Shown one piece after another: positions 1 through 64,000 of a DNA stretch of 64,000 nucleotides. Each line of letters begins with the position of its first letter. Position 1 is the first letter of the stretch. A program made the translations under genes and the position numbers. The stretch covers positions 310,001 to 374,000 of the forward strand of contig CAKZJV010000007.1 of the NCBI GenBank assembly GCA_937120475.1, read 5' to 3'. The stretch is from an uncultured Cryomorphaceae bacterium (GTDB lineage: Bacteria > Bacteroidota > Bacteroidia > Flavobacteriales > Schleiferiaceae). Under the pieces are notes generated by a model that had not been told where the DNA came from, searched no databases, and saw nothing but the letters and a program-made list of their open reading frames with translations.

Positions 1-462
1 GAACCTTTCATATTCCTCCTGGGTACAAAATCCGTTTACCGGTTCTACTACGGCCCGGTTGTACCAACTGCGGTCAAAAAGTACGATCTCACCCGGTTTG
101 GGAAGTTGTTTAATATAGCGCTGGAAAAACCACTGCCTGCGCTCGTCTGGGGTGGGAATATTCAGGGCAACAATCCGGTAGTGCCGGGGATTGATGTGTT
201 CGGTTATCCGTCTTATAGCTCCTCCCTTGCCGGCAGCATCACGGCCTTCAAAAATTACCACCACCTTTTTATCCCCGGCAATTACCCATTCCTGCAGTTT
301 GATAAGCTCTTCCTGTTTGGTCTTCAGTTCCCGGGCATAATGGGCCTCTTCAATAGCCCGGTTAAAGTTGAGCTTTTTATTGCTCAATAGGGTCTTCAAA
401 CCCACTTTAGAATTGATCAGCTTCAGTTCTTCTTCTGAAAGAAAGGGTTCTTGATTTTGCAT
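1..462 (-). CDS. ppk2: Polyphosphate kinase 2 family protein, C-terminus beyond window
   Basis: Partial gene whose ATG lies at 462-460 and whose 3' end runs off the window start. The visible 154 residues carry the PPK2 P-loop FEGRDAAGKGG, the second motif FDRSWYNRAVVEPV and a basic helix, so it is a soluble PPK2 that transfers phosphate between polyphosphate and nucleotides. It closely resembles the gene immediately upstream (465-1313), separated by only two bases, so the two form a tandem paralogous operon. Which nucleotide (AMP, ADP, GDP) it uses cannot be read here, because the region that distinguishes the classes is incomplete. Confidence 0.9.
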   Translation of the reverse strand, partial: MQNQEPFLSEEELKLINSKVGLKTLLSNKKLNFNRAIEEAHYARELKTKQEELIKLQEWVIAGDKKVVVIFEGRDAAGKGGAIRRITEHINPRHYRIVALNIPTPDERRQWFFQRYIKQLPKPGEIVLFDRSWYNRAVVEPVNGFCTQEEYERF

Positions 463-464
463 TT

Positions 465-1313
465 TCAAATATCAATTTGCAGGGTGCTACGGTGGTAGCG
501 CATTACTATGTTCGGATCGGGAAACAGGGAAATACCCGCATCTCCCTTGCCCGCATAATCAAACTGTGAAAGTACGTGCCGTATGCTTTCCAGCCGTGCC
601 TCGTTTTTATCATTGGCTTTCACAATAGTCCACGGGCAAAAGTTAGTATGGGTTTTGCTGAACATCTGCTCCTTATAGTGGGTGTAGTCGCTCCATAGTT
701 CCTGGCCTTTCTGATCTACAGAGCTGAACTTCCACTTTTTAAGCGGATTCCGCAGACGTGCATCGAAGCGTTTTTGCTGTTCTTGTTTGGAAATACTAAA
801 CCAGAATTTTATGATCTTGAGATTGTCCTCATACAAAAGGTGTTCAAATTCAGGTACCTGCATCATAAATTTATCATACTGCTCCTTAGTACAAAAACCC
901 ATCACCGGTTCCACCACCGCCCGGTTATACCAGCTACGGTCAAAAAACACGATCTCCCCGGGATTGGGCAACATCTTAAGGTAACGCCTGAAATACCATT
1001 GTCCGCGCTCTACCTCGGTGGGTTTGGTAAGTGCTACCACCCGTGATGTACGCGGGTTGAGGTGCTCCTTAAACCTTTTGATGCAACCCCCTTTACCGGC
1101 CGCATCACGCCCTTCAAAAAGGATGGCCACCCGCATTTTATTTTCAGATACCCATTTTTGAAAGCTTACAAACTCCGCCTGTAACTTCCTTAATTCAATT
1201 TCATATTTTATTTTCCTGAGTGCCTTTTCTATGGGAATATTTTCTTTTCTGGCCCGGGCGATTAATTCATCGCGGGTTTTTATATCACTCAGATGCTCAG
1301 CGGTAAAAGACAT
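465..1313 (-). CDS. ppk2: Polyphosphate kinase 2 family protein
   Basis: 282 residues, the usual length of a single-domain PPK2. The Walker A motif GRDAAGKG lies at about residues 68-75 and the FFDRSWYNRAVVEPV block at 123-137, which includes the catalytic Asp and lid-proximal Arg residues of the family. It phosphorylates nucleoside mono- or diphosphates from polyphosphate, or the reverse, in the cytoplasm. No signal peptide or membrane segment is present. It is the first of two tandem paralogues (the other starts at 462). The RDD membrane protein ends 8 bases upstream, so all three are probably co-transcribed. Subclass is not determined. Confidence 0.93.
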   Translation of the reverse strand: MSFTAEHLSDIKTRDELIARARKENIPIEKALRKIKYEIELRKLQAEFVSFQKWVSENKMRVAILFEGRDAAGKGGCIKRFKEHLNPRTSRVVALTKPTEVERGQWYFRRYLKMLPNPGEIVFFDRSWYNRAVVEPVMGFCTKEQYDKFMMQVPEFEHLLYEDNLKIIKFWFSISKQEQQKRFDARLRNPLKKWKFSSVDQKGQELWSDYTHYKEQMFSKTHTNFCPWTIVKANDKNEARLESIRHVLSQFDYAGKGDAGISLFPDPNIVMRYHRSTLQIDI

Positions 1314-1321
1314 AATGTTTT

Positions 1322-1843
1322 TCAGCTAATTATTTTTTTGGCTGGCGCATAGCGAAATTCAACACGGGTACCCGCCAGGCGGTCGTAAAGGCTGCTTTGA
1401 CCTTTATATATCCATATACTTATCAAGTATCCCAATACGATGATTTGCGGCACGATTAAAGCCACCCAAACCCAAAGAGGTTGGGTTTCATCTATATTAG
1501 CGTAATAGACCTGCCAGTGCACTCCAATATGGGCTATTTCCCACGGCAGGAATTTGAGAATATTACGCTTAAGTATGGCCCGTTTGTTTGGAGTATCGCT
1601 ACGCACGGCAATGTTTAACACCCTTTTACCCAAGGTGGCCGCCCGGTTGCTCCGTTCTGTTGAATAGAAATAGAGGTACACCGGAAGGGTTAGGCTGAGA
1701 AAGCCCACAATTTGGCCCTCCAGGGGAGACAGGTGCTCAATGTCGAGAACAGTGGTTACGCCAAACAGCAGCAGGCCGTAGGCGATGATCAGAAGGTAAT
1801 CGATACTAAAAGCGAGAATTCTATATATACTTAGCTTACTCAT
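1322..1843 (-). CDS. RDD family membrane protein
   Basis: 173 residues with about four hydrophobic segments. It opens with the pattern naming the family: an Arg in the first helix and an acidic residue a few positions on (YRILAFSIDY). A later GKRVLNIAVRS block is the conserved loop of RDD proteins, and the C-terminus ends with YDRLAGTRV, also typical. The molecular role of most RDD proteins is unknown; some are linked to ion or compatible-solute transport. It sits just upstream of the PPK2 pair with 8 bases between, suggesting one transcript. Family membership is fairly sure; function is not. Confidence 0.8.
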   Translation of the reverse strand: MSKLSIYRILAFSIDYLLIIAYGLLLFGVTTVLDIEHLSPLEGQIVGFLSLTLPVYLYFYSTERSNRAATLGKRVLNIAVRSDTPNKRAILKRNILKFLPWEIAHIGVHWQVYYANIDETQPLWVWVALIVPQIIVLGYLISIWIYKGQSSLYDRLAGTRVEFRYAPAKKIIS

Positions 1844-1858
1844 GGATTTTAGACTTTC

Positions 1859-2215
1859 TTAAGTTTCTTCCAGGTTGTTAGGGAGTAGTTTTTCGGTAGC
1901 GAATTCATAGGAATTCACGATATCGTTACTATCTGACGGTTGAATTTACTGTTCTCCGGGTTAGCGTACATGCTATTACCGTTGTTCACAAGCCACCTGA
2001 ACCCAAAGGGAATCTCCCTCTTGATAAGCTCCTTGAGAATTTCTAGGCCTGACCTTCGTTTTGTTTCCGGTAAAAATGCCCGCATGGCTTCCTGTTAAAT
2101 AGAATTCATCGTACTCATCTGCAAGATAGGGCCTAAGTAGTAATGAATGCACACCATCACCTTAAACGCCAATAAATCGGCTGGCGGGGGATGTGAATTA
2201 GGAGCTATTCCGGCA
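1859..2215 (-). pseudogene. Decayed protein gene, multiple frameshifts, unknown family
   Basis: Between blh and the RDD gene there is no open gene, but minus-strand translation shows protein-like stretches that hop between frames. From about 2160 down, one frame reads LADEYDEFYLTGSHAGIF and continues to VQVACEQR then stops. Another frame continues WLVNNGNSMYANPENSKF, and a third ends SYEFATEKLLPNNLEET at a TAA (1861-1859). A short open stretch around 2200 reads PPPADLLAFK. Laid end to end they look like a single small protein broken by at least three indels. I do not recognise the family. The only uninterrupted piece is a 56-residue ORF at 1915-2085, unlikely to be a gene by itself. Confidence 0.5.
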
Positions 2216-2236
2216 CCTGTGGATCAGGCTTTAGGG

Positions 2237-3169
2237 TCAAGCCTGGTGCGGATAAAAATTTTTTCGAAATAAGACCTGATAAAAGGTGTTCATCACAAAA
2301 ATGTGGGGTAGCGAAATAGAGGATACAACGATCAATAATACATAAGCGTATGAAAGCTCAAGAATTTGAAAGTAGGATAAACCAAACAGTAGTAAAACAC
2401 CTATAATGGTAATGAGGGTAAAGGGCGTGAGCAATTTCACAAAGTCCGCCACGCTCTTGACCGCCCTTTCTGAAGACAGGTAAAAGTACTCTTCACGCAG
2501 CACCTTAAAGGAATGGAGGATAACAAAGTATGAAGTGAAACCTACCAATAAGGGCAATAAGAAAAAGGAGGTTAGAATTAACGCCAGTACCAGTACTTCC
2601 ATAAAGAAAGACTCAGATGACAGCTTTTTCTTCACCGTGAAACTTATTAGAAGCGCCAGTGTACAGCCTGATGCCGTTAAAAAAAGCACCTTCAAAATTA
2701 AAAGCTGGTGGAAAGGCAGTAAGACGGCAAAATCAGGATTGGCCTGCATAATATTTTGAAGTTCCTGGTGATTGAAATAGATCAGCCCCACGAGTACCGT
2801 AATACCCCAGGTCATAAAAAGCACCTGATGAGACCGTGTTTGACCTTTTAAATAATGGGTAAACTGTGACTGACCGAAATGATAAGCGGAAAGCAGGAGG
2901 AAGGAGGTGTAGGCCAGCAGGGGCAGGGTGATCCAAAAAAGTACGTTAAGGCCGATGATTAAAAGGTAAATACCGATAAAACCGGAACGACTGAGTTTTT
3001 TATTTCGCAGGTACAATACATTATCGAGGGCTCCGTGAGGTATCCCCAGGGTAAGAATCAGAAGGGTGCAGGCGGCAAACTGTATTTCCAAGGATAAAGA
3101 GTCGGGGCTACCCACCATACGCAGGAGCATTAAAATGCTGGCGATAAATAAAAAAATGGCCCTGGTCAT
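2237..3169 (-). CDS. blh: Brp/Blh family beta-carotene 15,15'-dioxygenase
   Basis: 310 residues, almost entirely hydrophobic with about eight membrane segments. It carries the family signature GIPHGALDN (His45), SAYHFGQSQFTHY (His97, His105), and further His residues in VILHSFK and SLPHIF, which fit the four-His non-haem iron site. Blh enzymes split beta-carotene into two retinal molecules, the chromophore of microbial rhodopsins. The next gene downstream, 47 bases away on the same strand, is a rhodopsin fragment, so this was a rhodopsin-blh operon. Here the oxygenase looks intact while its partner does not. It may still feed a rhodopsin encoded elsewhere. Confidence 0.9.
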   Translation of the reverse strand: MTRAIFLFIASILMLLRMVGSPDSLSLEIQFAACTLLILTLGIPHGALDNVLYLRNKKLSRSGFIGIYLLIIGLNVLFWITLPLLAYTSFLLLSAYHFGQSQFTHYLKGQTRSHQVLFMTWGITVLVGLIYFNHQELQNIMQANPDFAVLLPFHQLLILKVLFLTASGCTLALLISFTVKKKLSSESFFMEVLVLALILTSFFLLPLLVGFTSYFVILHSFKVLREEYFYLSSERAVKSVADFVKLLTPFTLITIIGVLLLFGLSYFQILELSYAYVLLIVVSSISLPHIFVMNTFYQVLFRKNFYPHQA

Positions 3170-3216
3170 AACGAATAAACTCCCCTGCCGGTTAGGACAA
3201 GGGGCTGAGTAAAAGT

Positions 3217-3522
3217 TTAGGTGGTGGGTTGATAGGAAGTTTCCTTAGTGGAAGTGACGGCTATGTTATAGACCACGAGACCAAAACCGATTTTATTAAT
3301 GGCATCGGCAATGTTATAAAAGAGATCCACATTTTCCGATCCAAGTCCAAAGGCAGTGTTCAGCCAACCACCGGGCATGCACATGTACCCGATCGGATAA
3401 ATGGCCCAACCTACCAGTACAAACCAGGCCAGGGTGCGCACACCACGCTTAACCACCGGGTGATTGCTGGCCTGCGATAATTTGGTTACTTCACCTATCC
3501 AGGCGGTGTATAAAATGTACAC
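3217..3522 (-). pseudogene. Proteorhodopsin remnant: helices F and G only
   Basis: 101 residues matching only the end of a proton-pumping proteorhodopsin. It begins at the end of helix E (MYILYTAWIGE), has helix F with GWAIYPIGYM, then helix G with NIADAINKIGFGL, where Lys77 would bind retinal. A full rhodopsin is about 240 residues. Helices A-D, with the Schiff-base counterion and proton-donor carboxylates, are absent. Translation of the roughly 100 bases upstream in all three minus frames gives nothing rhodopsin-like before the VOC gene is reached. The likely event is a deletion fusing this end to unrelated DNA. It cannot form a seven-helix pump. Confidence 0.8.
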
Positions 3523-3623
3523 CTATCCGGTTGTTCAATTTGATGGTGAGCCAGACTCTTGTTAAGCGTGATAACCCTAAGGCTGACAGGAGCTCCGGCA
3601 GAGCAAATATGACTTCATTTGCT

Positions 3624-4040
3624 TCAGCTCTGGCGATACTCGCTGATCTCAAAAAGGTGGCCGTCCGGGTCTCGGAAAAAGCAGCGGGTTTCGGCTCCCC
3701 TGGTGTAGGGCGGTGTGATGAACCTGGCTCCCCGGCTCTTTAACAGCTCGTAGGATTCCAAACAGTTGTCCACCCGCATGGTGAAGGAGTGGCTAATGGC
3801 ATTTTTATCTTCAGGGACTATGAAATGCGTTTCCGGTTTATCCGGTGTGGGCCCACCCGGGGTAACCAATAGGAGCCAGTTTCCTAAAAACTCCAGCACC
3901 GTTGAATCTCCACCGTATTCCCGAAAAATTTTGGCACCTAGCACTTCAACATAAAAGGATTTGGATTGCTCCATATCCGATACTACCAGTAGGGTGGTTA
4001 ATGCTGATACACGAAAGCCAGGATTTGAATCAGTATTCAT
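3624..4040 (-). CDS. VOC (glyoxalase/bleomycin-resistance) family protein
   Basis: 138 residues, one VOC domain of paired beta-alpha-beta-beta-beta modules. The first module starts LTTLLVVSDMEQSKSFYVEVLGAK; the second ends with FFRDPDGHLFEISEY, the standard closing motif with a metal-binding Glu. Such proteins bind a divalent metal and act as lyases, dioxygenases or antibiotic-binding proteins; the substrate cannot be told from sequence. It is a single gene with ATG at 4040 and lies on the same strand, 101 bases upstream of the rhodopsin remnant. The breakpoint that removed the rhodopsin N-terminus falls between them. Confidence 0.85.
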   Translation of the reverse strand: MNTDSNPGFRVSALTTLLVVSDMEQSKSFYVEVLGAKIFREYGGDSTVLEFLGNWLLLVTPGGPTPDKPETHFIVPEDKNAISHSFTMRVDNCLESYELLKSRGARFITPPYTRGAETRCFFRDPDGHLFEISEYRQS

Positions 4041-4218
4041 AGCGCAGGTTTGATTTTTGTTATTCCGATGTAAGTTCCATTAGAGCCTTATGCGGGTTTT
4101 AATGATTTAACAACCGGCTGAAGGTGAAACGCCAGGTTTTACTTTTAAAGTCGGTAACGGGCCCTGGCTATGACAAGATTCTGAAATCTATTTAGCGAGC
4201 AATCCGTAAGTGTTATCA

Positions 4219-4260
4219 GACCCCACCATCTTGAGAATCCTCTTGGCAGTGGGGTCTTTT
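4219..4260. terminator. Stem-loop with T-rich flank
   Basis: GACCCCAC at 4219-4226 pairs with GTGGGGTC at 4249-4256, loop 22 bases, followed on the plus strand by TTTTATT. It lies directly downstream of the S9 peptidase gene (minus, stop at 4269). The T-run is better placed for plus-strand transcripts, so on the minus strand it may act simply as a 3' stem. Confidence 0.5.
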
Positions 4261-4268
4261 ATTAACCT

Positions 4269-6719
4269 TTATTCAGAAACCTCCTTGTTTTTAACGTACT
4301 TGTCAAACCAGTTGAGTTGTTCCCACAACACGTGTTCAATAGATTCCTTGGCCCGGTAGCCGTGATCTTCAAAGGGAAGTAACACCAGACGGGCCGTTCC
4401 CCCTGATCCTCTTACCGCTTCGTAAAACACTTCTGACTGGAAAGTAAGGGTACCCGGATTAGAATCATCGTCACCGTGAATGATCAATACGGGTTCATTC
4501 ACCTGGTCCGCGAAAAAGGTAGGAGAGCAGGCAATATAGGAATCCGTGGCTTCAAACAGGGAGCGTCTTTCCCCCTGAAAGCCAAAGGGCTGGTTGGTTT
4601 TGTTATAAGAACCGCTTCGGGCTATTCCGGCAGCAAACAAATCGGTATGGGCCAGTAGGTTGGCTACCATTAAGCCACCGTGGCTGTGGCCAATCACACC
4701 GATGCGCTCCGGATCGGCAATACCCATATCCACCGCTTTTTTTACGGCCGCTTCAGCATCGGCCACCAGTTGGGGTACGAAAGTATCGTACACCGTTTCA
4801 GGATCACCTATCATGGGCATGGCCGTATTGTCCAGCACTGCATAACCCCGCAATAAAAAATATTCATGTGAGGCACCCCAAATACGCATAAAGCGGTTGG
4901 AAGAACCCCGTACCTGACCAGCTGTTTTGGCTCCTGAGTACTCTAAGGGGTAGGCATATACCACAGTAGGCACCCGGCTTCCCTCTTTGTATCCGGGGGG
5001 CAGCAGCAACTGGAAACTCAATTCCACACCATCATTTCTTTCGTAGCGTACGATCTTATTTTCAATCTGTCGAAGCTCAGGGCTGGGATCTTCAAAACTG
5101 GTAATGGCCTTTTTGGTCAGCGCCCGGGTACCTTCACCCGCTTCGGCTTCAACCTTCTCACCGGTTTGTACCAGGTAAAAATTGGGTACCTCGCTCGGAG
5201 ATTCCGAACTCATGATAAAGCTATTGGGCTCTTCGGCAAAGCCAATGAAATATTCATATTTATCCGGTGCCGAGCGGAAGATTCGTTCCACTTCTCCGGA
5301 CGCCAGGTTCCTTCTGTCCACAAAGGGGCGGTCGCCTTGATCAGTTCCGCCATTACCCCTGAAAAAAGCCGAGCCGTCTTCTACTTTAATAGCGTATTGA
5401 CCGTTTTCCATTTGAGTGTAGAGGGGATAACCCGGGTCATTGTAGCGATCATCCTCATCCAGGTCAAACCATAAGCGCGAGCTGCCTTCGTTCACATCCA
5501 GCAACCATACGTAGCGCCAGCGCTTCATGCGCTCCCGCTGATAAACCATTAACATTCCATCAGTTTCGCCCCACAGGGTGGCCTGTATGCGGTGCTCGGC
5601 TTTGAATACTTCCTCCGGTTCGCCCTTGAACGGGGCCTCCCAACGCATGAGCTTATCTCTGAAATCCGCTTCTGCCACGGGATTACCACCGTCCAATGCT
5701 TCCCGCCAGTACAAGGTATGCGGGGCGGTAGGTTGCCACGAAACAGACCTTGGGCCCGTAGGCACACCGTGTACCGGTACTTCATCGGCAACCGGCTGAT
5801 TGGCAATGGTTTTTACCAGTTTCCCCTTCAGGTCCCATACTTCAATGTCGTGGGCAAACCGCCACCAGGCTACTTCGTGCGACCAGGGTGCCTTAAGCCG
5901 CTCCACCAAAAGGTACTTTCCATCAGGTGAAACTGCGGCCGACATATAGGAAGCGGCTGGCCCTACCACCTCGATTTGCTTTGTTTTAGTGTCGTAAATG
6001 AGTAGTTCACTTTGGGTATAATAGCTGAACAGTTCGTCATCGTAGGCGGTTTCCAGCAGGTTCCTGGCTTCATAGGTAGATCGGGCAGAGGCTCCTGCAT
6101 CTTCCGATATTTTGGGTCCTTTGGGTATGGAGGGTGTCTGGGGTGCCGGGCCGCGATCTTTAATTCTTCGTACCAGCAGCCTGCGCTGATCGGGAAACCA
6201 CTTCACCTCACGGTCCATGAGTGGGTTTAGTATCATATCCGGTACTTTTTCCAGGGAGCCATTAATGTCGCCCAGCCAAAGTTCAACGCGGTCTTCAAAG
6301 CCTACGGATAAGGCAAACCGTTCACCATTGCTAGTCCAGTTGGTAGATAGCACCTCAGCACCCTCGGGGATACTTAAATTGACGGTGGTCCCATCCTTAA
6401 TGGTGAGTATCCTGGGCGAGGTTCCTCCGTGCCTGCCGTGGTAGTAATTGTTTTTTGGATTTACCCGTGTTCCGGCCAGTTTTAGCATGGGAGAGGCCAG
6501 TTCCGACAAGGTGGGGTAGATGATAGGATCGGATAGCAGCATATGCGTTTTTGCCGGTGAAATTGAGACTATGGGCAACTGGGGGGCATGGACAATTTTT
6601 AAAATGTCTTCATCCGGTGATTGCCAGGTATTTTCACTTTCCGTTTGTGCGATAAGGCTTTGAGGTGCAGCAAAGCCAAGCAGGATTACCGCTATCAGCC
6701 TGGTTATTAAGTTTCTCAC
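4269..6719 (-). CDS. Secreted S9 family serine peptidase, glutamyl-endopeptidase-like
   Basis: 816 residues starting at a GTG that opens a clear signal peptide (MRNLITRLIAVILLGFAAPQS...). An N-terminal beta-propeller region of about 550 residues is followed by an alpha/beta-hydrolase domain. The nucleophile is Ser679 in GHSHGG, the acid is probably around Asp751 in HGDDDSNPG, and the catalytic base is His786 in EDHGY. The C-terminal half, including IARSGSYNKTNQPFGFQ and VLWEQLNWFDKYV, resembles the CGEP-type glutamyl endopeptidases, which trim after Glu in short peptides. Likely periplasmic. It is a stand-alone gene. Confidence 0.88.
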   Translation of the reverse strand: MRNLITRLIAVILLGFAAPQSLIAQTESENTWQSPDEDILKIVHAPQLPIVSISPAKTHMLLSDPIIYPTLSELASPMLKLAGTRVNPKNNYYHGRHGGTSPRILTIKDGTTVNLSIPEGAEVLSTNWTSNGERFALSVGFEDRVELWLGDINGSLEKVPDMILNPLMDREVKWFPDQRRLLVRRIKDRGPAPQTPSIPKGPKISEDAGASARSTYEARNLLETAYDDELFSYYTQSELLIYDTKTKQIEVVGPAASYMSAAVSPDGKYLLVERLKAPWSHEVAWWRFAHDIEVWDLKGKLVKTIANQPVADEVPVHGVPTGPRSVSWQPTAPHTLYWREALDGGNPVAEADFRDKLMRWEAPFKGEPEEVFKAEHRIQATLWGETDGMLMVYQRERMKRWRYVWLLDVNEGSSRLWFDLDEDDRYNDPGYPLYTQMENGQYAIKVEDGSAFFRGNGGTDQGDRPFVDRRNLASGEVERIFRSAPDKYEYFIGFAEEPNSFIMSSESPSEVPNFYLVQTGEKVEAEAGEGTRALTKKAITSFEDPSPELRQIENKIVRYERNDGVELSFQLLLPPGYKEGSRVPTVVYAYPLEYSGAKTAGQVRGSSNRFMRIWGASHEYFLLRGYAVLDNTAMPMIGDPETVYDTFVPQLVADAEAAVKKAVDMGIADPERIGVIGHSHGGLMVANLLAHTDLFAAGIARSGSYNKTNQPFGFQGERRSLFEATDSYIACSPTFFADQVNEPVLIIHGDDDSNPGTLTFQSEVFYEAVRGSGGTARLVLLPFEDHGYRAKESIEHVLWEQLNWFDKYVKNKEVSE

Positions 6720-6918
6720 GATTTTAAGATTTAGTTTGGTATAAATATAGGGATAGTTTCTGGCTGAACCCGAAAGGGCAAAGCAAGGGGCGGTTTGGTT
6801 TGCGCCTGTGGGAGTTTAGGGCGGGTAGCCCGGGAAAACGTAAGCCCCGTCTTTTTAAGGGTTTAGTGAAAGAATTAAAGGTATAAGCCAGAATTTCTAC
6901 TGCCCGGTAATTGCACCC

Positions 6919-8169
6919 TCAGGAGCTGGCTGATTTCTTTTTCGTAAACCAATTGTAAAGTACAGGTACAATCAACAAGGTTAAAAGCATGGATGAAATC
7001 AGGCCTCCAATCAAGGTCCAGCCCAAAGGCGACCATAAATTACTGGCTGAAAAAGTCAGGGGAACCAATCCTAAAATGGTAGTTGCCGTAGTGAGGACAA
7101 TGGGGATAAAACGCCTTTCAGCGGCAATTTTGATGGCTTCCAACTTCGCCTTGCCTTCGGCAATCAACTGATTGGTGTAATCTACTAAAATGATGGAGTT
7201 ATTCACCACAATACCAATAAGGCTTATAAAGCCTACAAAAGCAAAAAACGAAAAACTCCAGCCGGTAAGAAAAAGGGCTATGAAGGAACCTGTTATAGCG
7301 AGGGGTATGGCGGAAAAAATGATTAAGGGTTGTTTAAAGGAACGGAACTGCAACACCAAAACGGCAAATATTCCTAGCATGGTAATAATTAACAGTGTTC
7401 CCAGGTCTCCAAAACTTTCCGTTTGCGTTTCATACTCTCCGCCAACGTAGTACGAGTAGCCATCAGGCCAATCGTATTCCTCTAATTGGGGCAAAATATT
7501 AGCGGTTACTTCGGAGGTTTTATCAGGGTCCAAAACATTGGCCGTAACCCCGATGGAACGGGTTAAATTGAAATGATTGATTTTGGCATACTCGCCTTTA
7601 AACTCTAATTCGGCTACCTGGGAAAGGGGTACTTGCAAGCCTTTATTATTGGTGATGTAAACCTTATCAAAATCGTTCACCGTGGCTTCATTATTAAACG
7701 GAACCCTGAGCCTTAACGGATAAGTCTCGTCTTCCGCTTCCACGTTAATCTTATCAATAGTTAAACCGTCTAAACTGGCCTTTATCGCCTGGTCAATATC
7801 AATAACGGAAAGTCCGTAAATGGCGGCTTTATCACGATTTACCTCCACTTTTATATCAGTTTTCTTCAAGGCCAGCGGATTGTCAATGTCTTCTGTACCG
7901 GGAGTGTTTTGGATCATTCTCTCAACGTCAAAGGCAATATCTCTAAGCACTTCCAGGTCATCACCCAACAATAAAATCTCTACGGGGGCTTCAAATGGGG
8001 CTCCGTTCTTTAATTCTCTGAAGTAGATTTTACCGTCATTAAAAGTTTTAAACTTCTTTTTCAGCTCATGCAGGGTGGTGTAAAACTTTTCAGGATTCCA
8101 TGCTTTAAAATTGACCACTACCTCACCATGGTATTTTTTAAATTCTTCCGGTATCCGGTTGTAATACAC
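6919..8169 (-). CDS. RND efflux pump permease, C-terminal part (frameshifted)
   Basis: This open frame holds the last ~400 residues of the inner-membrane RND pump whose beginning is at 8118-9971. It has the second periplasmic porter region and TM8-TM12, with LVDYTNQLIAEGKAKLEAI and IPIVLTTATTILGLVPL typical of HAE-type pumps. The listed start is only the first Met after the shift. Real coding continues upstream as HTGHGNPQVYYNR, joining the other frame near 8188-8198. Adding one base there makes 6919-9971 exactly 1018 codons, a normal RND length. Either the pump is newly inactivated or the read is wrong at one base. Confidence 0.85.
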   Translation of the reverse strand: MYYNRIPEEFKKYHGEVVVNFKAWNPEKFYTTLHELKKKFKTFNDGKIYFRELKNGAPFEAPVEILLLGDDLEVLRDIAFDVERMIQNTPGTEDIDNPLALKKTDIKVEVNRDKAAIYGLSVIDIDQAIKASLDGLTIDKINVEAEDETYPLRLRVPFNNEATVNDFDKVYITNNKGLQVPLSQVAELEFKGEYAKINHFNLTRSIGVTANVLDPDKTSEVTANILPQLEEYDWPDGYSYYVGGEYETQTESFGDLGTLLIITMLGIFAVLVLQFRSFKQPLIIFSAIPLAITGSFIALFLTGWSFSFFAFVGFISLIGIVVNNSIILVDYTNQLIAEGKAKLEAIKIAAERRFIPIVLTTATTILGLVPLTFSASNLWSPLGWTLIGGLISSMLLTLLIVPVLYNWFTKKKSASS

Positions 8170-9971
8170 CTGGGGATTACCGTGGCCCGTATGGTGATGT
8201 AACTTTCCACAAAATCATTGCTGTCCAAAACGTCCTCTATAAACGATATCGCTTTTTGAGTTCGCTTTAAATCAGCGGTATAAGGCATATCAACGGATAC
8301 CAAAAGAAGTGGTTTGTCGGCCGTAGGAAAAAAACTGACTCCGATTTTTGGAAACAGGGCTCCGGAAAACATAAGAAGCCCGAAGCCAATCAGGAGCACC
8401 ACCCAACCTTTTTTAAGAGCAAAGTTCAAGGCAGGCCGGTACACCTGCTCAATGAGAACCTGCAATTTTCTGCGAACGTAAGTTTGCCTTTCGGCTTTTT
8501 TTGAACTCAGTATTTTGCTGGAAACGATGGGCGTAAAAACCAAAGCCAACAGCAAAGAAGCCAGCAATGCATATATAACGGTAAGAGGGAGGGTCCTTAA
8601 AAACTCACCTGGCCCGGATTGTAATAAGGAAAGAGGCGCAAAAGCCAGTACCGTGGTAATGGTGGAAGCTACAATGGCATAGCCTACTTCCTGGGTTCCC
8701 AGGCTGGCCGCTTTTGGCAACGGGTGACCATCATTTTTAAAGTTTACAATGTTTTCTATAACTACAATGGCATTATCCACCAGTAAACCAAGAGCAATCA
8801 CTAAGGCGGCTATGCTGATTTGTTGCAAGGCGTAATCATTAAAATCCAAAACCGTTACGGCCATAATGATGGAAAGCGGAATAATGGTCATTACCACTAA
8901 AGCCGGCCGCCACCCCAGGAAAATCCAGATAATTATTCCCACTAAAGCGATTCCCTGAAGCAGGTTGCCAATAAAATCATTGATCCGGAATCCAACCGCA
9001 GGGGCCTGCTCAAAAGCGGAAACGAGATGAATATCCGCGGGCAGCTCATCCTGGAAATTTTCGAAGGTGGTGTTTAAGTCTTTGGCAAGGGTAAGAATGT
9101 TGGTTCCCCTTTTTTGAAATACCGTTAAATAAATACAACGCTCTCCGTTAAACCTGCCAAACCATTGTTGATCATCATAATCAAAATTTACTTCGGCCAG
9201 GTCTCGCAAATAAATAACCTGCTGGTTGGTAGAAAGTATGGCGGTATTCCTTATTTCCTCCAAACTTTCCATTCCGCCCGAAGATTGAATGTTAAAAGAC
9301 AGGCTGCCATTGGCAATGTCGCCCCCGGGAATGTTGGCATTATTTCCCTTCAATACACCGATAACGGCTGATAAAGGAATGTTCAGTTGAGCCATTTTTT
9401 CGTAGTTCAGGCTCACTCTGATTTCCTCTACCGGATGGGCTTCAATTTCCGTTTTCTTTACTGCATCAATTTTCTCAATTTCATCCTGAAAATCCTCAGC
9501 CCAATCATAAAGTTCCTTATATTCTTTTTGCTTCGATACCAGCGCAAACTGCTGAATAACCACCCTTTCTTCCGGTTTGAACTGCTCCACTTCCAAACTG
9601 AAAATATCCGGGGGTAATTCCGGCCGCAAACCGGTTACACTGGCCAGGATTTCATCGTACTTCTCATCGTAGTCAATACCGAATTCGGCCTCAATTTTTA
9701 GCACCGCTAAACCATTGGTTATCTCCGTTCTGATTTCGGTGATTTCATCCAATTCATCAATTTCTTCTTCAATCGGGTCAACCACTAAATCCTCCATATC
9801 TTCAGGGCTGGTGCCTGGGTACACCACAATTACGGTGTAGTTCGGTAAATCCAAAGCAGGATCTTCGGATTTTGGCATTGATGTATAGGATTTCAGACCC
9901 AAAAACAAGGCTAAGCCAACCAATACATAAACGAATTGGCTGTTCTTGATGGCGAGTGTGGGTAATCTCAT
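8118..9971 (-). CDS. RND efflux pump permease, N-terminal part (frameshifted)
   Basis: Carries TM1 through TM7 and the first half of the porter domain of an AcrB-like proton-driven drug exporter. It starts at ATG 9971, which overlaps the adaptor stop by ATGA. Family marks include the N-terminal SEDPALDLPNYTVIVVYPG block and TM4 with ALGLLVDNAIVVIENI, holding the proton-relay acidic residue. After VESYIT the frame goes out of phase (last ~20 residues are non-homologous) and ends at 8118; the correct continuation is in the 6919-8169 frame. Third gene of a TolC-adaptor-pump operon; substrate unknown. Confidence 0.88.
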   Translation of the reverse strand: MRLPTLAIKNSQFVYVLVGLALFLGLKSYTSMPKSEDPALDLPNYTVIVVYPGTSPEDMEDLVVDPIEEEIDELDEITEIRTEITNGLAVLKIEAEFGIDYDEKYDEILASVTGLRPELPPDIFSLEVEQFKPEERVVIQQFALVSKQKEYKELYDWAEDFQDEIEKIDAVKKTEIEAHPVEEIRVSLNYEKMAQLNIPLSAVIGVLKGNNANIPGGDIANGSLSFNIQSSGGMESLEEIRNTAILSTNQQVIYLRDLAEVNFDYDDQQWFGRFNGERCIYLTVFQKRGTNILTLAKDLNTTFENFQDELPADIHLVSAFEQAPAVGFRINDFIGNLLQGIALVGIIIWIFLGWRPALVVMTIIPLSIIMAVTVLDFNDYALQQISIAALVIALGLLVDNAIVVIENIVNFKNDGHPLPKAASLGTQEVGYAIVASTITTVLAFAPLSLLQSGPGEFLRTLPLTVIYALLASLLLALVFTPIVSSKILSSKKAERQTYVRRKLQVLIEQVYRPALNFALKKGWVVLLIGFGLLMFSGALFPKIGVSFFPTADKPLLLVSVDMPYTADLKRTQKAISFIEDVLDSNDFVESYITIRATVIPRCITTGYRKNLKNTMVR

Positions 9972-11041
9972 GGTTGCGAGATTTTGGAGTGAACAATGCT
10001 ATCGCCTGTGTTCAGGTAGGCTGCTCCTTCAATTATTAAATATTGATTTTCAGAAAGTTGATCGGAATTGACCGTGAAGAATTCATCGTAAATTTTATCA
10101 ACCCTCAACTGCCTCTTTTGTACCGTTAGTTGATCTTCGGTGAAGAAGACGGACGCGTTTTTTTGATCGCCTTCAATCATAGCGGCTATCGGAACCTTGA
10201 TATAGGCTTCCGTATGAGAAGGAAAAATTTGGCAATAGCCTACAAATCCATTTTTCAGCTCCGGATGGTAGCGATTCAGACTCAGCTCAATCTCAAAGGT
10301 TCCGGTAAAAGGATTGGCTTCTTCTGAAATTTGAGTAACGGAAGCCTCAAAAAACCTATTGGGAAAAGCATCAAATTGTACGCTGGCTGAATCTCCCGCA
10401 TTCAACCGGACCACGTATTTATCAGCGATCCCGATTTTAATGATCTGGGCCGCTAGTGAGCTAATGCTGCCAAATTTTAAAATGGGCTGTGCCGGTGCAA
10501 TCAGCTCATTTCTCTCAGCCATTTTCTTCAATATAATTCCATCGGACGGAGCTTTAATACGCGAATATTTTAAATTGAATTCGGCCACCTGAAGTTGGGC
10601 TGCTGCTATTTCCCTGGTGGTTTCACTATCCTGTAACTGTTCAAGGGTAGCTACTGAATCCTCGAATAAATTCTGAACCCTCTCCAAATCCCTTTGGGCC
10701 TTGGCAAAGCCATTTTGTGCCTGCACCACCTGGGCTGAAATCTCTGAGAGGTCAAGGCTGGCCAATAATTGACCTTTTTTTACTCTTTCACCTTCCTTAA
10801 AGTTTAGCTGATGGATGATTCCACCGATTTTAAAGGAAAGAAGAGACTCTTTATCTGAGGCTAAAACTCCGGAGGCGGTTATGGGAATAGATCGATTACT
10901 GATCTCTACCCTATGCCAACGCACTTCTTTTTGCCCATCAGTCTTTGGTTCTTCTTTTTGGGTGTAATCTGTTTTGCAGGATGAGAGTTTCAAAGCTGCT
11001 AACCCTATAATAAACAGAGGGATATAAGTTTTGATTTTCAT
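9968..11041 (-). CDS. RND efflux periplasmic adaptor subunit (HlyD/AcrA family)
   Basis: 357 residues with a lipoprotein signal (LKLSSC, Cys about 22). An ordered adaptor layout follows: a lipoyl/biotin-like half with LSFKIGGIIHQLNFKEGERV, a coiled-coil hairpin at about 95-150, the second lipoyl half (SRIKAPSDGIILKK) and beta-barrel and membrane-proximal domains. It bridges the inner-membrane pump to the TolC-like channel. The stop overlaps the pump start (ATGA), and the TolC-like gene ends 3 bases upstream, so the three are one operon under the TetR regulator at 12551. Confidence 0.92.
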   Translation of the reverse strand: MKIKTYIPLFIIGLAALKLSSCKTDYTQKEEPKTDGQKEVRWHRVEISNRSIPITASGVLASDKESLLSFKIGGIIHQLNFKEGERVKKGQLLASLDLSEISAQVVQAQNGFAKAQRDLERVQNLFEDSVATLEQLQDSETTREIAAAQLQVAEFNLKYSRIKAPSDGIILKKMAERNELIAPAQPILKFGSISSLAAQIIKIGIADKYVVRLNAGDSASVQFDAFPNRFFEASVTQISEEANPFTGTFEIELSLNRYHPELKNGFVGYCQIFPSHTEAYIKVPIAAMIEGDQKNASVFFTEDQLTVQKRQLRVDKIYDEFFTVNSDQLSENQYLIIEGAAYLNTGDSIVHSKISQP

Positions 11042-11044
11042 TTT

Positions 11045-12421
11045 CTATGGATTGAAATTTGAGATAGCCGCTTCTAAATGGGCATGGGCAATTTTTACGT
11101 TGTTTCGGGCAATAACTTCCTGAATTTGGGTGACGGTCATTTTGTTTCTCGCCTCTATCAGGTTCAGTTGGGTGGTTTGATTTTGCTCGTATTGTTTTCT
11201 GATGATTTTGAAAGATTCCTCGGCCTGTTGCCTTTCCATTTGTTTGGCCCGGGCAATTTTATAGGCCTCATCCAACGAAAGTTTAGCCTCGGTCACTTCT
11301 AAAGAAATCAGGTCTTCGGTTTCTTTTTGCCTGCTTTGTAATTGCCGCTGTTGAAGGGTAGCCTGTTGAACTTTTGAGCGATTCTTATTGCCCTGAAAAA
11401 TGGGCCAGCTTAACCCAAAGCGTAAGAACCAAAAATCCTGGGTATCATTAAATTCATAGCCAAAACCCTGATAGCCAACATCTCCTATTACATTAATTTC
11501 AGGTATGAGGTAACTTTTAGAAAGGCGTGTATTCTGTTTTAGCGACTCCAGAGAAGCATCCAACTCCCTCAGTTCAAATCGGTTATTCAAAGCCTTTGCG
11601 GTGAGTTCGGAAGTGCTCAATAGCTTGTTTTCCGGGCTTTCAGAGTTGTTTAAACGAATGCTGTCGTTCAAATTACGGCCGATCAGATAATTAAAGTAGA
11701 TGAGAGAGACGGCCAGTTGCTTTTCGGCAGAAGCTATTCTGCTTTCAAGGTTACTGATGTCAGCTTCGGATTGCAAAACCACTTCCCGGGTTACTTTTTG
11801 ATTTTCAAAAAGACTTTGGTTAAAGCGCAGTAATTCTTGAAGGACAGTGGTGGTTGAATTCAATATTTCAAGCTGTTGAACGGCTGATGCATGATTGTAA
11901 TAGGCGGTTTTAATTTGCTTGACCAACTCATTTTGGTAGGCGTTTTTTCTGGCCCGTTTAGCCTCCACCAGGCTTTGCTGAATTTTCCGGTTGAAATGGG
12001 TCTTTGCGTTCAGTATGGGTTGAATAATCCTGATCTTGGTTTCATGAAAATTATCGGGAAGAAACTGTTCTTCGGTATTTTGGATGTTGGTAGGATACAC
12101 CTCAGCACCAAAAAGCTGGTTTAGTCCTTCATAAGCCGGATTAACCAAATCGCCAGCGGGTACCTGGATGATGCGGCCGCCATCGGCTCGAATGTAGGAA
12201 GCATCAAAGCTCACGTCAGGCAAATAATTTCCTTTGGCCTCCTGTAATCTGGCTTCCTGCAACTCTACTTCCAGTCTTTCCTGGATGAGCTTTTCGTTAT
12301 TCTCCAAACCGATTTTGATGTACTGCTCTAATGGGTCTTCACTCTGAGCATTGGAGGGATGCGCCAGAAGCAATAGATGGAAAACCAAGAGTGGAACTGT
12401 TATAAACCTGGGTAAATTCAT
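11045..12421 (-). CDS. TolC family outer-membrane efflux protein
   Basis: 458 residues with an N-terminal signal peptide (LLVFHLLLLAHPSNAQ). Two repeated OEP domains follow, each made of long helices and beta strands. The repeats are visible as related openings, the N-terminal LEQYIKIGLENNEKLIQERL and the later LTAKALNNRFELRELDASLE. It forms the trimeric channel for the pump complex. It is the first gene of the operon; the leader (12422-12550) carries a palindrome near-identical to one in front of the TetR gene. Confidence 0.92.
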   Translation of the reverse strand: MNLPRFITVPLLVFHLLLLAHPSNAQSEDPLEQYIKIGLENNEKLIQERLEVELQEARLQEAKGNYLPDVSFDASYIRADGGRIIQVPAGDLVNPAYEGLNQLFGAEVYPTNIQNTEEQFLPDNFHETKIRIIQPILNAKTHFNRKIQQSLVEAKRARKNAYQNELVKQIKTAYYNHASAVQQLEILNSTTTVLQELLRFNQSLFENQKVTREVVLQSEADISNLESRIASAEKQLAVSLIYFNYLIGRNLNDSIRLNNSESPENKLLSTSELTAKALNNRFELRELDASLESLKQNTRLSKSYLIPEINVIGDVGYQGFGYEFNDTQDFWFLRFGLSWPIFQGNKNRSKVQQATLQQRQLQSRQKETEDLISLEVTEAKLSLDEAYKIARAKQMERQQAEESFKIIRKQYEQNQTTQLNLIEARNKMTVTQIQEVIARNNVKIAHAHLEAAISNFNP

Positions 12422-12517
12422 TACTGTTGGTGGCTATTTAATTTTTGAATGGTTGTGAAGTTGGAGGTTCCGGCAGCTGCAGCCCACTTATCGGATTTAT
12501 CAAATTTGCCTTCATAA

Positions 12518-12533
12518 TATAATGATCGTTATA
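12518..12533. promoter_or_regulatory. Candidate TetR operator upstream of efflux operon
   Basis: TATAATGATCGTTATA at 12518-12533 is a 16-base palindrome with one mismatched pair. It lies about 97 bases before the TolC-like start. Nearly the same sequence (AATAATGATTGTTATA, then ATTTT) occurs just before the TetR gene. Two copies in front of the regulator and its probable target operon are what a TetR operator would look like. Confidence 0.6.
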
Positions 12534-12550
12534 TTTTTGGTTAAAAAATT

Positions 12551-13156
12551 TTAGCTTTTAAAAATCACGGCTTCTGCATATTGTTTGAGTTGTAGCTCCA
12601 CGGTCTTGAGCATTTGAAGTTGCTCATGAGCCTTGGCCAGCATAATAGAGCCTTCAATGGCTGCAAAAATGAACAGACCGGTTTGTTTCACATCTATGGG
12701 CCGGAATTCACCGTTCGCAATACCATCCTGAAGAATTTCGCCCACCATCTTGGTCATGGTGTCAATTGCAGCAATTACTTTTTTTCTCATCCAGGGTAAA
12801 TGGTCATCAGCCTCTGTGCTCATGTTCAGAATCGGACAACCACCGCCAAAACTTCGATGTACCATTTTATAGGGGTGTTCAATAAACGCTGTCAATTTCT
12901 CCCGGGCCGATGATTTGGATTGAAAGGCACTTTTGTAGGATGCGTTCAGCCGTTCAACATTCCATTCAAAAGCCTTTTCAGCCAACTCTTGTTTCCCGTC
13001 AAAATTGGAGTAGATCACACCTGAAGTTAAGCGTGTGGCCGCTCGCAAATGTTGTACGGATGTGCCATGATAACCATTCTTATTGAACACATTAGCCGCT
13101 TGTTCTATCACAAACTGCTTGGTTCTTTCCCCTTTAGATGACAAGGCTTTTTTCAT
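12551..13156 (-). CDS. TetR/AcrR family transcriptional regulator
   Basis: About 201 residues from ATG 13156; an in-frame TTG four codons upstream is less likely. The N-terminal helix-turn-helix reads FVIEQAANVFNKNGYHGTSVQHLRAATRLTSGVIYSNFDGKQEL, the canonical TetR domain. The C-terminal ligand domain contains GGCPILNMSTEADD, resembling the TetR_C domain of AcrR-like efflux and aldehyde-type repressors. It stands upstream of and in the same direction as the efflux operon, 129 bases away. A palindrome about 23 bases before its start suggests self-repression. Confidence 0.9.
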   Translation of the reverse strand: MKKALSSKGERTKQFVIEQAANVFNKNGYHGTSVQHLRAATRLTSGVIYSNFDGKQELAEKAFEWNVERLNASYKSAFQSKSSAREKLTAFIEHPYKMVHRSFGGGCPILNMSTEADDHLPWMRKKVIAAIDTMTKMVGEILQDGIANGEFRPIDVKQTGLFIFAAIEGSIMLAKAHEQLQMLKTVELQLKQYAEAVIFKS

Positions 13157-13178
13157 ACTGCCACGCAAACCTACAAAA

Positions 13179-13194
13179 AATAATGATTGTTATA
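13179..13194. promoter_or_regulatory. Candidate TetR operator at the tetR promoter
   Basis: AATAATGATTGTTATA at 13179-13194 matches the site upstream of the efflux operon at 13 of 16 positions by eye and shares the following ATTTT. It lies 22 bases upstream of the chosen tetR ATG, where it would block its own promoter. Confidence 0.6.
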
Positions 13195-13329
13195 TTTTAA
13201 TGGATGTACTTTTTTCACATTGCTTAACCAATACCAACCGGGCATACGGGCAGTTACGGCTGGTTCATCCTGCTTCCATCGGTGCTATTATTTTTAGGGA
13301 TGATGCGGCATGAGCATGTAAATACTTTC

Positions 13330-13349
13330 AAGATACTTAAGCGTATCTT
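13330..13349. promoter_or_regulatory. Perfect inverted repeat before Crp-family gene
   Basis: AAGATAC (13330-13336), six-base spacer, GTATCTT (13343-13349), ending 9 bases before the ATG of the Crp-family gene. Position and symmetry fit a dimeric regulator site, possibly for the gene's own product. It would also fold as a small hairpin in the leader. Confidence 0.55.
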
Positions 13350-13358
13350 TAAGGACTG

Positions 13359-13919
13359 ATGAAGGAATTTTTAACCACCCTGCATCCTGCTCCCGATGCC
13401 GTACTGGAAAAGTACATCGGTGCCTGGCAAGCCTATTACCTGCCCAAAAAACAAGTGATGACGGCCCCGGGAGAAACCGAGCGCTATATGTACTTTGTAA
13501 CGGAGGGCATTCAAAAATCCTATTACCTGCATAAGGATAAAATGCACGTGATGGCTTTTACCTATCCACCTTCCTTCAGCGGAATACCGGAGTCTTTCCT
13601 TACCCAAAGCCCTTCAAAGTATTACCTGGAAACGATTACCGATAGTCGCTTTTTGCGAATATCCTTTGAACAGCACCAGGCGATGATGCAGGAGCACCGG
13701 GAGATCGAGACCCTTTTCAGGAAGGCCACGGAATTTTTTCTCATCGGATTGGTGGAACGCCATTACGAACTCATGGCCTATGACATGGAAACCCGCTTTA
13801 AAAATTTCGTTCGCAGAAGCCCGCATTTATTGAATAAAATTCCACAGAAGGACCTGGCTTCCTACCTGCGCATCGACCCCACCAATTTCAGCAAGTTGCT
13901 CAACAGCGTGCGCATCTGA
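13359..13919 (+). CDS. Crp/Fnr family transcriptional regulator
   Basis: 186 residues. A cyclic-nucleotide-binding-like fold covers residues 10-115 (PGETERYMYFVTEGIQKSYY), joined by a dimer helix to a short C-terminal helix-turn-helix (IPQKDLASYLRIDPTNFSKLLNSVR). This is the compact Bacteroidota type; the phosphate-binding Arg-Ser motif of true Crp is not evident, so the ligand is unknown. The DNA-binding tail is slightly shorter than usual. A perfect palindrome lies just upstream and another just downstream, in front of the dehalogenase-like gene, suggesting it regulates itself and its neighbour. Confidence 0.85.
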   Translation: MKEFLTTLHPAPDAVLEKYIGAWQAYYLPKKQVMTAPGETERYMYFVTEGIQKSYYLHKDKMHVMAFTYPPSFSGIPESFLTQSPSKYYLETITDSRFLRISFEQHQAMMQEHREIETLFRKATEFFLIGLVERHYELMAYDMETRFKNFVRRSPHLLNKIPQKDLASYLRIDPTNFSKLLNSVRI

Positions 13920-13921
13920 AA

Positions 13922-13939
13922 TCTTGGTTTATACCAAGA
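13922..13939. promoter_or_regulatory. Inverted repeat between Crp regulator and hydrolase
   Basis: TCTTGGT (13922-13928), four-base loop, ACCAAGA (13933-13939), immediately after the Crp-family stop and about 42 bases before the first possible hydrolase start. No T-run follows, so an operator or mRNA-processing hairpin is likelier than a terminator. Confidence 0.45.
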
Positions 13940-13981
13940 ACTAAATGCCCGGGCTGCAGGAAATTTGCATCAAAATCAAGT

Positions 13982-14905
13982 ATGAGATGCTTTTCCATGC
14001 TTCTAAACCTATGCGTTATGAGCAACTCCAGTAAGGCCAGGGCCTGGCCGGACAGTAATTTATACCCTTTTGAATCCAGGTATCAACCCCTAAGCGCGGG
14101 GCGCATGCATTACATTGAGCAGGGGAGTGGCGAGGTGCTGCTATTTGTGCACGGAACCCCCACCTGGTCGTTTTTGTACCGTGACTTTGTGAAGCACTTG
14201 TCCGGCAATTACCGTTGTATTGCTATTGACCATTTGGGTTTTGGTTTATCGGAAAAGCCTGATTGCTTAGATGGTAGCCCACAGTGGCACGCGGATAATC
14301 TGCTGGAATTTATCCGGCAAAAAGATTTAAAGAATATTACCCTGGTGGTGCACGATTTTGGTGGACCGATTGGCTTGGGAGCGGCTCTGCAAGAAAGTGG
14401 GCGTATAAAAAGAGTAGTGCTTTTCAATACCTGGCTTTGGGCTACAGCTCAAGATCCGGCTGCGCAGAAGATCGATAAAATGGTCAATAGCTGGCTGGGG
14501 CGTTTCTTGTATTTTAATCTCAATTTTTCACCCAAGGTATTGCTCAAAAAGGGCTTTGCCGATAAAAGGAACTTATCCAAAACGGTTCACCAGTATTACG
14601 TTCAACCTTTTTCGGATAAAAATTCCCGGCAATCGCTCTATAAGATCGCCCAATCGCTGGTGGGTGCCTCGGATTGGTACCAACAGCAGTGGGAACAGTT
14701 GCATCAATTGGAAGATAAAGAGTGGCTGATTTTATGGGGTACGCAGGATGAGTTTATAAAACCGGATTACCTCACCCGCTGGAAGGAGCGGTTACCCCAG
14801 GCGGAAATACATCCTTTTAATTGCGGTCATTTTGTGCAGGAGGAGGACAGCAGTGGGGCCCTGGATGCCATCCGGAACTTTATGGCTAAGTTTAAGGGCG
14901 CATAA
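13982..14905 (+). CDS. Alpha/beta hydrolase, haloalkane-dehalogenase-like
   Basis: 307 residues from the first ATG; the internal ATG at 14018 (MSNSSKARAW) is also possible. The oxyanion motif HGTPTW is at 57-62, the nucleophile elbow HDFGG has Asp125 rather than Ser, and NTWLW follows the elbow region where dehalogenases hold a halide-binding Trp. GTQDEF supplies an acid and CGHFVQEE (about His284) the base. An Asp nucleophile with this context fits haloalkane dehalogenases or epoxide hydrolases. No signal peptide is evident. It follows the Crp regulator on the same strand. The natural substrate is unknown. Confidence 0.82.
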   Translation: MRCFSMLLNLCVMSNSSKARAWPDSNLYPFESRYQPLSAGRMHYIEQGSGEVLLFVHGTPTWSFLYRDFVKHLSGNYRCIAIDHLGFGLSEKPDCLDGSPQWHADNLLEFIRQKDLKNITLVVHDFGGPIGLGAALQESGRIKRVVLFNTWLWATAQDPAAQKIDKMVNSWLGRFLYFNLNFSPKVLLKKGFADKRNLSKTVHQYYVQPFSDKNSRQSLYKIAQSLVGASDWYQQQWEQLHQLEDKEWLILWGTQDEFIKPDYLTRWKERLPQAEIHPFNCGHFVQEEDSSGALDAIRNFMAKFKGA

Positions 14906-14916
14906 ACTTTAGCCTT

Positions 14917-15594
14917 TTGAAAAAGCTTCTTTTCATTGTATTGAGCCTGTTTTGCTGGAAGTCCCGGGCTGAAAACACCGGATGGTATCTGGGTATAGTG
15001 GTGGTTCTTGAGAACGGCACCACGGCCAATGGTTATTGTTACGTAGAAAGCATGCATTTTGATCCGGATTCCGCGTCTGGGCAGGACTACCTATTTCGCA
15101 AGCTTTTACCGAATGACACCCTCCATCTTTTCAAGAAACGGATATCCTACTCAGTCGGAGCCGGTGAGTGGGCCGGGGAGAAGCTTTTCACCCTAGAAGA
15201 ACGGCAGTCTATTCAAAAGTTAAAGGTTCAATCATTAAGAGTGGTGGATAGCGTTGCAAAAGGCTACCTGTACAACCTCCGTATTTTTTACCCTTTTGAT
15301 AATTATGCATGGTTGAACAAAGCAGCCGAAGATTATTACCGGGTACAGGACTTGTATTGCGACCGTCATGTTTTCATTCATCATTCCAGCGCAACTACCC
15401 GGCAGGTGCTTCAATCATTAAAGGATTATGAACAAACTTTTAAGTCCGGGCTCGAAGAGCTGGACCAACAACCGGGCGATGACGCTTACCTGAAGAAAGA
15501 CCGTTTATGGCAGAAAAAGAGTAGCGATCTATCCGAAATCCTGCAAAAGTTGAAAGGAGAAAAGGTGGTGCTACTGGAATTCTGTAGCTGCTGA
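14917..15594 (+). CDS. Hypothetical secreted protein
   Basis: 225 residues starting at TTG, chosen because it opens directly into a signal peptide (KKLLFIVLSLFCWKSRAEN). The mature part has no motif I recognise. It is rich in aromatic residues early, has a charged helical C-terminal third (LKDYEQTFKSGLEELDQQ) and ends in CSC. It lies 11 bases after the hydrolase gene and is probably co-transcribed. Function unknown; likely periplasmic or surface. Confidence 0.65.
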   Translation: MKKLLFIVLSLFCWKSRAENTGWYLGIVVVLENGTTANGYCYVESMHFDPDSASGQDYLFRKLLPNDTLHLFKKRISYSVGAGEWAGEKLFTLEERQSIQKLKVQSLRVVDSVAKGYLYNLRIFYPFDNYAWLNKAAEDYYRVQDLYCDRHVFIHHSSATTRQVLQSLKDYEQTFKSGLEELDQQPGDDAYLKKDRLWQKKSSDLSEILQKLKGEKVVLLEFCSC

Positions 15595-15620
15595 TTTTGG
15601 GCTGCTCCTGGCTAAGCGCT

Positions 15621-15647
15621 GCCTTTAAACCCTTTAGGTTAAAAGGC
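15621..15647. terminator. Stem-loop after the secreted-protein gene
   Basis: GCCTTTAAACC at 15621-15631 pairs with GGTTAAAAGGC (15637-15647), with one mismatch and a short loop. It sits 27 bases after the stop of the plus-strand gene. The lack of a clear T-run makes it a weak terminator candidate. Confidence 0.4.
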
Positions 15648-15692
15648 AAAACGGCAGGCTGTAGTTAAAGTGCACTACAGGCCTTACCACCT

Positions 15693-15825
15693 GTTTTACT
15701 TTTTGGGCACGGTTGGGGAAATTCTTTAACACCCAATCCATAAATATTTCACCGTTCAGCCCGTTCAGCCGCACCAGCGTATAATTGATAAAGTGAGCAC
15801 CCGCCTCCGCCACCGGTTTGGCTAT
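15693..15825 (-). pseudogene. Fragment of the radical-SAM gene (partial duplicate)
   Basis: This stretch matches an internal part of the radical-SAM gene at about 19277-19405 almost base for base. The minus-strand translation reads EAGAHFINYTLVRLNG then GEIFMDWVLKNFPNRAQKV, against EAGAHFINYTLVRLNG and GEIFMDWVFKNFPDRAQKV in the intact gene. There are about 40 codons with no stop, and both ends lose similarity abruptly. It cannot encode the catalytic cysteine cluster. The two copies face the same way and bracket the four-cassette region, so the fragment marks one boundary of that region. Confidence 0.85.
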
Positions 15826-15850
15826 GAGCCGTGGCGTCCATAGGGCACTA

Positions 15851-16543
15851 TTAATTATAGCCGTTGTTGTGAGTAGTTCTTTTTTCTTTTTTAAAGGTCA
15901 TTTTTCCACAGTCTGCATTAAGCACAGTAATGGAGTCTTTGTCTTGGCCGATATAGCTTAGAAATAAATCCTCATAGTCGTCCCAATTTCCACCGGTTGG
16001 GGTTTCCCTGCATGTCTCAACTAAGCTAAAAATCCATTCATTTTCTTGAACAATTAGTCCACCAGGTTTTGAAGCTCCCTTAATCTTTTCGTGCATCTCA
16101 ATATAAGACTGTTCTACAGCATCATATTTAGTTGTGTCGAGCTGAGTATGGAGGTAGAAGTTATCAAAATTCAGCTTTGCCTGTGTTACAGAGGAGTATC
16201 TGAAACAGAACAGAATAAAATGTTCGTAGTCAGTTGGTTTGACTTTTTTCGGATAGTTCTTATCTGAAAATGCTACGATTTCTTGTAGGCCGTCAACTGG
16301 GAATAGACCAACATAACGAATATTTTCCACGACATACTCAAAGCCATGTTCTCTTACTCTGTCCTTCAAAACGTATCGCACAAAGTCTTCATGTTTAGAT
16401 GAATAATAGCTGGAGTCATTCCTTATTTCTTTAGCGGTCTCTTCTGTCTTGTTGGAATAGTCACTTTCTTTCTTATTAACTTCTCGATTACAAGAAATCG
16501 TTAAAAGTAGAAAGGTCAATATGAAGAAATGTTTCGTTTTCAT
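15851..16543 (-). CDS. Hypothetical lipoprotein (cassette gene)
   Basis: 230 residues with a lipoprotein signal (FLLLTISC, Cys about 18) followed by a charged linker rich in Lys, Glu and Asn. The mature domain has no recognised motif. It is AT-rich compared with the flanking chromosome. The start codon is 12 bases from an attC-like inverted repeat at 16556, and no such repeat is visible after its stop, where the radical-SAM fragment begins instead. It is the last cassette in the direction of transcription. Function unknown. Confidence 0.7.
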   Translation of the reverse strand: MKTKHFFILTFLLLTISCNREVNKKESDYSNKTEETAKEIRNDSSYYSSKHEDFVRYVLKDRVREHGFEYVVENIRYVGLFPVDGLQEIVAFSDKNYPKKVKPTDYEHFILFCFRYSSVTQAKLNFDNFYLHTQLDTTKYDAVEQSYIEMHEKIKGASKPGGLIVQENEWIFSLVETCRETPTGGNWDDYEDLFLSYIGQDKDSITVLNADCGKMTFKKEKRTTHNNGYN

Positions 16544-16555
16544 TTTTTAATTACT

Positions 16556-16684
16556 CCTAACGTACTTAGTAAACGTCAGTACGGCTTCGTCCAACGTTGG
16601 TTAAAATTACTGAACATGTTCTTGTGGACCGCGAACATGAACCGGAGGCCGAATTAAGCCGCATTGCGTTTATTCGTAGTTGAC
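16556..16684 (-). repeat. attC-like site 1
   Basis: A 129-base imperfect inverted repeat filling the gap between two cassette genes. Arm 16556-16587 contains CCTAAC, AGTAAACG and ACGGCTT in order. The reverse complement of arm 16653-16684 contains GTCAAC, AATAAACG and GCGGCTT in the same order with bulges between. Paired outer and inner boxes with bulged spacers are the structure of integron attC sites. It lies 8 bases after the stop of the gene at 16693 and 12 before the next start. Confidence 0.7.
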
Positions 16685-16692
16685 ATTCGTTT

Positions 16693-17325
16693 TTATTTTT
16701 CCCTTTTCATGATTACTATCAAAGTCAAGAGAATGAAGGATAGAACAGTCAAGAGTATTGTAAAAATAGAGAAGCGGCCGTTTTCTTTTTTGAGAGTACC
16801 AATCTTGGAGTTCAAGTTGTCAATTGTGTGGAGAAGAGAATCTCTTTTGACCTCTGTTTCTAAAAGCTGATCCTTCACAACATGCTTAACTCCAGTTCCT
16901 AATTTTCTATAAAGATCCATTTGGTCCGAGAGCAATCCTGTATTGGAGCAGTCATTCGTCCACAGCAATTCAGTTTCAGCGCACTCACCATAGGCGAAAA
17001 CCAAAAATGTCGAGTCTTTTATGAAATGTTCATTGCAACACCCATTGATAGGGCCAATAACGGAGAGATATTGAACAATTGGACGTAGTCCTTTAAATGA
17101 TTTAACAACCTTAAAGGTAAAGACATCTTTGGGTTCCCCTTGATATTTGTATGTTCCCTTATGCCAAAATTGGCCTCTTTGGATTTTCACAACTTTTCCG
17201 ACAAATATGGCTTGAGCAATAGTTGTGTCTTCTTCGAATGATTTAAAGCATATTTCAGCCTTTACCAAAACTGGAAGACAAATCAGCAAAAGAGGAAAAT
17301 ATATTCCGAGGTTCAGTTTTGTCAT
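16693..17325 (-). CDS. Secreted NTR/TIMP-like protein with C-terminal anchor (cassette gene)
   Basis: 210 residues. A signal peptide (YFPLLLICLPVLVKAEIC) leaves a mature protein beginning near a Cys. It has the pattern AIFVGKVVKIQRG ... VFTFKVVKSFKG ... GCC, seen in netrin/TIMP-like small beta-barrel domains of Bacteroidota. A coiled coil (LLETEVKRDSLLHTIDNLNS) and a C-terminal membrane helix (IFTILLTVLSFILLTLIVI) follow, so it should be anchored with the barrel outside the cytoplasm. Bounded by attC-like repeats 12 bases before its start and 8 after its stop. The NTR call is tentative. Confidence 0.65.
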   Translation of the reverse strand: MTKLNLGIYFPLLLICLPVLVKAEICFKSFEEDTTIAQAIFVGKVVKIQRGQFWHKGTYKYQGEPKDVFTFKVVKSFKGLRPIVQYLSVIGPINGCCNEHFIKDSTFLVFAYGECAETELLWTNDCSNTGLLSDQMDLYRKLGTGVKHVVKDQLLETEVKRDSLLHTIDNLNSKIGTLKKENGRFSIFTILLTVLSFILLTLIVIMKREK

Positions 17326-17337
17326 ATTTCAAATGAA

Positions 17338-17490
17338 TGCCAAAGGTTTTAGTAAACACTGGGCGGCTTCGTCCGTGCTTTTTGTAAAGTAACGAAAGGT
17401 TTCTCTGTCCACCCTGTATGCCGGCAAGCAGGCGTGAAGCCCCAACCGGAGCGGGATTAAAGCCGACCTGCGTTTATTTGCTGTTGGCAA
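17338..17490 (-). repeat. attC-like site 2
   Basis: A 153-base imperfect inverted repeat. The left arm has TGCCAA, AGTAAACACTGG and GCGGCTT; the reverse complement of the right arm has TTGCCAAC, AATAAACGCAGG and TCGGCTT in the same order. The inner boxes are shared with site 1, showing common descent. It lies 6 bases after the stop of the TPM gene and 12 before the start of the gene at 17325. Confidence 0.75.
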
Positions 17491-17496
17491 GCCTTT

Positions 17497-17993
17497 TTAT
17501 TTCAATTTTTTCATCAATTCCATTGTACCAATTCTAATGCCCTCAAAGTAAGCGGCATTCTTGAAGCTTGGTATGAAGTTGTTGTCCACTACTTTCTTGG
17601 TTTCTTTATCACTCAGTATTTCTTCAATTCCAAATCCATTTTGAATTCTAATTTTCCTTAATGTCGAAGAGATGGCGATTAAAATTCCGTTGTTCAGGCC
17701 TTTCTTTCCTACACTCCAATAATTTGCAAGACCTAGAGTGTAATTATCAAAGTTTTCGCCTGAAGTCAGTGAACTATCTAAAGTTACGATAACGATCTCT
17801 ATCGATGTTTTTTCTCAAAATCAGTCACTAAGCTGTCCAGGACTTTTTCTTCTTTGTCAGTCAGGATACGCTCAAAATCGTTGACAAACCCGTTTGGTTG
17901 AGGAAAATGGAAATTTGGTGATTGATTAGTCTGTCCAAAAGCTGAAAGCCCTAAACAGAGTATCATTACTATGATTGAGGCGGTTTTTATCAT
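17497..17993 (-). pseudogene. TPM-domain protein, frameshifted (cassette gene)
   Basis: A signal peptide and the start of a TPM domain (FVNDFERILTDKEEKVLDSLVTDFEKK) run in one frame to a TAG. The domain then continues in another frame as IEIVIVTLDSS ... LANYWSVGKKGLNNGILIAIS ... IQNGFGIEEILSDKETK to a stop at 17497. The switch falls in a run of six A (six T at 17808-17813). A seventh A restores FEKKTSIEIVIVTL and gives 166 whole codons. TPM domains are periplasmic or membrane-linked, with roles in envelope and photosystem repair. It is flanked by attC-like sites at 14 and 6 bases. Confidence 0.75.
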
Positions 17994-18007
17994 GTCGTTT
18001 CAAATGC

Positions 18008-18079
18008 TTGCCAACGGCCACGGCTAAAAATTGCTGCTGTCCCGCAGGGCAGTTATGATTTTTTAGCCAATGTTGGCAA
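18008..18079 (-). repeat. attC-like site 3
   Basis: The clearest site, 72 bases. TTGCCAAC at 18008-18015 and GTTGGCAA at 18072-18079 form perfect outer boxes; inner arms GGCTAAAAA and TTTTTAGCC also pair, with a bulge between boxes. The loop holds a smaller GC hairpin (TGTCCCGCAGGGCA). It lies 8 bases after the stop of the hydrolase gene and 14 before the TPM start. Confidence 0.8.
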
Positions 18080-18086
18080 TAGTTTT

Positions 18087-18932
18087 TTATTTCCCGTAAA
18101 TTTTCTGTTGTTTACGGTTTTTCTGATATGTATCATTACCAAAGCCAAATTTTCTAACAATCTTCTTTCTGAAAGGATATAGTATCACTAGCTTATCATT
18201 TTTGATAAAACCTTGAATGGGCTCTGTTGACTTGTTTTGGTTTTTACCTGATAGTATGTCAAATAGTATATCAATATCTTCTTTAGTGTAATTGGCAAAG
18301 CTGTGGTCTCCTGATGATAAGTAAATGAAAGTATTGGGATTACTTTTCTTTTGCAGACAGTATTCTGTCAAAAGAAATTCATAAGGAATCACTTTGTCTT
18401 TGTAGGTACTAAAAAATAAGACTTTCTTATTTTCTATCTTCTCATAATCAACAGTTTTGTAGAAATTCTTATGTTGTGGGTATCCATTGAATACAATCAA
18501 ACCTTTAAAGTAAGCGGGATTCTGATAAAAGATTTTAAAACTTCCTGTTCCACCGTCTGAAAACCCACCGATGTAAATTTCTTGAGAATCAAGGCTGGAC
18601 TTTGCGACTATTTTCTTCAGTTCTATGAAAGTCTGTTTAGGGTTTTCAAGCCAATTCAGGCTGTCGTTTGTAATAGGAATTATAATATTAAATCCGTTTG
18701 TTGATGCTTGAGTTAAAAACTCCTGATTGTTTTCAACGATGTAGTCAATTGATATTTTATCCGCAGGCTGGTCGAAATATGGGTTATTTACTCCACCGTG
18801 CAAAAATATTATTGTCTTTTCGTTCGCATTCTCTGAAATCAGGTAAAAGTTGTTTCCATTAACACTTTCTGTTTTTTGACCAAAGACATTCAGAGAAAGT
18901 AAGCAAACTATAAATAAAGTCGTTAATCTCAT
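18087..18932 (-). CDS. Secreted alpha/beta hydrolase, esterase-like (cassette gene)
   Basis: 281 residues with a signal peptide (LTTLFIVCLLSLNVFGQ). The mature protein has an oxyanion motif IIFLHGG, a nucleophile elbow YIGGFSDGG with Ser, an acid candidate in STYKDKVIP and His in SSGDHSFANY, so the triad looks complete. It resembles prolyl-oligopeptidase/PHB-depolymerase-type esterases. The C-terminus adds a basic tail (RKKIVRKFG...KNRKQQKIYGK). It is AT-rich relative to the chromosome, with attC-like sites 18 bases before its start and 8 after its stop. Substrate unknown. Confidence 0.7.
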   Translation of the reverse strand: MRLTTLFIVCLLSLNVFGQKTESVNGNNFYLISENANEKTIIFLHGGVNNPYFDQPADKISIDYIVENNQEFLTQASTNGFNIIIPITNDSLNWLENPKQTFIELKKIVAKSSLDSQEIYIGGFSDGGTGSFKIFYQNPAYFKGLIVFNGYPQHKNFYKTVDYEKIENKKVLFFSTYKDKVIPYEFLLTEYCLQKKSNPNTFIYLSSGDHSFANYTKEDIDILFDILSGKNQNKSTEPIQGFIKNDKLVILYPFRKKIVRKFGFGNDTYQKNRKQQKIYGK

Positions 18933-18950
18933 TCTATGCTTTTTAAATTA

Positions 18951-19060
18951 TTGCCAACGGCCAAGGTTAAGGCGAATTTTGGCCAGTGAAAATACGAAGC
19001 AAATTTTCAACTTGTTGAAACCTTGAACCTGCCTATGGCAAGCAGGCCTTGAACTTGCCA
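18951..19060 (-). repeat. attC-like site 4 (weaker), array boundary
   Basis: Begins with TTGCCAACGGCCAAGG, matching the start of site 3 (TTGCCAACGGCCACGG), and ends in CTTGCCA, with partial pairing of CCAAGGTTAAGG to CCTTGAACTTGCC. An internal hairpin (CCTGCC-TATGGCAA-GCAGG region) and a repeated CCTTGAAC occur in the loop. It lies between the radical-SAM stop (19078) and the first cassette gene. Its pairing is less regular than sites 1-3. Confidence 0.5.
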
Positions 19061-19077
19061 GAGGTATATCCTCAACC

Positions 19078-20145
19078 TCAAAACAACCCCAACTGTCCCT
19101 TAGGTGCCCTTAAAAAGTCAGCGGTATTGTAAGGTGGAAACTCCACCGGCTTCAGGTACTTCTTACGGGCTAGTTCTACGGTTTGCCGCAGCTGCTCGGC
19201 AAACTCACCCTCACCGCGCATCCTGCGCCCGAATTGAGAGTCGTTGAGTTGACCATCGTGGCAGGATTCGATCAGGTGTTTTACTTTTTGGGCACGGTCG
19301 GGGAAATTCTTAAACACCCAATCCATGAATATTTCCCCGATCTGCCCGTTCAGCCGCACCAGGGTATAATTGATAAAGTGAGCACCCGCTTCAGAAACCG
19401 TTTTCGCAATGTCCATAATCTCGTGCGAGGTGAGGCCGGGTATTACCGGGGCAATCATCACATTAACCGGAATGTTTAGTTGTGAGAGCTTATTGATGGT
19501 ATCGAGCTTGCGTTTGATGGTAGCAGTACGGGGCTCCAACGTGCGCCTCACCTTTTCATCCAGGGACGTAACGGTTATGCTTACGTGCACCAGGTTTTTG
19601 CGGTTCATTTCCTCCAGTAGGTCCAGGTCACGCAGTATCAGGGCGTTTTTGGTGATAATGCCCACCGGGTTGCGGTACTTCAGCAGCACCTCTAGTATTT
19701 GCCGGGTAATTTTAAAAGTTTGCTCAGCTGGTTGGTAACAATCCGTATTGCCGGAGAGCATAATGGGGGCCGGTTCCCAGCTTTTTTTCTGAAAAGCCTG
19801 CTCTAACAGGGCTGGGGCGTTTTTCTTCACCAGGATGATCTGCTCAAACTCGCTGCCTGCGCTGTAGCCCCAGTATTCATGGGTATTACGGGCGTAGCAA
19901 TAGGTGCAGCCATGTTCACAGCCCTGGTAGGGGTTCATGCTCCATTCGCCCCTCAGGTCGGGGCTGGTTACCTTGTTGAGGATGGTTTTGGGGTGTACCT
20001 CCAGGTAGCGGGTTTTCCGCTCCAGGCTGGTATCTTCACCATTAATATGTAAAAACTGCAGGTAATCCTCTTCCGTTTCGTAACTGTTTTGCAGGAAGCG
20101 GTTGTGCGTATTGATCTGCGCACCACGACCTTTTTTGTAATCCAT
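19078..20145 (-). CDS. PA0069 family radical SAM protein
   Basis: 355 residues. The [4Fe-4S] motif is Cys76-x3-Cys80-x2-Cys83 in GCEHGCTYCYAR, and the family's start (KGRGAQINTHNRF) and end (PPYNTADFLRAPKGQLGLF) are both present, so it is full length. It belongs to the spore-photoproduct-lyase-like group whose substrate is not established. The XRE/S24 regulator ends 28 bases upstream on the same strand, suggesting DNA-damage or stress control. A fragment of this gene is duplicated at 15693-15825. Confidence 0.9.
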   Translation of the reverse strand: MDYKKGRGAQINTHNRFLQNSYETEEDYLQFLHINGEDTSLERKTRYLEVHPKTILNKVTSPDLRGEWSMNPYQGCEHGCTYCYARNTHEYWGYSAGSEFEQIILVKKNAPALLEQAFQKKSWEPAPIMLSGNTDCYQPAEQTFKITRQILEVLLKYRNPVGIITKNALILRDLDLLEEMNRKNLVHVSITVTSLDEKVRRTLEPRTATIKRKLDTINKLSQLNIPVNVMIAPVIPGLTSHEIMDIAKTVSEAGAHFINYTLVRLNGQIGEIFMDWVFKNFPDRAQKVKHLIESCHDGQLNDSQFGRRMRGEGEFAEQLRQTVELARKKYLKPVEFPPYNTADFLRAPKGQLGLF

Positions 20146-20173
20146 AAAGTAAAATCCGTTTTTGGGGGAACGG

Positions 20174-20971
20174 TCAATTCAGTTTTTTACGGAGACTGGC
20201 CATTTCGGCCTTTAATTCATTCATCATGTCCAGCATGGAGTGATTAAGGGAGCCACTGTAATCCCTTGGATCGGGCAGCTCGAAACTTACAATACCACGG
20301 GCTTTCCATACTTCCAATACTTCCTCTATAGGCAAATTGTAGGGGCGATATTCGTTATTGTCGGATACCAGCAGCAGTTCCTTTTTCTCCCGAATGTTGT
20401 TGGTTACCCGCTTGTACACAATACCGTCATTACGGGTAATGAGAATGTAACATTCATGACTCTTGATGTGCTCCCAATTATCCACGTATTCGGCAATAAC
20501 ATACGATCCTGGCAATACCGGTAACATGCTGTTACCATGGATCTGGAAAATGCGAATGGTACGTTCGCTGGGCAATTCAGGGAAGGGGAGTTGGGCTGTA
20601 GCCAGTTGTTCTATAAACTCCGGATCGCCATAACCCTGGGTATAACCAGCCGAAGCCTTCTCCGGTATCAGGCTAATGCCTTCTTTACCATCTTCAGAAA
20701 CTGGTATGGGTAATATCCGCAGCTTTTCACCCTTAATGTCCACCGTTTTTTTGCCGGTTACTGCAGCACTTAAATCACTGTTTACCAATTGTTCAAGGTC
20801 CGTTTTAAACAATAAACACAGTGCTTGCATGGTTTTAAGACGCGGTTCAGAACGGCCTTCCTCATAAGCACCGATAAGGCTGCGGTTAAGGCCAAGTTTA
20901 TGAGCCAGGTCGGCCTGTGTAAAACCCTTTTGCTTGCGCAAAAACCGAATATTTTCCCCCAGGTAGTTCAT
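20174..20971 (-). CDS. XRE-family regulator with LexA-like S24 peptidase domain
   Basis: 265 residues. An N-terminal helix-turn-helix (LRKQKGFTQADLAHKLGLNRSLIGAYEEGRSEP, about 10-43) is joined to a C-terminal S24 domain. The S24 serine is Ser148 in HGNSML and the general-base Lys about 187 in IVYKRV. ASAGY at about 106-110 could be the self-cleavage site. Such proteins repress genes until damage or ligand triggers self-cleavage. It is upstream of, and probably in an operon with, the radical-SAM gene. A perfect palindrome lies 27 bases before its ATG. Confidence 0.9.
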   Translation of the reverse strand: MNYLGENIRFLRKQKGFTQADLAHKLGLNRSLIGAYEEGRSEPRLKTMQALCLLFKTDLEQLVNSDLSAAVTGKKTVDIKGEKLRILPIPVSEDGKEGISLIPEKASAGYTQGYGDPEFIEQLATAQLPFPELPSERTIRIFQIHGNSMLPVLPGSYVIAEYVDNWEHIKSHECYILITRNDGIVYKRVTNNIREKKELLLVSDNNEYRPYNLPIEEVLEVWKARGIVSFELPDPRDYSGSLNHSMLDMMNELKAEMASLRKKLN

Positions 20972-20997
20972 GTTTCTGTTTTGACTTTGCTAAAATA

Positions 20998-21011
20998 AAA
21001 AGAATTCTTTT
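20998..21011. promoter_or_regulatory. Perfect 14-base palindrome before XRE/S24 gene
   Basis: AAAAGAATTCTTTT at 20998-21011, ending 26 bases upstream of the regulator ATG on the minus strand. Exact symmetry at a promoter position suggests an operator for the regulator itself. The simple AT-rich sequence means chance is not excluded. Confidence 0.45.
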
Positions 21012-21036
21012 AAATTGAGAAAATGTTGAAAAGAGC

Positions 21037-21130
21037 TTTTAGTGGCTAGTTGTTAGTTTCTAGTTATAGCAAACTAGGTTGCATCAAACCAAGGTCTAAA
21101 AACTAACAACTAAAGACCAACCACTAAAAA
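21037..21130. repeat. Long imperfect inverted repeat in intergenic gap
   Basis: The left arm has TTTTAGTGG, TAGTTGTTAGTTT and CTAG; the reverse complement of the right arm has TTTTTAGTGG, TTAGTTGTTAGTTT and TTAG. Arms of about 27-35 bases flank a 30-base centre. It begins 3 bases after the stop of the TPR-LuxR gene. It may be a 3' mRNA hairpin or a miniature repeat family; other copies were not seen in this window. Confidence 0.6.
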
Positions 21131-21132
21131 GA

Positions 21133-22818
21133 TTACAACTCCACCAAATACTGAGTAAGGTTTTGACTTTTAGCAAGGTGCAACTTTTGTTTGATGCGGA
21201 AGCGTGCTACGCGCACTGCGTTTACACTGGTGCCCCGTAGTTCGGATATCTGGGAATCTGAGATGCCTAACCTCAACAGGGCGGCAATTTCTTTTTCACC
21301 ACTGGAAATAAGGGATTCCGAAGCCTCATCCAGCTTACGGTAAAAGGAGCTGTTCACCTTTTGAAGGTTTTCCTGTAGCTTACCTTTAACATTGATCTCA
21401 TTCAGGTTGCGTTTAGTGAGCCGCGACAGGTCTACCAGCACGTTTTTCTGGTCCTCAATACCCAGTTTGTCAATGCCCTTGAGTTTTTCCACGATTTGTT
21501 GGTTCAACTCCCGTACAAACATCATTTGCCCGGAAAGTTCATTGAGGTCCTGCGCCTGGTGGCGGAGTTGCAATTTTAATTTTTCTTCTTGCAACAAAGA
21601 ATTCTGGAGGGTTACCTGGGCCAGTTTTTCATTGGTTTTTATGCGCTGGTTGCGTTTGCGGGTGTATAGAAAAACAATGGTTAGTACTAGTATGACGATC
21701 AGCAGGCCCGCCAGAATGAGGGAGTAGCGGAAGCGTGATTCGCTGAGCTTATGATTTTGTGCTTCGAACTGCAGATTAATGATATCCAGTTGGGATTGGG
21801 CCATGGCATCGGCAAAGCGGTTCACTACTTGTAATTTTAAGTCGTTGAGCGAGTCTTTAAGCGAAAGGTAGTCTTTGCTGGCCTGGGCAAGGGCAGCGTT
21901 GTTGCTGTAGTGGCTCAGTATATCGACCTTGATTTTATAGCTAAGCGTGGAGAATCTTTCAATCATCCGGAAGGTGAGCATCGGTATGATGCTATCGGCA
22001 AAGCGCACCAGCTCCTCGGCCTGCCGGTAATTACCGGTGTTTAAGTAGGCTCCTGCCATACCGAGGGACGCACTCACCCTGCGTTTTCGTTTTTGGTCAT
22101 TGTTTAGCAGCTTGGATTCATTGGCCAGGTACAGGTTTTTCCCGTAAAGCTCCAATGCCTTCTCATAGTCGGCCAGCCTGAGGTAAGCCTCGGCCATGTT
22201 GTTTCGTATAGCGAGTTCCAGGCCATTAAAACCATCGTACTCGTTGGTGTAAACATCCATGGCGCGGTGGTAATAGTTCAAAGCAGAGTCCAATTGCCCC
22301 ATAGCTGAATATTGCATACCCATATTATTGAGATTACCCGCTACGTAAAGCTTTTCTCCCAGTTTTTGCGACAGCCGATAAGCCTTGCGGTAGTAACTCA
22401 GGGTAATTTCATCGTTAGCCGGACTATTTGAAAATGAAGCGGCTATTAAACCATAAAGATGAATGAGGTAGCGTGATGCGCCAAAGTTGTAATACCGATA
22501 GGTTTCCAGGGCTTTTAGCAGGTATTGATGTCCTAAGTCCAATGCGTTGAGTTGGCTGAACATCTTTCCAATGGTGTTGTAGGTGTCCACTTGCTGTTCC
22601 GGCCCGAGTTTCTCTTCTTGTAAATCCAGTAACAATTGGGCGGCATAGAAAAAGACCGTATCCGGTTGCAGCGGATCCATATCAAGACTGCTGTAAATTT
22701 TAGTAGTCTTTTCCTTGTAGTAGGGCTCATCCAGCAAAGACTGTTTAAAGCCCCGGGTTTGTGCGTTGGTGGCAAACGGGGAAAGGAATAATAATATGAG
22801 CAGTAGGCGGGCTGACAC
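21133..22818 (-). CDS. TPR sensor protein with membrane helix and LuxR-type HTH
   Basis: 561 residues: signal peptide (LLLILLFLSPFATNAQ), about five TPR repeats (for example MQYSAMGQLDSALNYYHRAMDVY), one membrane helix (SLILAGLLIVILVLTIVFLY), a cytoplasmic coiled coil, and a C-terminal helix-turn-helix (ISDSQISELRGTSVNAVRVARFRIKQKL) of the LuxR type. This one-piece design, common in Bacteroidota, would link an envelope TPR domain to DNA binding. No kinase or receiver domain is present. It is transcribed away from the small genes at 23171-23664, and the 352-base gap between may hold its targets. Confidence 0.85.
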   Translation of the reverse strand: MSARLLLILLFLSPFATNAQTRGFKQSLLDEPYYKEKTTKIYSSLDMDPLQPDTVFFYAAQLLLDLQEEKLGPEQQVDTYNTIGKMFSQLNALDLGHQYLLKALETYRYYNFGASRYLIHLYGLIAASFSNSPANDEITLSYYRKAYRLSQKLGEKLYVAGNLNNMGMQYSAMGQLDSALNYYHRAMDVYTNEYDGFNGLELAIRNNMAEAYLRLADYEKALELYGKNLYLANESKLLNNDQKRKRRVSASLGMAGAYLNTGNYRQAEELVRFADSIIPMLTFRMIERFSTLSYKIKVDILSHYSNNAALAQASKDYLSLKDSLNDLKLQVVNRFADAMAQSQLDIINLQFEAQNHKLSESRFRYSLILAGLLIVILVLTIVFLYTRKRNQRIKTNEKLAQVTLQNSLLQEEKLKLQLRHQAQDLNELSGQMMFVRELNQQIVEKLKGIDKLGIEDQKNVLVDLSRLTKRNLNEINVKGKLQENLQKVNSSFYRKLDEASESLISSGEKEIAALLRLGISDSQISELRGTSVNAVRVARFRIKQKLHLAKSQNLTQYLVEL

Positions 22819-23170
22819 TTGTTTTAATGTTGCCTGAAATGAAAGAGTTTTTCAGGAGCTTAGAATAATGGATTATAAATTACACTAACCTGGATTAAGT
22901 TTTTTAAAATCAACGTGTTGGAACTCTTTTGGTCATTGGTTTTCCTTCATTTCAAGTATCATAGCTGACTCTTCCGGTCTTGAAATTTATCTAAGTAACT
23001 CAAAATCAGACGACAAAACACTATGGGCTTTTGAGTTGAAATGTTTTGTAATGTACGGTAACTTATTGTAACCTTTTGCATGAAGGCTATAATCCGTCTT
23101 TTTTGTTGGTTTGTAATGCACACTGTTTAAGTCACTAGCATTAACAAACTAAGGTTATATTTTTATCAAT
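22819..23170. other. Gene-free intergenic region (352 bases)
   Basis: AT-rich gap between the minus-strand TPR-LuxR gene and the plus-strand 51-residue gene. No open gene or RNA gene was recognised. It contains GTAAC twice ten bases apart (GGTAACTTATTGTAACC, about 23048-23064) and an AT-rich stretch just before the small gene, which fits a divergent promoter region. Confidence 0.5.
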
Positions 23171-23326
23171 ATGAGTAACTCGCTAAAGCCTTATCTGAAT
23201 TTAGGAATTACCAGTTATAATGACCTTGACCCTGCTGCAGCCAATGCATGGAATGATATGCTCACCATGATTTTTAGCGGCAAGGCATCGGGTAAAAAGG
23301 CAGATAAGGGTAAAACCAAGTCCTGA
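23171..23326 (+). CDS. Small 51-residue protein, unknown
   Basis: ATG at 23171 gives 51 residues ending in a strongly basic tail (KASGKKADKGKTKS). The first half (LKPYLNLGITSYNDLDPAAANAWNDMLTM) looks like a compact helical protein. It lies 47 bases upstream of the sigma-region-2 gene on the same strand and is probably co-transcribed. Codon use and a clean start-stop suggest it is real. I do not recognise it; the basic tail hints at nucleic-acid or acidic-partner binding, but this is a guess. Confidence 0.5.
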   Translation: MSNSLKPYLNLGITSYNDLDPAAANAWNDMLTMIFSGKASGKKADKGKTKS

Positions 23327-23373
23327 GCTTGGCTAACAGGCGGTTTCAGGATTTACTTGTAAAAAGAGGAAAA

Positions 23374-23664
23374 ATGAAGACGAGCACCAAAAAGTCGAAA
23401 CCGGTAGAAGAAACCTGGGCCGGGCTTTGTAACGGCCAGGAAGAAGAGTTCTCCGCTTTGTTTTACGATTACTATCCTGCGCTTTGCCGTTTTTCTCTTC
23501 TCATTACCAACGATTTTAAAATTAGCAATCAACTGATTATCGATGTTTTCCATCAGCTATGGAACCAGAAAAGCGATTGGAAGAATATTTATCACATTGA
23601 TTCCTACTTATACCTCAGGGCCTACCAGCTATCAAAGGAGTGCGTATTGAAACGTTCGCATTAA
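23374..23664 (+). CDS. Sigma-70 region 2-only protein
   Basis: 96 residues from ATG 23374, preferred over an upstream TTG because AAAGAGGA precedes it. After a basic start, residues 18-90 read WAGLCNGQEEEFSALFYDYYPALCRFSLLIT ... LIIDVFHQLWNQKSDWKNI ... SYLYLRAYQLSKE, the region 2 of ECF sigma factors. Region 4 is absent: the frame stops at LKRSH and nothing like it continues downstream. A normal ECF factor is about 180-190 residues. It is either a truncated factor or a dedicated small regulator that binds core polymerase or the -10 strand. Confidence 0.65.
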   Translation: MKTSTKKSKPVEETWAGLCNGQEEEFSALFYDYYPALCRFSLLITNDFKISNQLIIDVFHQLWNQKSDWKNIYHIDSYLYLRAYQLSKECVLKRSH

Positions 23665-23725
23665 GAACGGTTCGTACAGCTCCTTATAGAACTTTCAAAA
23701 GTTATCAGGCCCTTTAAAAGCCCTG

Positions 23726-24655
23726 CTACTTTTTAACCAATACCAGTTTGTAGTATCCCAGGTAGCGTTTTTCAAGAAAATAGGCGGAGGTTAAACCCGC
23801 TGCTATTTGCTTGATGAGTTCAAGAGGAAGTATTCCCAGCCTTAGCAGCATTTTCAAAACTCCGGGAAATCGCAAGGCCTTGTAAGCCCCCCTTTGAAAA
23901 GTCAGCATATTGGGAAGTACGTTTTTACTGTACTCGGTAACCGCCTCAAACTTTAAGGAGTGCAGCTTTTCCGAATTCATGATGTCGTCCAGTGTAAAAA
24001 ACCGTTCCAGGGCAAAACCCCATAATAAAAGTTGGTAAGCCCGGGCGGAAATTTTGTCGGGCAAAGCTTCCGGCCTTTTTTTCAAGCCATCAAAAACCAC
24101 TAACCGGCCATTTTCAGAAAGCAGGTGTGCGTAGCGTTCCAATACCCCGGCCATGTCTTTGGAATGGCAAAGGGTTTCCACCGCAAAAATCAGGTCGTAG
24201 GATTGGCTGGTATGCTCCGGCTCATCAAAACTATCTTGCATAAAGGTAGTATTGGGAAGGTTTTTAGCCTTCTGCCGAGCCCTTTTCACGTTGCTGGCGG
24301 TGAGGTCGATACCGGTGAATTGCACTTGCGGATTTCGCTGGGCCAGGTAACGCGTATTGAAACCCATACCGAAACCCAATTCCAGCACGCGGGTGTAATT
24401 GTACCGTGATATCAGGCTCTCTACGAAGCGGGCCTGGTATTGCAACTTGTGCAGGTGTGGCACACCATCGGCAAAGGAAACCGGTACGTGCATAGCACCT
24501 TCGGGAGAGTGAAACTTGCGGTAGTAAAAAGAAGAGTGGGTGTAGTAGGAGCGGATTACCTGTTCGGAAACGTCTTCCCCATTAATAACAGGCTCTCCCA
24601 CTATGCGGTATATTTTATCGCAACTACGCGCAAACTTATCGATATTCATAGGCAT
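23726..24655 (-). CDS. SAM-dependent methyltransferase (class I)
   Basis: About 309 residues from ATG 24655 (another ATG at 24649). The SAM-binding motif I is VLELGFGMGFNTRYLA; motif II is FTGIDLT; LIFAVETLCHSKDM sits where motif IV belongs, as in small-molecule C- or O-methyltransferases of the Methyltransf_11 group. The C-terminal third has hydrophobic stretches (PLELIKQIAAGLTSAYFL) that may touch a membrane or a lipid substrate. The substrate is unknown. It is followed upstream by a second, only distantly similar methyltransferase on the same strand. Confidence 0.82.
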   Translation of the reverse strand: MPMNIDKFARSCDKIYRIVGEPVINGEDVSEQVIRSYYTHSSFYYRKFHSPEGAMHVPVSFADGVPHLHKLQYQARFVESLISRYNYTRVLELGFGMGFNTRYLAQRNPQVQFTGIDLTASNVKRARQKAKNLPNTTFMQDSFDEPEHTSQSYDLIFAVETLCHSKDMAGVLERYAHLLSENGRLVVFDGLKKRPEALPDKISARAYQLLLWGFALERFFTLDDIMNSEKLHSLKFEAVTEYSKNVLPNMLTFQRGAYKALRFPGVLKMLLRLGILPLELIKQIAAGLTSAYFLEKRYLGYYKLVLVKK

Positions 24656-24715
24656 AACTGACAAAGGCCGGTAAAACTATAACCGTTTTTCAAAATAAGT
24701 GGCAACTTTATGTAC

Positions 24716-25684
24716 TCATGGTTTTTTATAGACCCCGAAAATAAAATCATCCTCGTGCTCCCTTAAAAAATCGTCTTCGGCCTTAAAGCATTTGCTCAAC
24801 CAGTCTTTAGCCTCGGGGTCGTTTACCCAAAAGTTGTGGGCAATGTCCTTTAGCAGCAGATGGAGAAGGTTACCACCCAATGGCCTTTCTATGACTACTT
24901 GAAAATGGGCGCGGGTTGCCGGAAGTATCTGCTCAGAGTTAATGGATTCAGAAGGGTCGGACAGTAGCATGCGTAAAATACCCGGGCGGGAGATGCTTCG
25001 TTTTATAAAAGGAGTATTCAGGATTTGGCGGTATTTTTCAGGGAGTTGGTTTAACACCTTTTCGCTGGCCTTCAATTGAGCCCGGGTCCACTGCAATCTT
25101 TTAGGTCCTACAAATTCATTGAGTACCAGTAAGCCGTTGGGCTTCAATACCGGTAGCACAAAAGCCTTATAAATGGCTTCAAAGTCTTTAAAATGATGCA
25201 GGCTCTGGTGAAACAATACCACATCATAACTTTCCGGTACCTTCAGTTCATTAAAGTCCCGCACTTCGAAAAGACAGTTATTAAGGCCTTTGGCCTGTGC
25301 CTTCTTCCGGGCTTCATCAATGAGAGTGGGAGCCAGGTCCACTCCGTGCACAAGTTCAAAAGGACCGTGTTCTGCAAAATAGATTTCATGACTGGCGCTG
25401 CCACAACCTATGGAAAGCAGCTTTAGGTTACTTTTACCTTCCAGGTGATGATCAATCACATATTGCTCATAGGGCACCTGGGCATTGCCACTCGCCATTT
25501 GGTTGAGCCTTTGGCGCACTTCCGGTATCATATTCCAGATGGATATACTGAAATTGTGATTAAAGGTATTACGGGTGCGGGCTTTGGAGTTATATTCCAA
25601 ACGTGAAAATAAAGATTGAAACCCACGTTGATAAACGCGGATCAGTACATCGTTCAGGTCGCCTTTGGAAAAATAGGTTTTCAT
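24716..25684 (-). CDS. SAM-dependent methyltransferase (class I)
   Basis: 322 residues from ATG 25684; an in-frame TTG four codons earlier is less likely. Motif I is LLSIGCGSASHEIYFAE, motif II is VHGVDLAPTLIDEAR, and VVLFHQSLHHFKDF is motif IV. The C-terminal half is unlike the neighbouring methyltransferase, so the two are not recent duplicates. Substrate unknown. They are 60 bases apart and probably share a transcript. Confidence 0.82.
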   Translation of the reverse strand: MKTYFSKGDLNDVLIRVYQRGFQSLFSRLEYNSKARTRNTFNHNFSISIWNMIPEVRQRLNQMASGNAQVPYEQYVIDHHLEGKSNLKLLSIGCGSASHEIYFAEHGPFELVHGVDLAPTLIDEARKKAQAKGLNNCLFEVRDFNELKVPESYDVVLFHQSLHHFKDFEAIYKAFVLPVLKPNGLLVLNEFVGPKRLQWTRAQLKASEKVLNQLPEKYRQILNTPFIKRSISRPGILRMLLSDPSESINSEQILPATRAHFQVVIERPLGGNLLHLLLKDIAHNFWVNDPEAKDWLSKCFKAEDDFLREHEDDFIFGVYKKP

Positions 25685-25740
25685 ACCGTTTGCCAACGCA
25701 ATGATACAACCTTAAAAGGGGAAGAAACGTATAAATAGAT

Positions 25741-26454
25741 ATGCACAAGATGAAAAGTGTTTTATTGGGCTTGTTGTTTCTGGCCTGCCAACCCGACCAG
25801 GAGAAGCGATATACGGTAGTAGAAATACCCGCAACGCCACAGGGCACCGTTAATGCCAGCTACCTGGCTTTGGGTGATAGCTATACCATAGGTACCGCTA
25901 TTGGTGTTGACTATAGTTACGCCTCTATGTTGCGCGACTCTTTGGAAAAAGAAACTTCTTCCCTGAATATAAACCTCGAGATCATTGCTAAAAACGGCTG
26001 GACTACCGGTGATCTTCTAAAAGCCCTTGAAAGTGAAAAACCAACTTCGGATTACAACCTGGTAAGCTTGCTCATAGGAGTAAACAATCAATACCAGGGA
26101 CGTAGCCAAAATGAATACCGTCAACAGTTTACCGAATTGTTACAGAGAGCCATAAGCTATGCGGGTGGTGATAGCAGCCGGGTGGTAGTGCTTAGCATAC
26201 CGGATTGGTCAGCCACTCCGGCTGGAGCGGGCAGAAGGGAGGCCGTAGGCCGCGACATCGATGAATTTAATGCGATAAACCGGCAGATTACCCAAAGTTA
26301 TGGAGTGGCTTATGTGGATGTAACACCGGTAAGTCGCACCGCATTAAACGATGCCTCCTTAGTAGCCTCGGACAACTTGCATTTTTCGGCCGCTATGCAT
26401 CGGCTATGGTTGCAACTGCTGTTTGAGAAGGCGCGTAAGGCTATTCATCATTGA
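25741..26454 (+). CDS. SGNH/GDSL hydrolase lipoprotein
   Basis: 237 residues with a lipoprotein signal (LLGLLFLAC, Cys16). The four SGNH blocks can be placed: block I ALGDSYT (Ser47), a Gly block near KNGWTTGDLL, block III LIGVNNQYQ (Asn), and block V DNLHFSAAMH (His). It would be an esterase or lipase, or an acyl or sugar deacetylase, in the envelope. It is transcribed divergently from the methyltransferases. Substrate is not predictable. Confidence 0.85.
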   Translation: MHKMKSVLLGLLFLACQPDQEKRYTVVEIPATPQGTVNASYLALGDSYTIGTAIGVDYSYASMLRDSLEKETSSLNINLEIIAKNGWTTGDLLKALESEKPTSDYNLVSLLIGVNNQYQGRSQNEYRQQFTELLQRAISYAGGDSSRVVVLSIPDWSATPAGAGRREAVGRDIDEFNAINRQITQSYGVAYVDVTPVSRTALNDASLVASDNLHFSAAMHRLWLQLLFEKARKAIHH

Positions 26455-26499
26455 GCTTGCGCATGGTTTTTGTTTCTTTGAGGTCCTATCCTTATCAGT

Positions 26500-28398
26500 A
26501 TGCGTAAAAAACTTTTCCTGGGGATCCTCCTGGGTCTTTTTTGTTCACTTGCGGTGGCCCAATCCAACCGCTCCATTAAATACTTCAACAAAGCCCGTGA
26601 AGCAGTAGCTGAAGATGATTTTAAGCAAGCTAAGGAATACCTGGAAAAGGCTATTGAAGATAGTCCCGCTTTTAGCGATGCCCTGGTTTTTGCCGCTGAT
26701 ATTTACCGGAACGAAAAGAATTACGAGCGGGCCTTGCAATACTACGAGCAGGCTTTGCGAAATAATGGTCCGTATTACGTTAATCTCTTTTACGGACAAA
26801 CCCTTTTTGCGGCAGGGCGCTACCCTGAAGCTATAAAAGCCCTGCAGGCCTATCAACAAAGCCCGCAAGCCAACCCTAAGTACAGTGAAGATATAGAACG
26901 CCTCATTGCCAACTCCAATTTTGCCATTCGTTCACAGGCCAATCCTAAACCTTATAAGCCTGAAAATATGGGGAGCCGCATCAATACCGATCAAATGGAA
27001 TATTTTCCATCTATATCGGCAGACGGCAATACCCTGGTGTTTACCCATCGCAAAACGGAAGGTGAAAAAACCGATGAGGACTTTTGGGTGACCCAGCGGG
27101 ATAGCCTGAGAGCTCCCTGGAGCAAGGCCCAACCTTTACGGGGTTTTTTGAATACCGAACTCAACGAAGGGGCTCAGGCCCTTACGGCTGATGGGGGTAT
27201 TATTTATTTTGCCGCTTGTGAAAGGCGCGATGGTTACGGCTCCTGTGATATTTATGCTTCTTTTTACCAGGGAGAGGGAATCTGGAGCCGCCCGGTGAAC
27301 CTGGGGGATAGTGTAAATTCACGGGTTTGGGATAGCCAGCCCTCCATTTCTTCCGATGGACAAACCCTTTACTTTGTGCGTGGCCGTAACAGTTTTGATA
27401 AAGACATCAATATTTACCACGCCCGCTTACGATCCGATGGTACTTTTGGCCGGGCCAGACCCATTCCCGGAAAGGTGAATACCTCCGGTCAGGAAACCTC
27501 GCCCTTTATCCACTTTGACAACCAGAGTTTGTATTTTTCTTCCAACGGTCATCCCGGTATGGGCGACCTGGACTTTTTTGTCTCCAAAAAACAAGCAGAC
27601 GGCAGTTGGGGTGAGCCACAAAACCTGGGCTATCCCATCAATACCGGTGGACAGGAGTTTAGCCTGATTGTGGCCCCGGACGGTAAGACGGGTTACTTTG
27701 CCAGCGATGCGCTGGAAGGTGGTTTGGGATTGCTGGATCTGTATTCATTTGAACTGCCGGAAGAAGCGCGGGCCATTGAAATTGCCTACATCCGGGGGCG
27801 GGTAACCAATAAAAAAACCGGGCAACCCATTGCTACCGAAATTGATTTTACGGATATCAACAGTGAAGAAAAAATACTGACCGAGCGCAGCAGCCGAAAT
27901 GGTAATTACTTTGCGGTATTACCGGGTAATGCAGATTATGCGCTGAATATCAAGGAAGAGGGTTATTTGTTTTATTCCAAAAATTTTAGCCTGGCCACCC
28001 AAACGGTAGATCGGGCTTTTGTGTTGAACGTAGAATTGATACCCATTGAAGTAGGGGAGCGCGTGAAGCTGGAAAACGTATTTTTTGCTACGGATTCCTA
28101 TGAATTGGATGCCCGTTCCTATGCCGAGCTCAAGGAAGTAGCCAGTTTCCTGGAAGCCAACCCCAGCGTAAAAGTGGCCCTGGAAGGCCATACGGATAAC
28201 GAAGGAACCCCGGCTTATAATAAAACCCTGAGCCAAAACCGTGCTAAAGCCGTTATGAACTACCTGGTAGAGCAGGGCATAGCAGCAGATCGTTTAAGTG
28301 CCAGTGGTTATGGTGATACTCAACCGGTGGCGACCAATGAAACCGAGGAGGGGCGGCAGTTGAACCGTAGAACGGAGCTGCGGATTACGGGGTACTGA
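26500..28398 (+). CDS. OmpA-family protein with TPR and PD40 repeats
   Basis: 632 residues. A signal peptide (FLGILLGLFCSLAVAQ) is followed by TPR repeats (about 25-130), WD40-like PD40 beta-propeller repeats (YFPSISADGNTLVFTHR, QPSISSDGQTLYFVR), a carboxypeptidase-regulatory-like fold (IRGRVTNKKTGQPI) and a C-terminal OmpA domain. The last domain carries VALEGHTDNEGTPAYNKTLSQNRA, the peptidoglycan-binding motif. The layout matches proteins near type IX secretion and gliding systems (PorE-type), but the specific role is not proved. It binds the cell wall beneath the outer membrane. Confidence 0.88.
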   Translation: MRKKLFLGILLGLFCSLAVAQSNRSIKYFNKAREAVAEDDFKQAKEYLEKAIEDSPAFSDALVFAADIYRNEKNYERALQYYEQALRNNGPYYVNLFYGQTLFAAGRYPEAIKALQAYQQSPQANPKYSEDIERLIANSNFAIRSQANPKPYKPENMGSRINTDQMEYFPSISADGNTLVFTHRKTEGEKTDEDFWVTQRDSLRAPWSKAQPLRGFLNTELNEGAQALTADGGIIYFAACERRDGYGSCDIYASFYQGEGIWSRPVNLGDSVNSRVWDSQPSISSDGQTLYFVRGRNSFDKDINIYHARLRSDGTFGRARPIPGKVNTSGQETSPFIHFDNQSLYFSSNGHPGMGDLDFFVSKKQADGSWGEPQNLGYPINTGGQEFSLIVAPDGKTGYFASDALEGGLGLLDLYSFELPEEARAIEIAYIRGRVTNKKTGQPIATEIDFTDINSEEKILTERSSRNGNYFAVLPGNADYALNIKEEGYLFYSKNFSLATQTVDRAFVLNVELIPIEVGERVKLENVFFATDSYELDARSYAELKEVASFLEANPSVKVALEGHTDNEGTPAYNKTLSQNRAKAVMNYLVEQGIAADRLSASGYGDTQPVATNETEEGRQLNRRTELRITGY

Positions 28399-28427
28399 TA
28401 GAATCTGGAAAGCCTGATGTTAAAGAA

Positions 28428-28453
28428 AAAGGGGATGATGAATCATCCCCTTT
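28428..28453. terminator. Bidirectional terminator
   Basis: AAAGGGGATGAT pairs with ATCATCCCCTTT across a very short loop, in the gap between two convergent genes (stops at 28398 and 28476). Both flanks are A/T-rich, which fits a terminator shared by both directions. Confidence 0.75.
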
Positions 28454-28475
28454 GGTATTTCATGGGAGCCGTTGT

Positions 28476-28898
28476 TTATTTAATCTCAATTATATTGGAG
28501 GCAATCCATTCTCCAACGGCACCTGAACAGGTACCGCAACCCGGAAACTGAACAGGGTTAAAGCTGGAATAGCAAGAAACAAACTGTTGCACTTCGTAAA
28601 GTGAACCACAGGGGGTACAATTGGCATCGGCCAGGCTAATGGCTCCGATGGCCCATTGGAAGGTGGTGTTGCCACAAGGATTTACCGTTGCTACATCACC
28701 GGGTGCCAGACACACATTATTGGGCGAGGCATAGCAAACGGTAGAAGGACAACTGTAGGCCTCCACATAGTCAATGTACACATAACAATTGGAGCTGTTA
28801 ACAATATACATCGGGCCTGATTGAGCGGCAAGCTGAATGCTAAATAAGCCCATCCCTAAAACTAACAACAGGCTTTTGATATTAATCCAATTTTTCAT
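28476..28898 (-). CDS. Cysteine-rich secreted protein, unknown
   Basis: 140 residues from ATG 28898, which starts right at a signal peptide (IKSLLLVLGMGLFSIQLAAQS); an ATG eight codons earlier is possible. The mature part is short, neutral and has about ten Cys (YSCPSTVCYASPNNVC, NCTPCGS, PGCGTCSG), suggesting disulfide-stabilised extracellular folding. No known motif is evident. It is convergent with the OmpA-like gene. Possibly a small adhesin or surface protein; function unknown. Confidence 0.7.
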   Translation of the reverse strand: MKNWINIKSLLLVLGMGLFSIQLAAQSGPMYIVNSSNCYVYIDYVEAYSCPSTVCYASPNNVCLAPGDVATVNPCGNTTFQWAIGAISLADANCTPCGSLYEVQQFVSCYSSFNPVQFPGCGTCSGAVGEWIASNIIEIK

Positions 28899-29040
28899 GA
28901 CGAGTAAATTTAAATGTTTCAAACCATGAATGTAAGAAAATTAGCTCATATATATGGCTTTCTCCTTGATAATTAGCAAATAGCCAATATCATGGCCAAT
29001 CATTTTAAGGTATATCGGACGGATCAATAAAATGGTGGTT

Positions 29041-30291
29041 TCAAAAAATATAGTAGGCCCCTACACCCACCGAAGAGCCGGTAAAAATGCCGGGAAGAGC
29101 CCACGCCAGGATGTTCTGGCTGCCAAGGGTAAAGCGATAACGTTCAGCCAACGTAAGCTGATAGGAAACTCCTAAAGCCAGCGTATTAAAGCCTCCGTAA
29201 GTTAGTTCGCCCCGCAAAATATGTCTGGGGTTGAAGTGCCACAGTGAACCCACGCCAAGCCTTGGAATGTAAGCAGTGAGGTAACGGTATTCGGCCAGGG
29301 CATAAAGCTCTTTAAGGTATTTGGCATCTTTACAGGGTTTGGCAAAACGGAAATTCACGTTAAAGGGCATAAGAGCGGCATAACCATCGGTGGTGCCGTT
29401 AAAGAATCCGTTTTGAATGCGGTCGCGTTCAGCCGCTACCAGGCTGTCATTCAGGTCAAAAATGCTTTCGAAATTGGCTCCCCGAAACCGGAAGGCTGAA
29501 TCCACCCGGGTTTCTTCCAGTCCCGACCAAAAGACTACCCCCAAATCTTCTATTTTAAAATCCAATCGGTATTTCTGGTCCCTTAGGGGCATACTTATCT
29601 CAAACCCGGTAGCCATTCCCAGTCCACCAAACGGAATGGGACTATTGGAACGGGTTTCACGGATCACGTATTCAAGATCGGCATCCAGGTATTCCCCGTT
29701 GCTTTCGGTAAAAATGCTAGCCTTTCGTACATCATAAGCACTATACTCATGACCTACCACTATGCCCACATCCAGTTTATAGGGTATAGAGTCCAGCAAA
29801 GCCTCGTAACGGTATTTCAGGTTAGTGTACCACCAGCTTTCAAACTGCGAGGGGCCAAGCTCCACCTCCTGCCCGGCAAATTGCTTATTACCGTTCAGGA
29901 ATAGCCTTAGGCCATTATCCGTTAACCGACTTCCGGTAAATAATTGGTTTTCAATATGAAAATAACTACCGGGAGTGTAGGCATCCAGGGTATAATAAGC
30001 CGGTTGTTCGTACGAAATATCCAGGCTTTGCCAGTAACCAAAGCGTAAACCGTTCCCGGTTCGTGAGAGAATTTCATCTTTTTGCTGCTCATTTAAAAAA
30101 TCTGATAAGGCAAGATCTATCAGCGATGCAAAGGGCACTCTTGAGTTGGCTCCGCCTAATTCATAAGAAATTCCGGCTACCGGGGGTTTGGCCTTTAAGG
30201 CCATTATTTGTTTAATGGATAAAGTATCACGTTGAGCATAACCGCAGTAAAAAACCAGCAGCAACAGCCCTGTTACTACGAATTGTTTCAT
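29041..30291 (-). CDS. DUF5723-like outer-membrane beta-barrel protein
   Basis: 416 residues with a signal peptide (FVVTGLLLLVFYCGYAQ). The rest is alternating aromatic/polar beta strands ending ...YFTGSSVGVGAYYIF-like with a terminal Phe, as expected for an outer-membrane barrel. The line LDFKIEDLGVVFW resembles the motif (ASVIDLGLINW) of the DUF5723 protein at 34191. It overlaps the large lipoprotein gene by 4 bases (stop/start), so both are translated from one message. Function unknown. Confidence 0.72.
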   Translation of the reverse strand: MKQFVVTGLLLLVFYCGYAQRDTLSIKQIMALKAKPPVAGISYELGGANSRVPFASLIDLALSDFLNEQQKDEILSRTGNGLRFGYWQSLDISYEQPAYYTLDAYTPGSYFHIENQLFTGSRLTDNGLRLFLNGNKQFAGQEVELGPSQFESWWYTNLKYRYEALLDSIPYKLDVGIVVGHEYSAYDVRKASIFTESNGEYLDADLEYVIRETRSNSPIPFGGLGMATGFEISMPLRDQKYRLDFKIEDLGVVFWSGLEETRVDSAFRFRGANFESIFDLNDSLVAAERDRIQNGFFNGTTDGYAALMPFNVNFRFAKPCKDAKYLKELYALAEYRYLTAYIPRLGVGSLWHFNPRHILRGELTYGGFNTLALGVSYQLTLAERYRFTLGSQNILAWALPGIFTGSSVGVGAYYIF

Positions 30292-32393
30292 TTAGCGGTT
30301 CGGAGTTTTAAGTCACCGGAAAGGGTCAGGTCCAAGTAGTTATCGTTATAAATTTTAACCTTTTGGGGATAACTTCCGGTACTGAAGCGTGCTTCAAAAA
30401 CAATGAAGAAAGTGTTTTTCAACAGGGCAATACGCTCGGGTGTAAGTGGGTAGCGGGCCTGGCTTTTTACGGCTGTGCTCACCCTTTGATTATTATCCAG
30501 CTCAGCCGCCTGCAGCACATCCGGAGAGCTTAAGGTTCCCAATAATGTGCTATCCCGGTCCAACAACAACATATTCACTGATACGGCAAAAGGAAAGGCA
30601 TTATCACCGATCAATACCAAATCACCGGATTGCAATTGCCCCTTAGGGTCAATACCGCTGTATTTAAAGGCACTGGTATCCGCAAAAAGTAAATTTTGGA
30701 AGGCTAGGTTTAGGGGAAGCTCGGTAGTAAGGTAGGCGGTGATGCCGTACTCGCGATAGGCAAACTGATCGTAAACGGGGGTCGGAACCGAAGCGTTGAG
30801 ATAGGTATTCAGGTCCAGTTCAAAAGTTTTCGGTTGGTTTTCCAAAAGCTCGGTAATATTACTATTGCCGCCATTTACAGGTATTTGTAAAAGCCCGGGA
30901 GAGGGCCGGTTGCCCGGTGTATTCTCGGTGGCGGCCGGTACATTTTGCAATTGCCCCAAACCGTTCCAGTTGAGTGATGTACGATTACCGCCAGCGTTAA
31001 CTCCCTCCACATTATTGAAGGTTACGCCCAGGGGAGCACCTATAAAATTTTCCACTTCCAATGAAAGTAGCACTTCATCCAGCGCCAGTTGGTTGGCGTT
31101 GGAGAGAATATCCAGAATTTCACCCTGTACCGATTCGGTAGAGTTCAGGGTATCACGCCCCAGGTAACCGTAACTCCTGGAAGCCAGTAAACCGATTATA
31201 CCGGTTTTCAGCAATACACTATCCTGCAAAGAGAGGGTAATGAGGCGGCCCGATGAATCAATACGTGCATTGGTTTGAGTATAGAAAGTATTGTAAAGCC
31301 CGCTTCCGGGTGGGCCGGTGAGGTTTACCGTGTAACCGGCAATATCTTGTTCCGAATACCGGTTTCCGGGGCCGGAGGTGCCTGAGGCCGGTACTATTTC
31401 ATCAAATTCAAGGGGGGTACCATTTAGGGTAGCGGAAGGGATTTTATATTCAAAAACGAGTTCATCCTCTATGGTGTTGGTGGCATCCAGGTACATACTT
31501 CCACGCTCTACCACCATACTGGTTAACTGCCCCCGGAAGTTTTCAATTTCGGTGTTTTCACTTTCCGAGAGTAATATCTGGTCGGGAAAAACGGCCGTGG
31601 CCTGAACGGGATCCAGATTTTTTACGGTAACCCGTATATCCAAAACATCGGAAGTGTCAATATCTACATTCATACCGTTGGAGCCCGGTGAGTCGATATT
31701 CTGGATAATAGTACGTATCTGTCCTTCCACTACAATATTATTCTCCAGCCGAACCGAGTCGCGGTAAAGGTCGCCCGGCATAATGGAAGCTACGTTACGG
31801 GCCATAATATCGGCTCCACCGCTTCTGTTGCGAATGAGGTATTGAAAGTTGGTAATCTCCACCGGTATTTCATTGCTGATTTCCACTACCAACCATCCAT
31901 CCCGCAAGGTCATGGTTTGAAAAAAGTTGGTGGCATCGAGGTTAAAACTGTAAGGCCCAAAACCATCCAGAGGCGGAATATCCGCGTTATTACCGTTGTT
32001 GATCATTACGATTGCTCCGGCTGCGCCTGAACGTTTGGCCAATTGGCCCATCGAAATGGTTTGGGTAATGGTGCGGGTTCCCAGGTCAATATTTTGTAAG
32101 GTAGCGGTATTGCTGTAATCCTTATCGAAAGCCTCGTCTATACGTTGGAACTTAAAATCACCGAGTTTACTGCGGTACACCAGGCTTACCTGCCCATCCG
32201 ATGTAAAAGTTAATACGGAATCCGTAAACAGGTCATCAAGGCTTAGCCGGGAGTTCAGGATAGGGGTAAGGGCTTCAACATCCCACTGGGCACGATCACG
32301 ATCAGGCCGGCAAGCACCCAGAAGTAAGACGCTTGTAATCAGCACCTGACGGAAAAAAACTAAAAAACCTCTTTTGGACCACATGAAAAGCAA
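30288..32393 (-). CDS. Large envelope lipoprotein, unknown
   Basis: 701 residues with a signal ending LLLGAC (lipid-modified Cys about 28). The mature N-terminus ALTPILNSRLSLDDLFTDSVL matches the pattern of the 505-residue lipoprotein at 32663 (LQLPLVKAHLSLGDLVKEDSL), and the C-termini are also comparable. The remainder is beta-rich with many short turns, like stacked beta-sandwich domains. It pairs with the DUF5723-like barrel at 29041, overlapping by 4 bases, and likely acts with it at the outer membrane. No enzyme motif was seen. Confidence 0.75.
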   Translation of the reverse strand: MLFMWSKRGFLVFFRQVLITSVLLLGACRPDRDRAQWDVEALTPILNSRLSLDDLFTDSVLTFTSDGQVSLVYRSKLGDFKFQRIDEAFDKDYSNTATLQNIDLGTRTITQTISMGQLAKRSGAAGAIVMINNGNNADIPPLDGFGPYSFNLDATNFFQTMTLRDGWLVVEISNEIPVEITNFQYLIRNRSGGADIMARNVASIMPGDLYRDSVRLENNIVVEGQIRTIIQNIDSPGSNGMNVDIDTSDVLDIRVTVKNLDPVQATAVFPDQILLSESENTEIENFRGQLTSMVVERGSMYLDATNTIEDELVFEYKIPSATLNGTPLEFDEIVPASGTSGPGNRYSEQDIAGYTVNLTGPPGSGLYNTFYTQTNARIDSSGRLITLSLQDSVLLKTGIIGLLASRSYGYLGRDTLNSTESVQGEILDILSNANQLALDEVLLSLEVENFIGAPLGVTFNNVEGVNAGGNRTSLNWNGLGQLQNVPAATENTPGNRPSPGLLQIPVNGGNSNITELLENQPKTFELDLNTYLNASVPTPVYDQFAYREYGITAYLTTELPLNLAFQNLLFADTSAFKYSGIDPKGQLQSGDLVLIGDNAFPFAVSVNMLLLDRDSTLLGTLSSPDVLQAAELDNNQRVSTAVKSQARYPLTPERIALLKNTFFIVFEARFSTGSYPQKVKIYNDNYLDLTLSGDLKLRTAK

Positions 32394-32558
32394 ATTAATG
32401 AAGAAAATGTGAACCTGGCGTTTGCCTTGTGCAAAGGGACATTTACTAGGATTTAAGGCACCTTGGCTAAAAAGTTAGGTGAAAATTCATGTTAAAAGTG
32501 GGTATTTGACTAGGGATCAATTATTTTAGTCCCCGGTAAATTCACTCAAAAATCTCCA

Positions 32559-32590
32559 AAATGTCTAAATGCAAAGTATTTAGAACATTT
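32559..32590. promoter_or_regulatory. Inverted repeat in divergent promoter region
   Basis: AAATGTCTAAAT at 32559-32570, seven-base spacer, then ATTTAGAACATTT (32578-32590), pairing with one bulged base. It sits in the 269-base gap between two divergent lipoprotein genes, 73 bases before the plus-strand start. It could be a shared operator; the T-rich flank also allows an attenuator. Confidence 0.45.
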
Positions 32591-32662
32591 GATTTTTTTA
32601 AAAACGGAGTTTAAGCACCCATTAATGATAAATAGCAAAACTCCAAACAACCACTAAGGTTC

Positions 32663-34180
32663 ATGAAGAAGATTATTTTATTGATGTTTTGTGGGTTGTT
32701 GGTAGCAGCCTGTTCGCGTGACAAAATTGATTTTGACCTGCTGGACGACATCCGGCTCAGTCCCGGCTTGCAATTACCCCTCGTAAAAGCCCATCTTTCG
32801 TTGGGTGACCTGGTAAAGGAGGATTCCTTGATAAGAGTTGATGATGACAACCTCATTAGTATTGCCTACAGCCAAGACAGTCTTTTTGGTTTCAGTGCGC
32901 TGCAGTTTGTGGAAATTCCGGAGCAAGACCCCACTCCGGTACCGGTTAGAGTAGGTGATCCACCTTTTGACCTCGGTATTGCGATGGGTACACTGGCGGG
33001 TTCGGAACTTTCACTGGCTCACTTTGAAACGGCTTTGCTGCGCTACACCATAAATACGCCCACTCCCGTTACTACCGATGTAGAGTTTACTCTCACCATT
33101 CAAAATGCCACCTTTAACGGCAGTACTTTCGAACACGTATTTGTGTTGCCCGCCAATTCCATTTCCTTCGATGATTCGCTGGATATATCAGGAATTCAGT
33201 TTGACCTGAGTAATAACGGTACCCAGATTAATTACCTCGCCATTAAAATGGAGATTACCGATGAAGGTGCCGCTCCCATTGGCCATGATTTTTTCAATAC
33301 GATACAACTGACCAATCTAAGTTTATTGGAAGCCAACGGCTTTTTTGGGGATAAAGTCATTAATATTCCCTCCGGTCAGTTTGATTTCGATATTTCATCA
33401 CTGAATGACCTTAGCGATGGATTTCAACTCGCTAATCCCTCCATCCGTTTAATTACGGCCAGTTCTATGGGGGTAGGTCTTCAATTTAAACCCGACTTTT
33501 TCGGGGTTAACGGTACGGGAACCGTAGCCGGGCTGAAAGCTTCGCAGTATCAAATCCCCAAGGCTACCAGTAGTACAATACTGGACACTACCGTTATTAC
33601 CATCGATAAAACCAACTCTGAGATAGTGGAATTCCTGGCCAACTTACCTAAGCTGGTTACATACGGTGGACAGGCACAGATGAACCCGGCCGGGCGCGAT
33701 GCCAACTTTATCAGTAAGAACGCCCGCCTGAATATTGGGTTGGAGATAGACATCCCATTGGAAATCAGTGCGAGTAACCTGGTGATTGAAGAAACGATCA
33801 ATGATGTGCAGATCAGCAGTAGTGAAGAGGTGGATGCCATCGAGTCTTTAAGCCTGTTTTTCCGTACCACCAATGGTTTTCCTTTTGATGTGGACTTGGA
33901 CATTGCCTTTTTAGATGAAAACGATGCAGTACTTGAAACGGTACAGATTCCCCTGCTGGATGCGGCATCTACAAATGCTTCCGGCCGTGTAAACCAATCC
34001 TCCAGCTCCGAATACGATGTTGTTTTTGAAGACAACGCCATTAAGGGGCTGCTCAATGCCAAGAAGATACGTATTACCGGTAGATTGAATACTACCAACA
34101 ACGGGCAAACCATTGTAAAGATGTACACGGATTACGAACTGGATGTGCAGATAGCTACTCAAACTAAAGTAAACTACTAA
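32663..34180 (+). CDS. Envelope lipoprotein, paralogue of the divergent one
   Basis: 505 residues with a lipoprotein signal (LLVAAC, Cys17). The mature start LSPGLQLPLVKAHLSLGDLVKEDSL matches the opening of the 701-residue lipoprotein encoded divergently. Beta-rich, Ser/Thr/Asn-rich domains fill the rest, with no catalytic motif. The next gene, 10 bases downstream, is a DUF5723 barrel. The order lipoprotein then barrel is the same as in the minus-strand pair, so this is a mirrored second copy of one module. Confidence 0.75.
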   Translation: MKKIILLMFCGLLVAACSRDKIDFDLLDDIRLSPGLQLPLVKAHLSLGDLVKEDSLIRVDDDNLISIAYSQDSLFGFSALQFVEIPEQDPTPVPVRVGDPPFDLGIAMGTLAGSELSLAHFETALLRYTINTPTPVTTDVEFTLTIQNATFNGSTFEHVFVLPANSISFDDSLDISGIQFDLSNNGTQINYLAIKMEITDEGAAPIGHDFFNTIQLTNLSLLEANGFFGDKVINIPSGQFDFDISSLNDLSDGFQLANPSIRLITASSMGVGLQFKPDFFGVNGTGTVAGLKASQYQIPKATSSTILDTTVITIDKTNSEIVEFLANLPKLVTYGGQAQMNPAGRDANFISKNARLNIGLEIDIPLEISASNLVIEETINDVQISSSEEVDAIESLSLFFRTTNGFPFDVDLDIAFLDENDAVLETVQIPLLDAASTNASGRVNQSSSSEYDVVFEDNAIKGLLNAKKIRITGRLNTTNNGQTIVKMYTDYELDVQIATQTKVNY

Positions 34181-34190
34181 GCCGCTGACC

Positions 34191-35600
34191 ATGAAGTACT
34201 GGATACAAACTTTAGCCCTTACCCTTACCACACTGGTGGCCACTGCCCAAAGTGATCTTACCCTTTACAATTTCAATGCTATCCCGCAGTCTATGCACGT
34301 TAACCCCGCTTACCCTCAGCAGACTAAGGTGTGGGTGGGCCTTCCGGTAATGTCGGGTTTGCATTTCCATTTTCACAATAATGGCTTTAAGCTGGTAGAT
34401 TTATTGGAAAGAGGTACTGACCCCAACGAGAATTTAGATAATATCATAAACAACCTGGACGATAAAAGTCACCTGGCCATTAGCCAGAATGTGGATTTGT
34501 TTGGGGTTGCTTTCCGGGTAGGTAATGGAATGTTTTCCGTAGGTGCCACGCAGGAGGTAGATATGCGTATGGATTACCCGGTGGATCTTTTAAAGGTGAT
34601 ACGCTATGGTAATGACCAGTACGTGGATCAATCCCTTAACGTAAGCCAGTTTGACTACGAAACGGTAGCCCGCACTAATTTTTATATGGGTTACCAGCAT
34701 TCATTGATGGAAGACAGGCTGAGTATTGGAGGCCGTCTGAGATACATTATCGGCCAGCAACATTCCTACGTGGAGCGGATGAACGCTGAGATCAATACCA
34801 GGGATAACGGTTTTGAGCTGGAAGTTAAAACGGATATTCTCATCCGTACAGCTGGAGTTTCCAGCGTTTTGGAAAATAGTTTTGGCGATAATATCATGGG
34901 AAATGTCATTCCTCAAAACTCGGGTTTTGGCCTGGATTTAGGAGGACATTATAAGATCAATGAAAATTGGGATGTTTCGGCCAGTGTGATAGACCTGGGT
35001 TTGATCAACTGGACGGCCAATACGCGTGATTACCGAAGCAATGGGGAGTTTGTGTACGATGGTATCGATGCTGATCTGGCGGATGATAATTTAGGTGATT
35101 CCTGGGAAAATACCCAGGACAGCCTCAGTGAAGCCTTTGACTTTAAAGAAACGGATGGGGAAAGCTATACCCGTTGGCTGAGCCCCCGTGTATTTTTAGG
35201 CGGTAATTATCACTTTAACGATAAACATGCCGTGGGGGCTTTGTATCACGGGCGTTTTTGGGATGGCGAATTGTTTCATGACGTAAGTTTCAATTACCAG
35301 GGCCGCTGGTCACGCACCTTTCAGTTTATTGCTTCTTATTCAATTATCAATCGTACTTACAATAACGTGGGCGCGGGTTTCTCCTTGAAAATGGGGCCCG
35401 TGCAACTCTATTTGCTATCCGATAATATTCTGGGGGCGATGATGTATGAAAATCTTCAGACCACCAACCTCAGGGTAGGCTTAAACCTTACTTTTTACGG
35501 CAAACGCAATAAAAAATCCACCGGAACCCAATTGGTAGATCCGATACCCGTGGAAGAACCCACACCAACGGTGCCCGATAGCGAAGACGGTGGTCAATAA
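34191..35600 (+). CDS. DUF5723 outer-membrane beta-barrel protein
   Basis: 469 residues with a signal peptide (LALTLTTLVATAQS). Typical DUF5723 lines include LYNFNAIPQSMHVNPAYPQQ near the start, SVGATQEVDMRM, FGLDLGGHYKINENWDVSASVIDLGLINW and SLKMGPVQLYLLSDNILG. After the last strand an extra Pro/Glu tail (DPIPVEEPTPTVPDSEDGGQ) extends into the periplasm or medium. It is the partner of the lipoprotein at 32663. Function of DUF5723 is unknown; PorV-type outer-membrane shuttles are structurally similar. Confidence 0.82.
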   Translation: MKYWIQTLALTLTTLVATAQSDLTLYNFNAIPQSMHVNPAYPQQTKVWVGLPVMSGLHFHFHNNGFKLVDLLERGTDPNENLDNIINNLDDKSHLAISQNVDLFGVAFRVGNGMFSVGATQEVDMRMDYPVDLLKVIRYGNDQYVDQSLNVSQFDYETVARTNFYMGYQHSLMEDRLSIGGRLRYIIGQQHSYVERMNAEINTRDNGFELEVKTDILIRTAGVSSVLENSFGDNIMGNVIPQNSGFGLDLGGHYKINENWDVSASVIDLGLINWTANTRDYRSNGEFVYDGIDADLADDNLGDSWENTQDSLSEAFDFKETDGESYTRWLSPRVFLGGNYHFNDKHAVGALYHGRFWDGELFHDVSFNYQGRWSRTFQFIASYSIINRTYNNVGAGFSLKMGPVQLYLLSDNILGAMMYENLQTTNLRVGLNLTFYGKRNKKSTGTQLVDPIPVEEPTPTVPDSEDGGQ

Positions 35601-35647
35601 ATGAATTTTTAAACTCGAACGAACACTTTTAACTAAATCAAGACACA

Positions 35648-36481
35648 ATGAAAAAAGTTGTATTAAAACCCTTTTTAATTGCTGCCCTTTTTGGTGTAGT
35701 GGCCTGTGAAGACGAAGACTTGCTCGGTCTTTCCAATGGCGATAGTGAACTGGCCCTGGGTGAATATTACATGGAGGCTGAAAGCGTGGTTTCATACCTC
35801 TATAACCTAGCCGACAAAGCGTATAACGATTCTACTTTTCAGGCGGGTGACTCTACTCAAATATGGGGTATTCCCATCGTTGCTACCCCAACTTCCGCTA
35901 TGGAAATACGTTTTGGGAACGGGATAACCGGTGACGATGGTATAACCCGTAAGGGATTGATCAAGGTGAATGAAAGCGGTAACTTTTCCTCCGGAGGAAG
36001 CCTGTCTTTCACTTTTGACAATTTCCGCATCGATGATCGCCAGGTGGGTAGTTCCAACACCACTATGAATGTGACCAACGTAAGTGCGGGTTCCTATACC
36101 ATCGGGGTTAATGATTTCGGTATCAATAACGAGTTCGACTACTCGGGTAACAAAAGCATTAACTGGCTGAGCGGCTTGGGTACTCCCGAAGACGACTCCG
36201 ATGACACCTACAACGTAGGAGGTACCTTTAGCGGTATGGAGATTGAGTCAGGAAACGGTATTTCGGGTACGGTTACCGAAGCCCTGCTTTACGATCGTAG
36301 CTGTGAGCACAGCGTGGTTGAAGGACTGGTTGATCTTAGCTTTACCGGGGATAGTATCAGTGCTACCGGTGGCTCTATCGACTTTCAAAAGAACGATGGT
36401 TGTAGCAACGTAGTTGTTATTACCATTACCACCGAAAACGGAGGGAATCTTACTTTCCCCAAAACATTTAACGGCTTCTAA
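35648..36481 (+). CDS. Hypothetical lipoprotein, beta-rich
   Basis: 277 residues with a signal and lipobox (FGVVAC, Cys20) followed by an acidic linker (EDEDLLG). The mature protein is Gly/Ser/Thr/Asn-rich and strand-rich (FTFDNFRIDDRQV, IDFQKNDGC), with two Cys near the end. No known domain was recognised. It follows the DUF5723 gene by 47 bases in the same direction and is probably the third product of that operon. It ends 12 bases from the convergent rarA gene. Confidence 0.7.
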   Translation: MKKVVLKPFLIAALFGVVACEDEDLLGLSNGDSELALGEYYMEAESVVSYLYNLADKAYNDSTFQAGDSTQIWGIPIVATPTSAMEIRFGNGITGDDGITRKGLIKVNESGNFSSGGSLSFTFDNFRIDDRQVGSSNTTMNVTNVSAGSYTIGVNDFGINNEFDYSGNKSINWLSGLGTPEDDSDDTYNVGGTFSGMEIESGNGISGTVTEALLYDRSCEHSVVEGLVDLSFTGDSISATGGSIDFQKNDGCSNVVVITITTENGGNLTFPKTFNGF

Positions 36482-36493
36482 AAAAACAGATCC

Positions 36494-37765
36494 TCAATAC
36501 TTATACTTGGGCCAGCGGGTTTTTAAAAACTCCCTGGCCCTTTTTTCTTTCTCGTTATTACCGGGGTTGTAAAATGATGCCCCGCTGATTTCGGAGGGTA
36601 AAAATTCCTGATCTGCAAAATTACCTTCATAGGCGTGTGCGTATTGATAGTCTTTGCCATAACCCAGTTCCTTCATTAGTTGGGTAGGAGCATTCCGAAT
36701 GGGCAGGGGTACACCCAAATCTCCACTTTTACGAACTTCTTGCTGTGCTTTATTAATAGCCTCATAGCTGGCGTTACTTTTGGGTGAGGTAGCCAGGTAA
36801 ACCACGCATTGGGATAAAATGATGCGTCCTTCCGGCCAGCCTATTTTTTCCACCGCTTCAAAGGTGGCATTGGCTAGCAGTAAAGCGTTGGGATTGGCGA
36901 GGCCAATATCTTCGGAAGCCAGGATGAGTAACCTGCGGGCAATGAACTTGGGATCTTCTCCACCTTCAATCATTCGCGCCAGCCAATATACTCCGGCATT
37001 GGGGTCGCTACCCCGGATGGATTTTATAAAGGCCGAAATGATATCGTAATGCTGCTCCCCGTTTTTGTCGTAAAAGGCCGGGCGGTTTTTTAGAATCTTC
37101 TCCACCTCATCATTGGTCACACGGGCACCTTCCTCCAGATTTCCGGCTATCAACTCGAGGGTGTTGAGCAGCTTGCGTGCATCACCTCCGGAGAAACGAA
37201 AAAGAGCTTCTTTTTCAGCTACTTCCAGCTTTTTATCGATAAGCCACTTGTCCTCAATAAGTGCCCTTTGCAGCATGGTATCCAAATCTTCCTTGCGAAG
37301 GGCTTTAAGGGTATAAACCTGACAGCGCGACAAAAGGGCAGAGATTACCTCAAAACTTGGATTCTCAGTGGTTGCCCCAATCAGGGTTACGGTACCTTTT
37401 TCCACGGCACCCAATAAACTATCCTGCTGAGATTTGCTGAAGCGGTGAATCTCATCAATAAAAAGTATTGGGGTTTGACCTTGAGCAAATAAACCCTGGC
37501 CCTCGGCTTTTTGGATAACCTCACGAACTTCCTTAACGCCTGAATTAATGGCGCTTAAGGTGAAAAAAGGCCGGCCGGAATACTTGGCGATGAGTCCCGC
37601 CAAGGTGGTTTTTCCCACTCCGGGTGGGCCCCAGAAAATGAGGGAAGGAACTATTTTTCGTTCCAGCAGTTTTCTTAATGAACCCTCTTTTCCAACCAGT
37701 TCTTCCTGACCGATAAATTCATCAAAATTTTTAGGTCGCATACGTTCTGCCAGTGGAGTGGCCAT
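36494..37765 (-). CDS. rarA: Replication-associated recombination protein A
   Basis: 423 residues from ATG 37765 (an upstream TTG gives three more). AAA+ ATPase with Walker [12 protein letters not shown], Walker [11 protein letters not shown], sensor 1 [10 protein letters not shown] and the C-terminal MgsA-type tetramerisation region including [20 protein letters not shown]. RarA (MgsA) acts on stalled forks and collapsed ends in the cytoplasm. It is divergent from the rhomboid gene 47 bases away. Confidence 0.93.
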
Positions 37766-37812
37766 AGTGCACAATTTTTGAGAGGGTAAAAGTAGTACAT
37801 TTAAAAGCGGAT

Positions 37813-38562
37813 ATGAGTTTACTAAGGCCCGGCAGAAGTTATGATGACCAGTTCATTCCCCAGGAAAAGGGACTGGGGTTTTTATTGAAACCCTTCATGT
37901 TTGTGGTGCTTCTGTGGATCATTTTTTGGGTGGATTACCGCTATGATCTGGAACTTTTTCACCTGGGTATTTATCCGAATGATTGGAGCGGATTAAAGGG
38001 CGTAGTGTTTTCACCTGTCATACACGGGAGTCTTCAACACCTTACCAATAATACCATTCCGGTATTGGTACTGGGTGCTTCACTTTACTATTTCTATCCG
38101 CGTGTTGCCAATTTTATAGTGATTGTTTCATGGGTAATAAGTGGCCTGATTGTATGGTTTATCGGTCGTGAAAGCTACCATATAGGGGCCTCCAGCCTCA
38201 TTTATGCGTTGGCCGGATTTATTTTCCTCAGCGGCATACTCCGTAAACAAGCCAACCTTTTAACTCTTTCACTATTAGTGGTATTTGTATATGGCAGCCT
38301 GGTGTGGGGTGTTTTACCGATTGACGAGCAGGTAAGCTGGGAAGCCCATTTGGCAGGAGCCTTCAGTGGGTTTGCACTGGCTTTTCACTTCCGGAACTTA
38401 GGCCCGGCCCAAAAAGTGAAAAGATACAGTTGGGAACTTGAAGATGAGGAAGAAGAAGAGGATGACTTGATTGGTGATGCCTGGAAAAATTACTCAGGCG
38501 AGCATTCCGTAATTTATTACTACAAACCCAAAGAAGATGATGAGCAAAACCAAAAGGATTAG
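37813..38562 (+). CDS. Rhomboid family intramembrane serine protease
   Basis: 249 residues with six membrane segments. Catalytic Ser127 lies in GASSLIY and His179 in WEAHLAG. HGSLQHLTNN supplies the conserved His/Asn helix. An acidic C-terminal tail (EDEEEEEDDLIG) ends the protein. Rhomboids cleave membrane proteins within helices. It overlaps the next gene by 26 bases. A second, different rhomboid is encoded at 54785. Confidence 0.9.
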   Translation: MSLLRPGRSYDDQFIPQEKGLGFLLKPFMFVVLLWIIFWVDYRYDLELFHLGIYPNDWSGLKGVVFSPVIHGSLQHLTNNTIPVLVLGASLYYFYPRVANFIVIVSWVISGLIVWFIGRESYHIGASSLIYALAGFIFLSGILRKQANLLTLSLLVVFVYGSLVWGVLPIDEQVSWEAHLAGAFSGFALAFHFRNLGPAQKVKRYSWELEDEEEEEDDLIGDAWKNYSGEHSVIYYYKPKEDDEQNQKD

Positions 38563-39037
38563 TCTCCTTTTATTGGTATGCCTTTCCACCCTGGCATCGG
38601 CCCAACAATACCTCTACATAAAAAAGAAGGGGGAATTACCAGCTGAAAGACTTAAAGTGGGTGATCCTGTAAAACTCCGCACTGCGGATGGTGAGGACTG
38701 GATAAAAGGCAATATTCAAAAAATTGCGGTAAAATCCATTACCTTCAATAACCAGGTTTATCCTCTTAAGAATGTGGCCGGAATCCGCACCTATAATTCG
38801 CTAGTAAAGATTACCGGAACTGCCCTTTGGGTTGGAGGAACACTTTTTACGGGCATTGCCCTTACTAATCGCCTGATTAATGATGACCGGCCGGTATTAT
38901 TTCCAGGGCAAATTATTTTTGGTGCAGCCATGGTTTCGGGCGGATTATTGGTAAACTGGTTGTCGCGCAATACCTATAAAACCTCAAATGGGTATTATTG
39001 GGAAGTTATTGATTTGAATAAGGAGTACATTGAATAA
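38537..39037 (+). CDS. Hypothetical membrane-associated protein
   Basis: 166 residues with a signal peptide (LLLLVCLSTLASAQQ). The first half is a small beta-rich, basic domain (LKVGDPVKLRTADGEDWIKGNIQKI), and the second has two hydrophobic segments (LWVGGTLFTGIALT, IIFGAAMVSGGLLV). It starts inside the rhomboid tail (26-base overlap) and its end overlaps the oxidoreductase start, so the three form a tight operon. Function unknown; translational coupling with the rhomboid hints at a partner or substrate. Confidence 0.7.
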   Translation: MMSKTKRISLLLLVCLSTLASAQQYLYIKKKGELPAERLKVGDPVKLRTADGEDWIKGNIQKIAVKSITFNNQVYPLKNVAGIRTYNSLVKITGTALWVGGTLFTGIALTNRLINDDRPVLFPGQIIFGAAMVSGGLLVNWLSRNTYKTSNGYYWEVIDLNKEYIE

Positions 39038-39683
39038 AACTGCGGTAGTAATAGGAGCAACTGGCCTCATCGGAGCACAGCTTTTGGAAAAGCTGCTCCG
39101 TGATGAACGGTACCAGGATGTTTGGGTTTTGGCGCGTAGGAGTACCGGAATAGAACATCCTAAATTAAAGGAGAAGATTGGTGATTTGCTGGATGATGCC
39201 TTCTGGAAGTTTGAAATTGCTGTGGACGATGTTTTTTGCTGTATTGGTACTACCCAGGCCAAAACCTCGGATATGCAGCTATACAAGAGCATAGATTACG
39301 GGGTACCGCTGCAGGTGGCCCATTGGGGACTTAAGAACGGTATGCAGAAGTACCTGGTGATCAGCTCCATGGGAGCCAATAAAAAAAGCCGGATTTTTTA
39401 CAGCCGTATTAAGGGCCAAATGGAGGATGCACTCCGCAAAATGGCTATCCCCAGGTTGTACCTTCTGCGACCATCCCTGTTATTGGGTAATCGTAATGAA
39501 TTCAGAATGGGCGAGGCCCTGGGAAAGTTTTTCACGCGAGTATTCTCTCCGCTTATTCCGGCAAAATATAAAGGCATACAAGCCGAAACCGTGGCTTCAG
39601 CTATGATTAACCTTGCCAACTCAACCGCTGATAGCGTAGTTTATGAATCAGATGAACTGCGTTCACTGGGTTCAGAGTCCTGA
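39030..39683 (+). CDS. NAD(P)H-binding oxidoreductase (TIP30/HTATIP2-like)
   Basis: 217 residues starting at TTG 39030, overlapping the previous stop. A Rossmann motif VVIGATGLIGAQLLEKLL opens the protein, as in atypical short-chain dehydrogenases. VISSMGANKKSRIFYSRIKGQMEDAL contains the Ser and Tyr-x3-Lys-like region (YSRIK) of the family. Substrate unknown. Its last 43 bases overlap the convergent HdeD-family gene, an arrangement that may affect expression of both. Confidence 0.8.
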   Translation: MNKTAVVIGATGLIGAQLLEKLLRDERYQDVWVLARRSTGIEHPKLKEKIGDLLDDAFWKFEIAVDDVFCCIGTTQAKTSDMQLYKSIDYGVPLQVAHWGLKNGMQKYLVISSMGANKKSRIFYSRIKGQMEDALRKMAIPRLYLLRPSLLLGNRNEFRMGEALGKFFTRVFSPLIPAKYKGIQAETVASAMINLANSTADSVVYESDELRSLGSES

Positions 39684-40240
39684 ACCTCTTTTTGCACTGC
39701 TTCTTTGGGGTTCACCGCATCGGGAATCTTTCGAAAACGGAAAGAATAATAAATGATGAAGATGCCCAGAACCAGGCTGTAAAAGCCTACCAGGTAATTC
39801 AAAGTGTCCAGGCTATCGAAGGGATTGAAAATAATGAGTCCGGCAAAGATCAAGCTAATGCCTCCGTTTACCAGAAAGACCAGTTTGTTGCCTTTGGCTC
39901 TTACAGCCGCTATAAACTGCGCCAGTCCCATTACGGCCGCCCAACCACCAATGGCATAGGTAAATATCTGAATGGAGGAACTGACATAGAGTAAAATCAG
40001 CGCTCCGAGAATCAGTTGTAATAAACCCAGGAAAAATAGTAATGTCCAGGCCTTGCCACTTTTTCGGGCTATAAGGGCTGCAATAGCCACCGCCAGGCCG
40101 AATACCAATAAGATGAGACCAAGAAACTGAACCAGGTCGGCCAGCTTAAAGTCTTCAATGAAAAGGGAGAGGCACCCCAAAACGATCAGGAAAATACCTT
40201 GTATGGCCAGTATCCACCATTTTTTGCGCAGAGCATTCAT
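39641..40240 (-). CDS. HdeD family membrane protein (DUF308)
   Basis: 199 residues with six hydrophobic segments in pairs (ILAIQGIFLIVLGCLSL, LIFAGLIIFNPFDSL), the internal repeat of DUF308. The C-terminal cytoplasmic tail is charged. Role unknown; HdeD is linked to acid or general stress in enterics. It overlaps the end of the TIP30-like gene (39641-39683), convergently. Confidence 0.8.
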   Translation of the reverse strand: MNALRKKWWILAIQGIFLIVLGCLSLFIEDFKLADLVQFLGLILLVFGLAVAIAALIARKSGKAWTLLFFLGLLQLILGALILLYVSSSIQIFTYAIGGWAAVMGLAQFIAAVRAKGNKLVFLVNGGISLIFAGLIIFNPFDSLDTLNYLVGFYSLVLGIFIIYYSFRFRKIPDAVNPKEAVQKEVQDSEPSERSSSDS

Positions 40241-40283
40241 TCAGTTTGTGTTTCCGTTGATAACCGAAAAATACTGAAATTGC

Positions 40284-41045
40284 TCAGAATTTCTCAAAAA
40301 CACCCAACCCAAACAGGGCAAAATCATAACGCACGGGGTCGTATGCGTTCATTTCCCTCAGTTGTTGGTCCAGCTCTTCCACCGCCTTCCAGTCATTGGC
40401 TTTTCGTTTCAAAATGCCCAGTTTACGGGCTACCCTTCCGGAGTGTACATCCAGCGGACAGGAAAGCAGGGCAGGGGAAATAGAGTTCCATATTCCGAAA
40501 TCGATACCGTCATCAGGCCTTACCATCCACCTTAAAAACATATTGAGGCGTTTGCAGGCTGAATTGGCAAAGGGGTCTGACACGTGTTTGCGGGTTCGGG
40601 GCAAGTGTTCCAGGCTGAAAAATCGATATCGGAAACGCCCCAGCGCGTATTTCATGGTATGCTCATCAACCTGCGGTACAAAAAGCTGTTCCAAACCACC
40701 GGGTTCGCTATAAATACTTTTGAGGCTGGTGAGAAAGTAACAAAGGTCATCGTAATTGAAGGTGCGATGCACAAAACCCTTAAACCGCTTTAAATCCGAA
40801 GCCTTATGGTGAATTACAAAGTCGTAAGGAGCGTTGTCCATAAGTTCAAGTAACCGTTCACTGTTGCGGATAATGGTAGTGCGTTGACCCCAGGCAATGG
40901 TGGCGGTCAATAAACCGCTGATCTCAATGTCCGCTTTATAGGTAAAGCGATGAGGAATTTGAATAGGGTCACTATCAATGAAAGCAGGATTGCAATATTC
41001 CAGGTATTTACTTTCGAGAAAGCTTTTGAGCTCTTCAATTTTCAT
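40284..41045 (-). CDS. TIGR02757 family protein
   Basis: 253 residues, full length for the family. It starts KSFLESKYLEYCNPAFIDSDPIQIPHRFT and includes LLTATIAWGQRTTIIRNSERLL, RFKGFVHRTFNYDDL and a conserved C-terminal YDPVRYDFALFGLGVF block. This Bacteroidota-typical family has no established function; it shows weak helix-hairpin-helix-like features recalling DNA glycosylases (FLRWMVR...HSGRVARKLG). Soluble cytoplasmic. Nothing in the neighbourhood fixes its role. Confidence 0.85.
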   Translation of the reverse strand: MKIEELKSFLESKYLEYCNPAFIDSDPIQIPHRFTYKADIEISGLLTATIAWGQRTTIIRNSERLLELMDNAPYDFVIHHKASDLKRFKGFVHRTFNYDDLCYFLTSLKSIYSEPGGLEQLFVPQVDEHTMKYALGRFRYRFFSLEHLPRTRKHVSDPFANSACKRLNMFLRWMVRPDDGIDFGIWNSISPALLSCPLDVHSGRVARKLGILKRKANDWKAVEELDQQLREMNAYDPVRYDFALFGLGVFEKF

Positions 41046-41081
41046 GAGTAAAATAGGGCAGGGGTATTTTTAAGAATGTTT

Positions 41082-41465
41082 CTAATCAAAACAACTGCCT
41101 TTGCAATTGCAGGTTTCTCCGGCCATAACATAACGTACCCGCTTTGCATCGTACTGAAGCATAAGACTGTAGGAGACCTGTTTGCCCCCATTTGAAATAA
41201 GGGTTTTAACCGCATAATAATTGTTTTGACCCACGGAGCGCAATTTAAAGGAACCGAAAACCACCGGACCCTTCAATTCCATAGTATTGACCACGTAGTT
41301 TTTAAATTCCTGTTCGGCAATACGAATGAATTCATTTCCTGAGTAGTAACCGATGGCATGCGTTTCGAAGATATTTGTTTTCTCGGCTATCCCGAGCCTG
41401 GAGGAAGGGTAAGCCAACAGGATAGGAATCAGAAGAAAAAACTGGCTAAAAAGGAAACTTTTCAT
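41082..41465 (-). CDS. Hypothetical secreted protein
   Basis: 127 residues from ATG 41465; an upstream TTG is unlikely because the ATG begins the signal peptide (FLFSQFFLLIPILLAYPSS). The mature part is a small mixed alpha/beta protein (FIRIAEQEFKNYVVNTMEL) ending with CNCKGSCFD, a three-Cys tail that could bind metal or form disulfides. No family recognised. It lies 36 bases upstream of the TIGR02757 start on the same strand. Confidence 0.65.
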   Translation of the reverse strand: MKSFLFSQFFLLIPILLAYPSSRLGIAEKTNIFETHAIGYYSGNEFIRIAEQEFKNYVVNTMELKGPVVFGSFKLRSVGQNNYYAVKTLISNGGKQVSYSLMLQYDAKRVRYVMAGETCNCKGSCFD

Positions 41466-41515
41466 GAAGCGGAGCCTTTGCAGAACCGAATATATCAATT
41501 TTAAAGCTTGCGGAT

Positions 41516-42265
41516 TTATTGTCCGCCTAGCATCTGCCTCACTTTTTCCAGGTCTTCGGCTGTATCCACCGCCACACTTTGTGAATGGGTTATTCCCAAA
41601 CGTATTTTACGGCCATTCTCCAGCCAGCGGTTTTGCTCCAGTGATTCAGCCCGCTCCAATGAAGTTTGTGACAGGGCTGAAAACTCGCGTAGTGCATTTT
41701 GCGTAAAACCGTACATCCCGAGGTGGCGGTAGAAAGTATGGTGATCCGCCCATCTTTCTTTAGGGTGATCCCGCAGAAAGGGAATTACCGAACGACTGAA
41801 ATATAAAGCGTCCCGGTTATGATCTAAAACCACAAAAACACCGGTGTTTTCCGTCAACTCTCCGGCCTCTTTTACCGGAATTACCAATGAGGACATTTCC
41901 ACGCGGGGATCATCAAAACAAGCACTCAACTGAACTATCTGTTCCGGGTTCAAAAGGGGTTCATCTCCTTGAATATTGATTACAATGTCCGGCTCATCTT
42001 TTTTAGTCAGTATCCATTTTTCCATCGCCTCGAGGCAGCGATTGGTGCCGGTGTTGTGTTCTCCGGTCATGATTACCTCACCACCAAATTCCATTACCGC
42101 TTTTTCGATCCGATGGTCATCAGTAGCCACCACTACGTTTGTAAGGGCCTTACGGGCTTGCTCGTAAACTCTCTCAATCATGGTTTTACCGGCAATATCC
42201 ATCAGCGGTTTTCCTTGTAAACGTGATGAGCCGTAACGGGCAGGAATAATACCAAGTATATTCAT
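41516..42265 (-). CDS. kdsB: 3-deoxy-manno-octulosonate cytidylyltransferase
   Basis: 249 residues, family length. It opens IPARYGSSRLQGKPL, the nucleotide-binding motif, and has DEPDIVINIQGDEPLLNPEQI, the KdsB core. It activates Kdo with CTP for lipid A-core synthesis in the cytoplasm. It is a single gene with a strong terminator upstream (42293), so it has its own promoter. Confidence 0.95.
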   Translation of the reverse strand: MNILGIIPARYGSSRLQGKPLMDIAGKTMIERVYEQARKALTNVVVATDDHRIEKAVMEFGGEVIMTGEHNTGTNRCLEAMEKWILTKKDEPDIVINIQGDEPLLNPEQIVQLSACFDDPRVEMSSLVIPVKEAGELTENTGVFVVLDHNRDALYFSRSVIPFLRDHPKERWADHHTFYRHLGMYGFTQNALREFSALSQTSLERAESLEQNRWLENGRKIRLGITHSQSVAVDTAEDLEKVRQMLGGQ

Positions 42266-42292
42266 AAAGGTGGTTTTGCCGCTCCTAATATA

Positions 42293-42322
42293 AAAAAGCC
42301 ACCGACTAGTCGGTGGCTTTTT
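42293..42322 (-). terminator. Strong palindromic terminator
   Basis: AAAAAGCCACCGACT and AGTCGGTGGCTTTTT form a perfect hairpin of about 15 pairs with A-runs and T-runs on both sides. It lies just after the PfpI-family stop (42341, minus) and before kdsB. It would terminate in either direction. Confidence 0.9.
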
Positions 42323-42340
42323 ATTCTTGTGCGGGGGTTT

Positions 42341-42901
42341 TTAAACCGTTTGCTCTTCGTGCTTACCCTCGCAAAATTCTTCCAACACTTTAGCATTAAA
42401 GGCAGGCAGATCTTCAGGTGAACGGCTGGTTACCAGTCCTTCATCCACAACTACTTCCTCATCAACCCAATTGGCTCCGGCATTTTGAATATCGGTTTTA
42501 ATGCTGGCAAAGGAAGTTACCTTGCGGCCCTTCAGTACACCGGCTTCCGCTAACATCCACGGAGCATGACAAATGGCGGCTACTGGTTTATGCTGATCGA
42601 AAAAATCGCGGACAAACTTTACCGCTTTTCCATTTCGCCTCAAAAGATCGGGGTTGATTACTCCACCCGGTAATAGTAAACTGTTGTAGTCGCTGGCCGA
42701 TACTTCCTCTATCGACTTATCTACTTCCACTTCCTGGCCCCAGTTTCCATCTTTCCAACTGCGGATAGTGCCATTCTTCAATGATATGATATGAACCGTG
42801 GCACCTTCTGTTTCAACGGCTTTGCGAGGTTCTGTAAGTTCTACTTCTTCAAATCCATCAGTAGCTAGTAAGGCTACTTTTCGGTTGTCTAATAATCCCA
42901 T
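42341..42901 (-). CDS. DJ-1/PfpI family protein (YhbO-like)
   Basis: 186 residues. The nucleophile elbow AAICHAPWML carries Cys and the neighbouring His, LLLPGGVINPDLLR holds the conserved PGG, and TSRSPEDLPAF closes the fold. Members act as glyoxalases, proteases or deglycases under stress; activity is not proved here. It begins a run of stress-type genes (PA2169-family, RhoN-type, photolyase). Confidence 0.88.
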   Translation of the reverse strand: MGLLDNRKVALLATDGFEEVELTEPRKAVETEGATVHIISLKNGTIRSWKDGNWGQEVEVDKSIEEVSASDYNSLLLPGGVINPDLLRRNGKAVKFVRDFFDQHKPVAAICHAPWMLAEAGVLKGRKVTSFASIKTDIQNAGANWVDEEVVVDEGLVTSRSPEDLPAFNAKVLEEFCEGKHEEQTV

Positions 42902-42936
42902 GTTCTGTTTTGTATTTATTGATTTTAATTTATTGA

Positions 42937-43377
42937 TTATGCCAGGGCTTCCAACTTTTTAATCTGTTGCAAACTATTTCGGATAGAATGCAGATGGTTG
43001 GATAACACCTTTTTATGATTTGGGCTCAGGATCAAATTTTCTACGGCTTCGGTGTATTCACTTATGGCGTATTCCTCGCCACGTTCACACTCCTTTAACA
43101 CAGCCGTATCATCATTCAGCGATAATTTTTCGCGAATATTCATCCAGGCCCGGTGAGCATCGCCTTCCAGGGTAGTCCCCTTATCGGGCTTTACCTCCAG
43201 ATCGGCCAGTATATCCTTTATATCGTGCCCAAAGCGATAGCGCTCCTCGGCACTATTTTGGTAAAATTGTTTCAGGTCAGGATCTGCGGTGTTCTCCGAA
43301 GCCTGTTTATAGCCCTTCTCGGCATCGTAATTCCTCTTTAATAAGAGGTTCAACTGTTTTTGTGCGGTATTTTCCAT
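42937..43377 (-). CDS. PA2169 family four-helix-bundle protein (DUF2383)
   Basis: 146 residues, all helical. It contains NLLLKRNYDAEKGYKQASENTADPDLKQFYQNSAEER, the repeated ferritin-like helices of this family. The family fold is known to resemble ferritin, but metal-binding residues are not fully conserved. Soluble. It is 35 bases upstream of the PfpI-family gene on the same strand. Probable stress-storage role, unproven. Confidence 0.88.
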   Translation of the reverse strand: MENTAQKQLNLLLKRNYDAEKGYKQASENTADPDLKQFYQNSAEERYRFGHDIKDILADLEVKPDKGTTLEGDAHRAWMNIREKLSLNDDTAVLKECERGEEYAISEYTEAVENLILSPNHKKVLSNHLHSIRNSLQQIKKLEALA

Positions 43378-43394
43378 ATTTCTTATTTAAGTCC

Positions 43395-43643
43395 TTAATT
43401 TTCAATTCCATCGTTACGTAAAGCTTCAATAAGCTCACTTTTATTCATTTTGCTGCGCCCTTCAATACCTACTTTTTGAGCTTGTTGGTATAATTCCTTC
43501 TTGGTGCGGTTTTCATATTTCTTTCCGCCACCCTCATCCTTGGAGTTGGCAATGCGCGCGGCTTTTTCCTTACTCATTCCCTGGTCGCGCAAGGCTTCAT
43601 ATTGATCTTCATTTTTAATACGGTTCATTTCCTTATCAGGCAT
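43395..43643 (-). CDS. Small basic RhoN/DUF7218-like protein
   Basis: 82 residues from ATG 43643 (a much longer frame to 43844 overlaps the photolyase region and is unlikely). It reads EALRDQGMSKEKAARIANSKD, then KYENRTKKELYQQAQKVGIEG and MNKSELIEALRN, a Rho-N-like helix pair found in small DNA-binding proteins. Charged and soluble. It is divergent from the photolyase, whose start is 66 bases away; probably stress-induced. Confidence 0.75.
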   Translation of the reverse strand: MPDKEMNRIKNEDQYEALRDQGMSKEKAARIANSKDEGGGKKYENRTKKELYQQAQKVGIEGRSKMNKSELIEALRNDGIEN

Positions 43644-43709
43644 CTGCTGAGTTTTATAAAAGAACAATTGGAGGGCCTTGGATTGTTTATAAATATTAGA
43701 AATCTTTAT

Positions 43710-45083
43710 ATGGAAATAGACCAAAGGCGTATGCTCACGCTTAATACGGCCGAATACAATAAGCAAGGAGAATACGTGCTGTACTGGATGCAGCAATCGC
43801 AAAGAGCCGAGTGGAACCAGGCTTTGGAATATGCTATCCAGCAATCAGCTGAATTGAATAAAGGCGTATTAGTGGTTTTTGGACTTACCGATAATTACCC
43901 CGAAGCCAGCTTAAGGCACTACACCTTTATGGTAGAGGGCTTGCAGGAAGTCTCCAGTCAGTTGGCGGAACGTAATATCAAGTTTGTGCTGGAAAAAGGA
44001 GAGCCGGACCAGGTCGCTATTAAGTATGCTGAGAAAGCAGCCCTGGTAGTTTGCGACCGTGGTTATTTGAGGCATCAGAAGCAATGGCGTAGTAACCTGG
44101 CCGAAAAATCCGGAGTTAAAGTAGTACAGGTTGAGTGTGATGTAGTGGTGCCGGTAGAAACCGTTTCGGATAAGGAGGAATATGCCGCGCGTACCATACG
44201 TTCCAAAATACAGGATCTCACCGGTGAATTCAGGGTAAAGGTAACCACCCATCAGGTGGGTAAAAGTTCCTTAAACCTGTCTTACCAGGGTTTGGAAATG
44301 GATAAAGCCCCGGAATGGTTAAAGCAATTGAACATTGCTAAAAAACCGGGTCCGGTATCGCGTTACTTCAAAGGAGGTACTTCGCAAGCCAAAAAGCGTT
44401 TTAAGCAGTGGTTGAAAGATTCCTATGAGCACTACAATGCCCACCGTAATAAACCCCACAAGGAAGATATTTCCTTTATGAGTCCCTACCTTCATTTCGG
44501 ACAAATATCACCCCTTTGGATATTGGAACAGTTAAAGGGAAGACGCGGTGAAAACCGTGAGTCCTATGAAGAAGAACTGATTGTACGCAGAGAGTTGGCG
44601 ATCAATTTTGTGCACTACAACCCCCATTACGATTCTTACCAGTGTATTCCTGAATGGGCCGAAGAAACGCTGGAAGATCATAAGCAAGATGAACGCCCGA
44701 AAGTATATACCAAAAAGCAACTTGAAAATGCTGAAACGGATGACCCGTATTGGAATGCGGCCATGCATACCATGCGGGAAACCGGCTACCTCCACAACCA
44801 CATGCGTATGTATTGGGGTAAACAAATACTATTGTACACCAATACACCCCAGTACGCTTACCAGGTGGCCCTTGAACTCAATAACCGCTACTTTTTAGAC
44901 GGCAGGGATTGTAATAGCTATGCTAATATTGCCTGGTTGTTTGGTAAGCATGACAGGGGCTGGACTGAGAGAGAAGTGTGGGGTAAGGTGAGGCCCATGA
45001 CCCGGAACGGGCTGGAGCGTAAAATAGATACCGAAGCCTACCTGGACAAAGTCAAAGCCCTCAAAAAAAAAGAAAAAAGTTAG
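43710..45083 (+). CDS. Deoxyribodipyrimidine photolyase, class II
   Basis: 457 residues from ATG 43710, which gives the right N-terminus (YVLYWMQQSQRAEWNQALEYAI); the frame extends further upstream but without homology. The class II FAD-binding end is clear: VRRELAINFVHYNPHYDSY, DDPYWNAAMHTMRETGYLHNHMRMYWGK and DGRDCNSYANIAWLFGKHDRGW. It uses light to reverse CPD dimers in the cytoplasm. It is followed by ligA 60 bases on. Confidence 0.93.
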   Translation: MEIDQRRMLTLNTAEYNKQGEYVLYWMQQSQRAEWNQALEYAIQQSAELNKGVLVVFGLTDNYPEASLRHYTFMVEGLQEVSSQLAERNIKFVLEKGEPDQVAIKYAEKAALVVCDRGYLRHQKQWRSNLAEKSGVKVVQVECDVVVPVETVSDKEEYAARTIRSKIQDLTGEFRVKVTTHQVGKSSLNLSYQGLEMDKAPEWLKQLNIAKKPGPVSRYFKGGTSQAKKRFKQWLKDSYEHYNAHRNKPHKEDISFMSPYLHFGQISPLWILEQLKGRRGENRESYEEELIVRRELAINFVHYNPHYDSYQCIPEWAEETLEDHKQDERPKVYTKKQLENAETDDPYWNAAMHTMRETGYLHNHMRMYWGKQILLYTNTPQYAYQVALELNNRYFLDGRDCNSYANIAWLFGKHDRGWTEREVWGKVRPMTRNGLERKIDTEAYLDKVKALKKKEKS

Positions 45084-47158
<2,075 letters not shown>

Positions 47159-47159
<1 letters not shown>

Positions 47160-47692
47160 TGAACTTACGTGAACAACTCCGATCCTATGCATTGAAGCAA
47201 GGTTTTAATCAGAATTTCCAGGCCTATGACTATCCGGGTTTTCAGCTCCTGAAGCGGGTGGGCATTGCTTTTGAAATACCTTATGAAAAGGCAGTATTGC
47301 AATACGCCCGCGAGCTTCGCAACAAGGGTAAAGAAGTACACCTGCTGGGTTACATTCCAAAGCGAAAGAAAGAAATAGAAGGCATACCCGCTTATCCCTG
47401 GATATGTCGCAGTGATCTCAACTGGCTGGGTGCCCCACGAGCCAAGGAAGCTAAAAATTTCATTTCCCTCCACTTCGGAGTGTATATTGAGATTATTGAC
47501 CGGGAAAAGCACCCGATGGATTTTATCTCCAGCCGCGTGGCGGCCGATTTTAAAATTGGCTTTGCCCTAAGGGAACGGTGGGGCTTTGACCTTTCCCTGC
47601 AAATGACAGAAAAGGCGCCAGCCGAAGCGGCCTTTAAAGAAATTGATTACTATTTAAATTTTATAAATAAAAAAGACCCTCAACAGGTATGA
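47159..47692 (+). CDS. DUF6913-like protein
   Basis: 177 residues, translation coupled to ligA (overlap of one base) and to dapA (overlap of 4). The family pattern is visible: KRVGIAFEIPYEKAVLQYARELRNKGKEVHLLGYIP, ICRSDLNWLGAPRA and KAPAEAAFKEIDYYLNFI. Soluble with no signal peptide. Function unknown; common in Bacteroidota in this neighbourhood. Tight coupling to ligA and dapA says little about its job. Confidence 0.75.
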
Positions 47693-48573
47693 AACAGTTT
47701 AAAGGAGTGGGAGTGGCATTGATTACTCCCTTTGACCAGAATGAGAAAATTGACTTTACCGCACTGGAAAAACTGGTGAACCACTGTATTGACGGTGGAG
47801 TAAATTATTTAGTGGTTATGGGAACCACCGCTGAAAACCCGGTACTTACGGACGATGAAAAACAAGCGGTTTTAAAGCACGTTCAAAAAATTAATAAAGG
47901 CCGCAAACCGATCGTATATGGAATTGGTGGTAACGATACTCGCGGTATTGTACAAACCATAAAGACCACCGATTTCGGTGGTATTGATGCTATCCTATCT
48001 GTATCGCCCTATTACAATAAACCTACCCAGGAAGGAATTTACCAGCACTATAAAACCCTAAGCCAGGTTTCTCCCGTGCCCATTATCCTGTATAATGTTC
48101 CCGGTCGTACTTCTTCCAATATGAGTGCGGAAACCACCTTACGCCTTGCTCATGATTTTGACAATATCATAGCCGTAAAGGAGGCCAGCGGTAACCAGGA
48201 ACAGGTTATGAAAATCATCAATGAACGCCCGGAAGGTTTCCTGGTAATCAGTGGTGACGATAACCTGACTTTGCCGATAATCGCCTGCGGGGGTAATGGT
48301 GTAATTTCCGTAAGCGGACAAGCCTTCCCATCGGTTTTTTGTGATATGGTACATAGTGCCCTAAAAGATGAGATGGCTACCGCCCGCGCAGCACATTACC
48401 GGTTGTTTGAAGTAACCAAAATGCTTTTTGAAGAAGGTAATCCCGGTGGAGTGAAAGCGGCATTAAAGTACTCAGGTATTTGCGATTCTGTAATGCGTCA
48501 GCCCCTCTGGCGGATTAGTGATGATCTTGAAAAACGGATTCAAAAAGAAATAGACCGGCACAATTTGAAATAA
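47689..48573 (+). CDS. dapA: 4-hydroxy-tetrahydrodipicolinate synthase
   Basis: 294 residues, TIM barrel. The Schiff-base Lys is Lys164 in IAVKEASG and the relay Tyr135 in YNVPGRT. The N-terminal GTTAENPVLT replaces the common GTTGES motif, a variation seen in this phylum. It makes the first committed step of lysine/diaminopimelate synthesis from pyruvate and aspartate semialdehyde. It is the last gene of the ligA operon, with a terminator after it. Confidence 0.95.
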   Translation: MKQFKGVGVALITPFDQNEKIDFTALEKLVNHCIDGGVNYLVVMGTTAENPVLTDDEKQAVLKHVQKINKGRKPIVYGIGGNDTRGIVQTIKTTDFGGIDAILSVSPYYNKPTQEGIYQHYKTLSQVSPVPIILYNVPGRTSSNMSAETTLRLAHDFDNIIAVKEASGNQEQVMKIINERPEGFLVISGDDNLTLPIIACGGNGVISVSGQAFPSVFCDMVHSALKDEMATARAAHYRLFEVTKMLFEEGNPGGVKAALKYSGICDSVMRQPLWRISDDLEKRIQKEIDRHNLK

Positions 48574-48601
48574 TTTTAAAACGGTTATAAAATTATTTAA
48601 A

Positions 48602-48623
48602 GCCCTGTAAAACAGGGTTTTTT
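48602..48623 (+). terminator. Rho-independent terminator after dapA
   Basis: CCCTGT (48603-48608) pairs with ACAGGG (48612-48617), loop AAA, followed directly by six T. It lies 29 bases after the dapA stop. Confidence 0.85.
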
Positions 48624-48744
48624 AACACCTTCTCGCTGGTGAAAGCAAACAGATTTTTAATAAGGAAGATGCAGGTTTGAATAAATTTGGCATACCAATT
48701 GTCTAAGGCTTAATCCATAACACTGACAACTAAACACTAACACT

Positions 48745-49326
48745 ATGAAATTTAATTTCCTCATCGTAGGTGCGCTAAGCCTGGTTTTGGCTAGCTGTAA
48801 TTCCACCAAAAAAGTAACTCGTGTTGATGAAAAAGAACAAATCGATCTCAGCGGTCGCTGGAACGATGTAGATTCACGCCTGGTAGCCCAGGAAATGGTG
48901 CAGGATGCCCTGAGCCGCAACTGGTTAGGCGATCATATCCAGAGTGAAGCGGCTAAGCCCGTGGTCATTGTGGGCCTGGTAAAAAATAAAACCAGTGAGC
49001 ACATTGCCACTGAAACTTTCATCAATGATATCGAAAGGGAATTCATCAATTCCGGTCGTGTGAAACTGGTACAGGGTGGAGAGTTTCGCAATGATTTGAG
49101 AGCCGAAAAACTGGACCAGCAGGATAATGCTTCCATGGAAACCGTAAAACGCTTTGGTCGCGAAATGGGTGCCGACTATATTATGCAGGGTACCATAAGT
49201 TCAATTACCGACAGTGATGGACGTACCAAACTGATTTTCTACCAAACGGATCTTTCCCTTACCAATATTGAAACCAACCAAAAGGTTTGGATAGGCGATA
49301 AGAAGATCAAGAAGGTAGTAGAGTAA
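48745..49326 (+). CDS. LpoB-like penicillin-binding-protein activator lipoprotein
   Basis: 193 residues with a lipoprotein signal (LSLVLASC, Cys17). The mature domain matches LpoB: KPVVIVGLVKNKTSEHIATETFINDIEREFINSGRVKLVQG and GADYIMQGTISSITDSDG. In enterics LpoB stimulates PBP1b from the outer membrane; here the partner is unknown. It is followed 30 bases on by a COG3014-type lipoprotein, a common pairing in Gram-negatives. Confidence 0.88.
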   Translation: MKFNFLIVGALSLVLASCNSTKKVTRVDEKEQIDLSGRWNDVDSRLVAQEMVQDALSRNWLGDHIQSEAAKPVVIVGLVKNKTSEHIATETFINDIEREFINSGRVKLVQGGEFRNDLRAEKLDQQDNASMETVKRFGREMGADYIMQGTISSITDSDGRTKLIFYQTDLSLTNIETNQKVWIGDKKIKKVVE

Positions 49327-49356
49327 TTTCAGGAAACCCCTCTAATTTCAGTTCCC

Positions 49357-50778
49357 GTGAACCTTAAGATACAAAGTATCTGCCGAAAGCTCCGTTTCGG
49401 GGCTTTCGTTTTATGGACGGCATTCTCCCTGAGCAGTTGCGCAACTTATTACCAGCGCAATGCTAAATTCCAGGAGGCCTTTTCGGCCGGTGATATAGCG
49501 CGTGCGGACCGCCTGTTGGATAAAAATGAAAAAGCGGCCCAGGGTCGTAATCGATTACTTTACTTTATGCAAAAGGGTGTAGTGCTGCAAATGCAAGGTA
49601 AGTTTGAAGCAAGTAATGAATACCTGGAAAAGGCTTACACCTTTACCGAAGACTATAAAACCAGCATGGGTAGCGAAGCATTGAGTTTGCTAACCAATCC
49701 TATGATGAAACCTTATGCGGGTGAAGATCATGAGGTAGTGCTGATCCATTATTACAAAGCCCTCAATTACCTGCAGTTACAAAAACCGCAGTCGGCTGTA
49801 GTGGAAGCCCGCAGGCTCAACAACAAGCTCAACCGTTTGAACGACCGTTATGAAAACCGCAAAAACCGGTATAAGGACGATGCCTTTGCACACCTGTTAA
49901 TGGGCATTGCCTACGAGATGGATAATGATGTGAACAATGCCTTTATCGCTTACCGTAATGCTTACAACACCTACCAGGAGAGTTATTCCACGGAATTCGG
50001 AGTTAACGTACCCGATCAATTGAAAGACGATCTTCTTCGTACGGCCTACCTCAATGGTTTTCAAACCGAACTGGATTTCTACGAGCGGAAGTTCAATCGG
50101 AAATATGAAAAGCAGAGCCATAAAAATCCGGAATTGATTTTTTTCTGGCATAATGGCCTGGGTCCGGTAAAAGACGAGTGGAGTATCAATTTCACCATTG
50201 TAAAGGGTTCGGGGGGCGTAGCCACCTTTGTGAACGAAGATATGGGGCTTAATTTTTCGTTTCCGGTTTCTGAAAGTGAAGATGGCCAGGGAGGTTTGGG
50301 TGACTTGAAACTAGTCAGGGTCGCATTTCCAAAATACCTTGAACGGAGTCCGTTTTTTCAGCAAGCTTCCCTTGAAAGTAATGGAAATACCTATGCGCTT
50401 GAAAAAGCAGAGAATATCAACGCCATTGCTTTTTCGGTGTTAGAAGACCGCATGCTCAGGGAAATGGGAAAAAGCCTTTTACGGCTGGCGGTAAAACAGG
50501 CGGCTGAATACGCTATGCGTGAAGAAAACGAGGATATGGGTGCGGTGGTAAGTTTAGTCAATGCGCTTACCGAAAAAGCCGATACCCGAAACTGGCAAAC
50601 CCTACCTTACAGTATTTCCTATGCCCGCATACCGCTAAATGAAGGCAGCAATACGATTGCTTTGAAGACCGTAGGACCCAATGATACCGTTGAAAGTGAA
50701 GACTTCACTTTTGAGGCAGAGCCGGGACAAACTCTTTTTCATATTTATAGCTCCCTGGACAGTCAGGGCTTCCGGTAA
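49357..50778 (+). CDS. COG3014-type lipoprotein with helical repeats
   Basis: 473 residues from GTG 49357, which gives an apt lipoprotein signal (FVLWTAFSLSSC, Cys about 28). TPR-like helices (LLYFMQKGVVLQMQGKFEASNEYLEKAYTF, AHLLMGIAYEMDNDVNNAFIAYRNAY) fill the first half; the C-terminal half is beta-rich with LPYSISYARIPLNEGSNTI. The match is to the COG3014 group, function unknown, often beside LpoB. Probable outer-membrane or periplasmic scaffold for cell-wall enzymes. Confidence 0.8.
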   Translation: MNLKIQSICRKLRFGAFVLWTAFSLSSCATYYQRNAKFQEAFSAGDIARADRLLDKNEKAAQGRNRLLYFMQKGVVLQMQGKFEASNEYLEKAYTFTEDYKTSMGSEALSLLTNPMMKPYAGEDHEVVLIHYYKALNYLQLQKPQSAVVEARRLNNKLNRLNDRYENRKNRYKDDAFAHLLMGIAYEMDNDVNNAFIAYRNAYNTYQESYSTEFGVNVPDQLKDDLLRTAYLNGFQTELDFYERKFNRKYEKQSHKNPELIFFWHNGLGPVKDEWSINFTIVKGSGGVATFVNEDMGLNFSFPVSESEDGQGGLGDLKLVRVAFPKYLERSPFFQQASLESNGNTYALEKAENINAIAFSVLEDRMLREMGKSLLRLAVKQAAEYAMREENEDMGAVVSLVNALTEKADTRNWQTLPYSISYARIPLNEGSNTIALKTVGPNDTVESEDFTFEAEPGQTLFHIYSSLDSQGFR

Positions 50779-50843
50779 AAGCTAACTATCAAACATTTGC
50801 CCTTTTAAATCCCTTAGTATTGACATAAGTAAAACTTTTATTG

Positions 50844-51368
50844 ATGTCCATACAACTGACCGATTACAACCGGAGGGCTCTTTATGGGGGTATAATTGCC
50901 ACCCTTTTTACGGCTAGCGGGGTGTTTGCTTTGGGAAGCATTTCTGAATACGAAGCACGGCAATTGATCAAATCATCGGTTCCGGGTTTTACTATGCTTT
51001 GTAATACCGTGGTTTTGGCTTCGGCTACCATCTTGGCTTTGTTGCTAACCCTTTTGGGAATTAGTTCAGGTTCCAAGTCCAAGCTCAAAAAAAATCATTA
51101 CAAACAAGTACTGCTGATCGCTAAACTGGATGCGATATTATTTATAATGGCCATTGCATTTTTCCAGTTTTCCAATATTCCGATTACCGAGGCGGAGAAC
51201 CTGCCCAATAGCTGGTATGCCAATATTTACTGGACCACTCTGGCCGTATCTTCCCTCTTGAGTGGTGGGTTGGTCTCCATTATTCTTATGTTATACAGCA
51301 CCGTAAGGAATATTATTCTTATTGTGGGTTTGGATAAGGAAGATCATCCTTTAATATCAAAAGACTGA
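50844..51368 (+). CDS. Hypothetical four-helix membrane protein
   Basis: 174 residues from ATG 50844. Four membrane segments are predicted (IIATLFTASGVFALGS, MLCNTVVLASATILALLLTLLGI, LIAKLDAILFIMAIAFFQFS, IYWTTLAVSSLLSGGLVSIILML) with short charged loops. No family motif recognised. It stands between the COG3014 gene and DUF2752 on the same strand with a gap of 65 bases. Function unknown. Confidence 0.65.
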   Translation: MSIQLTDYNRRALYGGIIATLFTASGVFALGSISEYEARQLIKSSVPGFTMLCNTVVLASATILALLLTLLGISSGSKSKLKKNHYKQVLLIAKLDAILFIMAIAFFQFSNIPITEAENLPNSWYANIYWTTLAVSSLLSGGLVSIILMLYSTVRNIILIVGLDKEDHPLISKD

Positions 51369-51421
51369 AAGGCAATGCAGCCTTAAAATTTTACGGTAAC
51401 TTTTGCCATCAGCTTCACGCA

Positions 51422-51715
51422 ATGCCTTTTCTAAAAAGAAATTTGGAATTACTTTTTTGGGTAGCCGGCCTTTTACTACTGTACTTTATGCCCGTTACCG
51501 AAGAGCACTTTACCATATGCCCCCTCAATAACCTTGGTTTTACCTGGTGCCCGGGCTGTGGTATTGGCCACTCCATTCATTACTATTTGCACCTGGATTT
51601 GGTAAATGGCTGGCGGGAGCACTTTATGGGTGTTTTTGCCCTACCCATAATCTTTTACCGTATTTTTCAACTTTTACAGCAAAACTTTCTAAACAAAAAT
51701 AGGATCAATGGCTAA
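51422..51715 (+). CDS. DUF2752 domain membrane protein
   Basis: 97 residues. The DUF2752 core FTICPLNNLGFTWCPGCGIGHSIHYYLHLD shows the two conserved Cys-Pro motifs (possible metal or disulfide pair). Two hydrophobic segments are present (LLFWVAGLLLLYFMP, FMGVFALPIIFYRIF). In Bacteroidota this family usually precedes a TM2-domain gene, which it does here: its last codons overlap the TM2 start by 8 bases. Function unknown. Confidence 0.85.
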   Translation: MPFLKRNLELLFWVAGLLLLYFMPVTEEHFTICPLNNLGFTWCPGCGIGHSIHYYLHLDLVNGWREHFMGVFALPIIFYRIFQLLQQNFLNKNRING

Positions 51716-52066
51716 AAATCTATTTTCCATGATTCCAGGACTCTGGATCATGAAGAACTACAATTTTTAAAGGGAATTACCAGGGATATGTCCGATGAAG
51801 AACTGGAAACTTTCGCCTCCCTTTACAATGGTAAACGCAAAAGCCCGGATACCATTTTAATAGGTGGAGTGCTGGGTTTATTCCTGGTAGCTGGAGTGCA
51901 AAGGTTTATGATCAACCAAATTGGGATGGGTATTCTTTACCTTTTTACGGCAGGCTTATGCTTTGTAGGCACAATTGTAGATTTGGTGAATTACAGACGC
52001 CTTGCCTTCGAGTATAACCAGAAAATGGCTTATGAAGCCATACAGATGTTGAAAATGATGCGATAA
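51708..52066 (+). CDS. TM2 domain protein with N-terminal frameshift
   Basis: The open frame from 51788 encodes 92 residues of a TM2 domain (ILIGGVLGLFLVAGVQRF, GMGILYLFTAGLCFVGTIVDLVNY). The family's usual N-terminus is found in another frame starting at ATG 51708 (MAKNLFSMIPG), then joins at about 51741-51746 to DHEELQFLKGITRDMSDEELETF in the TM2 frame. One added base makes 51708-52066 exactly 120 codons. Two membrane helices, role unknown. The overlap with DUF2752 fits the usual pair. Confidence 0.75.
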
Positions 52067-52092
52067 AAAAAGCCCGGATTTATCCGGGCTTC
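52065..52092. terminator. Terminator between convergent genes
   Basis: AGCCCGGA (52071-52078) pairs with TCCGGGCT (52083-52090), four-base loop. On the minus strand it is followed by seven T (A-run at 52064-52070), so it ends the cytochrome peroxidase transcript; it probably stops the TM2 transcript too. Confidence 0.85.
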
Positions 52093-52118
52093 TACCATTG
52101 CGGCAGTAAAATGATACT

Positions 52119-53255
52119 TTAATTCACAAAGGGATCACTAAATTTTTCATCGTTTATCATTACATCGTCACTCAGGGTATGTAAAAACGCTACTAAGGCA
52201 TCTTTTTCGGTCTCGGTGAGGTTGAGCCTCCTTACTCCTCCGTTCCCCGGTAATCGCAAGGGAGCATCCAGGGACGGGTTATCCTGTACTCCGCTATTGT
52301 AATGCTCAATCACCTCGCGTAGGGTAGTAAAACGTCCATCGTGCATATAGGGAGCCGTTAAGCCTACATTTTTGAGGGAGCCAACCTTGAACTTTCCGTT
52401 CTGCTGAGGGTCACCGTTTACCCCGGCTCCCTGATCGGTAAGGCTGGCATCCAAGCCATTGTTTCGGGCTTCCGGAGCAATAAAGGCATCGGTTCCATGG
52501 CAGGCGGCACAACCAATCTGAGGGTTCAGGAAAAGGGCTTTACCCTGGTTTTCCAAAGCGGTGAAGTTGGGGAAAGCCGCACCGGCATTAGCAACTTGTT
52601 GCCGTCCTTCATCGTACTTACTGGTGTGGGAAGTCATACTGCGTACAAACTGGGCCATCGCCCTTGAAATGCGCTCTTCGTTAATGGTAGCATCACCAAA
52701 AGCATCGGTAAACAATGGCGGGTAGTAATCCAATGTGTTGAGCCTTTGGATAAGGCTATCCAGGGTCATTCCCATTTCTACTTCATCCTGAATGGGCATT
52801 AGCACCTGATCTTCCAGGGTTTCGGCCCTTTCATCCCAAAAAAAACGGCCGTTGTTGTAAAAGCGGCTGTTGGCCAGGCTCATAGAATGGCGCCCGGTTT
52901 TTCCACCGTCAAAACCATCGCTAAAGATAAGCGGATCAGAAAAGCCTTTATCCTGCTGATGACAACTGCCACAGGAAATGGTGTTATTGATACTCAGGAT
53001 TTTATCGTAAAACAGTACCCGGCCCAGCGTAGCACCTTCGTTGGTAATGGGGTTATCCAGCGGAGCATTGTCGGCCGCAGCAACGGGACCATTGGTAAGG
53101 TAAGCAGGAAGGGCGAAGTTGTAATTAAAGGGATTTTCCGGAAGATTGAGTACACCGGCAAAGGGATCATTTACAACCGGGTCCGCACTGGTAATTTGTT
53201 CTTTTTCACAAGCCAGGCAGGCAAGCAGCGCAAATACAAACGGTATTTTTTTCAT
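52119..53255 (-). CDS. Di-haem cytochrome c peroxidase (MauG/CcpA family)
   Basis: 378 residues with a lipoprotein signal (FALLACLAC, Cys about 16). Two CxxCH haem sites are present: ISCGSCHQQDKGFSD and IGCAACHGTDAF. TAPYMHDGRFTTLREVIEHYNSG is the conserved end of bacterial cytochrome c peroxidases. It would reduce hydrogen peroxide, or oxidise a partner as MauG does, on the periplasmic side. It is a single gene, ended by the terminator at 52065. Confidence 0.92.
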   Translation of the reverse strand: MKKIPFVFALLACLACEKEQITSADPVVNDPFAGVLNLPENPFNYNFALPAYLTNGPVAAADNAPLDNPITNEGATLGRVLFYDKILSINNTISCGSCHQQDKGFSDPLIFSDGFDGGKTGRHSMSLANSRFYNNGRFFWDERAETLEDQVLMPIQDEVEMGMTLDSLIQRLNTLDYYPPLFTDAFGDATINEERISRAMAQFVRSMTSHTSKYDEGRQQVANAGAAFPNFTALENQGKALFLNPQIGCAACHGTDAFIAPEARNNGLDASLTDQGAGVNGDPQQNGKFKVGSLKNVGLTAPYMHDGRFTTLREVIEHYNSGVQDNPSLDAPLRLPGNGGVRRLNLTETEKDALVAFLHTLSDDVMINDEKFSDPFVN

Positions 53256-53330
53256 GGTGGCAGGTTTTGGGATTATCTAAAGCTTAGACGATGTACGTTT
53301 CCAAAACCTGCGCTTACCTGAAAAAAAATA

Positions 53331-53822
53331 TTAGCGCAAGGGTGGGGGAGGACCGTGTGGGGGATGAGGTGGGCCAGCAGGGGCCTGCATTTTCCGTAGC
53401 ATTTCGGCCATCATCCGGTCAAACTTTTTTACTTGCTCCGGGCTATTGCAGAGCGAGCGTACTTTTTCAAAATGATTATACAGAATTTGCTCGTCCCGCT
53501 CTTTTAAACGGCTTATCTCCTGGATTAATTCCTCGTTTTGAGGTTGTGTGTAATCAAATAGCAAAGTTCGCTTCTGGTTGATCTGTTTTCGAATGTCTCG
53601 AGCCGCTTGTTGGTGTTCGTGAACCATTTCCATATACCGCTCAGCCTGACTCTCATCAAAACCTACCTCCTGGATTAAAAATTTGGCGGGTCCTTCTGGC
53701 CCTCCGTGCCCGGGCCTTCCCGGGTGCCCGGTAAGCCAGATGCTGGCTAATACTCCCAGGTTGAGCAGTACGAGAATCACCAGGAAGGTTTTGAGTACTT
53801 TATTTTGTTGGATAAAGTCCAT
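53331..53822 (-). CDS. Spy/CpxP-CnrX-like periplasmic protein
   Basis: 163 residues. One N-terminal membrane anchor (TFLVILVLLNLGVLASIWLTG), a Pro/Gly linker, a helical hairpin (FDESQAERYMEMVHEHQQAARDIRKQINQ ... LIQEISRLKERDEQILYNHFEKV) and a Pro/His-rich tail (PPHPPHGPPPP) resemble Spy/ZraP/CnrX sensors or chaperones. It is the third gene of a sigma-factor operon, so it may sense envelope stress or metal for the sigma system. Confidence 0.78.
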   Translation of the reverse strand: MDFIQQNKVLKTFLVILVLLNLGVLASIWLTGHPGRPGHGGPEGPAKFLIQEVGFDESQAERYMEMVHEHQQAARDIRKQINQKRTLLFDYTQPQNEELIQEISRLKERDEQILYNHFEKVRSLCNSPEQVKKFDRMMAEMLRKMQAPAGPPHPPHGPPPPLR

Positions 53823-53825
53823 GGT

Positions 53826-54110
53826 TTAATAACTCAGGTTTTGATCAAAATAAGAACCGGAAGTGGGGGTATTACCGGAAACTCTTTCACTTTGAACCCA
53901 ATACAGGATACCAAAATTCAGAACCAGTAAAGCCGCAAGGCCAATGGCCCAGTTTAAAACGGCTTGGTTACGGGTGTTCAAAGCCATTACCGGCTTGCCA
54001 GCCGTGGCCTTTTGAAAAATACGCTGCGCCATCAAGGGGCTCGGCTGAGCCCTCTGCACCGCATCCAGGCTGGCCAGGGTTTTTTCTATTTCTGAATACT
54101 CCTTTTCCAT
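53826..54110 (-). CDS. Small membrane protein, probable sigma-operon partner
   Basis: 94 residues: a charged N-terminal helix (EKTLASLDAVQRAQPSPLMAQRI), one membrane segment (AVLNWAIGLAALLVLNFGILYWV) and a short periplasmic tail. Position just after an ECF sigma factor (27-base gap) and topology fit a membrane anti-sigma factor, but the zinc-binding HxxxCxxC motif is absent. I infer a role in sigma control from context only. Confidence 0.6.
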   Translation of the reverse strand: MEKEYSEIEKTLASLDAVQRAQPSPLMAQRIFQKATAGKPVMALNTRNQAVLNWAIGLAALLVLNFGILYWVQSERVSGNTPTSGSYFDQNLSY

Positions 54111-54137
54111 TTTGTAGTAATTAGACGTTTTTAGAAG

Positions 54138-54716
54138 TTAATTCCTTTGGTCCTGCACATAATATTCTCTTAAGAGCTTTTGTAAGCGTTGTTTCGCCCG
54201 CTGTAACAGCGATTCCACAGCACCAACGGAGCATCCCATGATTTCAGCAATTTCAGATTGGCTCCGTTGTTCCAGCTTGCTGAGTGTAAAAGCTATTTTT
54301 TGATTTTCGGCCAGCTGGTTTATGGCTTTAAAGAGCACGGCCGCTCTTTGCTTGTTTTCCAGTTGTACACCGGGGTGATTAAAGTCAGGCTGATGCATCC
54401 AGCTTTGGTCATTTTGAAAGCTGATGAATGTGAATAAGCCACCTCTTTTTTGACGTTTACGGGCACGCAGGTGATCCAGGCTTTTGGAAATAGTAAGACG
54501 GTATAACCAGGTTTTCAGGCTGCTTTTTCCTTCAAAGCCTTCTATGGAGCGCAGCACCTCTATAAATACTTCCTGAACCACATCTTCCGCCTCTTCATGG
54601 TTTTGAATAAGGCCCAGTGCCGTGTTCAGTACCATACCTGAATATTGGTGAAACAGCCCATTAAAGGCTTCTTCATCTTTCTGCCGAAGTTGGATGATGA
54701 GTTCCTGTTCTGTCAA
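54138..54716 (-). CDS. ECF RNA polymerase sigma factor
   Basis: 192 residues. Region 2 covers residues 20-85 (LFHQYSGMVLNTALGLIQNHEEAEDVVQEVFIEVLRSI) and region 4 135-185 (LSKLEQRSQSEIAEIMGCSVGAVESLLQRAKQRLQKL). Both are intact, unlike the region-2-only protein at 23374. It heads a three-gene operon with a membrane protein and a Spy-like protein. It is probably auto-regulated, but the -35 element is not evident by eye. Confidence 0.93.
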   Translation of the reverse strand: MTEQELIIQLRQKDEEAFNGLFHQYSGMVLNTALGLIQNHEEAEDVVQEVFIEVLRSIEGFEGKSSLKTWLYRLTISKSLDHLRARKRQKRGGLFTFISFQNDQSWMHQPDFNHPGVQLENKQRAAVLFKAINQLAENQKIAFTLSKLEQRSQSEIAEIMGCSVGAVESLLQRAKQRLQKLLREYYVQDQRN

Positions 54717-54784
54717 GGCCGGTAGGCAAGCTTAATTGGAAATGCTATTTTCGAAGCCGCATAAAAGTAATAGGAAAATTATTT

Positions 54785-55633
54785 ATGGGTGAACTGGGAA
54801 CGATCGAGATTATATTGATAGCTTCTAACGTATTACTGAGCTTTAGAGGGTTCAGGGATCGTGCCTTTTTCGGTGATTGGATGTTTATGGTGAACCGGGT
54901 ACTTGAAAATCGTGAATACAAGCGCTTAATCACTTCCGGATTTTTACACGTAAGCGGTACACACCTGCTGTTCAATATGATTACCCTGTTTTTCTTTGCC
55001 GGTCCACTGGAATCCTTCCTGGGGCCCTGGGCTTTTCTCGCGGTGTACTTCGGTAGTTTGCTAGGCGGTAACTTATTTGCACTGTTGGTGCATCAGAAGC
55101 ACGGTTTTTACAGCGCGGTAGGCGCCTCAGGTGCGGTAAGCGGAGTGGTGTTTGCTTCTATAGCCCTTTTTCCGGGTATGCAGCTGGGCTTTTTATTTGT
55201 TCCCATTCCTATTCCAGCCTGGTTATTTGGTTTGGGCTTTATACTGTACTCCATATTCGGCATTAAGTCGCAACGGGACAATATCGGGCATGAGGCGCAT
55301 TTGGGTGGTGCCGTGGTAGGCTTGCTTATCGCTATTGCCTTTTACCCGGAAGTATTGGCCGTCAATAAGTTCTCAATAATGCTGGTATTGGTACCCTCGC
55401 TTTCCTTTATGCTGGTAGTTCTTTTTCGACCGTCACTTTTATCCGGCTCCTTTACGGTGAAAGGCTCAAAACCCTCCAAAACCCAACGCAATGCCGATGA
55501 TCATTACCATGCGATTAAAGCTGAAAAGAAAAAGGAGTTAGACCGTATACTCGAAAAAATACAAGCGGAAGGCATAGACAGCCTAAGCCCGGAAGAAAAA
55601 TGGCATTTGGATACCTACGGGGAAAATTTGTGA
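54785..55633 (+). CDS. Rhomboid family intramembrane serine protease
   Basis: 282 residues with about six membrane segments. Ser115 is in GASGAVSG and His172 in IGHEAHLGG; FLHVSGTHLLFNM supplies the conserved His/Asn helix. The C-terminal cytoplasmic tail is basic and helical (HAIKAEKKKELDRIL). It is divergent from the sigma operon (68-base gap) and its 3' end overlaps the SCO-like gene by 19 bases, convergently. It differs from the rhomboid at 37813. Confidence 0.92.
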   Translation: MGELGTIEIILIASNVLLSFRGFRDRAFFGDWMFMVNRVLENREYKRLITSGFLHVSGTHLLFNMITLFFFAGPLESFLGPWAFLAVYFGSLLGGNLFALLVHQKHGFYSAVGASGAVSGVVFASIALFPGMQLGFLFVPIPIPAWLFGLGFILYSIFGIKSQRDNIGHEAHLGGAVVGLLIAIAFYPEVLAVNKFSIMLVLVPSLSFMLVVLFRPSLLSGSFTVKGSKPSKTQRNADDHYHAIKAEKKKELDRILEKIQAEGIDSLSPEEKWHLDTYGENL

Positions 55634-56259
55634 GGAGTTTTCTTTTGGATTTCTATATCCAGGTAAAGATTTTCAAGGTCTGCCGGAGTAGAAGGATCGT
55701 AAATACCGCGGATATAACCGGCCCGGTCCGCTAAATACAAGTTGTGAAAATCAGGTACGGAAGATTTTCCACCGATGCTTAGCTCCGGCATTTCATGAAG
55801 CAGCCCTTGCATGGAAGTCTCGTTGCCGCTGAGAATTTTCCATTTTTCAATAGCAGGCTGGTACTTTCGCTTGTAGTCACTCAAGTTATTAGCGTTGGTA
55901 TCATTACCGGGGTATGCGAATGAAATTAGCTGAACCTGTTCATCGCTTTTGTATCGTTTTTGTAATTCGTTCATGATGCGGCTCAGTTCGGAGCAGGAAG
56001 CGTTGCAGGGCCATTGAAAAAAATGAACCACCTTAAGATGAGCGGTATCGTTGCGGGTTAAAGATTGCTCCTGATCCTGCAGGCTGTACTTCCTGATTCG
56101 GTTAAAGGCACTGATGTCATCGCCAGGAATAATCCATTTCGGCTCCATTTGAGGCCCCAGAAAATAAGGTAAGCGAGGTTTGCTGGGCTGCGTGTTGCAA
56201 GCGGTAAATGCCAGTATCAGAGTCATATAAATGGAGAAGCGCATAAGCCTTGCTTTCAT
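55615..56259 (-). CDS. SCO1/thioredoxin-like lipoprotein
   Basis: 214 residues with a lipoprotein signal (MTLILAFTAC, Cys about 21). A thioredoxin-like fold with WPCNASC, a CxxxC as in SCO copper chaperones, follows KVVHFFQ. The later LYLADRAGYIRGIYDP is the usual third SCO element; the copper-binding His is not clearly placed. Role: copper delivery to cytochrome oxidase or redox repair in the periplasm. Its end overlaps the rhomboid end by 19 bases. Confidence 0.78.
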   Translation of the reverse strand: MKARLMRFSIYMTLILAFTACNTQPSKPRLPYFLGPQMEPKWIIPGDDISAFNRIRKYSLQDQEQSLTRNDTAHLKVVHFFQWPCNASCSELSRIMNELQKRYKSDEQVQLISFAYPGNDTNANNLSDYKRKYQPAIEKWKILSGNETSMQGLLHEMPELSIGGKSSVPDFHNLYLADRAGYIRGIYDPSTPADLENLYLDIEIQKKTPHKFSP

Positions 56260-56372
56260 TTTGGTGCTGTATTCAAAGTTAATAGTTCATCCTTATTATG
56301 TACTAAAACATTTTTTCTTCAAACAAGAAAGTACAATGGTGGTTAAATCTTGAAACCAATATTATAGATCCT

Positions 56373-57908
56373 ATGCACATACTCGGTGGTGTGATTAAGC
56401 AAGCCATAAATCTCAAACATGGTATTGAAGACAGTACACAGGGTAATCCCATTGAAAAGCAAGCGGATGAATTAAAAAATCTTCTGAAAAAAGCCCGGAA
56501 TACGGCTTTTGGGAAGTACTACGACTTTCAGGGAATTTTAGATTCTGAGGATGTGGCAGGTGAATTCCGGAAACGGGTACCCGTGCATGACTATGATAAG
56601 ATGCACGCTGCGTGGTGGAAGCAACAGTTGCAATACCCTGACATTACCTGGCCGGGAAAACCTCATTACTTTGCGAGAAGTAGCGGTACTACCGGCAGTG
56701 AGCCTAAGCGAATACCGGTTACCGATGAAATGATCGAGTCCATTAGAAGTGTAGGTGTGGCGCAACTAACCAGCATTGCCAATTTTGACTTTCCCCCCGA
56801 GTTTTTTGAGAAGCAGATATTGATGTTGGGAAGCTCTACCGATTTAGACGAAGTAGATGGTCATGAAGAAGGGGAGATCAGCGGTATAAGTGCCAGCAAT
56901 ATTCCCGGCTGGTTCGATACGGTTTATAAACCCGGCCACGAAATAGCCTCCATTCCCGATTGGGATGAACGGGTGGCCCGTATTGCCAAGGAGGCTCCTA
57001 ACTGGGATATCGGAGCGGCCAGTGGAATACCCAGTTGGCTGCTTTTACTTTTTAAGGAAATACTGAAGGTAAATAAGGTAGAAAGCATTCATGATATTTG
57101 GCCTGACTTTAGGGTGTACACTTCGGGTGGGGTGGCCTTTGAACCTTACCGGATGGCTTTTGAAGAGTTGTTTAAAAAAGAGGTAGTCGTTATGGATACC
57201 TATCTGGCCAGCGAAGGCTTTTTTGCATTTAATGCCCGTCCCGATACAATGGCCATGCAACTGGCCCTTCACCACGGTATCTTCTATGAATTTATTCCCT
57301 TTGATGAACGAGGTTTCGATGGTGAGGGCAATGTGCTGGAAAATCCCGTAGTACATGGTTTGGAAGAAGTGGATACGGAAACCAATTACGCCATGATCAT
57401 CAGTACCTGCGCGGGTACCTGGCGCTACATGATTGGTGATACCGTAAAGTTTGTAAACCTGGATCATTACGAGATTGTGATTTCCGGGCGTACCAAGTAT
57501 TTTTTAAACGTGGTGGGCTCTCAATTATCGGAAGATAAAATGAACAAGGCGATTGAAACTATTTCCAGCGAATGTGGATGCCCCATTGATGAGTTTACCG
57601 TAGCCGCGGTTAAGGATGAGAAGGGTGATTACTATCATGAATGGATACTCGGGGTAGAGGACGGGAAAGAATTGAATGCCGAAGATACCGCCCAACGCAT
57701 GGATGAATGCCTCAAAGAGTTGAATAAAAACTATGCGGTAGCCCGCGGCAAGGCTTTGAAAGGCGTAAAGGTGTACCCGGTGCCCAGTTCACGTTTTCAC
57801 GATTGGCATGAGAAAAGTCGTAAGAAGGGAGGGCAGATCAAAACCAAGAAACTGATGAAGGAGGAAGAATTCATAGAGTTCAGGGATTTTGTGTTGGATG
57901 CGGAATAG
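56373..57908 (+). CDS. GH3 family (auxin-responsive-promoter-type) acyl-adenylating protein
   Basis: 511 residues, full length for bacterial GH3. The ATP-binding P-loop-like motif is FARSSGTTGSEPKRIPVT; later blocks YTSGGVAFEPYR and AMIISTCAGTWRYMIGDTVKFV, and ISGRTKYFLNVVGSQLSEDKMNKAI, match the ANL-fold core. In plants GH3 conjugates amino acids to acyl acids through an acyl-AMP; in Bacteroidota the substrate is unknown. It sits 45 bases upstream of fabI, suggesting a lipid-related acyl substrate. Confidence 0.9.
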   Translation: MHILGGVIKQAINLKHGIEDSTQGNPIEKQADELKNLLKKARNTAFGKYYDFQGILDSEDVAGEFRKRVPVHDYDKMHAAWWKQQLQYPDITWPGKPHYFARSSGTTGSEPKRIPVTDEMIESIRSVGVAQLTSIANFDFPPEFFEKQILMLGSSTDLDEVDGHEEGEISGISASNIPGWFDTVYKPGHEIASIPDWDERVARIAKEAPNWDIGAASGIPSWLLLLFKEILKVNKVESIHDIWPDFRVYTSGGVAFEPYRMAFEELFKKEVVVMDTYLASEGFFAFNARPDTMAMQLALHHGIFYEFIPFDERGFDGEGNVLENPVVHGLEEVDTETNYAMIISTCAGTWRYMIGDTVKFVNLDHYEIVISGRTKYFLNVVGSQLSEDKMNKAIETISSECGCPIDEFTVAAVKDEKGDYYHEWILGVEDGKELNAEDTAQRMDECLKELNKNYAVARGKALKGVKVYPVPSSRFHDWHEKSRKKGGQIKTKKLMKEEEFIEFRDFVLDAE

Positions 57909-57953
57909 GGCAAAACCTGTAACTTTACGGGCCACAACCGAAAAGAAAATTAT

Positions 57954-58778
57954 ATGTCATCAAAACTTCTGGAAGGAAAAAAAGGGATCATTTTCGGAGC
58001 CCTGGATAATAGTTCTATTGCCTGGAAAGTAGCTGAAAAAGCCAATCATCACGGAGCAAAGTTCGTATTGACGAACGCTCCGGTAGCTCTGCGTATGGGC
58101 GAAATTAACAAGCTGGCGGAAGAAACCGGAGCTGAAGTTATTCCGGCCGATGCTACCAATATGGAAGAGCTGGAAAGCCTTTTCACCAAATCGAGGGAAA
58201 TTTTGGGCGGTAAACTCGACTTTGTTTTGCACTCCATCGGAATGTCGGTAAACGTGCGTAAGGGAAAGCACTACACCGAATTGAACTATGACTGGCTCGA
58301 AAAAGGCTGGGACGTATCGGCTGTATCTTTCCACAAGGTTATGCAAACTGCATGGAATCTCGACAGTATGTCGGATTGGGGAAGTATTGTAGGACTTACT
58401 TATATGGCCGCCCAACGCACTTTTCCCGACTATAATGATATGGCGGATAATAAAGCTTATCTCGAAAGCATTGCCCGTAGCTTCGGTTACCACTGGGGGG
58501 TTCGTAATAAGGTTAGAGTTAATACTATTTCCCAGTCACCTACCCAAACCACTGCGGGCAGTGGCGTAAAGGGCTTTGACGGCTTTATCAAGTTTGCCGA
58601 TAAAATGTCGCCACTGGGTAACGCTACCGCTGAAGATTGTGCGGATTACGTGATTACCCTTTTCAGTGACCTTACCCGTAAAGTGACCCTTCAAAATCTT
58701 TATCATGACGGAGGTTTCAGCAATATGGGTGTGAGTGATGCTATTATGGCGCAGTTCATGAATAACGAGAAGGAGTAA
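57954..58778 (+). CDS. fabI: Enoyl-[acyl-carrier-protein] reductase (NADH)
   Basis: 274 residues. The Rossmann start is KKGIIFGALDNSSIAWKVAEK, typical of FabI. Catalytic Tyr and Lys appear in YNDMADNK (Y-x6-K). It reduces enoyl-ACP in fatty acid elongation in the cytoplasm. A -7-like TAACTTTA lies about 26 bases before the ATG, so it can have its own promoter as well as reading through from the GH3 gene. A stem-loop follows. Confidence 0.95.
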   Translation: MSSKLLEGKKGIIFGALDNSSIAWKVAEKANHHGAKFVLTNAPVALRMGEINKLAEETGAEVIPADATNMEELESLFTKSREILGGKLDFVLHSIGMSVNVRKGKHYTELNYDWLEKGWDVSAVSFHKVMQTAWNLDSMSDWGSIVGLTYMAAQRTFPDYNDMADNKAYLESIARSFGYHWGVRNKVRVNTISQSPTQTTAGSGVKGFDGFIKFADKMSPLGNATAEDCADYVITLFSDLTRKVTLQNLYHDGGFSNMGVSDAIMAQFMNNEKE

Positions 58779-58804
58779 TAATCAGTTTGAAGTTAAAAAT
58801 TTTA

Positions 58805-58832
58805 GAGGGGCGGTCTTTTCAGGTCGCCCCTC
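58805..58832 (+). terminator. Stem-loop after fabI
   Basis: GAGGGGCG pairs with CGCCCCTC around a 12-base loop (58805-58832), 26 bases after the fabI stop. The T-run downstream is weak (GTCATTTC), so termination may be partial. Confidence 0.7.
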
Positions 58833-58895
58833 GTCATTTCTCAAAATAAAAACAGGAAATCGTATTTCCCCAATCCTTAAATCAGGAGGAGCTTT

Positions 58896-59732
58896 ATGAC
58901 CCTAAGAGAATTGAAAAATAAATTTATTGAGGGCCTTCCGGATTATAATACCAGCGAAGCGGAAGCGATTTTTTTCATACTCATAGAGCAGTTGTGGGGC
59001 TATTCTAAAGTAGGTTACCTGAACTACAATCATCAGGATATTAAGCCGGAACAGTGGACCGAGCTTATGTTGGCACTACAACGTTTACAGGATAATGAGC
59101 CCCTGCAATACATTACCGGTGAAACGGAGTTTTATGGAATGTGCTTGAAAGTCAGCCGTGATACTTTAATTCCAAGACCTGAAACCGAAGAGTTAGTGGC
59201 CCTAATCGCTAATTCGATGAAAAAAGCTACCCACATTTTAGATTTAGGTACCGGTTCAGGCTGCTTAGCTCTCGCACTTAAAAAGGTATTTCCCCAGGCT
59301 TCCTGCACGGGAGTAGATATAAGTGATGGAGCCCTGGCTGTGGCGAATCAAAACGCAGGTCTCAATCATTTGAAAGTGGAATTTTTAAAAGCAGATATAC
59401 TTGGAATCCCATCTTTTCCTAACCCATACGACTTAATCGTTAGTAATCCGCCTTATATACGGCAAAGTGAAAAAGAGGGAATGGACAAGCAAGTAGTGAA
59501 TTTTGAGCCGGGTTCAGCTTTATTTGTACCCGATTCTGATCCTTTACTCTTTTATCGTGCTATTGAAAAAATAGCCCGGCAGTATTTGAGAGAGGGGGGA
59601 AGTCTTTTTATGGAGATTAACCAAAAACTGGGTTTGGAAACACTACAGATTTTCAAGTCTGCCCCTTGGACTAAAGCCACGCTACATAGCGACCTTTCCG
59701 GCAATGACCGTTTTGTGGAGGTGCGGAAATAA
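58896..59732 (+). CDS. prmC: Peptide chain release factor N5-glutamine methyltransferase
   Basis: 278 residues. An N-terminal helical domain (about 1-80) is followed by a SAM domain with HILDLGTGSGCLALALKK and the NPPY motif in LIVSNPPYIRQSEKEGMD. It methylates the GGQ glutamine of release factors. AGGAGG-like purines (AATCAGGAGGAGC) precede the ATG, a strong ribosome site for this phylum. It is convergent with hup, with a terminator between. Confidence 0.95.
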   Translation: MTLRELKNKFIEGLPDYNTSEAEAIFFILIEQLWGYSKVGYLNYNHQDIKPEQWTELMLALQRLQDNEPLQYITGETEFYGMCLKVSRDTLIPRPETEELVALIANSMKKATHILDLGTGSGCLALALKKVFPQASCTGVDISDGALAVANQNAGLNHLKVEFLKADILGIPSFPNPYDLIVSNPPYIRQSEKEGMDKQVVNFEPGSALFVPDSDPLLFYRAIEKIARQYLREGGSLFMEINQKLGLETLQIFKSAPWTKATLHSDLSGNDRFVEVRK

Positions 59733-59757
59733 AAAAAGCCACGCTTTGGGCGTGGCT
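59731..59757 (-). terminator. Terminator between prmC and hup
   Basis: AGCCACG (59737-59743) pairs with CGTGGCT (59751-59757). On the minus strand seven T follow, so it mainly ends hup; the T-run for plus-strand transcripts is weak. Confidence 0.85.
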
Positions 59758-59779
59758 CTAATATCTTTGTGATAAAGTC

Positions 59780-60049
59780 TTACAGCTTGGCGTTCAATTC
59801 AGAACCGGCTTTAAACTTGGCTACTGTTTTAGCAGCAATTTGGATTTTCTTTCCTGTTTGAGGATTTCTTCCTTCGCGGGCAGCTCTCTCAGAAGTGGAA
59901 AAAGTACCGAAGCCCAGAACAGTTACGCGTCCGCCTTTGCTTAATGTGCCGGTCACGTTATCGGTAAAGGAGTCTAATGCTTTTTTTGCCGCAGCTTTGG
60001 AGATACCTGCATCAGCAGCCATGGCATCAATTAGATCAGCTTTGTTCAT
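59780..60049 (-). CDS. hup: HU family DNA-binding protein
   Basis: 89 residues, standard HU length. MNKADLIDAMAADAGISKAAAKKALDSF opens the helical dimer part; GRNPQTGKKIQIAAKTVAKFKAG holds the DNA-contacting arm with Pro. It is a nucleoid protein. A good promoter lies upstream (60091-60120) and a strong terminator downstream, so it is transcribed alone. Confidence 0.96.
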   Translation of the reverse strand: MNKADLIDAMAADAGISKAAAKKALDSFTDNVTGTLSKGGRVTVLGFGTFSTSERAAREGRNPQTGKKIQIAAKTVAKFKAGSELNAKL

Positions 60050-60090
60050 AGTGATGATGAATTTTGGTTATACAATTTTATTAACGTTCA

Positions 60091-60120
60091 CAAAGTTAGA
60101 CGAATAGCGGGATTAGGCAA
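60091..60120 (-). promoter_or_regulatory. Promoter of hup (TTG-N19-TAACTTTG)
   Basis: On the minus strand TTG (60120-60118), 19 bases, then TAACTTTG (60098-60091), matching the Bacteroidota sigma-A consensus TTG/TAnnTTTG. The -7 box is about 42 bases before the ATG, leaving a leader of normal length. Confidence 0.75.
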
Positions 60121-60208
60121 GATTAGCCCCTAAAAAAGCTATTTTTTGTTGAAAATTCCGGCATTTTGTTAATAAACCCGGCCCAGATGCGGCTCTCAGT
60201 GCGGGATC

Positions 60209-61150
60209 TTAGCCAAAATAGTCGTTCTCCTCAAAGGAGAAACCATTCAGTAGATCCTTTGAATTCATCCTTTTTTTGCCTTCCAACTGTAGTTCAGTGA
60301 CCTCCAAAAGTCCATTTTGGCAGCCCACGTGGAGAAAGGATCGATTATCCGTATGCAATTCACCGGGCTTTAAATCTGTACGGCCCGGCACCTGTTTTAC
60401 CGCATAAATTTTACAAAGAAGGTTTTCACCCTGGCGATGTAATGTAGTATGGGCAGCCGGGTAAGGCGATAGCCCCCGGATTATTTGGCTTACCGTATCG
60501 GTAGATTGATTAAAATCTATACGGGTATTATCCTTATTGAGCTTGGGTGCTTCTTTAGCGCTGGAATCCATCGGTTGAGGCCTGGCTTCCAAGGTGCCTG
60601 CCGCAAGTCCTCGAACGGTTTTGAGCAGGAGAGCCGCCCCGGTATCCATCAGCTTATCGTGCAGGTCTCCGGCATTTGCTTCCGGATGAATGGAAACCTT
60701 TTCCTGTAAAAGAAGGTCTCCGGTATCAATCTTCTCATTGATGAAAAAGGTAGTAACCCCACTTTCCTTTTCACCATTTATGATAGCCCAGTTAATAGGC
60801 GCAGCACCCCGGTAGTCGGGTAATAAGGAGGCGTGCAGGTTTATAGTACCTAACTCCGGTAGATTCCAAACCATTTTAGGGAGCATCCGAAAAGCCACCA
60901 CCACAAATAGCTCTGCATTCAGCTTTTCCAGTTCTTCAATGAAAGCGGGGTCACGGAGCTTTTCAGGCTGTAAAACCGGGATATTATTTTCAAGGGCATA
61001 CTGCTTAACCGCTGAAACGGACAATTTACGACCCCGGCCGGCCGGTTTATCAGCAGCGCTAACCACTGCCGCTACTTCTATTTCCGATTGATGCAATTGA
61101 TGAAGGCTGGCCACCGCAAATTCGGGTGTACCCATGAAGATGATGCGCAT
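60209..61150 (-). CDS. fmt: Methionyl-tRNA formyltransferase
   Basis: 313 residues. N-terminal formyl-transfer domain with IIFMGTPEFAVASLHQL, INLHASLLPDYRGAAPINWAI (catalytic Asn and His) and EKIDTGDLLLQ; C-terminal OB-like tRNA-binding domain. It formylates initiator Met-tRNA. A terminator lies upstream between it and the barrel gene, so it has its own promoter. Confidence 0.96.
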   Translation of the reverse strand: MRIIFMGTPEFAVASLHQLHQSEIEVAAVVSAADKPAGRGRKLSVSAVKQYALENNIPVLQPEKLRDPAFIEELEKLNAELFVVVAFRMLPKMVWNLPELGTINLHASLLPDYRGAAPINWAIINGEKESGVTTFFINEKIDTGDLLLQEKVSIHPEANAGDLHDKLMDTGAALLLKTVRGLAAGTLEARPQPMDSSAKEAPKLNKDNTRIDFNQSTDTVSQIIRGLSPYPAAHTTLHRQGENLLCKIYAVKQVPGRTDLKPGELHTDNRSFLHVGCQNGLLEVTELQLEGKKRMNSKDLLNGFSFEENDYFG

Positions 61151-61160
61151 AGTCCAAATA

Positions 61161-61188
61161 AAAAATCCCCTGCAAAGGTAGGGGATTT
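61161..61188 (-). terminator. Terminator upstream of fmt
   Basis: AAATCCCCT (61163-61171) pairs with AGGGGATTT (61180-61188), loop eight bases. On the minus strand a T-run follows, so it ends the barrel-protein transcript before fmt. Confidence 0.85.
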
Positions 61189-61209
61189 GAATGCGTTAGA
61201 GACCCTTTA

Positions 61210-62232
61210 TCAGAAGTCCAGACTAAGACCGAGACCCGCATTGAGGGCACTGTAGGTAGCCAGGGTATAGTCCACCGTAAAAGCCATTACCCATAAAAAT
61301 TTTAACTGAAAGCCTACGTTGGCCACAAAGCCACCGGCATCGTTAGCCGTAATATTCACCGGGTCCGTAATACTGGAGATGATGGGACCAGCGGGAGAGT
61401 TTTGCTCATATTCATAGGTACCATTAATTTGTATATCGGTTCCGCCTCCGTTAAACCCAACCCCCAGGTAGGGTGTAAAAAACAAGAATTTTTTGGAAAC
61501 AATAGCACGCCCGGTGAACCCGCGGGAATTGAGCACCAGTTCCTGGCCGGGATTACCGGAACCATCATCAAGGGCCTGGGTGAAGGTAAGCGAGGTATAG
61601 CCCAGGAATACAGAAAGATCGATTGGCATTACTTTATCACCGGGTATCCACTGCAGTACATCATGTTTTACACCAACTCCAAACAAACCTATTTGACCAC
61701 CATCCAGCAAGGGTACACCGGATTCAGGAATATAGCGGATGGTTAAATCGGTATTCTTAAAAACACCAATGTTGGCCTGGGCCATTAATAAAGGCATGGC
61801 ACCAAAACCAATACCGGCCGGGGTGCGGAAGGCTTCATTTTGGTTGGGGTCGTCTTTAAAGCGCAATCCGGGTCCTGGTGAATCTTCGCCAAATACGGTG
61901 GGTGCACTGGCCGAAATACCGGAGGTTAATTCCAGTTGTTGTAATTCACTGTTATTGATGGTAAAAGTTTGATCTGCAGAGGGAACAAAAACCAGGGAGG
62001 TATAGAACATAAGATCAAAACGCCCGGTTTTATGTGTTTTTGCAGTTTGGTACCAGTTGTTGTTCAACCCGGTAGCGAGAGAATTGCCAAAAGGCTCCAG
62101 GTAACCTTCGGCTAAATAGTTAATATCACTTTGAGCACCCTTGATAAGCTCAGTTGGGTCAATTTGTCCAATGGCGGGTTTGAATAAGGATAAACCAAAG
62201 ACTAATAGTAGGGCAGAGTGAAAATAACGCAT
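61210..62232 (-). CDS. DUF6588-like outer-membrane protein
   Basis: 340 residues with a signal peptide (ALLLVFGLSLFKPAIGQ). The rest is beta strands with aromatic girdles ending ALNAGLGLSLDF, with the terminal Phe of an outer-membrane barrel. The opening DPTELIKGAQSDINYLAEGYLEPFGNSLATGLNNNWY is characteristic of DUF6588. Function unknown. Transcribed upstream of fmt but separated from it by a terminator. Confidence 0.8.
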   Translation of the reverse strand: MRYFHSALLLVFGLSLFKPAIGQIDPTELIKGAQSDINYLAEGYLEPFGNSLATGLNNNWYQTAKTHKTGRFDLMFYTSLVFVPSADQTFTINNSELQQLELTSGISASAPTVFGEDSPGPGLRFKDDPNQNEAFRTPAGIGFGAMPLLMAQANIGVFKNTDLTIRYIPESGVPLLDGGQIGLFGVGVKHDVLQWIPGDKVMPIDLSVFLGYTSLTFTQALDDGSGNPGQELVLNSRGFTGRAIVSKKFLFFTPYLGVGFNGGGTDIQINGTYEYEQNSPAGPIISSITDPVNITANDAGGFVANVGFQLKFLWVMAFTVDYTLATYSALNAGLGLSLDF

Positions 62233-62314
62233 GGAGCTTTGAAATTAGTTGGACACTTGAATGCTATCAAATATAGTTTTTTGCAAGGTTTCAATGAAAA
62301 AAAGCCGCTTTCCA

Positions 62315-64000
62315 CTAGGGTAGTAAAAGTCTCCCGTCTTTTTCCCCAATCAGCTCTTCGTCCAACATAAACCGGATTATCTCCGTAATGTGCTCTACCG
62401 GATGAGCCAGGTCATGAACCAACTGAGCTGGTTCTGTTGCGCCTTTTGACTTCAGGTATTCTATAATGGATCGTTGGATTTTATCCATTTGCTGGTCTCC
62501 AATGGTATCCCGTTGTCTTTTCCGGCAAACATCGCAATGGCCACAATCTTCAGTGCTCCGTTCCCCAAAATACTCCAATAAGGTGCGGCTGCGGCAATGT
62601 GCATCATTTTCAATAAAGTAAATAACAGATTCTACTCTTTTACGGAGATCCTCGTAGCGGTGACTTAAGTTTTCATCGGAAATGGACAGGTACTCCACCG
62701 CCTGACGTGATTGTACAAGGGTAATGGATGATTCATCGGTTTTAGGAAGATAATCCAACAATCCCTGCTTTTTCAACTGTAACAGCACCGTTTCCACCTT
62801 TTGTGGAGAAGTGCCCAGGCGCGAGGCCAAAAGATTTTCGTTAATGCTGATGTATTCCACGTCCAGTCCACCATAAGAACGTACCAGTGTTTTGATAAGC
62901 GGATCGAGGCCCGGGTTGCGCAACTGAAAATCGTACAGAGTGGTACGGTCAGCCAACAAGAGCAGGCGGGAGGGCTGCCGGAAACCCTCACTCAGGAGGA
63001 TGAGCCCCTCCTTTTCCATAATTTTTAAGCTTTGATAGGTTTTTAATAAGGCCAGACCGTAGTTTTTACAAAAGTCCTGTATATCAAAAGCAAAGTTTTG
63101 ATTTTCACCGGCTCCAATGGCCAATTGCAAATGATTGCTCAAAGCCCGGTACACCTTACGGATGTACTGGATATCCGGAAAACTATCCAGTGAACGGCTT
63201 TTCAGGTCGTGGACATCAGCCGGGCCACATACCACTACCGAATAGGAGGTTTGGCCATCGCGCCCGCCACGTCCCGCTTCCTGGAAGTAGGCCTCCAGGG
63301 AGTCCGGCAGTTCCATGTGTATTACCAGGCGGACATCCGGCTTATCGATACCCATCCCAAACGCATTTGTACAAACCATAATCCGGCTTTCCCCAGCCAA
63401 CCATTTTTGCTGTTTTTGCTGGCGGATGCCATGTTCCAAACCGGCATGGTAATAATCGGCTGAAAAGCCATTTTGTATCAGCCAATGGGCGATTTCAACG
63501 GTGTGTTTACGGTTGCGCGCGTAAATAATAGCAGTACCCGCTATGCGCTTGAGTATTTGCAGGGTACGGCTCCACTTACTTTCGGTCTTCAGTACGTTAT
63601 AGTGCAGGTTGGGCCGGTAAAAGCTTCGCTTAAAAACGTTTTTTTCCCTGAAGTCCAGTTTATCCTGAATATCATCCACCACGGCCGGGGTAGCGGTGGC
63701 GGTAAGGGCCAGTATGGGTGCATCGGGCATTAGCTTACGTATCTCCGCAATTTGCAGGTAAGGCGGCCGGAAATCATAACCCCACTGTGAAATACAATGC
63801 GCCTCATCTACCGCCAGCAGGCTTACTTTCATCCTTTTTAGCCGTTCTTGTACTAAATCAGATTGTAGTCGCTCAGGGGATAGATACAGAAACTTGTAAA
63901 GACCGTTAACGGCATTCTCAAGGGCCAGATCTATTTCGCGGTACGAGAGGTTACTATTAAGGGCAATAGCCGAAATACCGCGCTTTTTAAGATTTTGAAC
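62315..64000 (-). CDS. recQ: ATP-dependent DNA helicase RecQ family, N-terminus beyond window
   Basis: 562 codons are visible and remain open to the window edge; the start (with Walker A) lies beyond 64000. The DEAH box is in LLAVDEAHCISQWGYDFRP. Motifs IV-VI follow: IIYARNRKHTVEIAHWL, YYHAGLEHGIRQQKQ, VCTNAFGMGIDKPDVR and QEAGRGGRDGQ. A zinc-binding CRSRTLLEYFGERSTEDCGHCDVC and a winged-helix end follow; the HRDC domain is not evident. It unwinds 3'-5' DNA in repair. Confidence 0.93.
   Translation of the reverse strand, partial: VQNLKKRGISAIALNSNLSYREIDLALENAVNGLYKFLYLSPERLQSDLVQERLKRMKVSLLAVDEAHCISQWGYDFRPPYLQIAEIRKLMPDAPILALTATATPAVVDDIQDKLDFREKNVFKRSFYRPNLHYNVLKTESKWSRTLQILKRIAGTAIIYARNRKHTVEIAHWLIQNGFSADYYHAGLEHGIRQQKQQKWLAGESRIMVCTNAFGMGIDKPDVRLVIHMELPDSLEAYFQEAGRGGRDGQTSYSVVVCGPADVHDLKSRSLDSFPDIQYIRKVYRALSNHLQLAIGAGENQNFAFDIQDFCKNYGLALLKTYQSLKIMEKEGLILLSEGFRQPSRLLLLADRTTLYDFQLRNPGLDPLIKTLVRSYGGLDVEYISINENLLASRLGTSPQKVETVLLQLKKQGLLDYLPKTDESSITLVQSRQAVEYLSISDENLSHRYEDLRKRVESVIYFIENDAHCRSRTLLEYFGERSTEDCGHCDVCRKRQRDTIGDQQMDKIQRSIIEYLKSKGATEPAQLVHDLAHPVEHITEIIRFMLDEELIGEKDGRLLLP

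Follow-up and report, generated by a model that had tools for sequence, protein, structure and literature searches.

The rhodopsin gene beside blh in the window (the whole 64,000-nt stretch of DNA analysed here, from a marine-type Bacteroidota bacterium) was very probably made a pseudogene by a recent 5′ deletion that orphaned an intact blh, in what looks like an ordinary gene loss at a halfway stage. The bacterium, or a recent ancestor of it, would have carried a two-gene operon in which a DTE-type proton-pumping proteorhodopsin gene was followed by blh. As comparison shows, a single deletion appears to have taken the upstream end of this operon together with ~150 of the ~248 rhodopsin codons, and to have joined the last part of helix E to unrelated DNA that lies behind a VOC gene. 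Lacking helix C and the greater part of the retinal pocket, the remnant would be unable to pump; it could form neither a seven-helix retinal pocket nor a proton path, and light-driven pumping was presumably lost with them. Should blh be transcribed, perhaps via read-through from the VOC gene, retinal synthesis could continue, probably with no opsin left to bind the product. The most likely reason that blh is still intact is that the loss is recent.

The rhodopsin remnant and its breakpoint

The remnant occupies 3217..3522 on the minus strand and comprises 101 codons from a GTG to a stop codon. A profile search with this 101-aa ORF matches positions 139-223 of the 224 in PF01036 (E=2e-12), and its top phmmer matches among solved structures are proteorhodopsins (E=3e-24). 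It is 78-90% identical to the matching part of the closest intact proteorhodopsins. In alignments with intact relatives the ORF begins at residue 151 of ~248, and consensus residues 151-248 are all that remains: the last turns of helix E, the complete helix F, and helix G with its retinal-binding lysine (DAINKIGFG), which aligns with that of intact relatives and solved proteorhodopsins. The ~150 N-terminal codons that are gone represent the first 60% of a proteorhodopsin gene and encode helices A-D and the larger part of helix E. The remnant accordingly lacks the seven transmembrane helices of a proton-pumping proteorhodopsin (PF01036), and the DTE motif, carried as RYIDWTLTVPLMCVEF by the closest intact relatives, is absent along with the deleted helix C. 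The preliminary description, which had the rhodopsin cut down to helices F and G with helices A-D gone, is borne out by the partial PF01036 match and the alignments of relatives, with the end of helix E to be added. Its span of 3217-3622 is correct on the 3′ side and overshoots by ~90 bp at the 5′ end, where homology stops at ~3522-3534.

Alignments of all close full-length relatives begin at their residue 147 of ~248, which corresponds to ~3534 in the window, and continue downward from there. Codon comparison with 13 intact genes delimits a breakpoint zone at 3523..3546 on the minus strand, which may contain up to 4-6 further homologous codons and includes an in-frame TAG and TGA. The codons 5′ of the GTG read TGA ACA ACC GGA TAG at the place where relatives have S-T-I-G-Y; these could be a few extra homologous codons carrying nonsense changes, or a chance resemblance. 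The DNA between this zone and the VOC stop codon (3547..3623, no strand assigned) has no rhodopsin homology, aligns no better than shuffled sequence and is single copy in the genome. Against 74 rhodopsin genes with 300 bp of upstream sequence, the best alignment score in ~3535-3623 is 22 versus a shuffled median of 24, and no hidden frameshifted rhodopsin sequence was found 5′ of 3535.

Directly upstream of the remnant and on the same strand lies a full-length VOC/glyoxalase-family gene (3624..4040, minus strand) with a complete PF00903 domain, in agreement with the earlier statement that the upstream DNA is unrelated and leads to a VOC gene. No VOC gene was found near the rhodopsin operon in any of 51 relatives' loci, which makes the upstream junction a peculiarity of this genome. 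The junction contains no repeat or mobile element, and its sequence matches its own genome once.

An intact blh gene in a genome without a complete opsin

The blh gene (2237..3169, minus strand) encodes a predicted beta-carotene 15,15′-dioxygenase of 310 aa that is intact, as the preliminary description had it. The protein matches PF15461 (E=1e-39) at 136.9 bits against a curated cut-off of 28 and TIGR03753 at 145.4 bits against a cut-off of 95.25. All 23 of the near-invariant residues in a 59-sequence Blh alignment are kept, including His45, His97, His219 and His289. Judged by its sequence, it is a full-length Brp/Blh family member predicted to cleave beta-carotene to retinal. A strict scan for one pattern, the Bacteroidota -33/-7 promoter, returned no match upstream of blh. 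Elsewhere in the family, one genome (G039) carries a 662-aa ORF (L087:241-2226) in which a PF05834 lycopene cyclase is fused to a Blh domain, and many genomes of genus g18 have blh-containing ORFs of ~590-700 aa, similar in length to this fusion.

The assembly (9 contigs totalling 3,645,549 bases, 99.92% complete, with the window inside a 3.04-Mb contig) was searched for full-length rhodopsins, as the preliminary description had proposed, and none was found: the remnant is the sole PF01036 match in the genome. The same search recovered no displaced N-terminal half. Since it picked up partial N-terminal rhodopsin pieces in relatives (positions 4-81 at 57 bits and 3-144 at 93 bits), a displaced half would have been seen here. 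Heliorhodopsin likewise gave no match, a weaker absence given that control genomes also gave none. The genome thus holds one partial PF01036 match and no complete opsin for a functional proteorhodopsin photosystem, and the earlier suggestion that retinal might serve a rhodopsin elsewhere finds no candidate in it.

The carotenoid pathway is present up to lycopene cyclase. A phytoene synthase gene, crtB (C7:80090), lies beside a CrtI-type (phytoene) desaturase gene, whose best NCBIfam model is NF058655 at 768 bits, and an IPP isomerase gene. A two-domain lycopene cyclase of the CrtYcd type is encoded at C7:822772-823434; candidates for a PF05834-type CrtY were rejected as mere Rossmann-fold matches. 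With phytoene synthase, desaturase and CrtYcd cyclase all kept, retinal synthesis is still plausible, and we infer that beta-carotene is the actual product of the pathway. A second lycopene-cyclase-like gene on a 65.6-kb contig (L112:7461-8192, G000:C8, where G000 denotes the window's genome) matches PF18916 and has no NCBIfam match; its neighbour is an NDH2-like oxidoreductase gene rather than carotenoid genes.

Relatives, ancestry and age of the truncation

Spacing was measured in 25 relatives, and in each of them blh comes right after an intact rhodopsin gene at a distance of 41-119 bp, so the comparison with close relatives called for in the preliminary description finds the pair undamaged there; the gap in the window is 47 bp. 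The proteorhodopsin-blh operon of Cryomorpha ignava (L036) has the gene order and spacing of the window, its rhodopsin is 85% identical to the remnant, and its Blh belongs to the same subfamily as the window Blh (51% identical over 304 aa). In the window copy, unlike in that operon, ~150 N-terminal codons are missing along with the region upstream of them, and the unrelated VOC gene adjoins it instead. The D-T-E triad (RYIDWTLTVPLMCVEF) in the nearest intact genes implies that the ancestral rhodopsin was probably a proton pump.

Across the family, rhodopsin occurs in 58 and blh in 55 of 88 genomes, and two other genomes of the genus have neither gene. In a synteny check on gain versus loss, the RDD protein beside the locus had no match in either genus mate, and the peptidase beside it had a genus-mate match of just 37%, which does not exceed its similarity to a second peptidase copy within the window's genome. 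In a weak tree of 99 columns, the remnant belongs to a 16-row set (98/81) together with proteorhodopsins from Cryomorphaceae, Crocinitomicaceae and similar MAGs, and sequences of its own family fall outside this set, which hints that the rhodopsin may have been acquired horizontally. The GC3 of the remnant (0.54), however, matches that of neighbouring genes (0.50-0.55).

The remnant contains no frameshift. Of 69 columns without variation among 11 close relatives, it departs at 2, and intact relatives subjected to the same test depart at 0-3. Its dN to close relatives is slightly raised, at 0.12-0.17 compared with mostly 0.07-0.15 among those relatives. Departures and dN near those of intact genes point to normal constraint through nearly all of the separate history and to a late truncation. 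Dating by dS was dropped because synonymous sites are saturated between the remnant and its relatives. The lack of frameshifts and of excess amino-acid change supports a truncation that would be recent by the timescale of these lineages, as read from 101 codons with saturated synonymous sites. The proposal that light-driven pumping was lost recently is consistent with these values and with the missing part being nowhere else in the genome.

Alternative explanations and known losses of proteorhodopsin

An intact rhodopsin gene might have been collapsed or mis-joined during assembly. We regard this as unlikely: the junction lies inside a long contig of a nearly complete assembly, no other place in that assembly holds the lost N-terminal half, and the junction sequence is single copy, leaving no repeat to produce a mis-join. 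The locus does rest on a single assembly, and the reading frame of an RND permease gene 4.5 kb away is also broken, which could mean local assembly errors; both points count against the deletion reading. The RND efflux permease gene (PF00873; window 6919-9971, minus strand) has a frameshift near 8190 that splits it into ORFs of 617 aa (profile positions 3-598) and 416 aa (616-1020); this can be read either as further gene decay close to the rhodopsin or as an indel from sequencing, and then as a warning about the assembly.

It is less probable still that selection keeps blh because retinal or some other apocarotenoid serves a purpose that needs no rhodopsin, with the rhodopsin remnant incidental. 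The fully intact blh would fit such a role, and so would a Salibacteraceae MAG (MAG_213, L035), in which an intact blh (L035:6001-6903), as in the window, immediately follows a rhodopsin remnant keeping part of helix G. That remnant (L035:5836-5949), known from a 14-kb MAG contig, is much more degraded than the window's, with ~34 recognisable residues of helix G; it suggests an independent parallel and that an intact blh beside a decayed rhodopsin recurs. Recency alone, however, already explains the intact blh here, and both genus mates lack blh. Two other seeming orphan blh genes in the same family (G020 and G086) proved to be contig-end artefacts, cut where the rhodopsin start is still visible, which makes the orphan-blh pattern thin. 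The broader proposition that in some Bacteroidota Blh-made retinal has its own use without any microbial rhodopsin, blh repeatedly outliving rhodopsin as in the window and L035, seems to us similarly improbable. Least credible of all is that translation of the 101-aa remnant continues from the GTG at 3522 and that the product acts as a two-helix membrane peptide. Its lesion-free open frame, possible start codon and retained retinal lysine would allow this, but the absence of lesions is expected after a recent truncation, two in-frame stops lie just upstream, the genome contains no partner half, and helix C with the proton acceptor is gone together with most of the retinal pocket.

A recent deletion is the preferred reading, and it can be set against published losses. 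Both acquisition and loss of the proteorhodopsin and blh genes have been published for Flavobacteriia, as has a link to larger genomes (Kumagai et al. 2018, PMC5932025). Like the losses in Polaribacter and other marine Flavobacteriia (PMC5932025), the present one would concern a larger genome (3.6 Mb) of the Flavobacteriales type; unlike those, in which proteorhodopsin and blh were both inferred lost, the window has a half-deleted rhodopsin gene beside an intact blh. Proteorhodopsin loss in Flavobacteriia is already known, and the present locus contributes a stage in between, a snapshot of phototrophy on its way out with the chromophore pathway intact and the pump gene broken. A survey of gene presence in which blh stands in for rhodopsin phototrophy would place this organism in the wrong class, and the locus offers a natural setting in which to gauge the pace of blh decay after opsin loss. 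A DNA photolyase gene lies a few genes downstream of crtB (L107:10586-11887, G000:C7); this genome thus still has the photolyase tied by Kumagai et al. (2018, PMC5932025) to proteorhodopsin-bearing strains.
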